In this document: piece by piece, positions 1-33,624 of the stretch
Layout: every line of letters begins with the position of its first letter
Numbering within the stretch: position 1 is the first letter of the stretch
Virus record (IMG/VR): IMGVR_UViG_3300042458_001472
Coordinates: 1 to 33,624 of that record
Source: a virus
Length of the DNA: 33,624 nucleotides
Strand: one strand, 5' to 3'
The notes under the pieces: model-generated
Told to the model about the DNA's origin: nothing
The model's input: the letters and a program-made list of their open reading frames with translations, nothing else
The model's database searches: none
Translations under genes and position numbers: made by a program

Positions 1-2
1 GC

Positions 3-125
3 AATGGTAAAAAGTCAGAAGCAGAACAAACCGCACCGTATGTTGGCGGCATTGATATGTCGGGTGCCCCAAGAAATACGTATCCTAACTTCTCAGCAGA
101 TGTTAACACAGGTAGGAATGTATGA
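3..125 (+). CDS. C-terminal fragment of an upstream late gene (unidentified)
   Basis: An open frame enters from the left edge and ends at TGA 123-125, which overlaps the next start codon (ATGA). About 40 residues are visible, rich in Gly, Asn, Pro and Ser. I cannot identify the family from this tail. In T4 the portal gene 20 and small prohead-core genes lie just upstream of gene 21, so a portal or core protein is a positional guess only. The overlap with the following gene supports real, translationally coupled coding. Confidence 0.5.
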   Translation, partial: NGKKSEAEQTAPYVGGIDMSGAPRNTYPNFSADVNTGRNV

Positions 126-367
126 ACATCATTAAGCCTACGGGCAATTCTATATCACTTACAACACAGAATACAATAAATGGTTCTGCTATAGTCTATG
201 TTGCTGCTACAACAGCTGCACAAGTCAATCTATATAGTAATGCTGCAACCCAATATGCATCGTTTGTAATACCAGCTAATCAGTATATTTTTGTATCCAA
301 AGCGCCAACTGATCTGATGACTGCAAATGTTGCTGTTCTAGTAACACCAGCTGGTTATAGAGGATAA
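122..367 (+). CDS. Small hypothetical structural-region protein (81 aa)
   Basis: This 81-residue protein is rich in Thr, Ala, Asn and Val, with alternating polar and hydrophobic stretches that suggest a beta-rich fold. It starts at an ATG overlapping the TGA of the previous gene and ends one base before the prohead protease gene, so it is part of the capsid operon. T4 carries the small core genes 67 and 68 at this place, but this protein lacks their charged helical character. I do not recognise it. A minor virion or capsid-decoration role is a guess from position. Confidence 0.7.
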   Translation: MNIIKPTGNSISLTTQNTINGSAIVYVAATTAAQVNLYSNAATQYASFVIPANQYIFVSKAPTDLMTANVAVLVTPAGYRG

Positions 368-368
368 G

Positions 369-1046
369 ATGAAGCTCATCACAGAACTTACCGAAGAAAT
401 CGAGTATATTACTGAAGCTAGGGAAGATGGTACCAAGGACCATTATATCCGCGGCATCTTTATGCAAGCTGAAGTACCAAATAAGAATGGTAGAATTTAC
501 AAGCTCCCTGTAATGGAAGCTGCGGTAAATAAGTATATTGAATCTCATATCAAGAATAAGCGTGCATATGGTGAGCTTGGGCATCCATCAGGCCCACAAA
601 TCAATCTTGATCGTGTTTCACATATTATTTCAGAGATTAAGAAAGATGGTAATAACTTCATTGGTAAGGCTAAGTTGACCGATACACCAATGGGTAATAT
701 TGCTAGAGGTCTACTCAAGTCTGGCGCTAATCTGGGTGTATCTTCTCGTGGTATGGGCACACTAAAGCCTAATAAAGAAGGTATTATGGAAGTTCAAAGT
801 GATTTTCATCTTGCCACTGCGGCCGATATTGTAGCAGATCCTTCTGCTCCTAATGCTTTTGTAAAGGGTGTTATGGAGAATGTAGACTGGGTTTATGATG
901 CTTCCAATGATTCTTGGTATCAAGAAAGACTGCATGAAGCTCGTAAGCAAATGCACAAGATGACCACAAATGAAATTGAGAAAAGCAAGCTTGATATTTT
1001 CGAGAGCTTTATTAATGGTCTCTCGTCAAAGAAAAATATAGTATAA
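369..1046 (+). CDS. 21: Prohead core protease, T4 gp21-like
   Basis: This 225-residue protein matches the T4 gp21 prohead protease family (T4 gp21 is about 212 aa). This family of serine proteases cleaves scaffold and capsid proteins during head maturation. Visible marks are the NGRIY region near residue 40, the GELGHPSG segment with the likely catalytic His at residue 72, and NLGVSSRG with the likely catalytic Ser at 125-126. The gene lies in the classic order 21-22-23. It starts two bases after the preceding stop. It is followed by a TATAAATA late promoter that serves the scaffold gene. Confidence 0.92.
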   Translation: MKLITELTEEIEYITEAREDGTKDHYIRGIFMQAEVPNKNGRIYKLPVMEAAVNKYIESHIKNKRAYGELGHPSGPQINLDRVSHIISEIKKDGNNFIGKAKLTDTPMGNIARGLLKSGANLGVSSRGMGTLKPNKEGIMEVQSDFHLATAADIVADPSAPNAFVKGVMENVDWVYDASNDSWYQERLHEARKQMHKMTTNEIEKSKLDIFESFINGLSSKKNIV

Positions 1047-1049
1047 ATA
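1042..1049 (+). promoter_or_regulatory. T4-type late promoter (TATAAATA) for the scaffold gene
   Basis: A perfect TATAAATA octamer sits at the end of the protease gene, 28 bp before the scaffold start. T4 late promoters are this octamer alone, read by RNA polymerase carrying gp55, with the sliding clamp gp45 as activator. Both proteins are encoded in this window. Confidence 0.8.
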
Positions 1050-1076
1050 TTAAAAATCTAAGAAGGGAGATCTATA

Positions 1077-2111
1077 ATGAATCCAGAAGATACTATTAAT
1101 TCAGATTTGGAGCAGATTGATGAATCAATTGCTTCCGATACTCTAAAGGCTGGATCACGTCCAGATACTAATCCAAAGTCTAAGATTGAAGCAATGACTT
1201 CAGTTATTGGTGCTATGCACTCCATGCGTAAGGACGATCTTACTAAGTGGTATACGCAGGCAATGGCTTTGATTGGTAAGGAAGCATCATCACTACCAGC
1301 TGGCGCATCATCTGATGCTAATCAGTCGACTGTAGATATGAGGGGCGGCAAGGGTCCTAAGACTCGCGACGCAATGCCTAAGCTCAATGTTCGTGAAGAT
1401 GTTGAGGAAATGTTTGTAGGTGAAGAACTTTCAGAAGAGTTCAAGGATAAGGCTACAACTCTATTTGAAGCCGCGGTTAATGCCAAGGTTACAGTAGAGC
1501 TTGTCAAGCTTGAAGAAGAGTTTGAACAGAAGCTCAATGAAGAAATTGCAACCGCAGTTGATTCAATCGAGACAGCACTAGACTCATATTTGAGTTATGT
1601 AGTAGAAAAGTGGATGGATTCAAATGAAGTTGCCGTTGAATCTGCTCTACGCAACGAGATCATGGAAGGGTTCATTGACGGACTCAAGGGCCTCTTTGCA
1701 GAACACTATATTGATGTACCTGAGGACAAGGTAGACGTACTTGAAGCTATGGCCACCAAGGTTGAAGAGCTTGAAACAAGTCTGTCTGAAGCAATTGAAG
1801 AGAATGCAGAGCTTAAGGGCCTTGTATCTGAGTCAATGAAGCAGGATGCTATTTCAAATGTTGCCGAAGGTCTGACAATGAACCAGACCGAAAAGTTCTT
1901 TGCCCTAGCCGAAGGTCTTGAATTTGACGGTGACTTGGAAACTTATACAAAGAAGCTCTCAATGGTAAAGGAGAATTACTTTGTGAAGTCAACAGCAAAG
2001 ACCAACCTTGAAGAAGAGACCTTTGAGGGTGACACATCAGCTCCTACCGTATTTGCTGACCCATCGGTTAACAGGTATGTACAGGCCATCTCTAGAACTG
2101 TCAAGAAGTAA
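1077..2111 (+). CDS. 22: Prohead scaffold/core protein, T4 gp22-like
   Basis: This 344-residue protein is very acidic and mostly helical, with long Glu/Lys-rich coiled-coil stretches at roughly residues 100-260. That composition is typical of the T4 gp22 internal scaffold, which is degraded by gp21 once the head shell has formed. It is longer than T4 gp22 (about 269 aa) but near the size of marine T4-type versions. It lies between protease and major capsid genes, behind a TATAAATA promoter and a strong AAGGGAG ribosome site. The assignment rests on position and composition rather than on a catalytic motif. Confidence 0.88.
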   Translation: MNPEDTINSDLEQIDESIASDTLKAGSRPDTNPKSKIEAMTSVIGAMHSMRKDDLTKWYTQAMALIGKEASSLPAGASSDANQSTVDMRGGKGPKTRDAMPKLNVREDVEEMFVGEELSEEFKDKATTLFEAAVNAKVTVELVKLEEEFEQKLNEEIATAVDSIETALDSYLSYVVEKWMDSNEVAVESALRNEIMEGFIDGLKGLFAEHYIDVPEDKVDVLEAMATKVEELETSLSEAIEENAELKGLVSESMKQDAISNVAEGLTMNQTEKFFALAEGLEFDGDLETYTKKLSMVKENYFVKSTAKTNLEEETFEGDTSAPTVFADPSVNRYVQAISRTVKK

Positions 2112-2116
2112 AAGTT

Positions 2117-2124
2117 TATAAATA
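2117..2124 (+). promoter_or_regulatory. T4-type late promoter (TATAAATA) for the major capsid gene
   Basis: A perfect TATAAATA lies between the scaffold stop and the capsid start, 28 bp before the ATG, with GAAAGGA as the ribosome site. The spacing matches that upstream of gene 22. Confidence 0.8.
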
Positions 2125-2151
2125 AAACAAACCTTACAGAAAGGAAAAATT

Positions 2152-3531
2152 ATGTATCTACAGGAAGAAATTCAAAAGAAGTGGGCTCCTATTCTTGAGC
2201 ACGCTGATTTGGCGCCAATCAAGGATGCTCACAGGCGTTCAGTTACCGCTGTTCTCTTAGAGAACACAGAAAGGGCTCTCCGTGAGTCTGCTGCACACGG
2301 CCAGTTCCAGACTATTATGGAAACTGTATCCAACGTACCTCTGAACAACATGGGTGGTTCAAGCTCAACTGCTGGTTCGGGTGCTATCGACACGTTTGAT
2401 CCAGTACTGATCAGCCTGGTTCGTAGGTCAATGCCTAATCTGATTGCTTATGATGTTTGCGGCACACAGCCAATGACTGGTCCTACAGGCCTTATCTTTG
2501 CTATGCGCTCACGTTATGCTGCTAATGCAACAACTGCTAATGCTCTGGCAGGTGGTGAGACATTCTTCAACGAAGTTAATACTTCATTCTCATCTGTTGT
2601 ATCTGGCGCAAATACTTTCGGTCAGAAGTTTGTTGGATCAATCCCAGGCGACAGCAACACCAGCGGTCTCTCTGCGGTTAATACCTATAACACCGGTACA
2701 GGCATGAGCACAGCTCAGGCAGAAGCTCTAGGTGCTGACAGCAATACAATGTTTGCTTCAATGGCATTCTCAATTGAGAAGGTTACAGTGACCGCAAAGT
2801 CACGTGCGCTCAAGGCAGAATATACCATGGAACTGGCACAGGACCTGAAGGCAATCCACGGCCTTGATGCAGAAACAGAACTTTCAAACATTCTGTCTGC
2901 TGAAATCCTTGCTGAAATCAACCGTGAAGTTGTTCGTACAATCAACATCACCGCTGTCCCAGGTGCACAGGACAACGTAACAACTGCAGGTGTATTCGAC
3001 CTTGATACAGACTCTAACGGCCGTTGGTCAGTTGAGAAGTTCAAGGGCCTTATGTTCCAGCTAGAGCGTGAAGCTAACCAGATTGCTAAGCAGACTCGTC
3101 GTGGTAAGGGTAACATTGTTATCTGCTCTTCTGACGTAGCATCCGCTCTGCAGATGGCAGGTGTACTTGACTACGCTCCTGCTCTAAACTCCAACAACCT
3201 ACAGGTTGACGATACAGGTAATACCTTTGCCGGTGTTCTGAATGGCCGTCTGAAGGTCTACATCGATCCATATGCAATCGGTGGTAACTACCTGACTGTT
3301 GGTTATAAGGGTTCTAGCGCATTCGACGCTGGTATCTTCTACTGCCCATATGTTCCTCTACAGATGGTACGTGCGGTTGATCAGGGCACATTCCAGCCTA
3401 AGATTGGTTTCAAGACCAGATACGGCATGGTTGCTAACCCATTTGCTCAGGGCATCGACGTCGGTTCGGGCGCACTGACAATCAATACCAACAAGTACTA
3501 CCGCCGCGTAATCGTTAATAACCTTATGTGA
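2152..3531 (+). CDS. 23: Major capsid protein, T4 gp23-like
   Basis: This 459-residue HK97-fold capsid subunit is T4 gp23-like (T4 gp23 is 521 aa, shorter in marine relatives). Visible signatures are the PNLIAYDVCGTQPMTGPTGL segment near residues 88-107, the family hallmark around the E-loop, and the C-terminal YCPYVPLQM and GFKTRYGMVANPF segments. As in T4, the N-terminal helical region (about residues 1-65) is expected to be removed by the gp21 protease. A hairpin and a rho-independent terminator follow. Codons are strongly biased, as expected for the most abundant virion protein. Confidence 0.96.
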   Translation: MYLQEEIQKKWAPILEHADLAPIKDAHRRSVTAVLLENTERALRESAAHGQFQTIMETVSNVPLNNMGGSSSTAGSGAIDTFDPVLISLVRRSMPNLIAYDVCGTQPMTGPTGLIFAMRSRYAANATTANALAGGETFFNEVNTSFSSVVSGANTFGQKFVGSIPGDSNTSGLSAVNTYNTGTGMSTAQAEALGADSNTMFASMAFSIEKVTVTAKSRALKAEYTMELAQDLKAIHGLDAETELSNILSAEILAEINREVVRTINITAVPGAQDNVTTAGVFDLDTDSNGRWSVEKFKGLMFQLEREANQIAKQTRRGKGNIVICSSDVASALQMAGVLDYAPALNSNNLQVDDTGNTFAGVLNGRLKVYIDPYAIGGNYLTVGYKGSSAFDAGIFYCPYVPLQMVRAVDQGTFQPKIGFKTRYGMVANPFAQGIDVGSGALTINTNKYYRRVIVNNLM

Positions 3532-3599
3532 GGTATCACTTTTCTAGATAGGAGATATACTATTTTGTCATATCTCCTATCATAGAATTAGTATAAAAT

Positions 3600-3629
3600 A
3601 CTCCTAGGGGAAACTTTAGGAGTTTTTTT
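3600..3629 (+). terminator. Rho-independent terminator after the capsid gene
   Basis: The stem ACTCCTA / TAGGAGT (3600-3606 / 3617-3623) has a purine-rich loop and a run of seven T. It ends right at the ATG of the homing endonuclease gene. A second, longer hairpin with an 11-bp stem (ATAGGAGATAT / ATATCTCCTAT) lies just upstream at about 3548-3580 and has no T-run. It may protect the capsid mRNA. Confidence 0.8.
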
Positions 3630-4259
3630 ATGTCTGAAAAATATGGCTTTATCTATGTTTGGTTTGATAAAAAGTACAAAAGATACTACGTAGGTTCTCA
3701 TTGGGGTAATGAAAATGATGGTTATGTTTGCTCATCTCGGATGATGAGACAATCATATAATCGAAGATCTGATGACTTTAAACGTAGAATAGTCAAGAGG
3801 ATCTATACAAATAGAAAAGATCTTCTTATAGAAGAAGAGCGCTGGTTGTCTATGATTGATCCAAATAAGACAACACCAAGAAATACTACTGCCGAATCTA
3901 GAACAAATGTACGATATTATAACATTAAGCTCGGAACACAAAATCAATGGTGGTCTGATATTGATTCTAGCAAAACTGTTGGTGAAAAAATTTCAGCGGC
4001 TAAGAAAGGCAAGTCTATCCCTTGCACACCTGAAAAGGCTGCAGCTATCTCTGAAGCAAAGAAAAAGAAGTTTGCCGAACGCGGTGGCATGAGTGATGAA
4101 CATAAAGCTGCACTGACTGGTATTAAAAAGAAGCCTCATACGGATGAATGGAAGCAACAAAACTCCGAGCGGTTTAAACAGATATGGTCAGACCCGGAGT
4201 TTAGAGCTAGACAAGCTGAATCCAGAAAAGCAGCATGGGTCAAAAGAAAAGCTATATAA
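3630..4259 (+). CDS. Freestanding GIY-YIG homing endonuclease with NUMOD3 repeats
   Basis: This 209-residue protein starts with a GIY-YIG nuclease core: GFIYVWF near residue 6 and YYVGSH near residue 19, then the conserved Arg and Glu region (RRIVKRIY, EEERWL). After residue about 110 come DNA-binding NUMOD3-type modules, EKISAAKKGK and DEHKAALTGIKKK. The tail is basic. It resembles the Seg endonucleases of T4, which cut uninfected alleles to spread themselves. It sits alone between the capsid and tail tube genes, flanked by terminators. Its AT-rich codon use differs from that of the capsid gene. It has no good ribosome site of its own, because the terminator hairpin occupies that place. Confidence 0.88.
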   Translation: MSEKYGFIYVWFDKKYKRYYVGSHWGNENDGYVCSSRMMRQSYNRRSDDFKRRIVKRIYTNRKDLLIEEERWLSMIDPNKTTPRNTTAESRTNVRYYNIKLGTQNQWWSDIDSSKTVGEKISAAKKGKSIPCTPEKAAAISEAKKKKFAERGGMSDEHKAALTGIKKKPHTDEWKQQNSERFKQIWSDPEFRARQAESRKAAWVKRKAI

Positions 4260-4262
4260 ATA
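4255..4262 (+). promoter_or_regulatory. T4-type late promoter (TATAAATA) at the end of the endonuclease gene
   Basis: A perfect TATAAATA overlaps the last codons and stop of the endonuclease gene. It would transcribe into the leader of the tail tube gene, through the terminator at 4319-4340. A second, weaker late-like octamer (AATAAATA, 4347-4354) lies after that terminator, 20 bp before the tail tube ATG, and is the likelier direct promoter. Confidence 0.6.
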
Positions 4263-4318
4263 CAATCAATAAGAAGTCCAGAGGCCTTATGTGCCGGCTA
4301 ACTGGATCCAACTTTAAA

Positions 4319-4340
4319 GGGAGCAGTTAGCTCCCTTTTT
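4319..4340 (+). terminator. Rho-independent terminator before the tail tube gene
   Basis: The stem GGGAGC / GCTCCC (4319-4324 / 4330-4335) has loop AGTTA and a T-run. Flanking AAA/TTT extends the stem. An upstream segment, GCTAACTG (about 4298-4305), can pair with CAGTTAGC inside the hairpin, so an alternative fold exists. Confidence 0.75.
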
Positions 4341-4373
4341 GTTGAGAATAAATATTGATCAAAGGAGTTTGTC

Positions 4374-4883
4374 ATGACAGGTATAACTAACAAGAACTTT
4401 CTCTCACCTATCAACTTCAAGTTTGCTATAAAGAGAGCACCTCACGTGAATTTCTTTGTTCAGGGAGTAAATCTACCTGGACTTTCATTGCCTGACATTG
4501 ATGTAAGCAATCCTCTAATCAGAGTTCCATATCCGGGTGATCATCTGCTCTACGATGAGCTTGATTTGTCTTTTAAAGTCGATGAAGACCTAAAGAATTA
4601 CATGGAGATTCATGAATGGCTCCGAGCTTTAGGTAAGAGGTCATATGACGAATATAAAACTCTCACACAGAAAATCAGTACAACTGGTGAAGGTATCCGC
4701 TCTGATATGACTCTTACAGTACTGACAAGCAATAGGAATGCAAACTATTCAGTTACATTCAAAGATGCCTTTCCTATAAAGCTATCCGGCATAAACTTTG
4801 ACGTAACATCATCAGATGTCGACTATGTCCAGGCTTCAGCTACATTTAGGTATGTCACTTATGATATAACTAAAGTCATTTAG
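4374..4883 (+). CDS. 19: Tail tube protein, T4 gp19-like
   Basis: This 169-residue protein is close in length to T4 gp19 (163 aa), the subunit that polymerises as the inner tube of the contractile tail. Family features are the start NKNFLSPINFKFAIKRAP, the VNLPGLSLPDIDVSNP region, and the C-terminal beta strands ending in VQASATFRYVTYDI. It has its own late-like promoter and a GGAG ribosome site. In T4, gene 19 lies left of the capsid block. Here it follows gene 23, separated only by a homing endonuclease, so the order is rearranged. Confidence 0.92.
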   Translation: MTGITNKNFLSPINFKFAIKRAPHVNFFVQGVNLPGLSLPDIDVSNPLIRVPYPGDHLLYDELDLSFKVDEDLKNYMEIHEWLRALGKRSYDEYKTLTQKISTTGEGIRSDMTLTVLTSNRNANYSVTFKDAFPIKLSGINFDVTSSDVDYVQASATFRYVTYDITKVI

Positions 4884-4945
4884 CAATTTACAACTGTCAG
4901 AATGTATGATATTATGTCATATATTTTGGTGGTAAAGGACTAGTT

Positions 4946-5380
4946 GTGAAGTTTGAAGATATCTTTGACGAATGGAAGACCGACAGTGAGATTGACAAGA
5001 CTGATCTCGGCAATGAAAGTCTAAAGATCCCTAGGCTACATCATAAGTATTATATGATGTTAGTGTCCGAAAAGGCTTCTCTCAAGAAGCTAGATGCTCA
5101 GATGAAGCAGCTTAGACTTTCCAAGTATGAATTTTACAGTCAAGGTCATACTGAGGAAACCAAAAAACTCGGCTGGGAACTACCACCACGAGGAATTATC
5201 CTTAAAGCAGACATACCCATGTATATTGAGAGTGATAATGACATCATCGACTTATCACTCAAGATCGGGATGCAAGGAGAGAAGGTAGAATTTCTAGAGT
5301 CCATCATTAAGTCTCTACACAATAGGAACTTCTTGATTAAAAACGCAATCGACTTTATAAAGTATTTGTCAGGGGTGTGA
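4946..5380 (+). CDS. uvsY: Recombination mediator, UvsY-like
   Basis: This 144-residue, charged helical protein is close in size to T4 UvsY (137 aa). UvsY loads UvsX recombinase onto ssDNA coated with gp32. Similarity is clear in the N-terminal acidic MKFEDIFDEWKTDSEID segment, the central basic helices (KKLDAQMKQLRLSKYEFY), and the C-terminal helix ending IKNAIDFIKYL. The start is GTG with AAAGGA upstream. Its stop overlaps the uvsW start (TGATG), so the two are translationally coupled as in many T4 relatives. Confidence 0.88.
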   Translation: MKFEDIFDEWKTDSEIDKTDLGNESLKIPRLHHKYYMMLVSEKASLKKLDAQMKQLRLSKYEFYSQGHTEETKKLGWELPPRGIILKADIPMYIESDNDIIDLSLKIGMQGEKVEFLESIIKSLHNRNFLIKNAIDFIKYLSGV

Positions 5381-6819
5381 TGGAAAGAATAATTATAAGA
5401 AAACACAATGAAGTTTATATGAAACTTGACTGTGAACCAAGTTTAATGATGGAAATTTCTACTTTTTTTACGTTTGATGTACCAGGCGCAAAGTTCTCTC
5501 CTGCTTATAAGAATAGAGTATGGGATGGAAAGATACGTCTAGCCAATCAGCTGACTAGACTACTATACACCGGTTTGTTACCCCATCTAGAACAATTCTG
5601 TGCTAGCAGAGAATATGAACTGATACTAGATGGAGACTTTGGTGCAACAGAATTTTCCAGAATAGAGGCCGAAGCCTTTATAAAGAAATTGGCCCCAAAG
5701 CACTATCCAAGAGACTATCAGATAGATGCATTTGTGCATGCGGTCCGAAATCGTAGGTCACTTCTACTCTCACCTACAGGATCCGGTAAGTCACTCATCA
5801 TCTATCTGCTTGCTTGCTATTACAGAACAAAGACTCTCGTCATTGTTCCTACAACTTCACTTGTACATCAGATGGCTTCTGACTTTGAAGATTACGGACT
5901 ACCAAAAGGTATGGTTCATAAGATCATGTCAGGTGAAGAAAAAGATACCGACAAGCCGTTTGTCGTGTCAACATGGCAATCCATCTATAAGCTTCCGAAG
6001 AAGTGGTTCCAACAATTCAACTTAGTCATAGGTGACGAAGCCCACTTATTCAAAGCAAAGTCACTTACTTCCATCCTATCTGCAATGGATACTTGTAAGC
6101 ATAGATTTGGATTTACTGGAACTCTTGATGGTACTCAAACCCATAAGCTTGTTCTAGAAGGTCTATTCGGTGCAGTCAAGAAGGTAACTACCACCGCCGA
6201 CTTGATGGAACAAAAGCACTTAGCAGAACTTACAATCAAAGCGCTACTCTTGAAGTATCCAGAAGTCACAAGAAAAACCATGTGCAAGGCTGAATACCAA
6301 GCTGAGATGGACTTTCTTGTTAGATCTGAAGCTAGGAATAAGTTCATCAAGAACCTTGCTCTATCTCTCAAAGGCAATACGCTACTGCTCTTTCAGTATG
6401 TAGAAAAGCACGGGAAAGTACTTCACGACATGATAGCTAAAGATGCTATCGAACGCAGGGTATTCTTCATCTCTGGTGAAGTGGATGGCAACAAGAGAGA
6501 AGAGATTAGACACATCATCGAGTCCGAAACAGATGCTATCATTGTGGCATCATACGGTACTAGCTCGACAGGTATCAACATCAAGAATCTCTCAAATGTA
6601 GTATTTGCCAGTCCGTCAAAGTCCAGGATTCGGAATCTACAGTCTATCGGTAGAGGGCTTCGTACTTCGGATACAAAGTCTACTGCCACTCTATACGATA
6701 TTGCTGATGACTTATCGTGGAAGTCATCCAAAAATCATACACTTCTCCACTTTGTGGCAAGGATAAAGATTTACAATAGTGAAAAATTCAGGTATAAAGT
6801 CTATAACATAGACATATAG
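5380..6819 (+). CDS. uvsW: ATP-dependent DNA/RNA helicase, UvsW-like
   Basis: This superfamily 2 helicase of 479 residues (T4 UvsW is about 503 aa) unwinds R-loops and branched DNA and helps switch from origin to recombination replication. It has an N-terminal DNA-binding domain (residues 1-95), Walker A SPTGSGKS near 132-139, DEAH near 219-222, motif III-like GFTGTLDGT, and C-terminal motifs including TSSTGINIKN and QSIGRGLRTS. I chose the ATG that overlaps the uvsY stop (TGATG). A GTG one codon upstream is possible but less usual. Confidence 0.94.
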   Translation: MERIIIRKHNEVYMKLDCEPSLMMEISTFFTFDVPGAKFSPAYKNRVWDGKIRLANQLTRLLYTGLLPHLEQFCASREYELILDGDFGATEFSRIEAEAFIKKLAPKHYPRDYQIDAFVHAVRNRRSLLLSPTGSGKSLIIYLLACYYRTKTLVIVPTTSLVHQMASDFEDYGLPKGMVHKIMSGEEKDTDKPFVVSTWQSIYKLPKKWFQQFNLVIGDEAHLFKAKSLTSILSAMDTCKHRFGFTGTLDGTQTHKLVLEGLFGAVKKVTTTADLMEQKHLAELTIKALLLKYPEVTRKTMCKAEYQAEMDFLVRSEARNKFIKNLALSLKGNTLLLFQYVEKHGKVLHDMIAKDAIERRVFFISGEVDGNKREEIRHIIESETDAIIVASYGTSSTGINIKNLSNVVFASPSKSRIRNLQSIGRGLRTSDTKSTATLYDIADDLSWKSSKNHTLLHFVARIKIYNSEKFRYKVYNIDI

Positions 6820-6873
6820 TTTATTTGATGCATAGCTCTCTTATACCATAAACATCATAGAAAGTCAACTACA

Positions 6874-7395
6874 ATGGCAGCAAAGCGGCACTACGTGAAC
6901 AACAAGGACTTCTACCAGGCCATCGTCGACTATCGGGCCAAGGTGGAGAAGGAACCGCTCGCAAGGATTTCAGAGTACATCGGTATGTGTATCTTCAAAA
7001 TTTGCGAGCGGCTCTCCACAAAGCCGAACTTCGTTGGTTACTCGTTCAGGGATGAAATGATCTCTGATGGCATTGAAAATTGCATCAAGGCAGTACTTCT
7101 GTTTGATCCCAATAGGACAAACAATCCTTTTGCTTACTTTACACAGATTGCATGGAATGCCTTCATTCGTAGAATTAGTAATGAGAAGCGAGAGCAGTAC
7201 ATCAAGCATAAAAATGTACAGTACTCGTATTTGTCAGGTGAAATGGATGAAGCATCATACGGTGATACAGGCGGTGGTATGCAAATCAAAAGTAACGACT
7301 TGTCCAATGATATCATTGCAAACTTCGAAAATAAGTTGACAAAGTCAAAAAAGAAGGATAAGATAGTAGGTATAGAGAAATTTGTCGAGGTCTAA
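6874..7395 (+). CDS. 55: Late-promoter sigma factor, T4 gp55-like
   Basis: This 173-residue divergent sigma factor is close to T4 gp55 (185 aa). It directs host RNA polymerase to TATAAATA late promoters, of which several lie in this window. Visible family segments are RDEMISDGIENCIKAVLLFDP, corresponding to sigma region 2, and NPFAYFTQIAWNAFIRRISNEKR, the promoter-recognition and melting part. The C-terminal tail is basic, then acidic and hydrophobic, as needed for clamp binding. The first 45 or so codons are rich in C/G-ending codons, whereas the rest is AT-rich like its neighbours. Confidence 0.93.
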   Translation: MAAKRHYVNNKDFYQAIVDYRAKVEKEPLARISEYIGMCIFKICERLSTKPNFVGYSFRDEMISDGIENCIKAVLLFDPNRTNNPFAYFTQIAWNAFIRRISNEKREQYIKHKNVQYSYLSGEMDEASYGDTGGGMQIKSNDLSNDIIANFENKLTKSKKKDKIVGIEKFVEV

Positions 7396-7398
7396 CAG

Positions 7399-8472
7399 TT
7401 GACAAAAGTAGCAATTATAGCAGATACTCACTGGGGTGTTAGAGGCGATTCTGTGCCCTTCATGGACATGGCACAGAAGTTTATGGCGGACGTGTTCTTT
7501 CATACCCTTAAATCTAAATCCATCCATGACGTTGTGCACTTAGGCGATTTGGTTGATCGCCGAAAGCATATAAGTTACCTTACTGCTAATCGACTCAGAG
7601 CAGACTTCCTGGACAAGCTACAGTTTGGTAAGTACAACACACATATAATAGCAGGTAACCATGACTGCTATTATAAGAACACAAATAGAGTCAATGCACT
7701 TACAGAACTAGTTGATGGAAACTATCCTAACATCAACTGCTACATTGATCCTGAAGAGGTTAATCTTTGTGGCTATAATACTCTTTTTCTACCATGGATA
7801 TGTGACGAAAACCGTGAAAAGAGTATGAAGCTACTGAAGGAAAGTAAAACCAATGTCTGCATGGGTCACCTTGAAATTTCAGGCTTTGAAATGTATAGAG
7901 GCAGCATATCATCTCATGGTGAAAATCGGGACTTATTTGACAAGTTTAATACTACACTGTCTGGTCACTTCCATCATCGTTCTAGTGATGGTAGTATTAC
8001 TTACGTTGGTTCTCACGGCGAGTTTACTTGGTCTGATTATGATGATCCCCGCGGGTTTCACATTCTTGATCTCAAGACACAAGAATTAGAGTTCATCCCT
8101 AATCCATATACCATGTTCAAAAAGGTGTGGTATGATGATAAGGGCAAGGAATTAGATCAAGTACTGCAACTTGATGAAGCTTCTGTCCACGGTAAGTATG
8201 TCAAGCTAATTGTGCAGAACAAAACCAATCCATATTGGTTTGATATGTTTTGTGATAGGCTAGATAAAAGTGGCCCTCTCGGTATGCAGATTGTTGAGGA
8301 CCATTTGAATTTGAATCTTGAGGATGATGAAACAATGGCAATTGAAGCAGAAAGTACTCTAGATGTGTTTAGGAAGCATATCGGACTAGTTCAAGTCCCT
8401 ACTCAGATCAAAGGTAAGTTGGAACTCTTGATCACGGATTTGTATAATCAAGCTATTACAGTAGAAACCTAA
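7399..8472 (+). CDS. 47: Recombination nuclease subunit, T4 gp47-like (Mre11 family)
   Basis: This 357-residue calcineurin-like phosphoesterase is the phage Mre11 subunit, which works with gp46 to resect DNA ends for recombination-dependent replication. Metal-binding motifs are in order: IADTHWG (residues 7-13), GDLVDRR, GNHDCY, GHLE and GHFHH. The start is TTG, four bases after the gp55 stop, with GAGG upstream. No ATG comes early enough to keep the first metal-binding motif. Its stop overlaps the gp46 start (TAATG). Confidence 0.95.
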   Translation: MTKVAIIADTHWGVRGDSVPFMDMAQKFMADVFFHTLKSKSIHDVVHLGDLVDRRKHISYLTANRLRADFLDKLQFGKYNTHIIAGNHDCYYKNTNRVNALTELVDGNYPNINCYIDPEEVNLCGYNTLFLPWICDENREKSMKLLKESKTNVCMGHLEISGFEMYRGSISSHGENRDLFDKFNTTLSGHFHHRSSDGSITYVGSHGEFTWSDYDDPRGFHILDLKTQELEFIPNPYTMFKKVWYDDKGKELDQVLQLDEASVHGKYVKLIVQNKTNPYWFDMFCDRLDKSGPLGMQIVEDHLNLNLEDDETMAIEAESTLDVFRKHIGLVQVPTQIKGKLELLITDLYNQAITVET

Positions 8473-10181
8473 TGGCAATATTCTTCGGTAAGATCAGATG
8501 GAAAAATCTGCTTTCTACTGGTAACTCGTTCACGGAACTTGATCTGAGTGTTCCTGGGACTACTCTTATAGTTGGTGAAAACGGCGCAGGTAAGTCTACA
8601 GTTCTTGATGCTCTGACATTTGCCCTATTCGGTAAGCCTTTCCGTAATATCAACAAGCCTCAGCTCATCAATAGCATTACTAACCGTGATATGCTTGTTG
8701 AACTAGAGTTCAGAATCGGTAAGAACTCATATGTAATCAGCAGAGGCATGAAGCCTAATATCTTTGAAGTCTACTGTAATGATGTCCTTCTCAACCAAGA
8801 TGCTGAGATGAAGGACTATCAAGAGTTACTTGAACGAAAGATCTTAAAGACAAACTACAAGTCATTCTGTCAGGTAGTTGTTCTTGGGTCTGCATCATTT
8901 GTTCCATTCATGCAGTTGCCTGCCGGACAAAGACGAGCCATCATTGAAGACCTTCTAGACTTACAAGTCTTTACAGTGATGAATACGTTGCTCAAGTCTC
9001 AGATTCAAGAAAATGTAGATAAGATAGTTGAATGTAGTAATGAACAGAGGCTTATCAATGAAAAGATAAAGCTACTGAGAGCTCACCTGACGGAAATAAA
9101 GTCCAAAAGTGAGCAATTCATCAGAGAAAAGTTGACCACTGTTCAAGATCTAGAGTCTAAAGTCAAGGAAATTATTGAAAGTAGATCGGCACTTAAAACT
9201 CAGGCCGATTCTTTAATTGAGAAGACTATAGGTATAACTGGACTACAGTCCAAGCTAGACAAGATGAAGTCCATTAAGGTTCAGATGGAATCTAAATCTA
9301 CCACACTTGAAAAAGAAATGGAATTTTTCAAGACCAACTCCAATTGTCCTACATGCAAACAAGGTATTGATAAAAAGTTCAGCTGTGAGATAATCGACCA
9401 CAGAACCACCGAAATCAGTCAGATTGAGGATGGATTAAGACAATTAGGAGAGAGATACCTTGCGGTTCATGCACAGCTAGCGGAACTGATTGATCTTGAC
9501 ACACAATATAATAACTTGATGACTGATATCTCTCACGAGACTCTACGAATCAAGATGTACAGGGATCAGATTCAATCTATTAATAAGGAGATTGAAGAGG
9601 CCGAGAGTGAGACTAACTTTACCGGTGAGTCCAAGGTAGCGGACTTTGAATCTTCTCTGCATGAACTTACGATCAAGTATAATGAGTTGCAAGAAGACAA
9701 ACAAGTTCTTGCCGCCGCAACTATGATGCTCAAGGATGGCGGTATTAAGACTAAGATAGTCAATCAATACATTCCGATCATCAACAAGCTAATTAACAAG
9801 TACTTGAGTGAATTTGATCTGTTTGTACAATTTAATCTAGATGAACAATTCAACGAAGTCATAAAGTCTAGACACCGAGACGAATTTTCCTATGCATCAT
9901 TCAGTGAGGGTGAGAAGCAAAAGATCGACCTGGCCCTGTTGTTTACTTGGAGAGCAGTTGCTAAACTCAGAAATTCATTGAACACGAATCTATTGATTCT
10001 GGATGAAGTATTTGACTCAAGTTTGGATCAAACCGCAGCCGACGACTTGCTAAAAATACTTCAGGCCATCAGTCGTGAATCTAACGTTTTCATCATCTCT
10101 CACCGAGAGAACCTACATGACAAGTTTGAAAATGTCATCAAGTTCGTCAAGCATCAAAATTTCTCAAAAAGTGATCAATAG
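8472..10181 (+). CDS. 46: Recombination nuclease ATPase subunit, T4 gp46-like (Rad50 family)
   Basis: This 569-residue SMC-type ATPase matches T4 gp46 (560 aa). Walker A VGENGAGKS lies near residue 36. A long coiled coil is interrupted by a zinc hook CPTC near 292-295. The ABC signature SEGEKQKIDLALL is near 477, and Walker B LLILDEVFD near 506. It pairs with gp47 as the Mre11-Rad50 complex of the phage. The reading frame overlaps the end of gene 47 by one base. A new early-type promoter follows immediately after its stop. Confidence 0.95.
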   Translation: MAIFFGKIRWKNLLSTGNSFTELDLSVPGTTLIVGENGAGKSTVLDALTFALFGKPFRNINKPQLINSITNRDMLVELEFRIGKNSYVISRGMKPNIFEVYCNDVLLNQDAEMKDYQELLERKILKTNYKSFCQVVVLGSASFVPFMQLPAGQRRAIIEDLLDLQVFTVMNTLLKSQIQENVDKIVECSNEQRLINEKIKLLRAHLTEIKSKSEQFIREKLTTVQDLESKVKEIIESRSALKTQADSLIEKTIGITGLQSKLDKMKSIKVQMESKSTTLEKEMEFFKTNSNCPTCKQGIDKKFSCEIIDHRTTEISQIEDGLRQLGERYLAVHAQLAELIDLDTQYNNLMTDISHETLRIKMYRDQIQSINKEIEEAESETNFTGESKVADFESSLHELTIKYNELQEDKQVLAAATMMLKDGGIKTKIVNQYIPIINKLINKYLSEFDLFVQFNLDEQFNEVIKSRHRDEFSYASFSEGEKQKIDLALLFTWRAVAKLRNSLNTNLLILDEVFDSSLDQTAADDLLKILQAISRESNVFIISHRENLHDKFENVIKFVKHQNFSKSDQ

Positions 10182-10184
10182 CGG

Positions 10185-10213
10185 TTGACAAACACACTGT
10201 AATGTAGTACCAT
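10185..10213 (+). promoter_or_regulatory. Early promoter for the ligase operon
   Basis: TTGACA (10185-10190), a 17-bp spacer, and TACCAT (10208-10213), then a GAAGAGGA ribosome site before the ligase ATG. The -10 box is weak. Confidence 0.55.
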
Positions 10214-10237
10214 GAGCTCACACGAAGAGGATATATC

Positions 10238-11359
10238 ATGATTTTCCCTACGCTTTACAAGCGGACTTCCACCGGTGCTATCCAAGTCTGGCACCAGGAA
10301 GTTGAAGGTGATTCCTGGCGTACTGTGTCTGGCCAGATTGATGGACTGAAGGTAACTTCTGGTTGGCATAAGTGTCAGCCGAAGAATACGGGCAAGAAGA
10401 ACGGAACAACTGCCGAAGAGCAGGCCGTTCTTGAAGTGAAGGCTAAGTACAAGAAGAAGCTCGAGCTTGACTACTTCGAGCGGCTTGAGGATGTAGACAA
10501 TGACATCTACTTCAAGCCCATGCTTGCCGCTAAGTACAATGACCGAGTTAAGAAGATCAACTTCAAGACTAGGACTTGGTCCCAGCCCAAGCTGGATGGC
10601 ATGCGGTGTGTAGTGACATTGTCTGGCATGTTTTCTCGGGCAGGTAAGCGAGTGCTGTCTGCACCTCATATCCATGAATATATGCTTGCCAATGGCTATT
10701 GGGATGTTGATGACTCTCGCGTGTATGACGGAGAGCTTTATAATCACGAGCTGCATGAAGACTTTGATGAGCTCATGAGCATTGCTCGTCGTACCAAGCC
10801 TACTGAGGAAGATCTTGCCAAGTCTCGCAAAATGCTTCAGTTTCATATCTACGACATTACCAGTGATACCGAACAAACCTTTGCTGAGCGCTTTATTGCC
10901 ACCGCTCGGGTAAGTAGTGAATGTGGCATCATTCAGTATGTTCGTACTGATGAAGTTACCAGTCTTGAAGAGATTGATGCTAACTACGAGCAGTATCTTG
11001 AAGCTAACTACGAAGGTGAAATTGTTCGCATCAACGATACCTATCACAATAAGCGCTGCAATACGCTGCTGAAGCGCAAGGAGTTTATTGACGAAGAGTA
11101 TGAGATCGTTGACATTGTTGAAGGCAAGGGCAATCGTGGTGGCATTGCTGGTCGCGTCACTCTGAAGAAGGAGGATGGTAGAATCTTTGGTGCCGGCATT
11201 AAGGGTTCACATGACTATTCCCGTAAGCTTCTGGAAGAGAAGCACAAGTACATTGGCAATAGCTCTGAAGCTACCATTCGCTATTTTCGTTTGACGCCCG
11301 ATGGCATTCCCCGCTTTCCGGTTGCTGTGTTCTTGTATGAAGGTGGGAGAAAGGAATAA
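10238..11359 (+). CDS. ATP-dependent DNA ligase
   Basis: This 373-residue nucleotidyltransferase seals nicks in DNA. The adenylation motif KLDGMR (active Lys near residue 116) is followed by motif III (YDGELYNH), motif IV (YEGEIVRIND), and motif V around GRVTLKKEDG, then an OB-fold tail. The first 80 or so residues form an extra N-terminal module (YKRTSTGAIQVWHQEV...) reminiscent of WGR domains seen in some viral ligases. It is shorter than T4 gp30 (487 aa) and from another ligase branch. Its stop overlaps the next start (TAATG). Confidence 0.9.
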   Translation: MIFPTLYKRTSTGAIQVWHQEVEGDSWRTVSGQIDGLKVTSGWHKCQPKNTGKKNGTTAEEQAVLEVKAKYKKKLELDYFERLEDVDNDIYFKPMLAAKYNDRVKKINFKTRTWSQPKLDGMRCVVTLSGMFSRAGKRVLSAPHIHEYMLANGYWDVDDSRVYDGELYNHELHEDFDELMSIARRTKPTEEDLAKSRKMLQFHIYDITSDTEQTFAERFIATARVSSECGIIQYVRTDEVTSLEEIDANYEQYLEANYEGEIVRINDTYHNKRCNTLLKRKEFIDEEYEIVDIVEGKGNRGGIAGRVTLKKEDGRIFGAGIKGSHDYSRKLLEEKHKYIGNSSEATIRYFRLTPDGIPRFPVAVFLYEGGRKE

Positions 11360-11883
11360 TGAATATGGATATTATGAGGCGAGCTGTGAATTTTGGTGCA
11401 GAGTTAGGCGCTGGAGCGCCATTCAATTTTCTAAATCCGCCGTTTGAGCCTATTGAATTTGCTCAAAGTCTGGTAAAGACCATGTACGATGCAGGTGGTA
11501 TTTGTCTAGCAGCACCTCAAGTTGGGGTTGATGTTCAGGCATTTGCTATGCGTGGAGCCCCAGAGAACTTTGTCTGTTTCAATCCACGAATTGTCTTTAA
11601 GAGTGATGAACAGATAGTCCTTGAAGAGACTTCACTCTCTTATCCAGGTCTCATTGTAAAGATTAAGCGTCCTAAGACCATCAGGGTTCGCTTTATGACT
11701 CCTAATGGTGAGACTAGGACTGATGTATTTGAAGGCCTTACTGCTAGGACTTTCCAGCATTGTATGGACATTCTCTCGGGTGAGCCTTTCTACACGAAGG
11801 CTAACTTTTTTCACCGAGAGCAGGCACTGAGGAAGTGGAAGAAGAAATTTAAGGGTTTACAGTTCAAGACTTCTATGGTATAG
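11359..11883 (+). CDS. Peptide deformylase-like protein with degenerate active site
   Basis: This 174-residue protein has the peptide deformylase fold pattern. Motif I reads GICLAAPQVG (near 46-55; usually GxGLAAPQ). Motif II reads ETSLSYPG (near 90; usually EGCLS). Motif III reads QHCMDI (near 133; usually QHExDH). The metal-binding Cys of motif II is Ser, the catalytic Glu of HExxH is Cys, and the second His is Ile. As read, it should not bind the catalytic metal or remove formyl groups. It may be a binding protein or a decaying enzyme. It is co-transcribed with the ligase gene. Confidence 0.82.
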   Translation: MNMDIMRRAVNFGAELGAGAPFNFLNPPFEPIEFAQSLVKTMYDAGGICLAAPQVGVDVQAFAMRGAPENFVCFNPRIVFKSDEQIVLEETSLSYPGLIVKIKRPKTIRVRFMTPNGETRTDVFEGLTARTFQHCMDILSGEPFYTKANFFHREQALRKWKKKFKGLQFKTSMV

Positions 11884-11909
11884 TCAATCTGTAACCAACG
11901 GAGACCACC

Positions 11910-12452
11910 GTGAATATCTTCTACATCGATCGTGATCCACACCAAGCAGCTAAGTGGATGGTTGACAAGCATGTAGTAAAGATGATTCTAGAATCCGCTC
12001 AGTTGCTTTCTACCGCACATCGTGTCCTTGACGGCCGTATGTTTACCGGTAAGACGGCAACTGGGCGCAATGTTAAGCGCTTTGAACTGCCAGATGCTCG
12101 TAACGGTGTTATCTATGTGGCAACGCATGTTAACCATCCTTCGGCCGTCTGGGCTCGTACTGCGGTCAAGAATTATAACTGGCTGTATGAGCATTTTCAT
12201 GCTCTTGGCCAAGAATATACCCATCGCTATAACAAAATCCATAAGTGCTTTCATGGTGAGATGGCATATATGCTGGCATCGCCGCCTCTCAATCTTCGTG
12301 CTTATGAGATGACTAAGATTCCATCTGCTATGGATGATCAGTATGTTATTAGCACTGATCCTCTTACCAACTACAGAAACTATTACAAGCTTGGTAAGAA
12401 GAAACTTCACGCTTATACTAGGCGGGATCCTCCGCCATGGCTAAACGCGTAA
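11910..12452 (+). CDS. Pyr_excise-like phage protein (pyrimidine dimer glycosylase-related family)
   Basis: This 180-residue protein starts MNIFYIDRDPHQAAKWMVDKHVVKMILESAQLL, a pattern common in T4-type phages. Such proteins are often placed in or near the Pyr_excise family (T4 endonuclease V-related). Other conserved parts are NHPSAVWARTAVKNYNWLYEH, EYTHRYNKIHKC and the C-terminal YRNYYKLGKKKLHAYTRRDPP. The start is GTG with CGGAG upstream. Glycosylase activity has not been inferred from catalytic residues, so a repair role is a family-level suggestion only. Confidence 0.65.
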   Translation: MNIFYIDRDPHQAAKWMVDKHVVKMILESAQLLSTAHRVLDGRMFTGKTATGRNVKRFELPDARNGVIYVATHVNHPSAVWARTAVKNYNWLYEHFHALGQEYTHRYNKIHKCFHGEMAYMLASPPLNLRAYEMTKIPSAMDDQYVISTDPLTNYRNYYKLGKKKLHAYTRRDPPPWLNA

Positions 12453-12552
12453 GATGCCTTTTAAAGTTACCAGGGTCATACATTTTATAGCAGTTAGAAC
12501 ATTCAATTTTTAAAGGATTTTTAGTTCTGTTTATCTTGCCTCAATGCCGGTG
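12438..12552 (-). pseudogene. Remnant of a homing endonuclease zinc-finger tail (tentative)
   Basis: On the minus strand this otherwise empty gap encodes about 30 residues containing KIECSNCYKMYDPGNFKRHL, followed by a few more codons and a stop near 12438. The CxxC...GNFKRH pattern is like the small zinc-finger tails of phage HNH and GIY-YIG homing endonucleases. Upstream the frame is blocked by a stop at about 12545, and no start or nuclease core remains. I read it as the trace of a lost endonuclease gene. Chance resemblance remains possible because the segment is short. Confidence 0.35.
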
Positions 12553-12579
12553 CTTGTGTAATGAACGGAGTTATTTTGC

Positions 12580-12954
12580 ATGACTGATATGTACAACGAT
12601 GTTAAGAAGTTCCAGATTGCTTGCGAGCTGAATGTCGGAACTGAACCAAAGCTCCCTGATGAGAATGAGCGTGACTTGCGGCGCCGACTTCTCACCGAGG
12701 AATATAACGAGTATATGCAAGCCGAAAGTGAGGATGATATTGTAGAGATTGCCGATGCTCTGGCAGATATCATTTACATTGCTTGTGGCACTGCAGTATC
12801 CTATGGCATCCCGCTTAATCGGGTATTTGATGAAGTCCATCGGTCTAATATGGCAAAGCTTGTTGATGGCAAGGTCATCCGTCGTGCCGATGGTAAGATC
12901 TTGAAGCCCGATGGTTGGACACCGCCTGACACCAAGGCCGCGGTTTTCGGTTGA
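12580..12954 (+). CDS. MazG-like nucleoside triphosphate pyrophosphohydrolase
   Basis: This 124-residue all-alpha NTP pyrophosphatase-like protein carries the metal-binding pattern LLTEEYNEYMQA (EExxE, near 37-48) followed by EIADALADIIYIACGTA (ExxD, near 56-72). Both are hallmarks of the MazG/HisE superfamily. Such phage enzymes hydrolyse unwanted or alarmone nucleotides and can restrain host stress responses. The C-terminal part (RSNMAKLVDGKVIRRADGKILKPDGW) matches phage members of the family. An ACGGAG ribosome site precedes it. Confidence 0.85.
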   Translation: MTDMYNDVKKFQIACELNVGTEPKLPDENERDLRRRLLTEEYNEYMQAESEDDIVEIADALADIIYIACGTAVSYGIPLNRVFDEVHRSNMAKLVDGKVIRRADGKILKPDGWTPPDTKAAVFG

Positions 12955-12968
12955 CAACATAAACATCG

Positions 12969-13019
12969 AGAAATTGTATCCTAATCCATACCGTCTAAAT
13001 AAACTAGGATACAATTTCT
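12969..13019 (+). promoter_or_regulatory. 15-bp perfect inverted repeat in the leader of the sugar cluster
   Basis: AGAAATTGTATCCTA (12969-12983) and TAGGATACAATTTCT (13005-13019) are perfectly complementary, with a 21-nt AT-rich loop. The hairpin ends three bases before the ribosome site CTTGGAGAC of the next gene (GTG at 13035). It has no T-run, so control of translation or RNA processing is more likely than termination. A TTGACA at 12951 lies just upstream, but the matching -10 is weak. Confidence 0.6.
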
Positions 13020-13034
13020 ACTTGGAGACAATCT

Positions 13035-13334
13035 GTGACAGAAGTTCGTGATACTTCCATTGACTATGAAGACTTAGTAGGTTATAAAGCCAAGGAGACG
13101 ATCCCAACGGACCTGTCTCTGTTTCTTGGTGAGCAAGCAGAACACAAGCTGCACATTAAACCGAAGCCCGTTGATCCAGACTTCCCTGAGGACTGGCAAA
13201 ATCTCTATGTGAACTTTCGCTCCGAGAAGGACTTCATCGAGTTTATGAAGCTCATTGATGAAGTACCTGGGCCCAAGACCAATACAGTTATCTTTTCTAA
13301 GGAAAAAGATAACGGACTCCTTAATTTTTTCTAA
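13035..13334 (+). CDS. Small phage domain protein, paralogue of the next gene (99 aa)
   Basis: The start is GTG with TTGGAGAC upstream. Residues about 52-92 (DWQNLYVNFRSEKDFIEFMKLIDEV...TNTVIFSKEK) have the same layout as the central part of the next gene product. I recall this small alpha/beta module (YxxLxVxFxxxxDxxxFxxLI...TxKTxxIWxP) from phage proteins linked to ParB-like and glycosyltransferase genes. No catalytic motif is evident. It is the first gene of the compact cluster leading to the glycosyltransferase. Confidence 0.75.
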   Translation: MTEVRDTSIDYEDLVGYKAKETIPTDLSLFLGEQAEHKLHIKPKPVDPDFPEDWQNLYVNFRSEKDFIEFMKLIDEVPGPKTNTVIFSKEKDNGLLNFF

Positions 13335-13344
13335 GGGCTATATA

Positions 13345-13611
13345 ATGAAACTTATTGCTAGATCGGCGCAAGAGTTGCAAGACAACTGGCGCAATCCATA
13401 CATGCAGTGGTATGCGGCAGGTATGCCTTCGTTTGTCACCGGTGACTTATCTCCATATAAACAGATCAAGCTCAAGTTTAAGACTATGGAAGATCGGCAA
13501 GCATTTGCTGAACTAGTCAACATGCAGCTGACTGAAAAGACCGCAGTGATTTGGTTTCCCGACAAGGGCCGTGAGAAGAACAATATGAATAGGATTGTTG
13601 AAGATGTCTGA
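13345..13611 (+). CDS. Small phage domain protein, second copy (88 aa)
   Basis: This 88-residue protein contains YKQIKLKFKTMEDRQAFAELVNMQLTEKTAVIWFP, the more typical form of the module shared with the previous gene. The protein starts at the ATG after AAGGGC. Longer upstream extensions would overlap the previous gene. Its last codons overlap the start of the glycosyltransferase, so they are coupled. The function is unknown. Tight linkage suggests it helps the glycosyltransferase or binds the same substrate. Confidence 0.78.
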   Translation: MKLIARSAQELQDNWRNPYMQWYAAGMPSFVTGDLSPYKQIKLKFKTMEDRQAFAELVNMQLTEKTAVIWFPDKGREKNNMNRIVEDV

Positions 13612-14560
13612 TAAGATCTTTCATCCTACCACTCAGCGCTATCCGATCTATATCATTTCGAAGGGCCGCTGGGATACTAGGTATACTAGTAAAGCTCTAG
13701 ATCGTATGGGTGTCGACTACATGATTGCAGTCGAGCCACAAGAGTACGATAACTATGCAGCGGTTATTGATCCCAAGAAGGTCCTGACTCTTCCATTCAG
13801 TAATCACGGAAAGGGTTCTGGTCCTGCTCGTAACTGGTGTTGGGAACATTCTCAAGCTCACGGTTATGATCGACATTGGCTTATGGATGATAACATCTTT
13901 GAGTTCTGGCGCTTTCACCAAAACAAGCGGTATCGTGTTGAACAAGGCTCTGCTTGCTTCCGCTCGACTGAAGATTTTGTAGATCGCTTCGAGAATGTAG
14001 CACTGGCAGGTCTTCAGTATAAGTTCTTCTGTGTCGACGACTATCCGTATCCTCCTTACATCTTGAATACGCGTATCATGTCATGCTTCTTGATTGATAA
14101 TAATTGCCCACACAAGTGGCGTGGTCGCTACAACGAAGACGTTGACTTGTCTATCCGAGTGCTCAAGGAAGGCCTCTGTACGATGCTTTTCTATTCTTTC
14201 CTGTGTGGTAAGGCTAGGACTGGTACTGTTAAGGGCGGCAACACATCTGAAGTCTATAACAACTATGAAGCTGATGCATCACTTCGTAAGTCACAAATGC
14301 TTGTCGAAATGCATCCTGATGTGGTGACTTTGCAGGAAAGGTATGGTAGAATACATCATCACGTTGACCTTGAAGCCATCGTGAATAAGAACGGTCAGCC
14401 AGCCCGACTGAATCCGTTGATCCTTAAGAAGGACGTGAAGATTTTGAACAAGACTGATAACTATGGCATGAAGCTGATCCGTGAGTGGAACACCGATCAA
14501 GCACATGAGGATGTTGATTACTCTGAACTTGTATATCCGCAGGGACGAAAGAATTACTGA
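13604..14560 (+). CDS. TET-associated-type glycosyltransferase (TAGT-like)
   Basis: This protein has 318 residues. The N-terminal segment RYPIYIISKGRWDTRYTSKAL (12-32), VEPQEYDNYAAVIDP, the GPARNWCWEHS segment and the metal/nucleotide-sugar motif WLMDDNI (92-98) match the family of phage glycosyltransferases described near TET/JBP and base-modification genes. RGRYNEDVDLSIR (near 183) is a second likely active-site region. These enzymes are proposed to add sugars to modified DNA bases. The sugar donor here may be UDP-GalA or UDP-GlcA, because the next two genes make such sugars. No TET or DNA methyltransferase gene lies in this window. Confidence 0.82.
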   Translation: MSDKIFHPTTQRYPIYIISKGRWDTRYTSKALDRMGVDYMIAVEPQEYDNYAAVIDPKKVLTLPFSNHGKGSGPARNWCWEHSQAHGYDRHWLMDDNIFEFWRFHQNKRYRVEQGSACFRSTEDFVDRFENVALAGLQYKFFCVDDYPYPPYILNTRIMSCFLIDNNCPHKWRGRYNEDVDLSIRVLKEGLCTMLFYSFLCGKARTGTVKGGNTSEVYNNYEADASLRKSQMLVEMHPDVVTLQERYGRIHHHVDLEAIVNKNGQPARLNPLILKKDVKILNKTDNYGMKLIREWNTDQAHEDVDYSELVYPQGRKNY

Positions 14561-15522
14561 TGACTAGGATCCTTGTTACTGGAGCCGCTGGCTTCATTGG
14601 CTTTCATCTTTGCAAGCGCCTGTCCGATAATCCTGAGCACACCGTGTTCGGGTTGGACAACTTTAGTGACTACTATGATGTGGATCTCAAGAAGACACGA
14701 GCGGGAATCCTTGACGAGTCCTATGGTGTTCCGGTAGTAAAGAAGGATCTTAGAGACAAGAATAGGCTTGAAGAGTACTTCAAGCTCATGGAATTTGATT
14801 TGGTGATTCATCTTGCGGCATCAGTAGGTGTTCGACACTCGTATGATAATGCAATGGAATACATCGACAACAATGTAGTGGGCACGCAGAACCTTATTGA
14901 ATTCTGTAAGGCAAAGAAGATCAAGAAGGTCATCTATGCTTCTACTTCATGTGTTATGGCTGGCAATCCTTTGCCATGGGTTGAAGATATGCCTACCGGT
15001 CATCAACTCAATCCGTATGGCTATACTAAGCGCATGAACGAATGCCAGTTCATGACTTCGGGTCTTCAGAACACCATCGGACTTCGATTCTTTACAGTTT
15101 ATGGTCCGTATGGTCGACCTGATATGGCGCTCTTTCAGTTTGCAGATGCTGCTGTGAATGACAAGACCATCGATGTTTTCAACTTCGGAAACATGAAACG
15201 TGACTTCACTTATGTGGATGATATTGTCTCAGGCATAAATCTAGTTGTCAATCGGATTGTAGCGCTCGAAGTACCTATGAATGAGATCTACAACATCGGC
15301 CGCGGTCGTCAGGTTAATCTCATGGACTTTATCTCTGAGATTGAAAAGAACTTTGGTCGTGAGATTAAGAAGAACTTGATACCCCAACATCCGGCAGATA
15401 CTTTAGAGACCTGGTCTGACACCAGTAAGCTTCAGTCACTCGGGTGGAAGCCTACAACTTCTATTCCTGCAGGTGTGGCTAAATTTGCTGAGTGGTATAA
15501 GCATTATTATGGAGTGAACTAA
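14560..15522 (+). CDS. NAD-dependent nucleotide-sugar epimerase, UDP-glucuronate 4-epimerase-like
   Basis: This 320-residue extended short-chain dehydrogenase has the Rossmann motif GAAGFIGFHL (8-17), the GLDNFSDYYDV segment, the Ser/Thr region YASTSC, and catalytic YGYTK (YxxxK, near 155). The tracts GLRFFTVYGPYGRPDMALFQF, KRDFTYVDDIVSGI and HPADTLETWSDTSKLQSLGWKP are typical of the CapI/GAE group that converts UDP-GlcA to UDP-GalA. UDP-glucose 4-epimerase activity is the main alternative. It overlaps the genes on both sides (TGATG and TAATG). It lies directly before the dehydrogenase that would supply UDP-GlcA. Confidence 0.85.
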   Translation: MTRILVTGAAGFIGFHLCKRLSDNPEHTVFGLDNFSDYYDVDLKKTRAGILDESYGVPVVKKDLRDKNRLEEYFKLMEFDLVIHLAASVGVRHSYDNAMEYIDNNVVGTQNLIEFCKAKKIKKVIYASTSCVMAGNPLPWVEDMPTGHQLNPYGYTKRMNECQFMTSGLQNTIGLRFFTVYGPYGRPDMALFQFADAAVNDKTIDVFNFGNMKRDFTYVDDIVSGINLVVNRIVALEVPMNEIYNIGRGRQVNLMDFISEIEKNFGREIKKNLIPQHPADTLETWSDTSKLQSLGWKPTTSIPAGVAKFAEWYKHYYGVN

Positions 15523-16391
15523 TGCAAATTGCAATTATCGGGCATGGATTTGTTGGGAAGGCTGTAGATTATGGCTTCCCTGATAATATGTGTCAGAAGA
15601 TCATCATTGATCCGAAGTATGGAAATTCAGTTGATGATCTTCTGACTCTAGATATTTCTTATGCTTTTGTCTGTGTTCCTACTCCTATGGGAGCAGACGG
15701 AAAGATTGATGCATCAATCATCAACAATGTTATTGAGAAGCTCAAGCTTCATCCGAGTGTAACAATCATTATCAAGTCAACTGTGACTCCGGATATCATC
15801 GAAAATCTACTTAATATGGTTGACTCATCTGATCGGATGGTGTATAATCCAGAGTTCCTTACCGAAAAGAGTGCAAATGAGGATTTTGTCAATCCTTTCA
15901 TGCATATTCTTGGTGGCAATCCTACAGCTACGGAAAAAGTAGAACATCTATATAAGTTCTATAGCATCTGTAAGCCTTGCCCGACATATCATATGACCGC
16001 AGTAGAAGCAAGTTTTGTTAAGTATGGCATTAACAGCTATCTTGCTAGTAAGGTCCTGTGGTTCAATCAGTTTTATGATGTGGTCAACAAGCATGGATCT
16101 AATTTCGGTAAAGTCGTAGGTGCTATTACGGCTGATAGTCGTGTTGGTCGTTCTCACACAACAGTTCCTGGCTTTGATGGTAGGCGAGGCTATGGTGGTG
16201 CTTGTTTCCCTAAGGATACATCTGCTTTGGCTCACTTTGCAGATGGTCTTGGTGTAGATATGACTGTGTTGAAGGAAGTCATTAGCTCCAACAACAAGTA
16301 TAGGAAGCTCTACAAGAAGGATGCTCGTGAATTAGAGCAAAAAGTTACATTTAGCAATACCTTTGGAAAGGATACCGATGGATTTGAGTGA
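15522..16391 (+). CDS. UDP-glucose 6-dehydrogenase-like enzyme, short form
   Basis: This 289-residue protein of the UDP-glucose/GDP-mannose dehydrogenase family has the NAD motif IIGHGFVGKA (4-13), CVPTPMGADGKID, STVTPDII, the central helix segment SFVKYGINSYLASKVLWFNQ, and the catalytic Cys in GGACFPKDTSAL (near 225). The reaction would oxidise UDP-glucose to UDP-glucuronate. The usual family length is about 400-450 residues. Here the C-terminal nucleotide-sugar domain is missing, and the protein ends soon after the catalytic Cys domain. Its end overlaps the next gene by 14 bp. Confidence 0.83.
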   Translation: MQIAIIGHGFVGKAVDYGFPDNMCQKIIIDPKYGNSVDDLLTLDISYAFVCVPTPMGADGKIDASIINNVIEKLKLHPSVTIIIKSTVTPDIIENLLNMVDSSDRMVYNPEFLTEKSANEDFVNPFMHILGGNPTATEKVEHLYKFYSICKPCPTYHMTAVEASFVKYGINSYLASKVLWFNQFYDVVNKHGSNFGKVVGAITADSRVGRSHTTVPGFDGRRGYGGACFPKDTSALAHFADGLGVDMTVLKEVISSNNKYRKLYKKDARELEQKVTFSNTFGKDTDGFE

Positions 16392-16686
16392 TAAATATCC
16401 ACAGTTGAAGGACACCCCATTCAAGTACAATGAGGGTAATATCCTAGACGAACTTCATGCATATATCAAAAAGTCCTATGGTAGTCACTACGGTGACCGT
16501 GTCCAAGCACAAGACCTTATAGTCTCGTCAGGGCATGGAGAAGGATTCTACATGGGCAATATCATCAAGTATGCATCAAGATATGGTAAAAAGAATGGTC
16601 ATAGTAAGGATGATCTAATGAAGGTCCTTCACTATACTGTACTTGCTTTAAACTACCACAACACACATTATGAAAAGGATAAGTAA
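16378..16686 (+). CDS. DUF3310-like phage protein
   Basis: This 102-residue protein has the C-terminal block GEGFYMGNIIKYASRYGKKNGHSKDDLMKVLHYTVLAL, which is the conserved core of the DUF3310 phage family. The function is unknown, although a link to nucleotide metabolism is often assumed. I chose the ATG at 16378 because GGAAAGGA lies five bases upstream. The start overlaps the dehydrogenase gene. Its stop overlaps the next start (TAATG). It is an odd partner inside a sugar cluster. Confidence 0.78.
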   Translation: MDLSDKYPQLKDTPFKYNEGNILDELHAYIKKSYGSHYGDRVQAQDLIVSSGHGEGFYMGNIIKYASRYGKKNGHSKDDLMKVLHYTVLALNYHNTHYEKDK

Positions 16687-17534
16687 TGGAAATTTCTATC
16701 TCAATTGAAGAACTGCGTAAGCGTAAGCTATTTCTTGGCGTGCCCATGTACGGTGGGCAGTGTGCTGGTATGTTCACTAAGTCTGTAGCTGACTTGACCG
16801 CCATGTGTACCAACCACGGCATCAACATGCGTTCTTACTTTTTGTTTAACGAGAGTTTGATCACGCGTGCTCGAAACTATATCGTTGACGAGTTTATGCG
16901 TTCTGATGCCGATCATCTCATGTTCATCGACTCAGACATTGGCTTTGATCCTCGTGACGTGCTGGCAATGTTGGCTCTACAGTCCGATGAGTCTGAATAT
17001 GACGTCCTTGCCGGTCCTTATCCTAAGAAGTGCATTTCGTGGGAAAAGATCAAGATGGCAGTTGACAAGGGTATGGCGGATGAAGATCCCAATGTCCTTG
17101 AGCGCTATGTTGGCGACTACGTCTTCAATCCTAAGGCTGGCGCCGGATCAATTCGAATTGATCAGCCGGTTGAAGTCTCCGAAGTCGGCACGGGCTTCAT
17201 GATGACTAGACGTTCCGCATTTGAGAAGTTCAATGAGGCATATCCTCAGTATAGCTATAAGCCGGATCATGTTCGTACTGAGCACTTTGACGGTAGCCGT
17301 GAGATTATGCAATACTTCCAGGCTGAGATTGATCCGAAGTCGAAGCGCTATTTGTCGGAAGACTACTGGTTCTGCCAGAAGCTACAGGAAATTGATAGAA
17401 AGATTTATTACTGCCCTTGGATGAAGCTGCAGCACGTTGGCGCTTATATCTTTGGTGGCTCTCTTGTTGATCTTGCTCAGATCGGAGCTCCTGCTACGGC
17501 CGACGCTTCTATGTTGAGGAAGCCGAAGAAGTAG
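16686..17534 (+). CDS. GT-A fold glycosyltransferase
   Basis: This 282-residue protein has an N-terminal pattern typical of a family 2-like GT-A domain: FLGVPMYGGQCAGMF (16-30), NESLITRARNYIVDEFM, and the metal-binding DxD motif in LMFIDSDIGFDP (DSD near 80-82). Later segments are DVLAGPYPKK, EVGTGFMMTRRSAFEKF and LSEDYWFCQKL, which place a likely catalytic acid (Glu/Asp) in SEDYWF. It is the last gene of the sugar cluster. The acceptor is unknown. It could extend a sugar begun by the TAGT-like enzyme or act on another glycan. Confidence 0.82.
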   Translation: MEISISIEELRKRKLFLGVPMYGGQCAGMFTKSVADLTAMCTNHGINMRSYFLFNESLITRARNYIVDEFMRSDADHLMFIDSDIGFDPRDVLAMLALQSDESEYDVLAGPYPKKCISWEKIKMAVDKGMADEDPNVLERYVGDYVFNPKAGAGSIRIDQPVEVSEVGTGFMMTRRSAFEKFNEAYPQYSYKPDHVRTEHFDGSREIMQYFQAEIDPKSKRYLSEDYWFCQKLQEIDRKIYYCPWMKLQHVGAYIFGGSLVDLAQIGAPATADASMLRKPKK

Positions 17535-17577
17535 TATATAATGGCCTTGTACGCACCCTATATGATGGAGATTTGAC

Positions 17578-18231
17578 TTGAAGCTTTCCCCTAAGACTAT
17601 TCAAATTCTGAAGAATTTTTCTACTATCAATCCGTCCATCGTGATCAAGCCAGGTAATGTCCTGGCTTCGATTGCGGCAAACAAGACTGTACTTGCTAAG
17701 GCTACAGTGCCCGACACATTTGATCGACAGGTGCCTATCTATGCGCTAAACCGATTCCTTAGCGCTCTGTCTCTCTTCCAGGATCCTGACGTTGAGTTTG
17801 GTGATGGTGCTGCTGTAATCCGCGGTGGTAAGTCTGCCATTACCTATCACTACAGCGATCCTGCCATTATCTTGGCGCCTCCCGAGAAGGATATCAAGCT
17901 TCCTTCTGTTGAGGTGGAATGTTTGATTACCAACAAGGCTTTTCAGGATGTGCTGAAGGCCATGAGTGTTCTGGGACTTCCGGAACTTGCTATTGTTGGT
18001 GACGGCACTGAACTTACCATTCAGGCTATTGATGTGAAGAATCCTTCGGCGGATGCATTCAGCGTCGGACTTGGTGATACTGATCGGACCTTCCGTGCTG
18101 TATTCCGAGCAGAGAACATCAAGCTGATTGATGGCGACTATCAGGTCAGAATCTCTTCGAAGGGTATCTCTCAATTTGTTGGTGTTGAGGCTACCTATTT
18201 TGTGGCTGTTGAAGCCTCTTCTACTTTTTAA
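17578..18231 (+). CDS. 45: Sliding clamp, T4 gp45-like
   Basis: This 217-residue DNA polymerase processivity clamp is close to T4 gp45 (228 aa). The N terminus MKLSPKTIQILKNFSTINPSI is very like T4's, and the body shows the paired clamp repeats up to the C-terminal VGVEATYFVAVEA. It also activates late transcription together with gp55. The start is TTG, with ATGGAG eight bases upstream. This is the first gene of the replication accessory block. Confidence 0.93.
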   Translation: MKLSPKTIQILKNFSTINPSIVIKPGNVLASIAANKTVLAKATVPDTFDRQVPIYALNRFLSALSLFQDPDVEFGDGAAVIRGGKSAITYHYSDPAIILAPPEKDIKLPSVEVECLITNKAFQDVLKAMSVLGLPELAIVGDGTELTIQAIDVKNPSADAFSVGLGDTDRTFRAVFRAENIKLIDGDYQVRISSKGISQFVGVEATYFVAVEASSTF

Positions 18232-18243
18232 AGTTTTATTAGT

Positions 18244-18272
18244 TGACAAACATCGAGGGGAGGTGGTATAAT
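18244..18272 (+). promoter_or_regulatory. Early promoter between gene 45 and the next gene
   Basis: TTGACA is at about 18243-18248 and perfect TATAAT at 18267-18272, giving an 18-bp spacer. It is followed by a GGAGA ribosome site. It would drive the hypothetical gene and genes 44, 62 and regA separately from gene 45. Confidence 0.7.
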
Positions 18273-18310
18273 GATACTACTTCCCCTTCTTTATAATGGA
18301 GATATGTGAC

Positions 18311-18691
18311 ATGGGTAAGACTATCAATACGTTTGTGGCCGCGCCGTTTACCAACTCGATCGGTCAGACCATCAATCCCGGTGACCGAGTTGCATACATC
18401 ACTCACGGCTGGAGTGTCCATATGGGCAAGGGCTGGTTTGATGGTGTTTACAAGAATGAGAAGGGTGACGTTGTGCTAACTCGAGTTCAGGGCATTATGG
18501 AGGATACTAAGACCGAACTTACTGGCAATAAGCTGACTTACACTTATATGCATCAGAAGTATGACTATGAAACGAGGAAATATATGCCGGTTGAGGCATC
18601 GTATGAATATGACGAAACCGTAACTCTGCCAGTAGAGCCTTATGGTACTACCGTTCTTCAGTGCCACCGTATCATTAAGATTGAGGGCTGA
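18311..18691 (+). CDS. Hypothetical protein between clamp and clamp loader (126 aa)
   Basis: This 126-residue protein has a beta-rich pattern: INPGDRVAYITHGWSVHMGKGWFDG near 22-46, then charged strands and a C-terminal TTVLQCHRIIKIEG. The start ATG at 18311 follows GGAGA by eight bases. An upstream in-frame ATG lies on the ribosome site and is unlikely. It lies in the clamp-loader operon, two bases before gene 44. I do not recognise the family. A small barrel fold is plausible from the glycine and strand spacing. Confidence 0.75.
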   Translation: MGKTINTFVAAPFTNSIGQTINPGDRVAYITHGWSVHMGKGWFDGVYKNEKGDVVLTRVQGIMEDTKTELTGNKLTYTYMHQKYDYETRKYMPVEASYEYDETVTLPVEPYGTTVLQCHRIIKIEG

Positions 18692-18693
18692 AC

Positions 18694-19635
18694 ATGCTCG
18701 AGCAATTTTTGTGGTGTGAAAAATATCGCCCTAAGAATATTAGTGATACTATTCTGCCTGTTGAACTTAAGACAATTTTCCAGACGTTTGTCGATCAAAA
18801 GAATATTCCTAACTTGCTGCTGTCTGGTAGTGCGGGTGTCGGCAAGACAACTGTGGCACGTGCCATGCTTGAAGAGCTTGACTGTGACTACATTGTGATC
18901 AACGGCTCAATGAATGGTAACATCGATACCCTTCGAAATGAGATTCTCACCTTTGCATCGTCGGTCTCTCTTCAGGGTGGCCGCAAGTATGTAATTCTTG
19001 ACGAGGCCGATTACCTCAATCAGAATTCTACCCAGCCGGCTCTTCGTAACTTTATGGAAGAGTTTTCTAAGAACTGCGGCTTCATTCTGACTTGCAATTA
19101 CAAGAATCGTATCATCAAGCCGCTTCACTCTCGGTGCTCTGTAATCGACTTTGTGGTTCCTAAGGGTTGCAAGCCCAAGCTTGCCTCTCAGTTCTTCAAG
19201 CGCACCGAGACTATTCTAGAGAAGGAACAGGTCAAGTACGACCGTACTGTTGTCGGTACTGTTATCCAGAAGCACTTCCCTGACTGGCGTCGAGTTCTTA
19301 ATGAGCTTCAGCGCTATAGCGCCAGTGGTGCAATCGACTCTGGTATTCTTACCAACTTCCAGGATCTTACTGTCCGTCAGGTGCTTGAGGCATGTAAGAA
19401 GAAGGACTTTGATGCCATCCGGAAGTGGGTGCATGACAATTCGGATCAAGAGCAGGTCAACGTATTCCGATCGATCTACGAAGGGGCATTTGAACTTGTT
19501 GACAAGAAGTCCATCCCGGAACTTGTGGTAATCATTGCTGACTATCAATACAAGGCGGCCTTTGTGGCTGATCATGAGATCAATCTCATTGCTTTCTTTG
19601 TGGAGGTGATGATGCGCTGTGAGTGGGAAAAGTGA
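18694..19635 (+). CDS. 44: Clamp loader ATPase subunit, T4 gp44-like
   Basis: This 313-residue AAA+ ATPase is close to T4 gp44 (319 aa) and opens and loads the gp45 clamp. Features are WCEKYRPKNISDTI near the start, Walker A SGSAGVGKTT (44-53), Walker B VILDEADYL (near 98-106), sensor 1 ILTCNYK, and the arginine-finger SRC motif in LHSRCSVIDF. The C-terminal collar domain follows. Its end overlaps the gene 62 frame. Confidence 0.96.
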   Translation: MLEQFLWCEKYRPKNISDTILPVELKTIFQTFVDQKNIPNLLLSGSAGVGKTTVARAMLEELDCDYIVINGSMNGNIDTLRNEILTFASSVSLQGGRKYVILDEADYLNQNSTQPALRNFMEEFSKNCGFILTCNYKNRIIKPLHSRCSVIDFVVPKGCKPKLASQFFKRTETILEKEQVKYDRTVVGTVIQKHFPDWRRVLNELQRYSASGAIDSGILTNFQDLTVRQVLEACKKKDFDAIRKWVHDNSDQEQVNVFRSIYEGAFELVDKKSIPELVVIIADYQYKAAFVADHEINLIAFFVEVMMRCEWEK

Positions 19636-20150
19636 AAAAGAAGGTAATTCCAAAGAAGGAAGTTGTTGCTGATACTGGTGCTGTCTCCACCCTCTTTGGT
19701 AGGGTGAAGGCGGTTACAGTTGATGTCGAAGTAGAAAAGAAGTTTAATGTCTTTGACTATGTAAATGATATTAACTTTGGTAAGCAGTATCTCTATGCTG
19801 ATGATACTGCTTCCGAATATGATCCTTACACACTCAATCGTGCCATGACAATTTTTACTGATACGTTTGTGGCGGGTGAGTTCTTGAATATGAACTATCA
19901 TCTAGATAAGCGTATGCAGCACGACTATTTGTTTTATAGCGTGAAAAAACGTAAGCGATGGAAGCAGGGAGGATGGCTTAAGCGGTCTGAATCTGAAAAG
20001 AAGGAACTTAAGACTCTTAAAGATGTGGCAGGAGTTACACAGTTTAATCTAAAGAGGACCAAGCAATTCTGGTCTGTCCTGTCTGATGATCAAAAGAAAG
20101 ACTTTCTTGAGCGCTATGTATACCCCGACACAAAGAATGCTAAAAAATAA
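19623..20150 (+). CDS. 62: Clamp loader small subunit, T4 gp62-like
   Basis: This 175-residue protein is of similar size to T4 gp62 (187 aa), the one-copy subunit of the gp44/62 clamp loader. FDYVNDINFGKQYLYADD and YDPYTLNRAMTIFTDTFVAGEFLNMNYHLDKRMQHDYLFYSV match marine T4-type gp62 patterns. It begins at GTG inside the end of gene 44. A second GTG at 19632, overlapping the gp44 stop, is an alternative start. The order 45-44-62-regA is as in T4 except for one inserted small gene. Confidence 0.88.
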   Translation: MGKVKKKVIPKKEVVADTGAVSTLFGRVKAVTVDVEVEKKFNVFDYVNDINFGKQYLYADDTASEYDPYTLNRAMTIFTDTFVAGEFLNMNYHLDKRMQHDYLFYSVKKRKRWKQGGWLKRSESEKKELKTLKDVAGVTQFNLKRTKQFWSVLSDDQKKDFLERYVYPDTKNAKK

Positions 20151-20165
20151 ATAAGTAAAAACAAT

Positions 20166-20582
20166 ATGGGTACTACCATGAGCTTGACCGACACCTTCTT
20201 AGAGATACAACTAACCAATAATGAGGACTTCCTCAAGGTGAAGGAAACCTTGACACGGATTGGTATAGCTTCTAGAAAAGAAAAGAAGCTATACCAATCC
20301 TGTCATATTCTACACAAGCGTGGAAAGTACTACCTAGTACACTTTAAAGAGCTTTTCTTGCTAGATGGCAAGCAGTCCGACTTTACCGAGGAAGATATGA
20401 GTAGGCGCAATGCCATTGCTCATCTTCTAGAGGAATGGGGACTGCTGCTTATAGTATCAGCTGATAAGTATCAAGAGCCTAAGGCTAAAATTTCCAGCAT
20501 TAAGATCATTCCCTTTAAAGAAAAGAAGGAATGGATTCTAGAATCCAAGTACACCATAGGAAAGAAGAAGCTAGACCAGTGA
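20166..20582 (+). CDS. regA: Translational repressor RegA
   Basis: This protein has 138 residues (T4 RegA has 122 aa). The segment EDFLKVKETLTRIGIASRKEKKLYQSCHILHKRGKYYLVHFKELF and the end ESKYTIG are very close to T4 RegA. RegA binds ribosome-binding regions of early phage mRNAs and shuts off their translation, including its own. The start is either the first ATG (20166) or the ATG four codons later. Neither has a strong ribosome site, which fits regulated translation. The coding region contains a perfect 17-bp inverted repeat (20257-20300). Confidence 0.95.
   Translation: MGTTMSLTDTFLEIQLTNNEDFLKVKETLTRIGIASRKEKKLYQSCHILHKRGKYYLVHFKELFLLDGKQSDFTEEDMSRRNAIAHLLEEWGLLLIVSADKYQEPKAKISSIKIIPFKEKKEWILESKYTIGKKKLDQ
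20252..20304 (+). repeat. Perfect 17-bp inverted repeat inside regA
   Basis: The left arm at 20257-20273 (GGATTGGTATAGCTTCT) and the right arm at 20284-20300 are exact reverse complements, with a 10-nt purine loop (AGAAAAGAAA). Four more pairs (GACA/TGTC) follow past one bulged base. The hairpin lies within codons for one of the most conserved parts of RegA, so its arms are constrained by protein sequence as well. Confidence 0.9.
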
Positions 20583-20899
20583 TTAAACAATATATTATGA
20601 ATAAATTTTATCCAAAGCCTGTAATACTTAGAGATTCGGCTCTACAAGAAGTTACAGAACTTCTATTTCCGGAACCGGAAGAAAAGGAAATGGACGGGCT
20701 TACTATGATTATAGATAAATCAGTTGATGCAAATTTACAAGCGGCTTTACTTGACCTGGAAGACGATACTAATGATGCAGTTGTGAGGGATACCATTCGT
20801 AAGTGTGTCTTACAGCTGGAAAAAGCTCGCGCTGTACTCGAGGCCAATAATCACCAGATAAACAAAAAAGCGCAATACCTAATGGTAGATGCGCCTTAG
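20579..20899 (+). CDS. Hypothetical protein after regA (106 aa)
   Basis: I chose the GTG at 20579 because it overlaps the regA stop (GTGA), the coupling style seen elsewhere here. An ATG at 20597 gives 100 residues and is also possible. The protein is acidic in the middle (PEPEEKEMDG, LDLEDDTNDA) with a helical C-terminal half. I do not recognise it. In T4, DNA polymerase gene 43 follows regA. Here the operon instead ends with this gene and a terminator. Confidence 0.7.
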   Translation: MIKQYIMNKFYPKPVILRDSALQEVTELLFPEPEEKEMDGLTMIIDKSVDANLQAALLDLEDDTNDAVVRDTIRKCVLQLEKARAVLEANNHQINKKAQYLMVDAP

Positions 20900-20910
20900 A
20901 CTACATACTG

Positions 20911-20950
20911 AAAGAGGTCAGTCCTTAGTGGATCTGACCTCTTTTGTTTT
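20911..20950. terminator. Bidirectional rho-independent terminator between converging genes
   Basis: The 11-bp stem AAAGAGGTCAG / CTGACCTCTTT (20911-20921 / 20934-20944) is followed by TTGTTTT on the plus strand. On the minus strand it is followed by a shorter T-rich run. It separates the rightward replication operon from the leftward early genes. Confidence 0.8.
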
Positions 20951-20953
20951 CGG

Positions 20954-21508
20954 TTATAAGTCTTTTTGCTCTTCACAACCCTTTTTGAGAATAAAGGTGT
21001 GCGAAGAGCCCGCGCAATCGGGTTGCGCTTTGTAGGCTGCTTTTGCATTTTTTGCATCCTTCCACCAATAACGTTTAAATCTTATATAGAGACCTGTTTC
21101 TCGGCCATATGCTTCTATTTCCCACGGCAAATCCCAGTAGTCAGCTTTATCTGTATCTATCGTTTCGCGAAACCATTTAGTGTGGTTCTGCTTCATCATA
21201 TCGCGCATTTCACCTTTAGCATACTGCTTGATATGAACCATTTCGTGAGCAAGTGCAATAAGCATTTTCCTCTTGCCCATGTCGGCATCAAGACGTACTG
21301 CGAATTCGCGTGGGCGAACACTATCATCTGCCCACTCGCAATCAGCAACTATAATATAGTCCTTTTCAAGTCTGGGTACAAATACAATGTTTAAATCTAT
21401 TCCAGCAAGCATACGCTTGCTCATGAGCTTTTCGCCATAAAAAACTATGGCGTTGAATAGCTCACACGTATCAAATTTACTCGGAACGTCTACTAAGGTT
21501 ATAAGCAT
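20954..21508 (-). CDS. Putative zinc metallopeptidase (HExxH)
   Basis: This 184-residue protein contains the zinc-binding helix LIALAHEMVHIKQYAKGE (HEMVH at residues 88-92) and a later Glu in LPWEIEAYGRE (near 131-139) that could be the third ligand. This resembles SprT-like and other small phage metallopeptidases. No signal peptide is evident, so it probably acts in the cytoplasm. It is the last gene of a leftward operon, and its start overlaps the stop of the 90-residue gene (TAATG). The substrate is unknown. Confidence 0.78.
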   Translation of the reverse strand: MLITLVDVPSKFDTCELFNAIVFYGEKLMSKRMLAGIDLNIVFVPRLEKDYIIVADCEWADDSVRPREFAVRLDADMGKRKMLIALAHEMVHIKQYAKGEMRDMMKQNHTKWFRETIDTDKADYWDLPWEIEAYGRETGLYIRFKRYWWKDAKNAKAAYKAQPDCAGSSHTFILKKGCEEQKDL

Positions 21509-21780
21509 TAGTCATTCAAAATACTTAGACTTAGATCGCTGTGGCTATCAGTACCCTTAAAAACAACTGCCATAAGTTCACCTTCACTATCTCTAATTTC
21601 GTTGGTATGAACAAATTTCACAACAATTCCGGTCTTATGCGACCGGAGACGCATGCACCACCGACCGCCTTCCAAGTCAAGGGGGCGCGGGCGGTTGTTG
21701 GCCTCAAGTGTGGATGCATCCGTATAAAAAGTCTTGGTCTTACGGTCGTAATCGAACATGCTGGTAGAAACAATAAGCAT
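21508..21780 (-). CDS. Hypothetical protein (90 aa), leftward operon
   Basis: This 90-residue protein has a mixed pattern: DYDRKTKTFYTDASTLEANN early, then CMRLRSHKTGIVVKFVHTNEIRDSEGELMAVVFKG, which looks like a compact beta sheet. A clear GGGAGG ribosome site lies upstream of ATG. It is followed directly by the metallopeptidase gene with an overlapping stop and start. I do not recognise the family. Confidence 0.75.
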   Translation of the reverse strand: MLIVSTSMFDYDRKTKTFYTDASTLEANNRPRPLDLEGGRWCMRLRSHKTGIVVKFVHTNEIRDSEGELMAVVFKGTDSHSDLSLSILND

Positions 21781-21814
21781 ATCAACCTCCCGTTAGTTGA
21801 GTTAAGACTTAGTC

Positions 21815-22294
21815 TTAGATCTCACCCGCGTCAACCTTACGGCGGCGGTACTTCACGTCGTAGGGCTTGCAGGTCTTGCAGTCGGGGAAGAGCTTCACAA
21901 TTTCCGCCGAGATCTCGTCATCGGAGAGCTTGGTGGTCTTGATGAGGTCGATGATCATCGAGTTGGCCGACGGCTTCTTGACCTTCGGTTCGGTCGACTT
22001 GGGCTCGGCCACCTTCGGTTCCTTCGGTTCCTTCGAACCCTTGGGAGCCTTCAGCGCCTTCGAAGTCTTGGAAACCTCGGCAGGTGCCGCACCATCGGCC
22101 ACCGCCATGGCCGATGCCACATCATCAAAGTACTTGCAGCTGCCATCCCGAGAGCGGAGTAGATCGTCCTTGACCAGATCGTATACAAAGTATGACCCGT
22201 GGAAAACATCGGACTCAAGGACCTGATAGCGGGCGCCGATGATATCCGAAACATAGAGACCTTCGCGGGTGGTCTGCTTGATGATGTTAGTCAT
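21815..22294 (-). CDS. Hypothetical early protein with Lys/Pro repeats and a C-terminal DNA-binding-like module (159 aa)
   Basis: Residues 1-65 form a folded part (SDIIGARYQVLESDVFHGSYFVYDL). Residues about 75-105 are a linker of KEPKxP-like repeats. The C terminus (ANSMIIDLIKTTKLSDDEISAEIVKLFPDCKT...DVKYRRRKV) resembles short helix-turn-helix modules of phage proteins. I place the start at the second ATG (22294), because the leader CATCAACCAAGGGAT...ACATG then matches that of the gene at 23128. Codons are strongly C/G-ending, unlike the structural genes. The function is unknown. Confidence 0.75.
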   Translation of the reverse strand: MTNIIKQTTREGLYVSDIIGARYQVLESDVFHGSYFVYDLVKDDLLRSRDGSCKYFDDVASAMAVADGAAPAEVSKTSKALKAPKGSKEPKEPKVAEPKSTEPKVKKPSANSMIIDLIKTTKLSDDEISAEIVKLFPDCKTCKPYDVKYRRRKVDAGEI

Positions 22295-22321
22295 GTAGGT
22301 CATCCCTTGGTTGATGAGTGG

Positions 22322-22376
22322 ATTATAACCTATCTGGGGCGAGCTGTCAACCAGATATTTATTACAAATCGTTAAC
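22322..22376 (-). promoter_or_regulatory. Early promoter (leftward) with upstream half-palindrome
   Basis: On the minus strand: TTGACA (22350-22345), a 17-bp spacer, and TATAAT (22327-22322). GTTAACGATTTGTAAT, a degenerate copy of the shared palindrome, lies exactly 10 bp upstream of the -35. It drives the 159-residue gene. Confidence 0.82.
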
Positions 22377-22578
22377 CCAGGGTGAGTGCTTCATGATCAG
22401 AATCACCCGCCACACCCGCTTCGAAGCGGGTCACACCGAAAAAGTCAATCGACGAAGCGGGATGGCGCAGAGCAGCCAGGTAGGCCCGAGCCATGTCCCG
22501 AGCTTCATCCAGCGAGCGAGCGACACCGATGGTATACCGTTCGTAGGAGTCACCGTGGTCAACCACAAAAAGTTCCAT
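22372..22578 (-). CDS. Small early hypothetical protein (68 aa)
   Basis: This 68-residue protein (MELFVVDHGDSYERYTIGVARSLDEARDMARAYLAAL...) has a predicted strand-helix layout with Arg/Asp-rich helices. It has its own promoter and an AAGGAAAGGG ribosome site. Its codons end mostly in C or G. It is typical of small host-takeover genes that T4-type phages express early. I do not recognise the family. Confidence 0.72.
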   Translation of the reverse strand: MELFVVDHGDSYERYTIGVARSLDEARDMARAYLAALRHPASSIDFFGVTRFEAGVAGDSDHEALTLG

Positions 22579-22606
22579 GTTTGTACCCTTTCCTTTTGAT
22601 GAGTGG

Positions 22607-22661
22607 ATTATAACCGATCCACCAGGTCAAGTCAACTGGAGTTTTATTACAAATTTGTAAT
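22607..22661 (-). promoter_or_regulatory. Early promoter (leftward) with perfect ATTACAAATTTGTAAT palindrome
   Basis: On the minus strand: TTGACT (22635-22630), a 17-bp spacer, and TATAAT (22612-22607). The 16-bp perfect palindrome lies at 22646-22661, 10 bp upstream of the -35. It drives the 68-residue gene. Confidence 0.85.
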
Positions 22662-22665
22662 CCGA

Positions 22666-22824
22666 TCAGCCTCGGTACCAGATGACCGCGTCACCGATGC
22701 TGATCTCGGCTGCCCGGCCACGACCCATGCGGAGCCAGCGAAGGGCCTCCCGCATGGCCGAGGCCTTGTTGTCCAGGCCCCAGACGAAGGCCAGCTTTCC
22801 GTTCTTGTATGCCGTAAGGGTCAC
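22666..22824 (-). CDS. Small early hypothetical protein (52 aa, GTG start)
   Basis: The frame begins at GTG (22824-22822), with AAAAGGAGAG nine bases upstream, and ends at TGA (22668-22666). The product is MTLTAYKNGKLAFVWGLDN..., with a basic helix (MREALRWLRMGRGRAA) and a short C-terminal strand (ISIGDAVIWYRG). It has its own TTGACT-17-TATAGT promoter and C/G-rich codons like its leftward neighbours. The regular promoter, ribosome site and spacing make it a real gene in spite of its size. The function is unknown. Confidence 0.7.
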   Translation of the reverse strand: MTLTAYKNGKLAFVWGLDNKASAMREALRWLRMGRGRAAEISIGDAVIWYRG

Positions 22825-22848
22825 TTTATCTCTCCTTTTGGAAGGTAC

Positions 22849-22877
22849 ACTATAACCAAACTAGGAATGAAAGTCAA
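22849..22877 (-). promoter_or_regulatory. Early promoter (leftward) for the 52-residue gene
   Basis: On the minus strand: TTGACT (22877-22872), a 17-bp spacer, and TATAGT (22854-22849). No ATTACAAATTTGTAAT element lies upstream. Confidence 0.72.
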
Positions 22878-22885
22878 TAGCAAAG

Positions 22886-23128
22886 TTAGACGTAGACGGC
22901 AGGCTCCAGATCAACCAGGAGGCTGTCATTGGCCCAAGAGGTCCGCTGGCGGTTGAACAGGTAGATGGCAAACTTGCCGACCCCTTCATAGATATCGTAT
23001 ACAGACTTAGAGCCCGTATCCTGATCGACTACCCAGATGACCAGACGGTAAGCCGCATGACCTTGGAGTTCAGCGGGAACCCGCTTTTCCGTGAGGTTCC
23101 GGGAAAGATCCAGGCGGGCTCGGGTCAT
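22886..23128 (-). CDS. Small early hypothetical protein (80 aa)
   Basis: This 80-residue protein (MTRARLDLSRNLTEKRVPAELQGHAAYRLVIWVVDQD...) is followed by strands ending DLEPAVYV. The leader, with AAGGGAT before ATG, is nearly the same as that of the gene at 22294, so the two share a duplicated promoter-leader cassette. Codons are C/G-ending. I do not recognise the family. Confidence 0.72.
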   Translation of the reverse strand: MTRARLDLSRNLTEKRVPAELQGHAAYRLVIWVVDQDTGSKSVYDIYEGVGKFAIYLFNRQRTSWANDSLLVDLEPAVYV

Positions 23129-23155
23129 GTGGGCAATCCCTTGGTTGATGAGTGG

Positions 23156-23184
23156 ATTATAACCGATCCTAGGATGTTTGTCAA
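23156..23184 (-). promoter_or_regulatory. Early promoter (leftward) for the 80-residue gene
   Basis: On the minus strand: TTGACA (23184-23179), a 17-bp spacer, and TATAAT (23161-23156). It opens leftward transcription from the repeat-rich divergent region. Confidence 0.82.
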
Positions 23185-23472
23185 CCCAATTAGATCAACA
23201 ACTTAGATCTAACACATTGAGCTTATTGGACAAACTTTTTGAACTTTTTTGCAATCAGCTACCAGCGATCTAAGCAACCTTAGTGGGTTTACTTACCATT
23301 AGAGCAACTTAGATCGTTGGTAGCTGAACTTCTTGACTAAACCATTGATTTAATTAGGTTTTACTATAGCGATGAGTTTGGCTAAACCATTGATCTAATT
23401 AAGTTTTTATTCTTTACCGTTCTCTAGCCCTATGGACCTGGAATGACGGTTACAATCTGTTACAAAACTAGT
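23185..23472. repeat. Gene-free AT-rich divergent region with inverted and direct repeats
   Basis: No gene is seen here between the outermost leftward and rightward promoters. A 20-bp inverted repeat with a single G-T pair (arms 23255-23274 and 23308-23327) begins CAGCTACCAGCGATC. A 26-bp direct repeat starting CTAAACCATTGAT (23337-23362 and 23382-23407) has two mismatches at 45-bp spacing. Short AACTTTTT repeats and TTAGATCTAA also occur. An origin of replication or a control region for divergent early transcription is possible. Confidence 0.65.
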
Positions 23473-23502
23473 GGTGACTTTTGGCTCGGAGCCGTATATA
23501 AT
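23450..23502 (+). promoter_or_regulatory. Early promoter (rightward) with TTACAA repeats upstream
   Basis: GTGACT (23474-23479), a 17-bp spacer, and TATAAT (23497-23502). Two TTACAA repeats lie in the place where other promoters carry the palindrome. It drives the SWIM-domain gene. Confidence 0.7.
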
Positions 23503-23525
23503 AGGTAGTGACAAATAAGGATACT

Positions 23526-23954
23526 ATGATGGATTATCCGGTAGGATCCATGGTAGAGGTTACTATTGACATGAGCCATACGCTGCAGTACTTTGCCTAT
23601 GACTCCCTGCATAGGGCCCGAAAGTCTGATGTACTCCGTGGTACTGTGGTCGTGGCGCCTGCCTGGCTCAAGGGCCCTCACTTCTGTCTTCTTAACTCAG
23701 AGTCCAAAGTTCTCAACTACATTCCTGAGCATCGGATTCTGTCAGTCAATGATGCGCCACTCAAGTCTAAGGTCAAGGCTAAGGATAGAGTATACAATGT
23801 GACTTCGTCTAAGACCGGTGAAGTGTATACCGTCCATCTCAATGGTCAGACTCGAGTCTGGTCTTGCACTTGTACTGGGTGGCAGTTCCACCGCAAGTGT
23901 CGGCACACGGTTAGGTGTGAGCTGAAAGCCGAACGGATCCCTGTTACAAACTGA
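23526..23954 (+). CDS. SWIM zinc-finger protein (142 aa)
   Basis: The start ATG at 23526 follows TAAGGA. The N-terminal 90 residues have a beta-rich pattern (PVGSMVEVTIDM, RGTVVVAPAWLKGPHFCLL). The C terminus, YTVHLNGQTRVWSCTCTGWQFHRKCRHTVRCE, has the CxC...CxH spacing of a SWIM zinc finger, used for DNA or protein binding. As the first rightward gene from the divergent region, it is probably expressed early. A transcription or replication regulator is plausible but not shown. Confidence 0.8.
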   Translation: MMDYPVGSMVEVTIDMSHTLQYFAYDSLHRARKSDVLRGTVVVAPAWLKGPHFCLLNSESKVLNYIPEHRILSVNDAPLKSKVKAKDRVYNVTSSKTGEVYTVHLNGQTRVWSCTCTGWQFHRKCRHTVRCELKAERIPVTN

Positions 23955-23996
23955 TACAAAACTCTTGGTGACTTTAATAGCTGATTGTGATATAAA
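23943..23996 (+). promoter_or_regulatory. Early promoter (rightward) overlapping the end of the SWIM gene
   Basis: GTGACT (23968-23973), a 17-bp spacer, and TATAAA (23991-23996), with GTTACAAACTGATACAAAAC upstream in the same register as the promoter at 23474. It drives the 70-residue gene. Confidence 0.68.
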
Positions 23997-24024
23997 GAAA
24001 CTATCAACAGAGGATGCCAAAGCC

Positions 24025-24237
24025 ATGGCTCGGAAGACGGTTTCGGTGGACTATCTGAGGGACACGGTCAACAAGGCACTGGCCACCAGCACTTGCGGCC
24101 GGGAAGGTCGGGAAGCTATGAATGCCATTTTGTGTGATGTCCTGCATTCCACTGGGAACTACCGTGGCTTCCGGTATTTGGCCAAATACCGGTGCAATTT
24201 TATTGACACCGACGACACCCGTCGACATTACTACTAA
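24025..24237 (+). CDS. Small early hypothetical protein (70 aa)
   Basis: I place the start at ATG 24025, downstream of the promoter, with CAGAGGA ten bases upstream. A longer frame would begin inside the -35 box. The protein (MARKTVSVDYLRDTVNKALATSTCGREGREAMNAILCDVLHSTGNYRGFRYL...) is helical with a Gly/Arg-rich turn. Short phage proteins of this look are common, but I cannot assign a function. Confidence 0.7.
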   Translation: MARKTVSVDYLRDTVNKALATSTCGREGREAMNAILCDVLHSTGNYRGFRYLAKYRCNFIDTDDTRRHYY

Positions 24238-24260
24238 GTCAACCAAAAAGGATCCATGAC

Positions 24261-24536
24261 ATGGATTTTCTGAAGATCTTTGGTAACGCCTTTGTTAATA
24301 GCTTGGCGGCCAATCATGCAGCCAATGCAAATGCAGACAATGACCATAAGAGCCGCATCGTAAACATCCAAGCTCAGTCGCCACATGGTGGAACCTGGTT
24401 TCCTGCAGGCGTTTATACCGGCATTGCCAACGATGGCTTCAGCATGAACATGGCACTGCAGAATGCCCAACGGCAGTTCCCGAACCACCGGATTCGGGCA
24501 GTTGACGGTCATGGCCGCCTGCTTGACATGCTCTGA
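24261..24536 (+). CDS. Small early hypothetical protein (91 aa)
   Basis: This 91-residue protein has an Ala/Asn-rich helical N terminus (NAFVNSLAANHAANANADND) and a C-terminal part with alternating strands and helix (FSMNMALQNAQRQFPNHRIRAVDGHGRLLDML). It follows the 70-residue gene by 23 bp with AAAAGGA upstream, so both may share the promoter at 23968. I do not recognise the family. Confidence 0.68.
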   Translation: MDFLKIFGNAFVNSLAANHAANANADNDHKSRIVNIQAQSPHGGTWFPAGVYTGIANDGFSMNMALQNAQRQFPNHRIRAVDGHGRLLDML

Positions 24537-24548
24537 GCCTTGCCTAAG

Positions 24549-24603
24549 ATTACAAATTTGTAATAAAACTCCAGTTGACAGCCCCCCCTGAATTTGTTAT
24601 AAT
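24549..24603 (+). promoter_or_regulatory. Early promoter with perfect ATTACAAATTTGTAAT palindrome
   Basis: The palindrome at 24549-24564, a 10-bp gap, TTGACA (24575-24580), a 17-bp spacer and TATAAT (24598-24603). It drives the 53-residue gene and probably the membrane/SPFH genes. Confidence 0.87.
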
Positions 24604-24625
24604 GACATCATCAAAAGGGAAAGGT

Positions 24626-24787
24626 ATGAACATGGAAGCTACTCTGGAACAGTCCTTTGTTATCGAGCTCGAGCTTTTGATTAGCTACTATATCAACAAG
24701 GGTGTAGCTCCGGGTGTGCTTGAAGAGCATACGTACGAAGCCATTGAAAACATGTTTGAAAATTTCAGTTCCAAAAACGAAGAATAG
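24626..24787 (+). CDS. Small acidic early protein (53 aa)
   Basis: The start ATG at 24626 follows AAGGGAAAGG and lies 23 bp after the -10 box. The product (MNMEATLEQSFVIELELLISYYINKGVAPGVLEEHTYEAIENMFENF...) is acidic and helical. An upstream TTG-start extension would begin at the -35 box and is rejected. The function is unknown. Confidence 0.7.
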   Translation: MNMEATLEQSFVIELELLISYYINKGVAPGVLEEHTYEAIENMFENFSSKNEE

Positions 24788-24857
24788 TGTATACCGGATT
24801 ACGAAAGTTTAACAAGTGCCGTCACATTATCCGACTTATTGCAGAAGAGGAATAAGA

Positions 24858-25079
24858 ATGACTCCAAAGTTTAGTACAGTTGCCAATTTTGTAACGCGAA
24901 TTACAGGCATCTGTGTGACTGCCATCCTAGTTATGGTGTATGTTCCAAAGGTATTTTCACTTGAGAGTGAACTTGTCTTTATAGCATTGCCTTTTGCTAT
25001 CCTTTTTGTAACCCTGACGCTCTATGCGCAGCTTGCTTCCCTCATAAAGTATATCAACCGCATCATGGAGAAGAATTGA
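24858..25079 (+). CDS. Small two-helix membrane protein (73 aa)
   Basis: This 73-residue protein has two likely transmembrane helices, TGICVTAILVMVYV (about 16-29) and LVFIALPFAILFVTLTLYA (about 39-57), and a basic tail. The start ATG follows AGAGGAATAAGA. It ends one base before the SPFH lipoprotein gene, which suggests a shared membrane role. The earlier in-frame start would read through an upstream gap without a ribosome site and is rejected. Confidence 0.72.
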   Translation: MTPKFSTVANFVTRITGICVTAILVMVYVPKVFSLESELVFIALPFAILFVTLTLYAQLASLIKYINRIMEKN

Positions 25080-25080
25080 T

Positions 25081-25905
25081 ATGAATAAGATTGCTAAGAC
25101 CTTTGCTATTAGTGCTCTGGTTCTGTCGACCACTGCAGCATGTGACTATATTGAGCCTGGCACCGTAGGTGTTAAGGTCACTACTGCTGGTGGTGAGCGA
25201 GGTGTGCAGCGTGCTCTGCTTGAGCCTGGTCGTCACTGGATTGGTTTCACTGAGCGGCTCTACACATTCCCCACGTTCGTGCAAAACTATGTATGGACAA
25301 AGGCAATCACTCCGCAGAGTCCTACCGACGAAGCCATTGACTTTCAGAGCCGCGAGGGTGCTAATATCAACAGCGACTTTGGCATTCAATATAGCTTTCA
25401 GCGAGATCGTATTCCGGACATCTTTGCCCGATATCGTATGGGTGCAATCGAGATTACTCGACAGACTCTTCGCAATGAAGTCCGTGATGCACTTACCAGT
25501 GCCGCTAGTACTCGCCGCATCGAGGATCTGATTGGTGAAGGTAAGAATGCATTTATGGATGAAGTACTCAAGACGGTTAAGGAGCGTATGGCCCCACACG
25601 GCATTATTGTCGACAACGTATATGCTGTGGGCCGATTCCGACTGGCAGCAGAAACCGAAGCAGCTATCAATCGCCGTATCACTGCAAGTCAGGAAACTGA
25701 ACAGCGCCGACAGCAGGTAGAGACTGCACGTCAGGAAGCCGAGCGCCAGCGGATTGAGGCTGATGGACAGGCTGCAGCTAACCGCATCATTGCGCTGAGC
25801 ATTACACCTGAGCTTGTTCAGTACATGGCTGCGCAGAAGTGGAACGGACAGCTGCCCGCTGCTACAAATGGTGTGCCATTCATTAACCTTCCGGGGACTC
25901 GCTAA
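25081..25905 (+). CDS. SPFH/prohibitin-family lipoprotein
   Basis: This 274-residue protein has an N-terminal signal segment (MNKIAKTFAISALVLSTTAAC) ending in a possible lipobox Cys at residue 21. A band-7/SPFH domain follows (EPGTVGVKVTTAGGERGVQRALLEPGRHWIG, NSDFGIQYSFQRDRIPDIFARYR, LRNEVRDALTSAAS). The last third is an Ala/Glu/Gln/Arg-rich coiled coil (RRITASQETEQRRQQVETARQEAERQRIEADGQAAANRI), as in prohibitins and HflK/HflC. Such proteins form large membrane scaffolds and can regulate FtsH protease. It lies between two small membrane protein genes with one-base spacing. Confidence 0.87.
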   Translation: MNKIAKTFAISALVLSTTAACDYIEPGTVGVKVTTAGGERGVQRALLEPGRHWIGFTERLYTFPTFVQNYVWTKAITPQSPTDEAIDFQSREGANINSDFGIQYSFQRDRIPDIFARYRMGAIEITRQTLRNEVRDALTSAASTRRIEDLIGEGKNAFMDEVLKTVKERMAPHGIIVDNVYAVGRFRLAAETEAAINRRITASQETEQRRQQVETARQEAERQRIEADGQAAANRIIALSITPELVQYMAAQKWNGQLPAATNGVPFINLPGTR

Positions 25906-26340
25906 ATGAATTCGCTTTCTTGGCTGATTTATGCCGCTAATGTTGCAGAAAGTCTTTCAGGCTTTCTGGTTTTTATAACGATTCTCTTTGCTATTGCAAC
26001 AATTGGTGCTGTTATTGTTGCTTTTGTCCATATGGATGAACAGCCTGATTTTAGGCCACTCAGTGAACCGATTCTAACACTTCGGCGAAAGCGAAAGGTA
26101 GCGGCATTTAAGCTTTCATGTGCATTTTTTGCTGCTATGACAATTGTAGGTATTACCACTTCACTAATTCCAAACCGTCAGACCGTGCTGCTAATTGCCG
26201 CTTCTGAAATTGGCGAACGAGTCATGACTCACCAGCGTGTACAGGATGTAGTTGATCCGTCCATTAATCTTCTTCAAACTTGGATCCAGCAGCAGACTCA
26301 GCAGATCCAGCAGCAGATGCAACCGCGGGCTGTCAGGTAA
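25906..26340 (+). CDS. Membrane protein with Gln-rich tail (144 aa)
   Basis: This 144-residue protein has two predicted transmembrane helices: SGFLVFITILFAIATIGAVI (about 18-37) and FFAAMTIVGITTSLI (about 73-87). Its C terminus (LLQTWIQQQTQQIQQQMQ) is a Gln-rich helix likely to form a coiled coil. It starts directly after the SPFH gene stop, so the pair are translated together. It may be a partner of the SPFH protein. The family is not recognised. Confidence 0.75.
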   Translation: MNSLSWLIYAANVAESLSGFLVFITILFAIATIGAVIVAFVHMDEQPDFRPLSEPILTLRRKRKVAAFKLSCAFFAAMTIVGITTSLIPNRQTVLLIAASEIGERVMTHQRVQDVVDPSINLLQTWIQQQTQQIQQQMQPRAVR

Positions 26341-26361
26341 GTTGGTATAGGCTGTTAACGG

Positions 26362-26416
26362 ATTACAAATTTGTAATAAAACTACCGTTGACAGCCGCCT
26401 ACCAGCCTGGTATAAT
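26362..26416 (+). promoter_or_regulatory. Early promoter with perfect ATTACAAATTTGTAAT palindrome
   Basis: The palindrome at 26362-26377, a 10-bp gap, TTGACA (26388-26393), a 17-bp spacer and TATAAT (26411-26416). It drives the RNA ligase gene. Confidence 0.88.
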
Positions 26417-26440
26417 GAGGCTATAAGGAAAGGAATTGAT

Positions 26441-27472
26441 ATGTCTGATCGTAAGCTTGCTACCGTCCGTCGCGTTGCGGACATTCAGCCCATCCCTGAT
26501 GCTGATGCTATTGACGTAGCTACGGTTGACGGATGGAAGGTTGTAGTCAAGAAGGGCGACTTCCAGGTCGGTGATCTGGCTGTGTACTTTGAGATTGACT
26601 CTTGGATTCCAAAGGCTATTGCGCCTTTCCTGAACCGTGGCCGTACGTACAACGGAGTTGAGGGTGAACGTCTGCGAACAATTAAGCTTTGTAAGCAGAT
26701 CAGCCAGGGACTTCTGCTCCCGGTGTCTGCTGTAGCCACATTTGATGAACGGGATTCCAACTCGTACATTTGTGATATTGACTATCTTGTAGAGGGTGAT
26801 GATCTGACCGAGTATCTTCAGATTCAGAAGTACGAAAAGCCCATTCATGGTTCTCTTGCCGGTGTAGTCAAGGGTAATTTCCCTAGCTTCCTGCGCAAGA
26901 CTGATCAGGAACGCGTTCAGAATCTTACTAAGGACATCCGTCGTTGGGAAGAGGAAGGCGCTCGGTGGGAAGTTACCGAGAAGCTTGATGGCTCTTCGAT
27001 GACGGTTTATCGGCACAATGATGTGACCGGTGTCTGCTCTCGTAACTATGATCTGGAAGAGACCGAAGGCAATGCATTCTGGCAGGCTGTTCGTCGTGAA
27101 GATATCGACCAGCGCCTTCCTGCAGGTTTTGCTCTGCAGGGCGAGCTGATTGGCCCTGGTATTCAGGGCAATAAGTATGGTCTTGATGCCACCGACTTCT
27201 TTGTCTTTGATGTCTGGGATATCAACAAGTCTTGCTACCTGACTCCCGATGAGCGCCGTAAGTTTTGCAAGGCCTTTGCCTTCAATCATGTTCCTGTGCT
27301 TGCTACCGGAACGACTGGCACTTCTGACGTTAATGCACTAATTGCATCGGCCGATGGCCAGTCTCTAATTGGTAAGAAGCCGCCTCGCGAAGGAATGGTG
27401 TACAAGAATATGGCTAATGACACTAGCTTCAAGATTATTAGTAATCGCTGGCTACTGAAGAACGAGGAGTGA
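26441..27472 (+). CDS. RNA ligase, Rnl5/DraRnl-like
   Basis: This 343-residue protein has a two-part layout. An N-terminal OB-fold-like domain (residues 1-150: VDGWKVVVKKGDFQVGDLAVYFEIDSWIP) is followed by a nucleotidyltransferase domain with motif I EKLDGSSM (active Lys near 180), a motif III-like FVFDVWD after FALQGELIGPGIQGNKYG, motif IV EGMVYKN, and motif V SFKIISNRWLLK. The N-terminal OB domain is the arrangement of Deinococcus RNA ligase (Rnl5), which seals nicks with a 3'-OH RNA end. In the phage it may repair tRNAs or other RNAs cut by host defences. Confidence 0.9.
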   Translation: MSDRKLATVRRVADIQPIPDADAIDVATVDGWKVVVKKGDFQVGDLAVYFEIDSWIPKAIAPFLNRGRTYNGVEGERLRTIKLCKQISQGLLLPVSAVATFDERDSNSYICDIDYLVEGDDLTEYLQIQKYEKPIHGSLAGVVKGNFPSFLRKTDQERVQNLTKDIRRWEEEGARWEVTEKLDGSSMTVYRHNDVTGVCSRNYDLEETEGNAFWQAVRREDIDQRLPAGFALQGELIGPGIQGNKYGLDATDFFVFDVWDINKSCYLTPDERRKFCKAFAFNHVPVLATGTTGTSDVNALIASADGQSLIGKKPPREGMVYKNMANDTSFKIISNRWLLKNEE

Positions 27473-27476
27473 TATA

Positions 27477-27686
27477 ATGCAACAGCACTTTACCTTTGAG
27501 ATGTATGCTCCGACTAGTATATCGGAGTCCGGCATTCCTATTGTAGACCGTGTTAATATTCAAATGCAAGGCGCCGATCTATCTGTTTATGATGTGATTG
27601 GTAAGTTTGAAGACTTCCTCAGGTCGTGTGGCTATGCTGCATGTCTTGAATGTAAGCGTATTGACATTCTAGGAAAGAATGAATAA
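27477..27686 (+). CDS. Small hypothetical protein after RNA ligase (69 aa)
   Basis: This 69-residue protein (MQQHFTFEMYAPTSISESGIPIVDRVNIQMQ...DVIGKFEDFLRSCGY...) has two Cys in CLEC near the end. The ribosome site GAGGAG lies at the end of the ligase gene. Its stop overlaps the next start (TAATGG). It is probably co-transcribed with the RNA ligase gene. The function is unknown. Confidence 0.72.
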   Translation: MQQHFTFEMYAPTSISESGIPIVDRVNIQMQGADLSVYDVIGKFEDFLRSCGYAACLECKRIDILGKNE

Positions 27687-27985
27687 TGGAAATTAATGGA
27701 AACCTCTACGTAAAGGTAGATGATGAGCAACTTGACGAAATTGTAGTCAAGCATTGTCAGGCAGCACTCGATGCCTGTACGTCAGTTCTAGAATTTGAGT
27801 CCATTGCTGTAATGGATAAGAGCTGTGAGGATGCACAGCATCACATCGACACTATTACTCATTATGAGAATTATGCCAGTGCACTTCGTATAGTCATTAA
27901 GTTCTTTGGTGGAGAACCGATAGATACATCAGAGAATGTGTTTAGAACGGAAACCGCCAATGCATCAACTGACTGTAGTACGTGA
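27686..27985 (+). CDS. Hypothetical helical protein (99 aa)
   Basis: This 99-residue acidic protein (MEINGNLYVKVDDEQLDEIVVKHCQAALDACTSV...) has a helical central part and ends in a polar tail. It overlaps the previous stop and the next gene's start. Small Cys/His-containing helical proteins of this kind occur in other T4-type phages without known function. Confidence 0.72.
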   Translation: MEINGNLYVKVDDEQLDEIVVKHCQAALDACTSVLEFESIAVMDKSCEDAQHHIDTITHYENYASALRIVIKFFGGEPIDTSENVFRTETANASTDCST

Positions 27986-28409
27986 CTTTAGATCTTGCTG
28001 GGAAGGGTGTTTGATAGGTGATCCTGTCAGACCTCATATCCCAGCATGGCAAAGAGTGGCTCATAATCGTGAGTACTTTTTGCTCAGCGAAAATTATTTT
28101 GTGCGTGCAGTTACATGCGTTGCTTATCTAGATGATATTCCTACAATTGAAGATGATCTCTTTGTAGACGTCTCGCGTCAAAATGTAGCATGCTTTTACA
28201 CGGTCTGGAGCAATGTTTCAGGAGCTGGACGCGAAGTCTTAAACAAGACACTGCGGCACATCAAAGCAACAAGACCGTATACTAAAGTAGCCTGTACTCT
28301 CAGCCCTAAGACTGCCATGGCTCGTAAGTTCCATCTTACTAACGGTGCCAAACTTTTTTGCGAAAATGAGTTGACAGACAACTACATATATGATATAAAT
28401 ACTCTATAA
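27960..28409 (+). CDS. GNAT-like acetyltransferase-related phage protein (149 aa)
   Basis: The start ATG at 27960 lies inside the end of the previous gene. The product has strands and helices typical of GNAT folds, and the C-terminal block VSGAGREVLNKTLRHIK...KVACTLSPKTAMARKFHLTNGAKLFCENELTDNYIYD matches a phage family often called putative N-acetyltransferases. An acetyl-CoA binding loop (QxxGxG/A) is only partly kept (SGAGRE). The activity is unproven. It is the last protein gene before the tRNA region. Confidence 0.7.
   Translation: MHQLTVVRDFRSCWEGCLIGDPVRPHIPAWQRVAHNREYFLLSENYFVRAVTCVAYLDDIPTIEDDLFVDVSRQNVACFYTVWSNVSGAGREVLNKTLRHIKATRPYTKVACTLSPKTAMARKFHLTNGAKLFCENELTDNYIYDINTL
28371..28401 (+). 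promoter_or_regulatory. Hybrid early/late promoter for the tRNA region
   Basis: TTGACA (28371-28376), a 17-bp spacer, and TATAAATA (28394-28401). The last element serves both as a sigma70-like -10 (TATAAA) and as a perfect T4-type late octamer. It lies at the end of the GNAT-like gene, 17 bp before the first tRNA. The same hybrid is found before the tmRNA. Confidence 0.72.
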
Positions 28410-28417
28410 GGAAATAT

Positions 28418-28494
28418 GGTCGCGTAGCCCAACTGGCAGAGGCGGCAGATTCAAAATCTGTTAAGTGTCGGTTCGAATCCGACCGTGACTACCA
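28418..28494 (+). tRNA. tRNA with anticodon CAA (Leu), short variable loop
   Basis: A cloverleaf is readable: acceptor GGTCGCG / CGTGACT (with G1-U72 and one internal G-U), D-arm GCCC...GGC, anticodon stem GCAGA / TCTGT with loop TTCAAAA, T-arm GTCGG-TTCGAAT-CCGAC, discriminator A and encoded CCA. The variable loop has only about five bases (TAAGT), although leucine tRNAs normally have a long variable arm. Confidence 0.9.
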
Positions 28495-28495
28495 A

Positions 28496-28571
28496 GCCCG
28501 CTTAGCCCACCGGCAGAGGCAAAAGACTTAAAATCTTTACAGGACGGGTTCGAGTCCCGTAGCGGGTACCA
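28496..28571 (+). tRNA. tRNA with anticodon TAA (Leu), short variable loop
   Basis: Acceptor GCCCGCT / AGCGGGT (again G1-U72), D-arm GCCC...GGC, anticodon stem AAAGA / TCTTT with loop CTTAAAA, variable loop of five bases (ACAGG), T-arm ACGGG-TTCGAGT-CCCGT, then ACCA. It starts two bases after the previous tRNA. Like that one, it has the leucine anticodon but no long variable arm. Confidence 0.9.
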
Positions 28572-28620
28572 ATTTTTGCGCTTTATACCATAAAAAGCTG
28601 CTCCAGATGTAAAAAGTGGG

Positions 28621-28649
28621 TTGACAAATCAAGGAATTTGATATATAGT
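28621..28649 (+). promoter_or_regulatory. Promoter for the structured RNA array / Ro-like gene
   Basis: TTGACA (28621-28626), a 17-bp spacer, and TATAGT (28644-28649). The whole promoter lies within an inverted repeat, GGTTGAC / GTCAACC (about 28619-28625 / 28648-28654), with an inner ATCAA / TTGAT. Confidence 0.7.
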
Positions 28650-28661
28650 CAACCTATAAAT

Positions 28662-28690
28662 TGAATGAGACACTCACTAAGCCTCATTCC
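28662..28690 (+). ncRNA. Leader hairpin before the RNA array
   Basis: GAATGAG and CTCATTC form a perfect 7-bp stem around a 12-13-nt loop. It lies at the expected 5' end of the transcript, just before the first array unit. It lacks the CAGCA motif. Confidence 0.55.
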
Positions 28691-28698
28691 CGACTATT

Positions 28699-28761
28699 AG
28701 GATCGGTTCAGCAAACAAAAAACGCTAAACCCTGTAAGTCTTAGCGGACCAAAACGATCCC
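28699..28761 (+). ncRNA. Structured RNA array unit 1
   Basis: The closing stem is GGATCG / CGATCC (28700-28705 / 28755-28760), with the motif GTTCAGCAAAC just inside the 5' strand. An internal hairpin CGCTAA / TTAGCG follows. GGTTC can also pair with GGACC in the 3' part. Units of the same plan follow at 10-17 bp spacing. Confidence 0.6.
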
Positions 28762-28771
28762 GACAAGTTTT

Positions 28772-28863
28772 AGGAAGCTTGCAGCAAACCATATCTAACT
28801 CAATGGTAGAGCAATCGCCTTCAACGCGATAGGAGCGGTTCAAATCCGCACTATAGGCTTCCT
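28772..28863 (+). ncRNA. Structured RNA array unit 2, with a tRNA-like core (anticodon TCA)
   Basis: The closing stem is AGGAAGC / GCTTCCT (28772-28778 / 28857-28863), with the CAGCAAACC motif inside. The core imitates a tRNA: D-arm CTCAATGGTAGAG, perfect anticodon stem ATCGC / GCGAT with loop CTTCAAC (anticodon TCA at 28821-28823), and T-arm GCGG-TTCAAAT-CCGC. A normal acceptor stem and CCA are missing. This layout recalls bacterial YrlA Y RNAs, where a tRNA mimic is held by a Ro-binding stem. Confidence 0.6.
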
Positions 28864-28873
28864 GTCTAATATT

Positions 28874-28995
28874 AGAGTGGTTACAGCAACACCGTCGCGC
28901 CTACAAGCGCATCCAGAACAGTTGGGGAGCTTCGGCAAAACCAACAACCTTGTTCTTCGATTTCTCAAGGCTAAAAAAGAAGTAGGAGCCACTCT
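28874..28995 (+). ncRNA. Structured RNA array unit 3
   Basis: The closing stem is AGAGTGG / CCACTCT (28874-28880 / 28989-28995), with TTACAGCAACACC inside. Internal hairpins include GCGC / GCGC, AGAACA / TGTTCT and, nested in the latter, GTTGG / CCAAC. It is the longest unit (122 nt). Confidence 0.58.
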
Positions 28996-29012
28996 GTTAC
29001 TTTATTAGTTCT

Positions 29013-29103
29013 AGGATCGGTTCAGCAAAACCTTTTAGTTGGTTCGACTCCAACATTGCCAACCAAGACCTGGCAGCTGCCCGAGGGGGCAAAAAACGAT
29101 CCT
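29013..29103 (+). ncRNA. Structured RNA array unit 4, with tRNA-like T-arm and CCA before an acceptor-like strand
   Basis: The closing stem is AGGATCG / CGATCCT (29013-29019 / 29097-29103), with GTTCAGCAAAACC inside. The core has T-arm GTTGG-TTCGACT-CCAAC followed by ATTGCCA-ACCA, then TGGCAGC, which can pair with TTGCCA, and a GCCC / GGGC hairpin. The order of halves is that of a permuted tRNA. Confidence 0.58.
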
Positions 29104-29114
29104 GTTATAACCCT

Positions 29115-29163
29115 AGGTTGGGTTCAGCATCTAAAGCTTTGATATAGCAACCAAGTCCAACCT
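29115..29163 (+). ncRNA. Structured RNA array unit 5
   Basis: The closing stem is AGGTTGG / CCAACCT (29115-29121 / 29157-29163), with GTTCAGCATC inside and a further GGTT / AACC pairing. It ends 22 bp before the start of the Ro-like gene, so the array probably continues into its mRNA leader. Confidence 0.55.
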
Positions 29164-29185
29164 GTTAAACATTATGGAGATTATG

Positions 29186-30610
29186 ATGAATACGTTCGTA
29201 AATGCCGTTATCAACCAAGATTCCAGAACTCAGAATGGTATGAAGGCTCGTGCTTCTACCGCGTCTGCATGCGTAGACCTCTTCTTCAAGATTGGCGCTC
29301 TGCGTGGACAGGATCCTATTCCTGCGTTTACGGCGGCATTTGTTGAGGATGCCGAGATTGCCACTCGTATTGCACTCTGGGCTCGTGATGCCCGCAATGG
29401 TGCAGGTGAGCGTGAGATCTACCGTAAGGTTCTTCGTCATGCAGCAAAGAATCTGATGGGTCATGAGCTGACTCGACTCATTGACAAGACTCCTGAGCTC
29501 GGCCGTTGGGATGACCTTCTGGTTCTGCTTGAGGACGATGTAGATGAAGACATTCAGAATGTTGTTGCATCCAAGATCGGCCGTGCACTGATGGCCAATG
29601 ATGGTCTGTGTGCCAAGTGGACCCCGCGTAAGGGTGCTATGGCTGTCAAGCTGCGCAATAAGCTCGGCATGAGCCCTAAGCAGTACCGCAAGACCCTTGT
29701 CACTGCATCTAAGGTTGTTGAGACTCAGATGTGTGCCAAGAACTGGGATGAGATCAACTTCTCTCATGTTCCGTCTGTAGCGGCTAGCCGTTATAAGAAG
29801 GCCTTCAACCGCCACACTCCGAAGTATAAGGAGTGGGTTGATAAGCTGGTCAAGGGCGACAAGACTGTAAAGGTTAACGCTGGTGCAGTTTATCCGTATG
29901 ACGTCCTGAAGGGTGTCAGCAACTACGCTTGGCGTTCAGACTATAACAAGACTGAACTTGATGTCGTTAAGGCTCAGTGGGATGCTCTGCCTAACTACGT
30001 TGGTGATGCTAACGTGTTGGCTCTTGTTGACGTCTCTGGCTCAATGGGTGCTGGTGTTGCAGGTGGTAAGACTACCGCAATGGACGTAGCTGTCAGCCTT
30101 GGTCTGTACTGTGCTGATAAGAACAAGGGCAAGTTCAAGGATACATTCCTGACCTTCTCTTCTTCCCCTCAGCTTTTGCATCTGAAGGGTGATATCCTGC
30201 AGAAGGTGCAGCAGATGGTAACTTCGAAGTGGGAGATGAATACCAATCTTCATGCTGCGTTTGAGAAGATTCTTGACGTTGCAATCAAGGGTGATGTACC
30301 TCAGTCCGAGATGCCTGCTACTCTGCTGATCATGTCTGACATGCAGTTTGACCAGTGCACTCGCTTTGATGATACTGCAATGCAGATGATTCGCCGTAAG
30401 TACGAAACTGCTGGCTATACTGTTCCGAATATTGTGTTCTGGAACATCATGGCAGCTAGCAATGTGCCGGTGAAGTTCAATGAGCGTGGAGTTGCTTTGG
30501 TCTCCGGCTTTAGCCCTTCGATCTTGAAGTCCGTGCTCTCAGGAGACATGGAAGATATGACTCCAACGGGTGTTATGATGAAGACTATCATGCATGAGCG
30601 CTATGCCTAA
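29186..30610 (+). CDS. Ro60/TROVE-like RNA-binding protein with vWA domain
   Basis: This 474-residue protein has an N-terminal helical-repeat region (residues 1-240) with segments such as VDLFFKIGALRGQD, ALWARDARNGAGEREIYRKVL and GRWDDLLVLLED. This pattern is typical of TROVE/DUF2828-type proteins. A C-terminal von Willebrand A domain has the metal site DVSGSMG (272-278) and LLIMSDMQFD. Ro60 proteins bind misfolded RNAs and Y RNAs and can gate RNA degradation. Start: ATG 29186, five bases after GGAGA. It follows an array of structured RNAs including a tRNA mimic. Strong codon bias suggests high expression. Confidence 0.82.
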   Translation: MNTFVNAVINQDSRTQNGMKARASTASACVDLFFKIGALRGQDPIPAFTAAFVEDAEIATRIALWARDARNGAGEREIYRKVLRHAAKNLMGHELTRLIDKTPELGRWDDLLVLLEDDVDEDIQNVVASKIGRALMANDGLCAKWTPRKGAMAVKLRNKLGMSPKQYRKTLVTASKVVETQMCAKNWDEINFSHVPSVAASRYKKAFNRHTPKYKEWVDKLVKGDKTVKVNAGAVYPYDVLKGVSNYAWRSDYNKTELDVVKAQWDALPNYVGDANVLALVDVSGSMGAGVAGGKTTAMDVAVSLGLYCADKNKGKFKDTFLTFSSSPQLLHLKGDILQKVQQMVTSKWEMNTNLHAAFEKILDVAIKGDVPQSEMPATLLIMSDMQFDQCTRFDDTAMQMIRRKYETAGYTVPNIVFWNIMAASNVPVKFNERGVALVSGFSPSILKSVLSGDMEDMTPTGVMMKTIMHERYA

Positions 30611-30626
30611 ATAAGGCATAGTTTGC

Positions 30627-30697
30627 GTCGGTGAAGTGTTACGGTAGCACGGCGGTCTCCAAAACCGCAGGCGAAGGTTCGACTCCTACCACCTTCG
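30627..30697 (+). tRNA. tRNA-like, anticodon CCA (Trp), imperfect stems
   Basis: D-arm GTGT-TACGGTA-GCAC and anticodon stem GCGGT / ACCGC with loop CTCCAAA are good. The T-stem GAAGG / CCTAC has one mismatch. The acceptor pairs GGTG / CACC near the T-stem but has a two-base internal mismatch, and CCA is not encoded. An alternative acceptor GGTGAAG / CTTCGCC would disturb the D and T spacing. It is either a weak or a degenerate tRNA gene. Confidence 0.65.
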
Positions 30698-30720
30698 CCG
30701 CTTTGTATACAGTATCTTAG

Positions 30721-30775
30721 ATTACAAATTTGTAATAAAACTACCGTTGACAGCCTCCTACAATCCTGGTATAAT
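30721..30775 (+). promoter_or_regulatory. Early promoter with perfect ATTACAAATTTGTAAT palindrome
   Basis: The palindrome at 30721-30736, a 10-bp gap, TTGACA (30747-30752), a 17-bp spacer and TATAAT (30770-30775), then a leader shared with the promoter at 31083 (TATAATGGTCATATCAACAG and following bases). Confidence 0.88.
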
Positions 30776-30803
30776 GGTCATATCAACAGAGGGATACGAC
30801 GAG

Positions 30804-30986
30804 ATGCGAAACTTCGAAGTTGAGATTGCTATCTCTGACCGTCAATCCGGTAAGTTTATCGGTCTCTTCCTGGTCGAGGTTACTGCATACACTGAGAATG
30901 ATGCTATCGACCATGCTCTCTTCAAGGCTGACTCGTCCTTTCTTCTGAGTCTGAAAGCCTCCTGTAACGGAATTAAGGAAGTCTGA
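30804..30986 (+). CDS. Small early hypothetical protein (60 aa)
   Basis: The start ATG at 30804 follows AGAGGG. The product (MRNFEVEIAISDRQSGKFIGLFLVEVTAYTENDAIDHALF...) has a beta-beta-alpha layout. A longer frame from upstream would read through the promoter and is rejected. Its leader is a near copy of that of the next gene. The function is unknown. Confidence 0.72.
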   Translation: MRNFEVEIAISDRQSGKFIGLFLVEVTAYTENDAIDHALFKADSSFLLSLKASCNGIKEV

Positions 30987-31025
30987 GTTCTTGCTCTTTG
31001 ACAATTGAATATGGTATCTTGTATA

Positions 31026-31088
31026 CGGTCTAGGTTACAAAAAGTTAACAAATCTACCGTTGACAAAGTGACCTAGACCGGTTATAAT
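31026..31088 (+). promoter_or_regulatory. Early promoter inside a long inverted repeat
   Basis: TTGACA (31060-31065), a 17-bp spacer, and TATAAT (31083-31088). GTTACAAAAAGTTAAC (31034-31049) sits at the palindrome position, 10 bp from the -35. CGGTCTAGGT (31026-31035) and ACCTAGACCG (31071-31080) form a perfect 10-bp inverted repeat across the upstream element, -35 and spacer. Confidence 0.82.
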
Positions 31089-31115
31089 GGTCATATCAAC
31101 AGAGGGAATCAGACA

Positions 31116-31283
31116 ATGTACCTGGTAAGCTTTACAAACTTTGCTTATACCAAGTCTTTCCAATCTGTGGATGCGGCTACTAATCATATGAAGCGTGCTT
31201 GTTTTGAGGCAATACTTCTCCAGCCTGACGGCCGAGAGATTGGCTACTTTAGCCCTATCACCGGCTTTCACTGGAAAGGTTAA
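31116..31283 (+). CDS. Small early hypothetical protein (55 aa)
   Basis: The frame runs ATG 31116 to TAA 31281-31283, with AGAGGGA upstream. The product (MYLVSFTNFAYTKSFQSVDAATNHMKRACFEAILLQPDGREIGYFSPITGFHWKG) has a strand-helix-strand layout like the previous small gene, although the sequences differ. It has its own strong promoter. The function is unknown. Confidence 0.7.
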   Translation: MYLVSFTNFAYTKSFQSVDAATNHMKRACFEAILLQPDGREIGYFSPITGFHWKG

Positions 31284-31309
31284 AGCCATAGTAGATTACA
31301 AATTATCAC

Positions 31310-31385
31310 GACCCCATAGTTTATTTGGTTAGAATCCCGGTCTCTCAAACCGGAGAATCGGGTTCGATCCCCGATGGGGTCACCA
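31310..31385 (+). tRNA. tRNA-Glu (CTC)
   Basis: Acceptor GACCCCA / TGGGGTC, anticodon stem CCGGT / ACCGG with loop CTCTCAA, T-arm TCGGG-TTCGATC-CCCGA, discriminator A and CCA. All arms are well paired. Confidence 0.93.
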
Positions 31386-31389
31386 TTGC

Positions 31390-31464
31390 GGACCCTTAGT
31401 TCAGTGGTAGAACAACCGACTTTTAATCGGTACGTCCTGGGTTCGATCCCCAGAGGGTCCTCCA
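31390..31464 (+). tRNA. tRNA-Lys (TTT)
   Basis: Acceptor GGACCCT / AGGGTCC, D-arm GTTC / GAAC, anticodon stem ACCGA / TCGGT with loop CTTTTAA, T-arm CTGGG-TTCGATC-CCCAG, discriminator T and CCA. It lies four bases after tRNA-Glu. Confidence 0.94.
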
Positions 31465-31489
31465 ATCTTCTAGGTTACTAACTCTTTGG

Positions 31490-31518
31490 TTGACATAGAA
31501 CCTCAAATATGGTAATAT
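31490..31518 (+). promoter_or_regulatory. Early promoter within the tRNA cluster
   Basis: TTGACA (31490-31495), a 17-bp spacer, and TAATAT (31513-31518). It starts the run of tRNAs from Lys(CTT) onward. GGTTACTAACT lies upstream, weakly like the shared element. Confidence 0.65.
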
Positions 31519-31550
31519 GATCTCATAGAGCGGATGATAAATAAGTTTAT

Positions 31551-31625
31551 GGGATGGTAGCTCAGAGGCAGAGCGGCTGGCTCTTAACCAGCGGGTCGGG
31601 ATTTCGAAATTCCCCCATCCCACCA
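31551..31625 (+). tRNA. tRNA-Lys (CTT)
   Basis: Acceptor GGGATGG / CCATCCC, D-arm GCTC / GAGC, anticodon stem GCTGG / CCAGC with loop CTCTTAA, T-arm around TTCGAAA with one weak pair, then ACCA. Confidence 0.93.
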
Positions 31626-31630
31626 ATTTT

Positions 31631-31705
31631 AGATCCATGGTCGAATGGCTTAGGCACGGGACTGCAAATCCTGTTACCCCGGTTCAATTCCGGGTGGATC
31701 TTCCA
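31631..31705 (+). tRNA. tRNA-Cys (GCA)
   Basis: Acceptor AGATCCA / TGGATCT, anticodon stem CGGGA / TCCTG (one G-U) with loop CTGCAAA, T-arm CCCGG-TTCAATT-CCGGG, discriminator T and CCA. Confidence 0.92.
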
Positions 31706-31711
31706 ATTTCT

Positions 31712-31786
31712 TGGGTAGTAGCTCAATGGTAGAGCATCCGGCTGTTAACCGGACGGTTACAGGTTCGAGTCCTGTCTGCCCAGCCA
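31712..31786 (+). tRNA. tRNA-Asn (GTT)
   Basis: Acceptor TGGGTAG / CTGCCCA, D-arm GCTC / GAGC, anticodon stem TCCGG / CCGGA with loop CTGTTAA, T-arm CAGG-TTCGAGT-CCTG, discriminator G and CCA. Confidence 0.93.
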
Positions 31787-31793
31787 ATTTCAT

Positions 31794-31868
31794 GCTTCCG
31801 TAGCTCAATGGTAGAGCGCTTGCTTGATAAGCGAGAGGTAGTTGGATCGTTACCAACCGGAAGTACCA
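31794..31868 (+). tRNA. tRNA-Ile (GAT), unusual T-loop
   Basis: Acceptor GCTTCCG / CGGAAGT (G1-U72), D-arm GCTC-AATGGTA-GAGC, anticodon stem CTTGC / GCGAG with loop TTGATAA, T-stem GTTGG / CCAAC with loop ATCGTTA in place of the usual TTCRANY, then ACCA. Confidence 0.9.
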
Positions 31869-31872
31869 CTAT

Positions 31873-31947
31873 GCCTCTTAAGCATAAATGGCGATGCAGG
31901 GCACTTGTAATGCTCAGAATTCGGTTCGATTCCGGAAAGAGGCACCA
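31873..31947 (+). tRNA. tRNA-Thr (TGT)
   Basis: Acceptor GCCTCTT / AAGAGGC, D-arm GCAT / ATGC, anticodon stem GGGCA / TGCTC with loop CTTGTAA, T-arm TTCGG-TTCGATT-CCGGA, then ACCA. Confidence 0.92.
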
Positions 31948-31953
31948 AGTTTT

Positions 31954-32045
31954 AGGCGACGGTGTTGGGACACGAGAGGGACTTATAAACCCTTTAGCAG
32001 TAGATGACTGTTCTAGACCGAGATCGAAACTCGGGTCGCCTACCA
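31954..32045 (+). tRNA. tRNA-like with long variable arm, apparent anticodon TAT
   Basis: Acceptor AGGCGAC / GTCGCCT is perfect and ACCA is encoded. The D-hairpin is GTGT-TGGG-ACAC with only four loop bases. The anticodon stem AGGG / CCCT has an extra A-A pair next to loop CTTATAA. The variable arm is long (CAGT-AGATG-ACTG). T-arm: CCGAG-ATCGAAA-CTCGG. Long variable arms belong to Leu, Ser or Tyr tRNAs in bacteria, so the anticodon TAT (Ile AUA) does not fit. Identity is uncertain. Confidence 0.72.
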
Positions 32046-32072
32046 AGTTCAAAGACTAGTCGGTGTAAATAG

Positions 32073-32128
32073 GGAACCCGACCTCAAGCTGACTGCTGGT
32101 AAAACCGATAAATCCACCTATGGGTTCC
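32073..32128 (+). ncRNA. Stem-closed RNA element between the tRNA block and a small gene
   Basis: GGAACCC (32073-32079) and GGGTTCC (32122-32128) close a 56-nt element whose interior carries GACTGCTGGTAAAACC, somewhat like the array motif. GTCGG / CCGAC around the 5' strand is an alternative fold. A terminator-like hairpin follows. Confidence 0.45.
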
Positions 32129-32145
32129 AGGGCCCTGGTTTTTGA
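32125..32145 (+). terminator. Terminator-like palindrome ending the tRNA block
   Basis: CCAGGGCCCTGG is a self-complementary 12-mer that can form a 4-bp hairpin with loop GGCC. It is followed by TTTTT. It fits the end of the tRNA transcript, although the stem is short. Confidence 0.5.
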
Positions 32146-32164
32146 TACTTTTATGGAGATTGTT

Positions 32165-32488
32165 ATGTTGCAAATTGATCGTATGACTCAAATCAAGGTC
32201 AGGAAAATTCTGCAGAAGATGAGATATCATGATGCAGTGAGATACTCCGGCCCAATTTATATGCTTAGGCCTCGCGGTCAAAGATCGGTTTATATGGGTG
32301 AGGATTATGAGATTCGCGACCGATACTATGGAGACTGGGATTCGGAATTTGCATTTTTACCAAAATCAAAGACTCGTAAGAACCTACATAAGATCGTAGG
32401 TCTTTTACATTCTAAGAACCCAACCAAGAAATTTCTAATTGGTAAGTTTACATATACACAGAGTTTGATCTGGATACGAAGCGCATAG
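32165..32488 (+). CDS. Small basic hypothetical protein (107 aa)
   Basis: The start ATG at 32165 follows GGAGATTGTT. An ATG four codons earlier lies on the ribosome site. The product is basic (MLQIDRMTQIKVRKILQKMRYHDAVRY..., KSKTRKNLHKIVGLLHSKNPTKKF), compatible with nucleic acid binding, but no family motif is recognised. It lies between tRNA blocks with no clear promoter of its own. Confidence 0.68.
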   Translation: MLQIDRMTQIKVRKILQKMRYHDAVRYSGPIYMLRPRGQRSVYMGEDYEIRDRYYGDWDSEFAFLPKSKTRKNLHKIVGLLHSKNPTKKFLIGKFTYTQSLIWIRSA

Positions 32489-32626
32489 CGCACGTCGTTT
32501 ATTGAGAATTCCAGACGACATACGAGCCAATGACGTGAGGCTCAGCTAATTTAGTTCCCGTGCCCAGTAGGTATTAACAGACCGGAAAATGTTAATACGA
32601 ACAGCATTGAGGGGAGAGCCTACTGG
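32489..32626 (+). ncRNA. Ornate stem-closed RNA element
   Basis: No gene is seen here. The core is CAGTAGG (32565-32571) / CCTACTG (32619-32625), enclosing a perfect 8-bp hairpin TATTAACA / TGTTAATA (32572-32579 / 32590-32597) and then CGAACAGCATTG. GCCC / GGGC extends the closing stem with a bulge. GAGCC / GGCTC (32524-32528 / 32539-32543) and GTCGT / ACGAC hairpins lie upstream. Confidence 0.5.
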
Positions 32627-32657
32627 TTGGGCTAAGTAAAATACACCAGTACATTTT

Positions 32658-32733
32658 GCGGGTGTGGTATAGATAGATGTGCGCTAGCCTTCCAAGCTAG
32701 ACAGGACCGGAGCGTTACCGGCCACCCGCTCCA
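32658..32733 (+). tRNA. tRNA-Gly (TCC), unusual D- and T-loops
   Basis: Acceptor GCGGGTG / CACCCGC is perfect and CCA is encoded. Anticodon stem CTAGC / GCTAG with loop CTTCCAA. The D-stem GTAT / GTGC has a loop AGATAGAT with no GG pair. T-loop AGCGTTA replaces TTCRANY. The usual contacts between D- and T-loops cannot form in the normal way. Confidence 0.82.
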
Positions 32734-32739
32734 TACTTT

Positions 32740-32808
32740 GGCGCAGGAACAGGTGTTCCTACTGGTCTCATAAGCCGGTTAGTGGTGGATCGTTACCACC
32801 CTGCGCCT
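32740..32808 (+). tRNA. tRNA-like, anticodon CAT (Met), shrunken D-arm, no encoded CCA
   Basis: Acceptor GGCGCAG / CTGCGCC is perfect. The D hairpin GAAC-AGGT-GTTC has a four-base loop and leaves no room for bases 8-9. Anticodon stem CTGGT / GCCGG has two wobble pairs, with loop CTCATAA. T-arm: GGTGG-ATCGTTA-CCACC. The 3' end lacks CCA. Confidence 0.7.
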
Positions 32809-32816
32809 TTCCGAAA

Positions 32817-32880
32817 GAGATGAGTGGTCGAAGTCGATGGAGGCTTTAAAGAGATTCCTTCTAAAATCTCGCTCAGCTCC
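32817..32880 (+). ncRNA. Hairpin-rich RNA element, tRNA-like in part
   Basis: GAGATT / AATCTC (32851-32856 / 32865-32870) encloses CCTTCTAA, and TGAGT / GCTCA (32821-32825 / 32871-32875) encloses that. The 5' part (GAGTGGTCGAAG) resembles the D-arm of serine tRNAs. No full cloverleaf can be drawn. Confidence 0.35.
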
Positions 32881-32902
32881 TATTAACAATAAAGGCTAAT
32901 AT

Positions 32903-33199
32903 ATGTCTTATGTGCGTCTTTCTGACATTGAGTTCGCTACTCCTGAACATCGTGCCGCTTGTGAGACGTTATACAAAGATATCCTTGCTCTAGAATTTCA
33001 AATTCTCAACGATGAAGAAATGCTAGAATACTTCAAGAGCGTCATGGGTGAAAAAATGGGCAATGTAATTGCTGGTCCTACAGTCATGATTAATAAGAGA
33101 ATCTTGACAGCAATGAAGTTGACTTTCTGGTACTACACTAACAAGTCACCTTCTCACGTAGTTGGTCATGAGCCGAAAATGAACATATTTAATCCTTGA
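32903..33199 (+). CDS. Hypothetical protein (98 aa)
   Basis: This 98-residue protein (MSYVRLSDIEFATPEHRAACETLYKDILALEFQILNDEEMLEYFKSVMG...) has an acidic helical first half and a second half with KRILTAMKLTFWYYTNKSPSH. It starts with AAAGG upstream. Its coding end (TCCTTGACATT) lies at the -35 of the tmRNA promoter. I do not recognise the family. Confidence 0.72.
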   Translation: MSYVRLSDIEFATPEHRAACETLYKDILALEFQILNDEEMLEYFKSVMGEKMGNVIAGPTVMINKRILTAMKLTFWYYTNKSPSHVVGHEPKMNIFNP

Positions 33200-33226
33200 C
33201 ATTAATCACTAAGTGTGATATAAATA
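33196..33226 (+). promoter_or_regulatory. Hybrid early/late promoter for tmRNA
   Basis: TTGACA (33196-33201), a 17-bp spacer, and TATAAATA (33219-33226). It has the same double-use layout as the promoter before the first tRNAs. Confidence 0.78.
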
Positions 33227-33230
33227 CAGA

Positions 33231-33490
33231 GTTGCCGTTGATAACGATCAAATAAGTTAGTCAGGACCGCGGGGCAGTACCGCGCATCTCCACCAATTTT
33301 TGGTAGCTCGCCTAAGTTCTGGATGCTTTAAAGAGCAAGAGGAAAACTCTGCCGCCAGTATGGGGATGAAACAGGATCGACTGATAACAGTAAGGGTTGA
33401 AGTAGGCACCGGTGCGGAAGCTACCTTAACGCAACAAAACAAACAAATGCTAATTCGAATGAAAGACTAGCGTTGGCAGCTTAATTGCTG
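33231..33490 (+). ncRNA. ssrA: Circularly permuted two-piece tmRNA
   Basis: The acceptor piece comes first: GTTAGTCAGGAC, T-arm CGCGG-GGCAGTA-CCGCG, CATCTCC and ACCA, ending at 33295. After a 66-nt spacer the coding piece starts with GGGGATG (33362-33368), which pairs with CATCTCC to give the 7-bp acceptor stem, then AAACAGGATCGAC. CTGATAAC pairs with GTTAGTCAG as helix P2. The tag frame is 33449-33484 and encodes ANSNERLALAA, followed by hairpin CAGC-TTAATT-GCTG (P5). tmRNA frees stalled ribosomes and tags the stuck protein for proteolysis. The right end of the coding piece is not certain. Confidence 0.9.
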
Positions 33491-33624
33491 TCGGAGTTTG
33501 TAGGGTACTCGGCAACAGAAACTCTACGTTTTCTACCACCTGACAGATTTGGTGCTTGTAGTTTTGTCAAACCTTTATTCCAACCACCACCTCTGGTGCA
33601 ATCAGCACATTTTCTACTACAATA
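33481..33624 (-). CDS. C-terminal part of an antisense homing-endonuclease-like gene (partial)
   Basis: A minus-strand frame enters at the right edge and ends at TAA (33483-33481), inside the tmRNA P5 region. The 47 visible residues include YCSRKCADCTRGGGWNKGLTK, whose zinc-binding Cys pairs and WNKGLTK tract are common in phage HNH-type homing endonucleases. The rest is a basic tail (GGRKRRVSV). The start and nuclease core lie outside the window, so the assignment is tentative. Confidence 0.5.
   Translation of the reverse strand, partial: YCSRKCADCTRGGGWNKGLTKLQAPNLSGGRKRRVSVAEYPTNSDSN

Follow-up and report, generated by a model that had tools for sequence, protein, structure and literature searches.

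A 16-bp dyad, ATTACAAATTTGTAAT in its perfect form, stands at a fixed distance upstream of most of the presumed early, sigma70-type promoters in an uncultured member of the T4 superfamily of phages. The DNA analysed here (the window) is the whole of IMG/VR record IMGVR_UViG_3300042458_001472, 33,624 bases in length, and is probably a fragment of the phage genome. The element is real, conserved and helically precise in its placement, and its sequence, register, conservation and helical phasing are matters of direct observation. We favour its interpretation as the site of a dimeric protein combined with UP (alpha-CTD) function over a role for alpha-CTD alone; judged from the sequence, the chance that this preference is correct is about even.

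T4-superfamily genes in the window include those for the head protease, scaffold, major capsid protein, a UvsW-like helicase and an SbcC-like gp46, and a glucosyltransferase of HMC type is also encoded. The T4-type capsid, UvsW, gp46/47 and late TATAAATA promoters (with phrog_138, phrog_16 and phrog_77) place the phage within the superfamily. The major capsid protein shows 71% identity to its counterpart in Stenotrophomonas phage DLP6 and approximately 65% to those of Sinorhizobium phages phiM12 and phiN3. The scaffold and major capsid genes (1042, 2117) and another gene (4255) have late-type TATAAATA boxes in front of them, whereas the palindrome promoters are of sigma70 type and precede small ORFs, from which we infer that they are early. 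A permuted, phage-encoded tmRNA of alpha type (33192-33530) hints at an alphaproteobacterial host or gene donor; it is served by a separate TTGACA..TATAAATA promoter, in which the -10 region can be read both as a sigma70 box and as a T4-type late box, as can that of the tRNA promoter at 28371. Immediately upstream of a TROVE/Ro60-like gene (29174), a promoter and five stem-closed RNA units occupy 28621-29170. The units have outer stems of 7-8 bp (for example AGGATCG..CGATCC), most contain a GGTTCAGCAAA-like motif, one encloses a tRNA-like fold, and there is otherwise no Rfam match; they are possibly Y-RNA-like ligands.

Four exact copies of the perfect palindrome occur in the window, where 0.33 would be expected even if up to three mismatches were allowed. 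As the first-pass annotation had reported, each precedes a promoter in one fixed register, on both strands: in all four, exactly 10 bp separate the end of the palindrome from a near-consensus sigma70 -35 box, which is followed, after a 17-bp spacer, by the -10 box TATAAT. These and the related sites are as follows.

22646..22661, minus strand: perfect palindrome ATTACAAATTTGTAAT; -35 box TTGACT at 22635-22630, -10 box TATAAT at 22612-22607
24549..24564, plus strand: perfect palindrome ATTACAAATTTGTAAT; -35 box TTGACA at 24575-24580, -10 box TATAAT at 24598-24603
24565..24574, plus strand: 10-bp spacer AAAACTCCAG, overlying the proximal alpha-CTD subsite and starting with an A-tract found in all groups of relatives
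26362..26377, plus strand: perfect palindrome ATTACAAATTTGTAAT, upstream of an RNA ligase gene; -35 box TTGACA at 26388-26393, -10 box at 26411-26416
30721..30736, plus strand: perfect palindrome ATTACAAATTTGTAAT; -35 box TTGACA at 30747-30752, -10 box at 30770-30775
22361..22376, minus strand: variant dyad GTTAACGATTTGTAAT in the same register; -35 box TTGACA at 22350-22345
31034..31049, plus strand: variant dyad GTTACAAAAAGTTAAC in the same register; -35 box TTGACA at 31060-31065
23450..23465, plus strand: direct repeat TTACAA-N4-TTACAA, period 10; downstream copy in register with -35 box GTGACT at 23474
23944..23959, plus strand: direct repeat TTACAA-N4-ATACAA; downstream copy in register with -35 box GTGACT at 23968

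The annotation had also proposed at least four degenerate sites. Two, at 22361 and 31034, are dyads exactly in register; those before 23474 and 23968 (TTACAATCTGTTACAA and TTACAAACTGATACAA) proved instead to be direct repeats of 10-bp period, conserved in a close relative (L005), in which the downstream copy is in register and a dyad is not. A relaxed dyad pattern, the 14-mer TTA(AC/CN)N4(NG/GT)TAA, matches the window six times, compared with 0.4 times in dinucleotide-shuffled sequence. Every one of these sites has a gap of 11 between the 14-mer and the -35 box and none lies away from promoters, so that the palindrome is not equally common elsewhere in the window; under random placement, the probability of finding at least three of six sites no more than 45 bp upstream of a promoter is about 0.0004, even before a common gap is required. 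The dyad is absent from the tRNA promoters (28371, 31490), the promoter of the unusual RNA array (28621), the tmRNA promoter (33196) and three protein-gene promoters in the window (22877, 23184 and 18243). A TTGTATAC-like sequence recurs just upstream of dyads (window 30705; L006 1110 and 1450; L008 3520, minus strand), and the intergenic region 23190-23450, between divergent promoters, contains repeats including TAAACCATTGATYTAATTA and TTAGATCTAA.

Relatives were collected by scanning viral contigs for exact patterns. As the motif itself served as the bait for most loci, its frequency among them is biased; the register at other promoters of the fetched contigs, and the occurrence of displaced copies, were not conditioned upon. 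The element is carried by sister contigs of the window (g1; L005-L009 and others), by a sister group (g2; L010-L012, L014, L015, L041, L043, L050 and L075, with L049 similar) that shares 80-92% identity with g1 on some proteins, and by a more distant T4-like lineage (g3; L019, L025 and L121) which, in the contig fragments compared, has only T4 core genes in common with the others, at approximately 30-50% identity. Matches in L016-L026 were obtained with patterns one base short of the true register; only those backed by several independent promoters were retained, and it was from these that the g3 lineage (L019, L025) emerged. Single pattern matches inside coding DNA of relatives were set aside as chance. 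No dyad precedes a promoter in T4, Acj9, phiM12, Melnitz, BUCT-ZZ01 or the sampled 100 kb of DLP6, and the promoter blocks of all three groups are without a near match among cultured phages.

The fixed register speaks for a protein site: besides the six of six in the window, 11 of 11 dyads in the g1 relatives and 44 of 58 in g2 (expected background about 8) lie at gap 11. Dyads in g2 at other gaps are near background, except for a single dyad at 21 and three more at 32; the gaps in g3 are mostly 10, with others of 20 and 21 and one of 1. Relative to the usual 10/11, gaps of 20, 21 and 32 place the dyad one or two helical turns further upstream, the helical-phase placement expected of a dimeric operator. 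Such displaced dyads occur in L122, L121 and L025, with tandem upstream sites in L010/L015 and L012; some are mutually homologous, leaving about five independent cases. Since nearly all displaced copies are shifted by one or two turns, the face of the helix presented to RNA polymerase appears to matter.

The conserved positions also have an internal logic. The left arm is TTAC or TTAAC and the right arm GTAA or GTTAA, the same two alternatives being mirrored on both sides; g1 prefers TTAC/GTAA, g2 TTAAC/GTAA and g3 TTAC/GTTAA. Relative to the -35 box, a C is conserved at -22/-21 and a G at -16/-15. In g1 and in g2, independently of each other, the dyad is best centred at -18.5 relative to the -35 box, scoring 0.61 and 0.85, as against 0.15-0.24 and no such centre in T4, Acj9 and Melnitz. 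Two-fold symmetry of the conserved positions is thus clear in g1 and g2 and unclear in g3, where a direct repeat of 10-11 bp period scores higher; in g2 the direct-repeat reading scores nearly as high, both results owing in part to the symmetry of TTAA. The upstream region holds 11-15 bits of information, compared with 4-5.4 bits in T4, Acj9 and Melnitz. This total does not by itself prove a specific protein, since 12 bits are also reached by L016, a contig whose promoters follow plain T- and A-tracts. L016 and L125 are apparently contigs of Gram-positive-type phages, with many strong promoters behind T-run/A-run UP elements, a few of which contain TTGTAATAA at a similar place. A role as an RNA hairpin or terminator was rejected, the predicted stability being about -3 kcal/mol and the TTAAC/GTAA variants disrupting the pairing.

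The A/T-tract consensus of UP elements is NNAAAWWTWTTTTNNNAAANNN. Promoters with the palindrome in g1 match it at 8.8/14 in register and 10.6/14 at a shift of -1 (shuffled, 6.6), whereas those of g2 match it at 6.4/14 in the standard register, equal to shuffled sequence, and at 8.8/14 with a shift of -2. The dyad covers -61 to -46 and the 10-bp spacer -45 to -36, which is the location of a UP element (about -60 to -37); in the numbering of PMC2613000 the dyad overlies the distal alpha-CTD subsite (-58 to -45) and the spacer the proximal one. It may be, therefore, that host alpha-CTDs alone read A-tracts one helical turn apart in a distal UP element peculiar to these lineages, the palindrome being an optimum of DNA shape rather than an operator. 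This is a serious rival, with a substantial but minority chance of being the whole explanation, and it may hold together with protein binding. The proximal stretch is A-rich, movable alpha-CTDs are compatible with helical phasing too, and T4 early promoters are described as being of UP/-35/TGn/-10 type (PMC2988021). The window promoters resemble these in superfamily, near-consensus sigma70 boxes, many TGn motifs and an A/T-rich upstream element, and resemble promoters with a full UP element of the rrnB P1 type in location, A-tracts and partial consensus match. Against alpha-CTD acting alone, the mirrored C and G fall in no UP consensus, symmetry and interchangeable TTAC/TTAAC arms distinguish the element from that of rrnB P1, and the low upstream information in T4 and Acj9, without a dyad, contrasts with a 16-bp dyad containing C/G in fixed register. 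Both suggestions of the first-pass annotation, a dimeric regulator and a UP-like element, are thus partly supported, the one by the dyad centre, mirrored arms and conserved C/G, the other by position and the g1 match, and these data separate them incompletely.

Two further explanations carry little weight. The dyad could be an operator through which a repressor or switch protein of the phage, bound upstream and acting on alpha-CTD, later shuts off (or switches on) the early promoters; it is common to many early protein-gene promoters, and the stable-RNA promoters (28371, 28621, 31490 and 33196) lack it and could thus escape the switch. We consider this improbable, as the site does not overlap the core promoter and no candidate repressor was found among the 95 ORFs of the window and relatives (best 25 families). 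Less probable still, and very unlikely in our view, is that the element has no function of its own and consists of copies of a mobile promoter cassette, like the PeSLs of T4-type phages, spread by recombination. The original PeSL papers (Arbiol 2010, Comeau 2014; cited in PMC4503421) reportedly describe stem-loops, not an upstream dyad. PeSLs and the window have in common repeated early-promoter cassettes between shuffled small genes, and near-identical 33-bp blocks recur here. The L005 contig retains the promoter after the orthologue of gene 24261-24533, where it drives a different gene (window 24575 versus L005 5787, minus strand: same upstream gene and promoter block, different downstream gene), which suggests promoter-bounded gene swapping. 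Some -35 boxes are flanked by PeSL-like inverted repeats, in the window at 31028-31083 and 22350 (minus strand), with GGTCTAGG..CCTAGACC and ATCTGG..CCAGAT, and in g2 (L010-L015) with ACCCGGTA..TACCGGGTTTTTT; similar repeats occur in Acj9. Nevertheless, information beyond the element is approximately zero, so recent duplication alone does not account for its conservation, and the arms are retained in three lineages, and in displaced copies, despite divergence of the spacers.

Among known systems, the nearest functional parallel is phage Mu Pm, where a dimer of Mor recognises a pair of 5-bp inverted repeats within a 16-bp element adjoining a UP subsite (PMC4390567). That site has its centre at -43.5 and takes the place of a -35 box, whereas the window dyad is centred at about -53.5 with the -35 box intact; no Mor homologue was identified. 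A literature search for the literal motif gave one match, TTAACnnnnGTTAA, the box of the CRP/FNR-family regulator NssR (PMC1274295), which indicates that such a dyad can serve as a dimer site. Seven g2 sites at gap 11 and a few displaced g2/g3 sites are literally TTAAC-N4-GTTAA, and the helical-phase placement is as in class I activation. Activators of this family are centred near -61.5 or further upstream (class I) or at -41.5 (class II). The dyad centre of about -53.5, taking the start as 7 nt after the -10 box, agrees with neither; most window sites are TTAC-N6-GTAA and misfit the 5-4-5 form, and no such regulator was identified. The likeness is a lead, not an assignment. A search for the same arrangement at host promoters gave three matches in 84,980 species genomes, which is chance level; these were in Bacteroidota and Verrucomicrobiota and had no sigma70 -10 box at 17 bp.

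The small phage DNA-binding protein that the first-pass annotation had called for did not emerge. No regulator was recognised with Pfam or PHROGs among the 95 ORFs of the window and related contig fragments (best 25 families), and no protein was specific to g1, g2 and g3 together among the matches listed for these fragments. The ORF at 21818-22303, directly under a motif promoter and with homologues in g2 and L049, was considered as a candidate and set aside, its model being of low confidence (pLDDT 65) and its three-helix C-terminus occurring in g1 only. As g3 has only T4 core genes in common with g1 and g2 in these fragments, no shared phage factor is visible. A further argument against an activator is that core promoters so close to consensus should have no need of one.

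On the favoured interpretation of a dimeric-protein site with UP function, the dyad at -61 to -46 would be an upstream activating element of early sigma70 promoters laid out as dyad, A-rich stretch over the proximal subsite, consensus -35 box, often TGn, and -10 box. The dyad would most likely be occupied by a DNA-binding protein with two-fold symmetry, from either host or phage, that would contact RNA polymerase always from the same face of the helix, assisted by alpha-CTD contacts to A-tracts. We infer from the sequence the binding of a protein, its dimeric nature and activation rather than repression. The broader proposal, that a single unrecognised dimeric activator has its operator at the early promoters of all three T4-superfamily lineages, is plausible but somewhat short of evenly balanced; such an activator might be a conserved host protein that has been co-opted, or a phage protein delivered with the DNA or made right after. 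T4-type early promoters have been thought to win purely by matching the recognition elements of host polymerase. If the proposal is true, these would be T4-type phages with an activator-assisted early class. That several uncultured lineages share a dyad of specific sequence and helical phasing suggests that takeover begins with an additional recognition step. The element would also provide a short bait sequence for its protein, and perhaps a marker of the host group.

What the first reader, a model, noticed from the sequence alone, without database searches (positions are those of the whole stretch)
28656..29185. Tandem array of five structured RNAs with a shared CAGCA motif upstream of a Ro60-like gene
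Five units of 49-122 nt, 10-17 bp apart, each have a perfect or near-perfect 6-7 bp closing stem of different sequence (covarying arms), a shared 5' inner motif (G)TTnCAGCAAAACC and a shared 3' flank TGTTA. The array has its own promoter and runs up to a TROVE/vWA gene. Bacterial Ro proteins work with Y RNAs often encoded next to them. I infer a phage Ro ribonucleoprotein system with several RNA partners. The classical Y RNA Ro-site consensus is not evident, so these could be a new class.
Basis: partly seen in the sequence, partly recalled or inferred. Interest (0 to 1): 0.9.

Follow-up and report, generated by a model that had tools for sequence, protein, structure and literature searches.

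The report
Phage Y-RNA-like array for Ro protein
This phage carries a run of five small structured RNAs, two of them built like transfer RNAs, next to the gene of a Ro60-type ring protein, and the same RNA signature sits beside that gene in phages of very different bacteria, so Ro particles with several RNA partners look widespread and little described in phages.

Summary
Five units (28699-29163) each have a 6-7 bp closing stem and the inner motif NTnCAGCA; four have perfect 7-bp stems followed by G (0.16 expected). The element is not local: it occurs in 93 of 102 IMG/VR loci upstream of the homologous gene (230 units; 0 on the reverse strand, 0 in shuffles) and in 13 of 16 further records (12 of 15 named phages and one bacterial contig), including phages of Synechococcus, Rhizobium, Aeromonas, Listeria, Staphylococcus, Campylobacter, E. 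coli and Mycobacterium. Closing stems covary when units are chosen without using pairing. Searching by RNA pattern first also leads back to the gene (8 of 8 contigs over 100 kb; 1 of 7 controls). The gene product is DUF2828/DUF7788 by sequence, but its predicted fold matches only Ro60 structures in the PDB (E<=1e-3), one from a phage. Many units hold circularly permuted tRNA modules, the architecture of bacterial YrlA, and some hit the YrlA model below threshold. The same arm also interrupts phage tRNA genes. Best reading: a new variant of bacterial/phage Y RNAs with its own Ro-site and several RNA partners per phage. Binding and function are inferred.

The parts
28621..28649 (+). sigma70-type promoter-like site, TTGACA-17-TATAGT, before the array
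   Evidence: 11/12 consensus match; chance expectation about 1.4 in the stretch scanned
28699..28761 (+). Unit 1: arm AGGATCG, inner GTTCAGCA, closing CGATCC (6 bp); inner hairpin CGCTAA/TTAGCG
   Evidence: sequence; weakest of the five, flank CGACA
28772..28863 (+). Unit 2: 7-bp closing stem, TTGCAGCA, tRNA-like module in normal order (D, anticodon, T arms; loop CUUCAAC), no acceptor stem
   Evidence: ARAGORN calls tRNA-SeC 28789-28858; Rfam tRNA 35.6 bits over model positions 8-63 only
28874..28995 (+). Unit 3: 7-bp closing stem, TTACAGCA, 108-nt module with a hairpin holding TTCGATT, then AAGAAGTAGGAG before the 3' arm
29013..29103 (+). Unit 4: 7-bp closing stem, GTTCAGCA, circularly permuted tRNA-like module: T-arm GTTGG-TTCGACT-CCAAC, acceptor ATTGCCA-ACCA-AGACC-TGGCAGC, then a hairpin in the D-arm place
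29115..29163 (+). Unit 5: short unit, 7-bp closing stem, GTTCAGCA; ends 12 nt before GGAG and 22 nt before the probable start codon at 29186
29174..30610 (+). Ro60-fold protein (alpha-helical ring domain + vWA with DxSxS MIDAS); likely start 29186 (MNTF...)
   Evidence: Pfam DUF2828/DUF7788; PHROG 850 'RNA-binding protein'; alignment A1; Foldseek to Ro60/Rsr/phage phiLo Ro60
26441..27472 (+). RNA ligase (Rnl type with PHA02142 OB fold) upstream; a possible partner, association not tested
   Evidence: Pfam RNA_ligase 3.5e-33; PHROG 968

Best explanation
The array encodes several Y-RNA-like noncoding RNAs that the neighbouring phage Ro60-type protein binds. The shared part (a 7-bp helix made by the unit's two ends, followed by the internal loop NTnCAGCA on one strand and an A-rich strand opposite) is the Ro-binding handle. 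Each unit carries a different module on that handle; in many units, including 2 and 4 here, the module is a tRNA mimic. By analogy with bacterial Y RNAs, the Ro ring with these RNAs would either guide RNA-processing enzymes to (or keep them from) tRNA-like substrates, or present tRNA-like decoys, for example anticodon loops, to host enzymes during infection. The short unit at the Ro gene's ribosome-binding site probably lets the protein repress its own translation. Shown: elements, covariation, linkage to the gene, Ro fold, permuted-tRNA modules. Inferred: binding, stability of the separate RNAs, decoy or guide role, autoregulation.
For: Gene-first: 93/102 loci have units within 1500 nt upstream, 230 units, 0 reverse strand, 0 in shuffles. 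Covariation with units chosen by sequence anchors only: all four variable positions pair in 140/192 vs mean 17.5, maximum 33 of 1000 shuffles; on 60 units the covariation score is 0.503 vs 0.219+-0.020 shuffled and at most 0.155 when slid. RNA-first: gene in 15/27 records with a strong element vs 7/36 without; 8/8 vs 1/7 for contigs over 100 kb. In 16 further records: 35 units forward, 0 reverse, in phages of both Gram-negative and Gram-positive hosts. T5, rich in tRNAs but without the gene, has no canonical unit in its tRNA region. Ro fold: the only six PDB matches at E<=1e-3 are Ro60, Rsr and TROVE entries, one from Thermus phage phiLo. YrlA model hits lie on units of Rose5 (36.4 bits, E=1e-4), L171 (33.6) and L205 (31.3). 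24 of 32 T-arm units show a 7-nt anticodon-like loop with U33. Nearest unit ends 8-24 nt before the ATG in 30 of 74 loci; in KVP40 the 3' arm contains the start codon. External data: Listeria phage CKA15 strongly transcribes three unannotated regions within 2 kb upstream of its Rsr-like gene, for which its authors suggest Y RNAs as one possibility (PMC12282133); the related phage P100 has three units directly upstream of that gene.
Against: No binding, expression or processing data for this phage. The Ro assignment rests on a pLDDT 75 model and fold matching (TM about 0.55); sequence alone gives only DUF2828/DUF7788, with Pfam vWA_Ro60 at E=0.089. YrlA scores are about half its gathering cut-off, and the window's own array has no YrlA hit. 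Most modules (158 of 185) have no recognisable T-arm. Three of 16 records with the gene lack a confident unit nearby.
Confidence: 0.8

Rival explanations
1. The element is a processing signal: the arms are cut and the ends ligated by a phage RNA ligase, so that units become circles or matured tRNAs, and interrupted tRNAs are spliced. This would be protein-dependent tRNA splicing in bacterial viruses.
For: The same arm interrupts tRNA genes at about positions 28/29 in S13, BUCT-ZZ01, LAh_9, L128, L131 and L137, usually leaving exons that would rejoin to a good anticodon arm. ARAGORN calls none of 8 intact, but 7 after a virtual cut, with anticodons such as Gly UCC, Asn GUU, Lys UUU. Permuted units have the same split. 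RNA ligase genes are near in the window, P100 and XbC2.
Against: Many permuted units have acceptor ends capped by 4-7 nt loops without CCA, so they are unlikely to become tRNAs. S13 has an intact Gly-UCC tRNA besides the interrupted one. Many cut positions satisfy ARAGORN, so no splice site is singled out. The anticodon stem could form unspliced as a three-way junction. No splicing enzyme is known.
Confidence: 0.12
2. The units are only cis-regulatory: tandem protein-binding hairpins in the leader of the Ro-like gene for autoregulation.
For: The last unit often abuts the ribosome-binding site; in KVP40 the start codon is in the 3' arm.
Against: Units lie downstream of the gene in EC6, SEP9, Rose5 and S13, and far from it in other contigs; they carry elaborate tRNA-like modules.
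Confidence: 0.06
3. The array is genetic debris or a mobile cassette array (broken tRNA genes between inverted repeats), without an RNA function.
For: Cassette-like organisation with short linkers and variable content; tRNA fragments inside.
Against: Strand-specific, covarying stems with a conserved single-stranded motif, kept next to one gene over unrelated phages.
Confidence: 0.02

Closest known systems
YrlA, bacterial Y RNA (Rfam RF02553)
   Same: Ends form a closing stem followed by an asymmetric internal loop; the module is a circularly permuted tRNA (T-arm, capped acceptor, D-arm; alignment); partner of a Ro60/Rsr protein. Sub-threshold model hits on Rose5 and two other units.
   Different: The handle is a 7-bp stem with NTnCAGCA instead of the YrlA terminal helix and AUGC-type loop; many modules are not tRNA-like; several units in tandem per phage; an anticodon-like hairpin is often kept; scores far below the gathering cut-off.
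Putative Y RNAs of Listeria phage CKA15 (PMC12282133) and of mycobacteriophages (cited there from Chen et al. 2014)
   Same: Abundant unannotated RNAs next to an Rsr-like gene; P100, related to CKA15, has three units of this family upstream of that gene; mycobacteriophage Rose5 has three units downstream of its Ro-like gene.
   Different: Those authors offered Y RNAs only as one possibility and, as far as I could read, defined no common motif. The 2014 paper was not readable here, so overlap with its mycobacteriophage set is unknown.
Ro60 of Thermus phage phiLo (PDB 9l5y)
   Same: Phage-encoded Ro60 fold; second-best structural match.
   Different: 17% identity; the publication and its RNA partners were not found in the library.
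Circularly permuted tRNA genes of algae and Archaea (PMC3978253, PMC3218864)
   Same: 3' half before 5' half, joined through the acceptor end.
   Different: Those mature into tRNAs through a BHB motif and a splicing endonuclease; here many acceptor ends are capped without CCA and no such machinery is known.

Membership tests
Ro60 / TROVE-vWA proteins | alpha-helical ring domain plus vWA domain with MIDAS | tested here: met
   AlphaFold pLDDT 75.5; Foldseek matches at E<=1e-3 are only Ro60/Rsr/TROVE entries; D286-S288-S290 invariant in A1
Ro60 / TROVE-vWA proteins | recognisable TROVE or Ro60 profile by sequence | tested here: not met
   Pfam gives DUF2828 and DUF7788; vWA_Ro60 only at E=0.089; no TROVE hit
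Bacterial Y RNA (YrlA, RF02553) | match to the Rfam model at the gathering score | tested here: not met
   best 36.4 bits (Rose5) against 69; none in the window array
Bacterial Y RNA (YrlA, RF02553) | permuted tRNA-like module on a stem formed by the two ends | tested here: met
   window unit 4 and 12 of the other 184 units; most of about 30 pattern-first units; not all units have it
Bacterial Y RNA (YrlA, RF02553) | gene next to a Ro60 orthologue | tested here: met
Bacterial Y RNA (YrlA, RF02553) | physical binding by Ro60/Rsr | not testable with these tools
   needs pull-down or binding assay
Protein-spliced tRNA introns / permuted tRNA genes | defined splice sites and mature spliced product | tested here: inconclusive
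   rejoined exons give tRNAs, but many cut positions do; no RNA data

The most novel reading that the evidence does not exclude
The stem-CAGCA element is a splicing and circularisation signal: the Ro-like protein with a phage RNA ligase removes it from interrupted and permuted phage tRNAs, giving bacterial viruses a protein-based tRNA splicing pathway and circular RNAs.
Probability: 0.1. Interest if true: 0.95.

Novelty: new variant of a known kind. Interest (0 to 1): 0.8.

Why it matters
Phage Ro-like genes are present in at least 676 sequenced phage records and mostly annotated as hypothetical or RNA-binding protein. A common RNA signature names their probable partners, shows several different RNAs per phage, and links tRNA mimicry, permuted tRNAs and interrupted tRNAs in one system. 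It makes the open question of what phages gain from a Ro particle directly testable in laboratory phages such as Felix-O1-like coliphage EC6 or mycobacteriophage Rose5, and it flags mis-annotated tRNA genes. In Listeria phage CKA15 the protein is even found in purified particles (PMC12282133), which suggests possible delivery with the genome.

Tried and rejected
Rfam on the array, on the long module of L007 and on the neighbourhoods of homologues: only tRNA matches, no known family. A pseudoknot between CAGCA and the 3' flank TGTTG was considered because they are complementary; rejected since TTCCGCA and TTCTGCA units keep the same flank and the linker is too short. Sequence search of the PDB with the protein or its profile: nothing. 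ARAGORN tRNA-SeC in unit 2: rejected as a true tRNA, because the acceptor stem is replaced by the closing stem. The stable RNAs of phage T5 were checked as possible relatives: no element. Bacterial genomes: only one Rickettsiales MAG contig with a relative and one unit, possibly a phage contig. Literature: no paper describing this element found; subscription papers, including Chen et al. 2014, could not be read.

Full report
OBSERVATION. Each has its own 6-7 bp closing stem, and the conserved inner sequence is NTnCAGCA rather than the longer motif given. Among 41 CAGCA on the + strand, four have a perfect 7-bp partner followed by G within 180 nt; 0.16 are expected and all four are units 2-5. 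Unit 1 is the weakest (6 bp, different flank).

NEIGHBOURING GENE. The 478-aa ORF at 29174-30610 starts most likely at 29186 behind GGAG. Pfam gives DUF2828 and DUF7788, PHROGs gives an RNA-binding family. An AlphaFold model (pLDDT 75.5) matches at E<=1e-3 only six PDB chains: two TROVE/Ro60 entries, one of them Ro60 of Thermus phage phiLo, Xenopus Ro with RNA, and Deinococcus Rsr. So it has the Ro60 fold, although sequence profiles for Ro60 do not reach significance. Relatives are in 676 phage records, all below 60% identity.

THE ELEMENT IS WIDESPREAD. In 102 loci with the gene and its upstream region (101 from IMG/VR and the window), 93 have at least one unit within 1500 nt upstream: 230 units, none on the reverse strand, none in shuffled sequence, 13 in 380 kb of gene and downstream sequence. 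To avoid circularity I chose units by sequence anchors only; the four variable stem positions all pair in 140 of 192, against a mean of 17.5 and a maximum of 33 in 1000 shuffles. On 60 such units, 83% of stem cells pair and the covariation score is 0.503 against 0.219 shuffled and at most 0.155 when slid. In 16 further records (15 named phages and one Rickettsiales MAG contig) a relaxed finder gave 35 units forward and none reverse, in 13 of the 16. Units may lie upstream (Listeria P100, Aeromonas LAh_9, Synechococcus BUCT-ZZ01, Rhizobium RHph_I1_18, Campylobacter NCTC12673) or downstream of the gene (E. coli EC6, Staphylococcus SEP9, Mycobacterium Rose5, Cronobacter S13).

REVERSE TEST. A scan of viral contigs for CAGCAA followed by a T-loop, without reference to the gene, gave loci with and without the closing stem. 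The Ro-like gene is in 15 of 27 records with a strong element (a few of these from the other pattern scan) and in 7 of 36 without; for contigs over 100 kb it is 8 of 8 against 1 of 7. Phage T5, full of tRNA genes but without the Ro gene, has no canonical unit in its first 50 kb, which holds its tRNA region.

MODULES. Of 185 non-redundant units, 57 are short, 58 medium and 43 long without a T-arm, 14 have only a T-arm-like hairpin, and 13 have a T-arm plus capped acceptor, i.e. a circularly permuted tRNA. Window unit 4 is one of these; window unit 2 has D, anticodon and T arms in normal order with the closing stem in place of the acceptor. The pattern-first set is rich in permuted tRNAs. In 24 of 32 of them the 7-nt anticodon-like loop with U33 is kept, with many anticodons; one subclass keeps CUUU-CU-nnn-AA-AAAG with changing nnn. 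The Rfam YrlA model has the same permuted order (alignment) and matches units in Rose5, L171 and L205 at E of 1e-4 to 3e-3, well below its gathering score.

INTERRUPTED tRNAs. In S13, BUCT-ZZ01, LAh_9 and contigs behind L128, L131 and L137 the same arm, as a hairpin with the CAGCA motif after its 3' strand, is inserted in the 5' strand of the anticodon stem of tRNA genes. None of 8 is called by ARAGORN as it stands; removing the insert gives tRNAs such as Gly UCC, Asn GUU and Lys UUU in 7. S13 also has an intact Gly-UCC tRNA, so the interrupted copy is not needed for decoding. Whether the insert is removed is open.

AUTOREGULATION. In 30 of 74 loci the nearest unit ends 8-24 nt before the ATG, over or next to the ribosome-binding site. 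In KVP40 the 3' arm (AATGTC) contains the start codon, and in DLP_6 it abuts GGAG (sequences). This suggests that the protein binds its own leader; it is an inference.

EXTERNAL EVIDENCE. In Listeria phage CKA15, three unannotated regions are highly transcribed and lie within 2 kb upstream of an Rsr-like gene; the authors suggest siRNAs, Y RNAs or coding RNAs. The protein was also found in purified particles (PMC12282133). The related phage P100 has three units directly upstream of that gene. I could not check that the transcribed regions and the units coincide. A jumbo-phage survey notes TROVE proteins in some phages (PMC7824862).

CONCLUSION. The finding is real and general. It is best described as a new variant of Y RNAs: same partner fold, same placing, same permuted-tRNA architecture in a subset, but a different conserved handle and a much wider set of modules. 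Binding, RNA abundance in this phage and the role in infection are inferred.

Noticed in passing
window 33192-33530: Phage-borne tmRNA that scores best as permuted (two-piece) tmRNA (RF04321 99.9 bits, alpha_tmRNA 98.1 bits; ARAGORN tag ANSNERLALAA).
   Followed up: no
L114 5395-5515 and 5525-5637 (Cronobacter phage S13 record 132703-132945): Two genes annotated as tRNA-Ser and tRNA-OTHER are tRNAs with a stem-CAGCA insert in the anticodon arm; without it they read as Thr GGU and Gly UCC.
   Followed up: partly
L142, L159, L172, L180, L181, L187, L192, L227 (permuted units): A subclass of permuted tRNA-like units keeps the body CUUU-CU-nnn-AA-AAAG while the anticodon triplet differs between phages (GUA, GAA, ACG, AUG, UAG, GGA), as if anticodons were displayed as decoys.
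   Followed up: partly
L007 2501-2772, L016 2504-2775, L019 2512-2782 and relatives: Long units (about 200-280 nt) with a conserved module around GGAGGAAACnnnGTAAnGTGTC and no Rfam match; a separate structured RNA domain of unknown kind.
   Followed up: no
window 30740-30800 and 31055-31115: Nearly identical promoter and leader modules (CTACCGTTGACA ... TATAATGGTCATATCAACAGAGGGA) in front of two small unrelated ORFs.
   Followed up: no
PMC12282133, Table 1: The Rsr-like protein of Listeria phage CKA15 is found in purified virions (20 peptides, 57% coverage), so a Ro particle may be delivered with the genome.
   Followed up: no
L272 30284-33949 and 40848-41566 (phage T5): T5 has several annotated stable and tRNA-like RNAs of unknown function; they lack the element described here and T5 lacks the Ro gene.
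   Followed up: partly

Follow-up and report, generated by a model that had tools for sequence, protein, structure and literature searches.

A phage Y-like RNA with a tRNA module in normal order and a Ro-type stem instead of an acceptor

Chen et al. are said to have described, in 2014, phage Y RNAs that lie beside Ro60-like genes, with at least one tRNA-like RNA per species. In D. radiodurans, Rsr and Y RNA occur in one particle with PNPase. The bacterial Y RNA YrlA, encoded beside rsr-rtcBA, retains a capped acceptor, and the anticodon arm is absent. Scanning bacterial genomes with the phage Ro60-like protein described below gave no relative, and bacterial YrlA was reached afterwards via loci around rtcB. 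In these loci, rsr-like genes with a vWA domain precede YrlA units, which are matched by the YrlA model RF02553 at 69 to 107 bits, the YrlB model RF02565 matching once. The bacterial units are permuted, with the order T-arm, capped acceptor, and D-arm; the Ro stem, with the motif CGAATGC...TTGTCG, replaces the anticodon arm. Five bacterial slipin-rtcB loci (L297:4508, L313:4111, L318:4503, L302:4484, and L310:4107) carry a tRNA-like module with no CCA and with unusual anticodons, and there it is preceded by a second module composed of acceptor and T-arm only. For the vertebrate Y RNAs, the seven-base-pair lower stem has been identified as the Ro60 site (PMC4726728).

The locus studied here is located in an environmental viral contig of 33,624 nucleotides (IMG/VR record IMGVR_UViG_3300042458_001472, positions 1 to 33,624), referred to as the window; all coordinates refer to it. 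The locus shares with the phage Y RNAs of Chen et al. the position of Y-like RNAs next to a phage Ro60-like gene, with the D. radiodurans particle the protein fold (2nvo; Z, 13.1) and the idea of a scaffold, and with YrlA a Ro-type stem, a module of D-loop and T-loop, and a gene placed beside that of a Ro60-fold protein. The D. radiodurans particle includes PNPase, whereas the phage system has no known partner nuclease; the vertebrate stem has a bulged C and an opposite three-nucleotide bulge, whereas the phage stem is followed by three nucleotides and CAGCA. YrlA has a permuted module and retains the acceptor at the expense of the anticodon arm, whereas the RNA unit at the center of this study, unit 2, has its module in normal order and lacks the acceptor but not the anticodon arm; the stem motifs of the two differ as well.

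Five RNA units are arranged head to tail on the plus strand between tRNA genes and the Ro60-like gene, and all five open in the same way, first a stem, then three nucleotides, then CAGCA(A). A sigma-70-like promoter (TTGACA-17-TATAGT, 11 of 12 matches) at 28621 to 28649 is a candidate start of the array, but one such site was found where shuffled sequences give 1.1, so that it is suggestive only. Ahead of unit 1, a hairpin without CAGCA (GAATGAG/CTCATTC, 28663 to 28689, plus strand) was read directly from the sequence. Unit 1 (28700 to 28760) is a short Y-like RNA with a 6-bp stem (GGATCG/CGATCC) followed by GTT and CAGCAA. Unit 3 (approximately 28874 to 28995) is a Y-like RNA of 122 nt with a T-loop-like hairpin (TTCGATTT). 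Unit 4 (29013 to 29103) is a YrlA-like permuted unit with a T-arm at 29038 to 29054, a capped acceptor, TTGCCA-ACCAAGACC-TGGCAG, at 29056 to 29076, and a degenerate D-arm, and unit 5 (29115 to 29163) is again a short Y-like RNA. Long units resembling unit 3, whose T-loop-like hairpin is TTCGAGTT or TTCGATTT and which have no full tRNA module, were observed directly before the Ro60-like gene; they recur in the close relatives L003, L007, L011, L016, and L028 some 170 nt ahead of the gene and constitute a third class worth modelling. An RNA ligase gene (TIGR02306, DRB0094 type) is present at 26441 to 27472, 1.3 kb ahead of the array, which suggests an RNA repair neighbourhood. The contig, which is T4-like, also holds a permuted tmRNA of the alphaproteobacterial type at 33202 to 33575; a second such tmRNA was found at L191:2485-2850, on a contig that also carries a normal-order unit.

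Unit 2 (28772 to 28863, plus strand) is a Y-like RNA of 92 nt in which a Ro-type stem replaces the acceptor of a normal-order tRNA module. The 5' strand of this stem (28772 to 28778) is followed by TTG and CAGCAA (28782 to 28787), and its partner strand lies at 28857 to 28863. The first-pass annotation of this DNA, made from the letters alone, had described a unit closed by AGGAAGC/GCTTCCT, and folding indeed gave seven perfect pairs with pair probabilities of 0.96 to 1.0, the unit as a whole having a folding z of -3.1. The D-, anticodon- (UCA), and T-arms read in that annotation were likewise recovered: the Rfam tRNA model matches 28796 to 28849 at 35.6 bits (gathering threshold, 29; E = 9.5e-6 for the 641-nt stretch searched), and the conserved tRNA residues are present in all three arms. 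Specifically, the D-arm (28798 to 28812) has, after correction against the Rfam alignment, three pairs and an A-C mismatch, with the conserved GG in the loop AAUGGUA; the anticodon arm (28814 to 28830) has five pairs and the loop CUUCAAC, with the anticodon UCA at 28821 to 28823; and the T-arm (28835 to 28849) has four pairs and the loop UUCAAAU. Pair probabilities are high for the anticodon arm and the T-arm, and the D-stem is disfavoured by energy alone (probability, about 0.01). The acceptor is the missing part because the Rfam match is limited to model positions 8 to 63 of 71. The best acceptor pairing that can be drawn comprises four of seven pairs, the other tRNAs of the window except that for Trp reaching seven of seven, and no CCA is encoded after the unit, although it is present in nine of the ten other tRNAs found by ARAGORN in the window; the earlier description of a module with neither acceptor nor CCA of its own thus holds. 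The tRNA match and the folding z place unit 2 beyond chance, and we consider the feature confirmed. The exceptional tRNA-Trp(CCA), located just past the Ro60-like gene at 30627 to 30699, has no encoded CCA and, as called, a poor acceptor, for which GGTGAAG/CTTCGCC may be the true acceptor. As to a tRNA ancestor of unit 2, the tRNA-Asn of the window ranks highest with 41 identities in 61 aligned columns, a result that is not decisive.

Directly downstream of the array, the gene at 29174 to 30610 (plus strand; the true start is perhaps 29183 or 29186) encodes a protein of 478 residues with Pfam domains DUF2828 and DUF7788 and a vWA domain, relatives of which occur in 676 phage records. The TROVE model PF05731 gave no match in this protein or in the whole contig. 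Because a sequence search of the PDB returned nothing useful, the fold was predicted; the model has a pLDDT of 79.6. The best Foldseek match was a TROVE domain (E = 7.7e-10), followed by Thermus phage Ro60, the Ro autoantigen, and D. radiodurans Rsr. When aligned with VIA-align, the TROVE domain 9kop gave a Z of 20.7 over 407 residues, compared with about 11 for single vWA domains; the values for the Ro60 of Thermus phage phiLo, the Ro autoantigen, and D. radiodurans Rsr were 19.5, 16.6, and 13.1, respectively, and the fold of helical repeats plus vWA domain is also matched by 1yvp and 2nvo. On the basis of the predicted structure, the product is assigned a Ro60 fold over nearly its full length.

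The arrangement of a stem, three nucleotides, and CAGCA was found at four places in the window, all within the array, with 0.35 expected; unit 1 fits with one pair fewer. For a broader view, every 5-mer beside a perfect 7-bp stem was counted at spacings from 0 to 8 in 43 non-redundant loci, and CAGCA at spacing 3 ranked first with 64 cases in the 43 loci (mean per 5-mer, 1.13; standard deviation, 2.4). Because the motif had first been noticed in these same 43 loci, a check for selection was needed. In 42 loci picked by the protein alone, 79 units were in the sense orientation and one was antisense, with 33 of the 42 loci containing units, and the density per 10 kb was 2.63 around the gene family versus 0.25 in other phage contigs. 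The motif is therefore linked genomically to the gene for the Ro60-fold protein. Strict units were absent from nine gene-bearing loci, for example KVP40 (L036), OC (L033), L050, and L053; some of the nine hold near-miss units, i.e., L011 with one G-T pair and L032 and L038 with CAGCAC. The unit-bearing phages infect Mycobacterium, Listeria, Staphylococcus, Enterococcus, Bacillus, E. coli, Klebsiella, Campylobacter, Vibrio, Aeromonas, Rhizobium, and Synechococcus. A stem of 7 bp followed by three nucleotides and CAGCA is thus common to units and phages, and it is a putative docking site for Ro. When the window and the phage loci were scanned with Rfam for Y RNA families, only tRNA and tmRNA were returned; the Rfam Y RNA models missed every signature RNA tried, and some of these RNAs are annotated as tRNAs. 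The signature allows such RNAs to be annotated across phages of many hosts. A study of Listeria phage cka15 suggests Y RNAs upstream of an Rsr-like gene and reports three highly transcribed regions, one with printed coordinates, 26,236 to 26,727 (PMC12282133). The CAGCA units of cka15 (L174) are located at 25,290 to 25,552, and none lies within this region, the most transcribed of the phage; because the printed region misses the units, the cka15 RNA-seq was dropped as support for expression.

Among the units that bear a D-arm as well as a T-arm, two classes can be distinguished. In the permuted class, the T-arm comes first, followed by the 3' strand of the acceptor, a loop, the 5' strand of the acceptor, and the D-arm, and the Ro stem occupies the position of the anticodon arm; in the normal-order class, which includes unit 2, D-arm, anticodon arm, and T-arm follow one another, and the Ro stem occupies the position of the acceptor. 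Nineteen normal-order units were listed including that of the window, one of which (L201) was rejected as an apparent chance stem enclosing a genuine tRNA, leaving 17 besides unit 2. Most were retrieved by patterns requiring CAGCAA and a D-arm, the L006 unit and the second L172 unit being exceptions, and their D-arms are alike because the patterns required one. At the 116 places matching the pattern, a stem at spacing 3 was found in 15, compared with 1.2 expected. The gene for the Ro60-like protein is present on nine normal-order contigs, of which eight had been retrieved with the DNA pattern alone, and several of those without the gene are short. The anticodon stem, a feature on which no selection was made, is 95% paired in 17 aligned units, and each of its five pairs shows changes on both strands; with the D-stem included, the score is 0.59 versus 0.13 in shuffles. 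Note that the covariation of the anticodon stem may be older than the capture if the units derive from different tRNAs. As in unit 2, Rfam tRNA matches in several of the other units are clipped at the acceptor (model positions 3 to 68, 4 to 67, 5 to 66, and 6 to 65), and the units of L192 and L172 retain some acceptor-like pairing. Sixteen loops were copied by hand for comparison, with L208 and L271 left out for their irregular loops. They contain 12 different anticodons (including UCU, UCC, UGU, UUU, UUG, AUG, CAU, GUU, and GUA), UCA being present in unit 2 only, and all 16 have U33 and a purine at position 37. Both layouts are present on one contig in ten cases including the window, where unit 4 is the partner. 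The normal-order layout was seen in environmental contigs only, some of them closely related (L198/L241 and L199/L210), and no case came from the 23 cultured-phage loci inspected; the layout may have been described before in the phage Y RNA literature. Two genes annotated as tRNAs of 113 to 121 nt, at L035:5895-6137 (Cronobacter phage S13) and L047:5512-5625 (Klebsiella phage FBKp34), have the order of normal tRNAs and a CCA-like end, with a stem hairpin, three nucleotides, and CAGCA in the anticodon region; they represent the permuted Y-tRNA design with its ends relocated to the acceptor.

Since the motif lies beside the gene family in 33 of the 42 protein-chosen loci and on the strand of the gene, unit 2 can very probably be classed as a Y RNA of a phage. 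The first-pass annotation had assigned it the architecture of YrlA-type Y RNAs, of which the Ro-associated tRNA mimic is borne out by the Ro60-fold gene downstream and the motif shared across phages, whereas the YrlA topology is not. A standard member of the YrlA family, as the adjacent Ro60-like gene, the tRNA-like module, and the closing stem would allow, has little probability: scoring with the YrlA model, which had been proposed as a check, gave no match of RF02553 in 28560 to 29200 up to an E of 10 and none in 14 phage loci, in contrast to the bacterial control reported above, and both the order of the module and the part that is missing are reversed, in addition to the different bacterial stem motif. 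Because of the reversed topology and the silence of RF02553, unit 2 is YrlA-like in broad terms and not a member of YrlA. Its position just past a cluster of genuine tRNAs, together with blastn matches of about 28796 to 28848 to the bodies of tRNA-Thr and tRNA-Asn, could instead point to a tRNA pseudogene inside a chance hairpin; this we hold to be slightly less probable still, as the other units share the stem and CAGCA at a fixed spacing, the excess of stems comes from independent places, independent contigs also pair the layout with the Ro60-fold gene, and the anticodon stem is intact in nearly all normal-order units. Finally, a suppressor or Trp(UCA) role had been offered as a second reading, and ARAGORN calls a tRNA-SeC(UCA) at 28789 to 28858. 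The UCA in a regular 7-nt loop and the score against the Rfam tRNA model agree with a tRNA with unusual ends that would decode UGA as a suppressor, Trp-UCA, or selenocysteine tRNA. Selenocysteine tRNAs have a long variable arm, however, and unit 2 has none. UGA serves as an ordinary stop, terminating 13 of 35 gene-sized ORFs (the authors' choice from the ORF list), including the gp23 major capsid gene, and occurring in frame in none of them. This use of UGA and the varied anticodons of the relatives leave the suppressor reading unsupported and, together with the defective acceptor, the absent CCA, and the clipped Rfam match, make a working tRNA very unlikely, the least probable of the readings considered.

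Regarding mechanism, we judge it likely that unit 2 is a phage Y RNA that docks on the Ro60-like ring, displays a tRNA elbow and an anticodon arm, and cannot be charged. Transcription would start, tentatively, from the site near 28621 to 28649, and the 7-bp stem with three nucleotides and CAGCAA would serve as the docking site for the ring encoded just downstream. The remainder of the RNA would present the elbow and the intact anticodon arm to a partner and, having no acceptor, would escape charging. Because the D/T elbow is common to both layouts, elbow-binding proteins are the first candidates; the most likely role would be to tether or block elbow-recognising proteins on the Ro ring (nucleases, or enzymes of modification or repair), by which the phage might protect, repair, or remove tRNAs and other structured RNAs during infection. 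It is conceivable, at a modest probability, that the complementary mimics of the array form a functional pair, unit 2 contributing an anticodon arm with no acceptor and unit 4 a capped acceptor with no anticodon, such that the Ro particle would present every surface of a tRNA while neither RNA translates. The main rival on mechanism is a decoy for anticodon nucleases, in which mimics of the anticodon arm and the acceptor divert tRNA-cutting defences of the host, these enzymes binding or cutting RNA that is dispensable for translation. The constant U33 and purine 37, i.e., an anticodon arm kept intact despite the variable anticodon, and the nearby RNA ligase gene agree with a decoy, and YrlA has been proposed to inhibit an anticodon nuclease in Salmonella, where, however, YrlA fragments were not detected (PMC7790460). 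As the varied anticodons also speak against a single fixed nuclease target, we regard a decoy as somewhat unlikely. More doubtful is a leader function, by which the Ro60-like protein would control its own synthesis through the array as part of its mRNA: the five units do separate the promoter-like site from the start codon and share their strand, but in phages of Mycobacterium, E. coli, Klebsiella, Staphylococcus, and Cronobacter, units are located downstream of the gene or among tRNAs.

To our knowledge, the tRNA-mimicking Y RNAs of bacteria have no settled function. Unit 2 adds a second, complementary layout to this family, and the existence, in the same arrays, of mimics that omit the other end of the tRNA narrows the purpose of the mimicry. 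The D/T elbow, being present in both layouts, is likely to be the determinant that they have in common, and each of the two offers a clean test for partners directed to the anticodon or to the acceptor.
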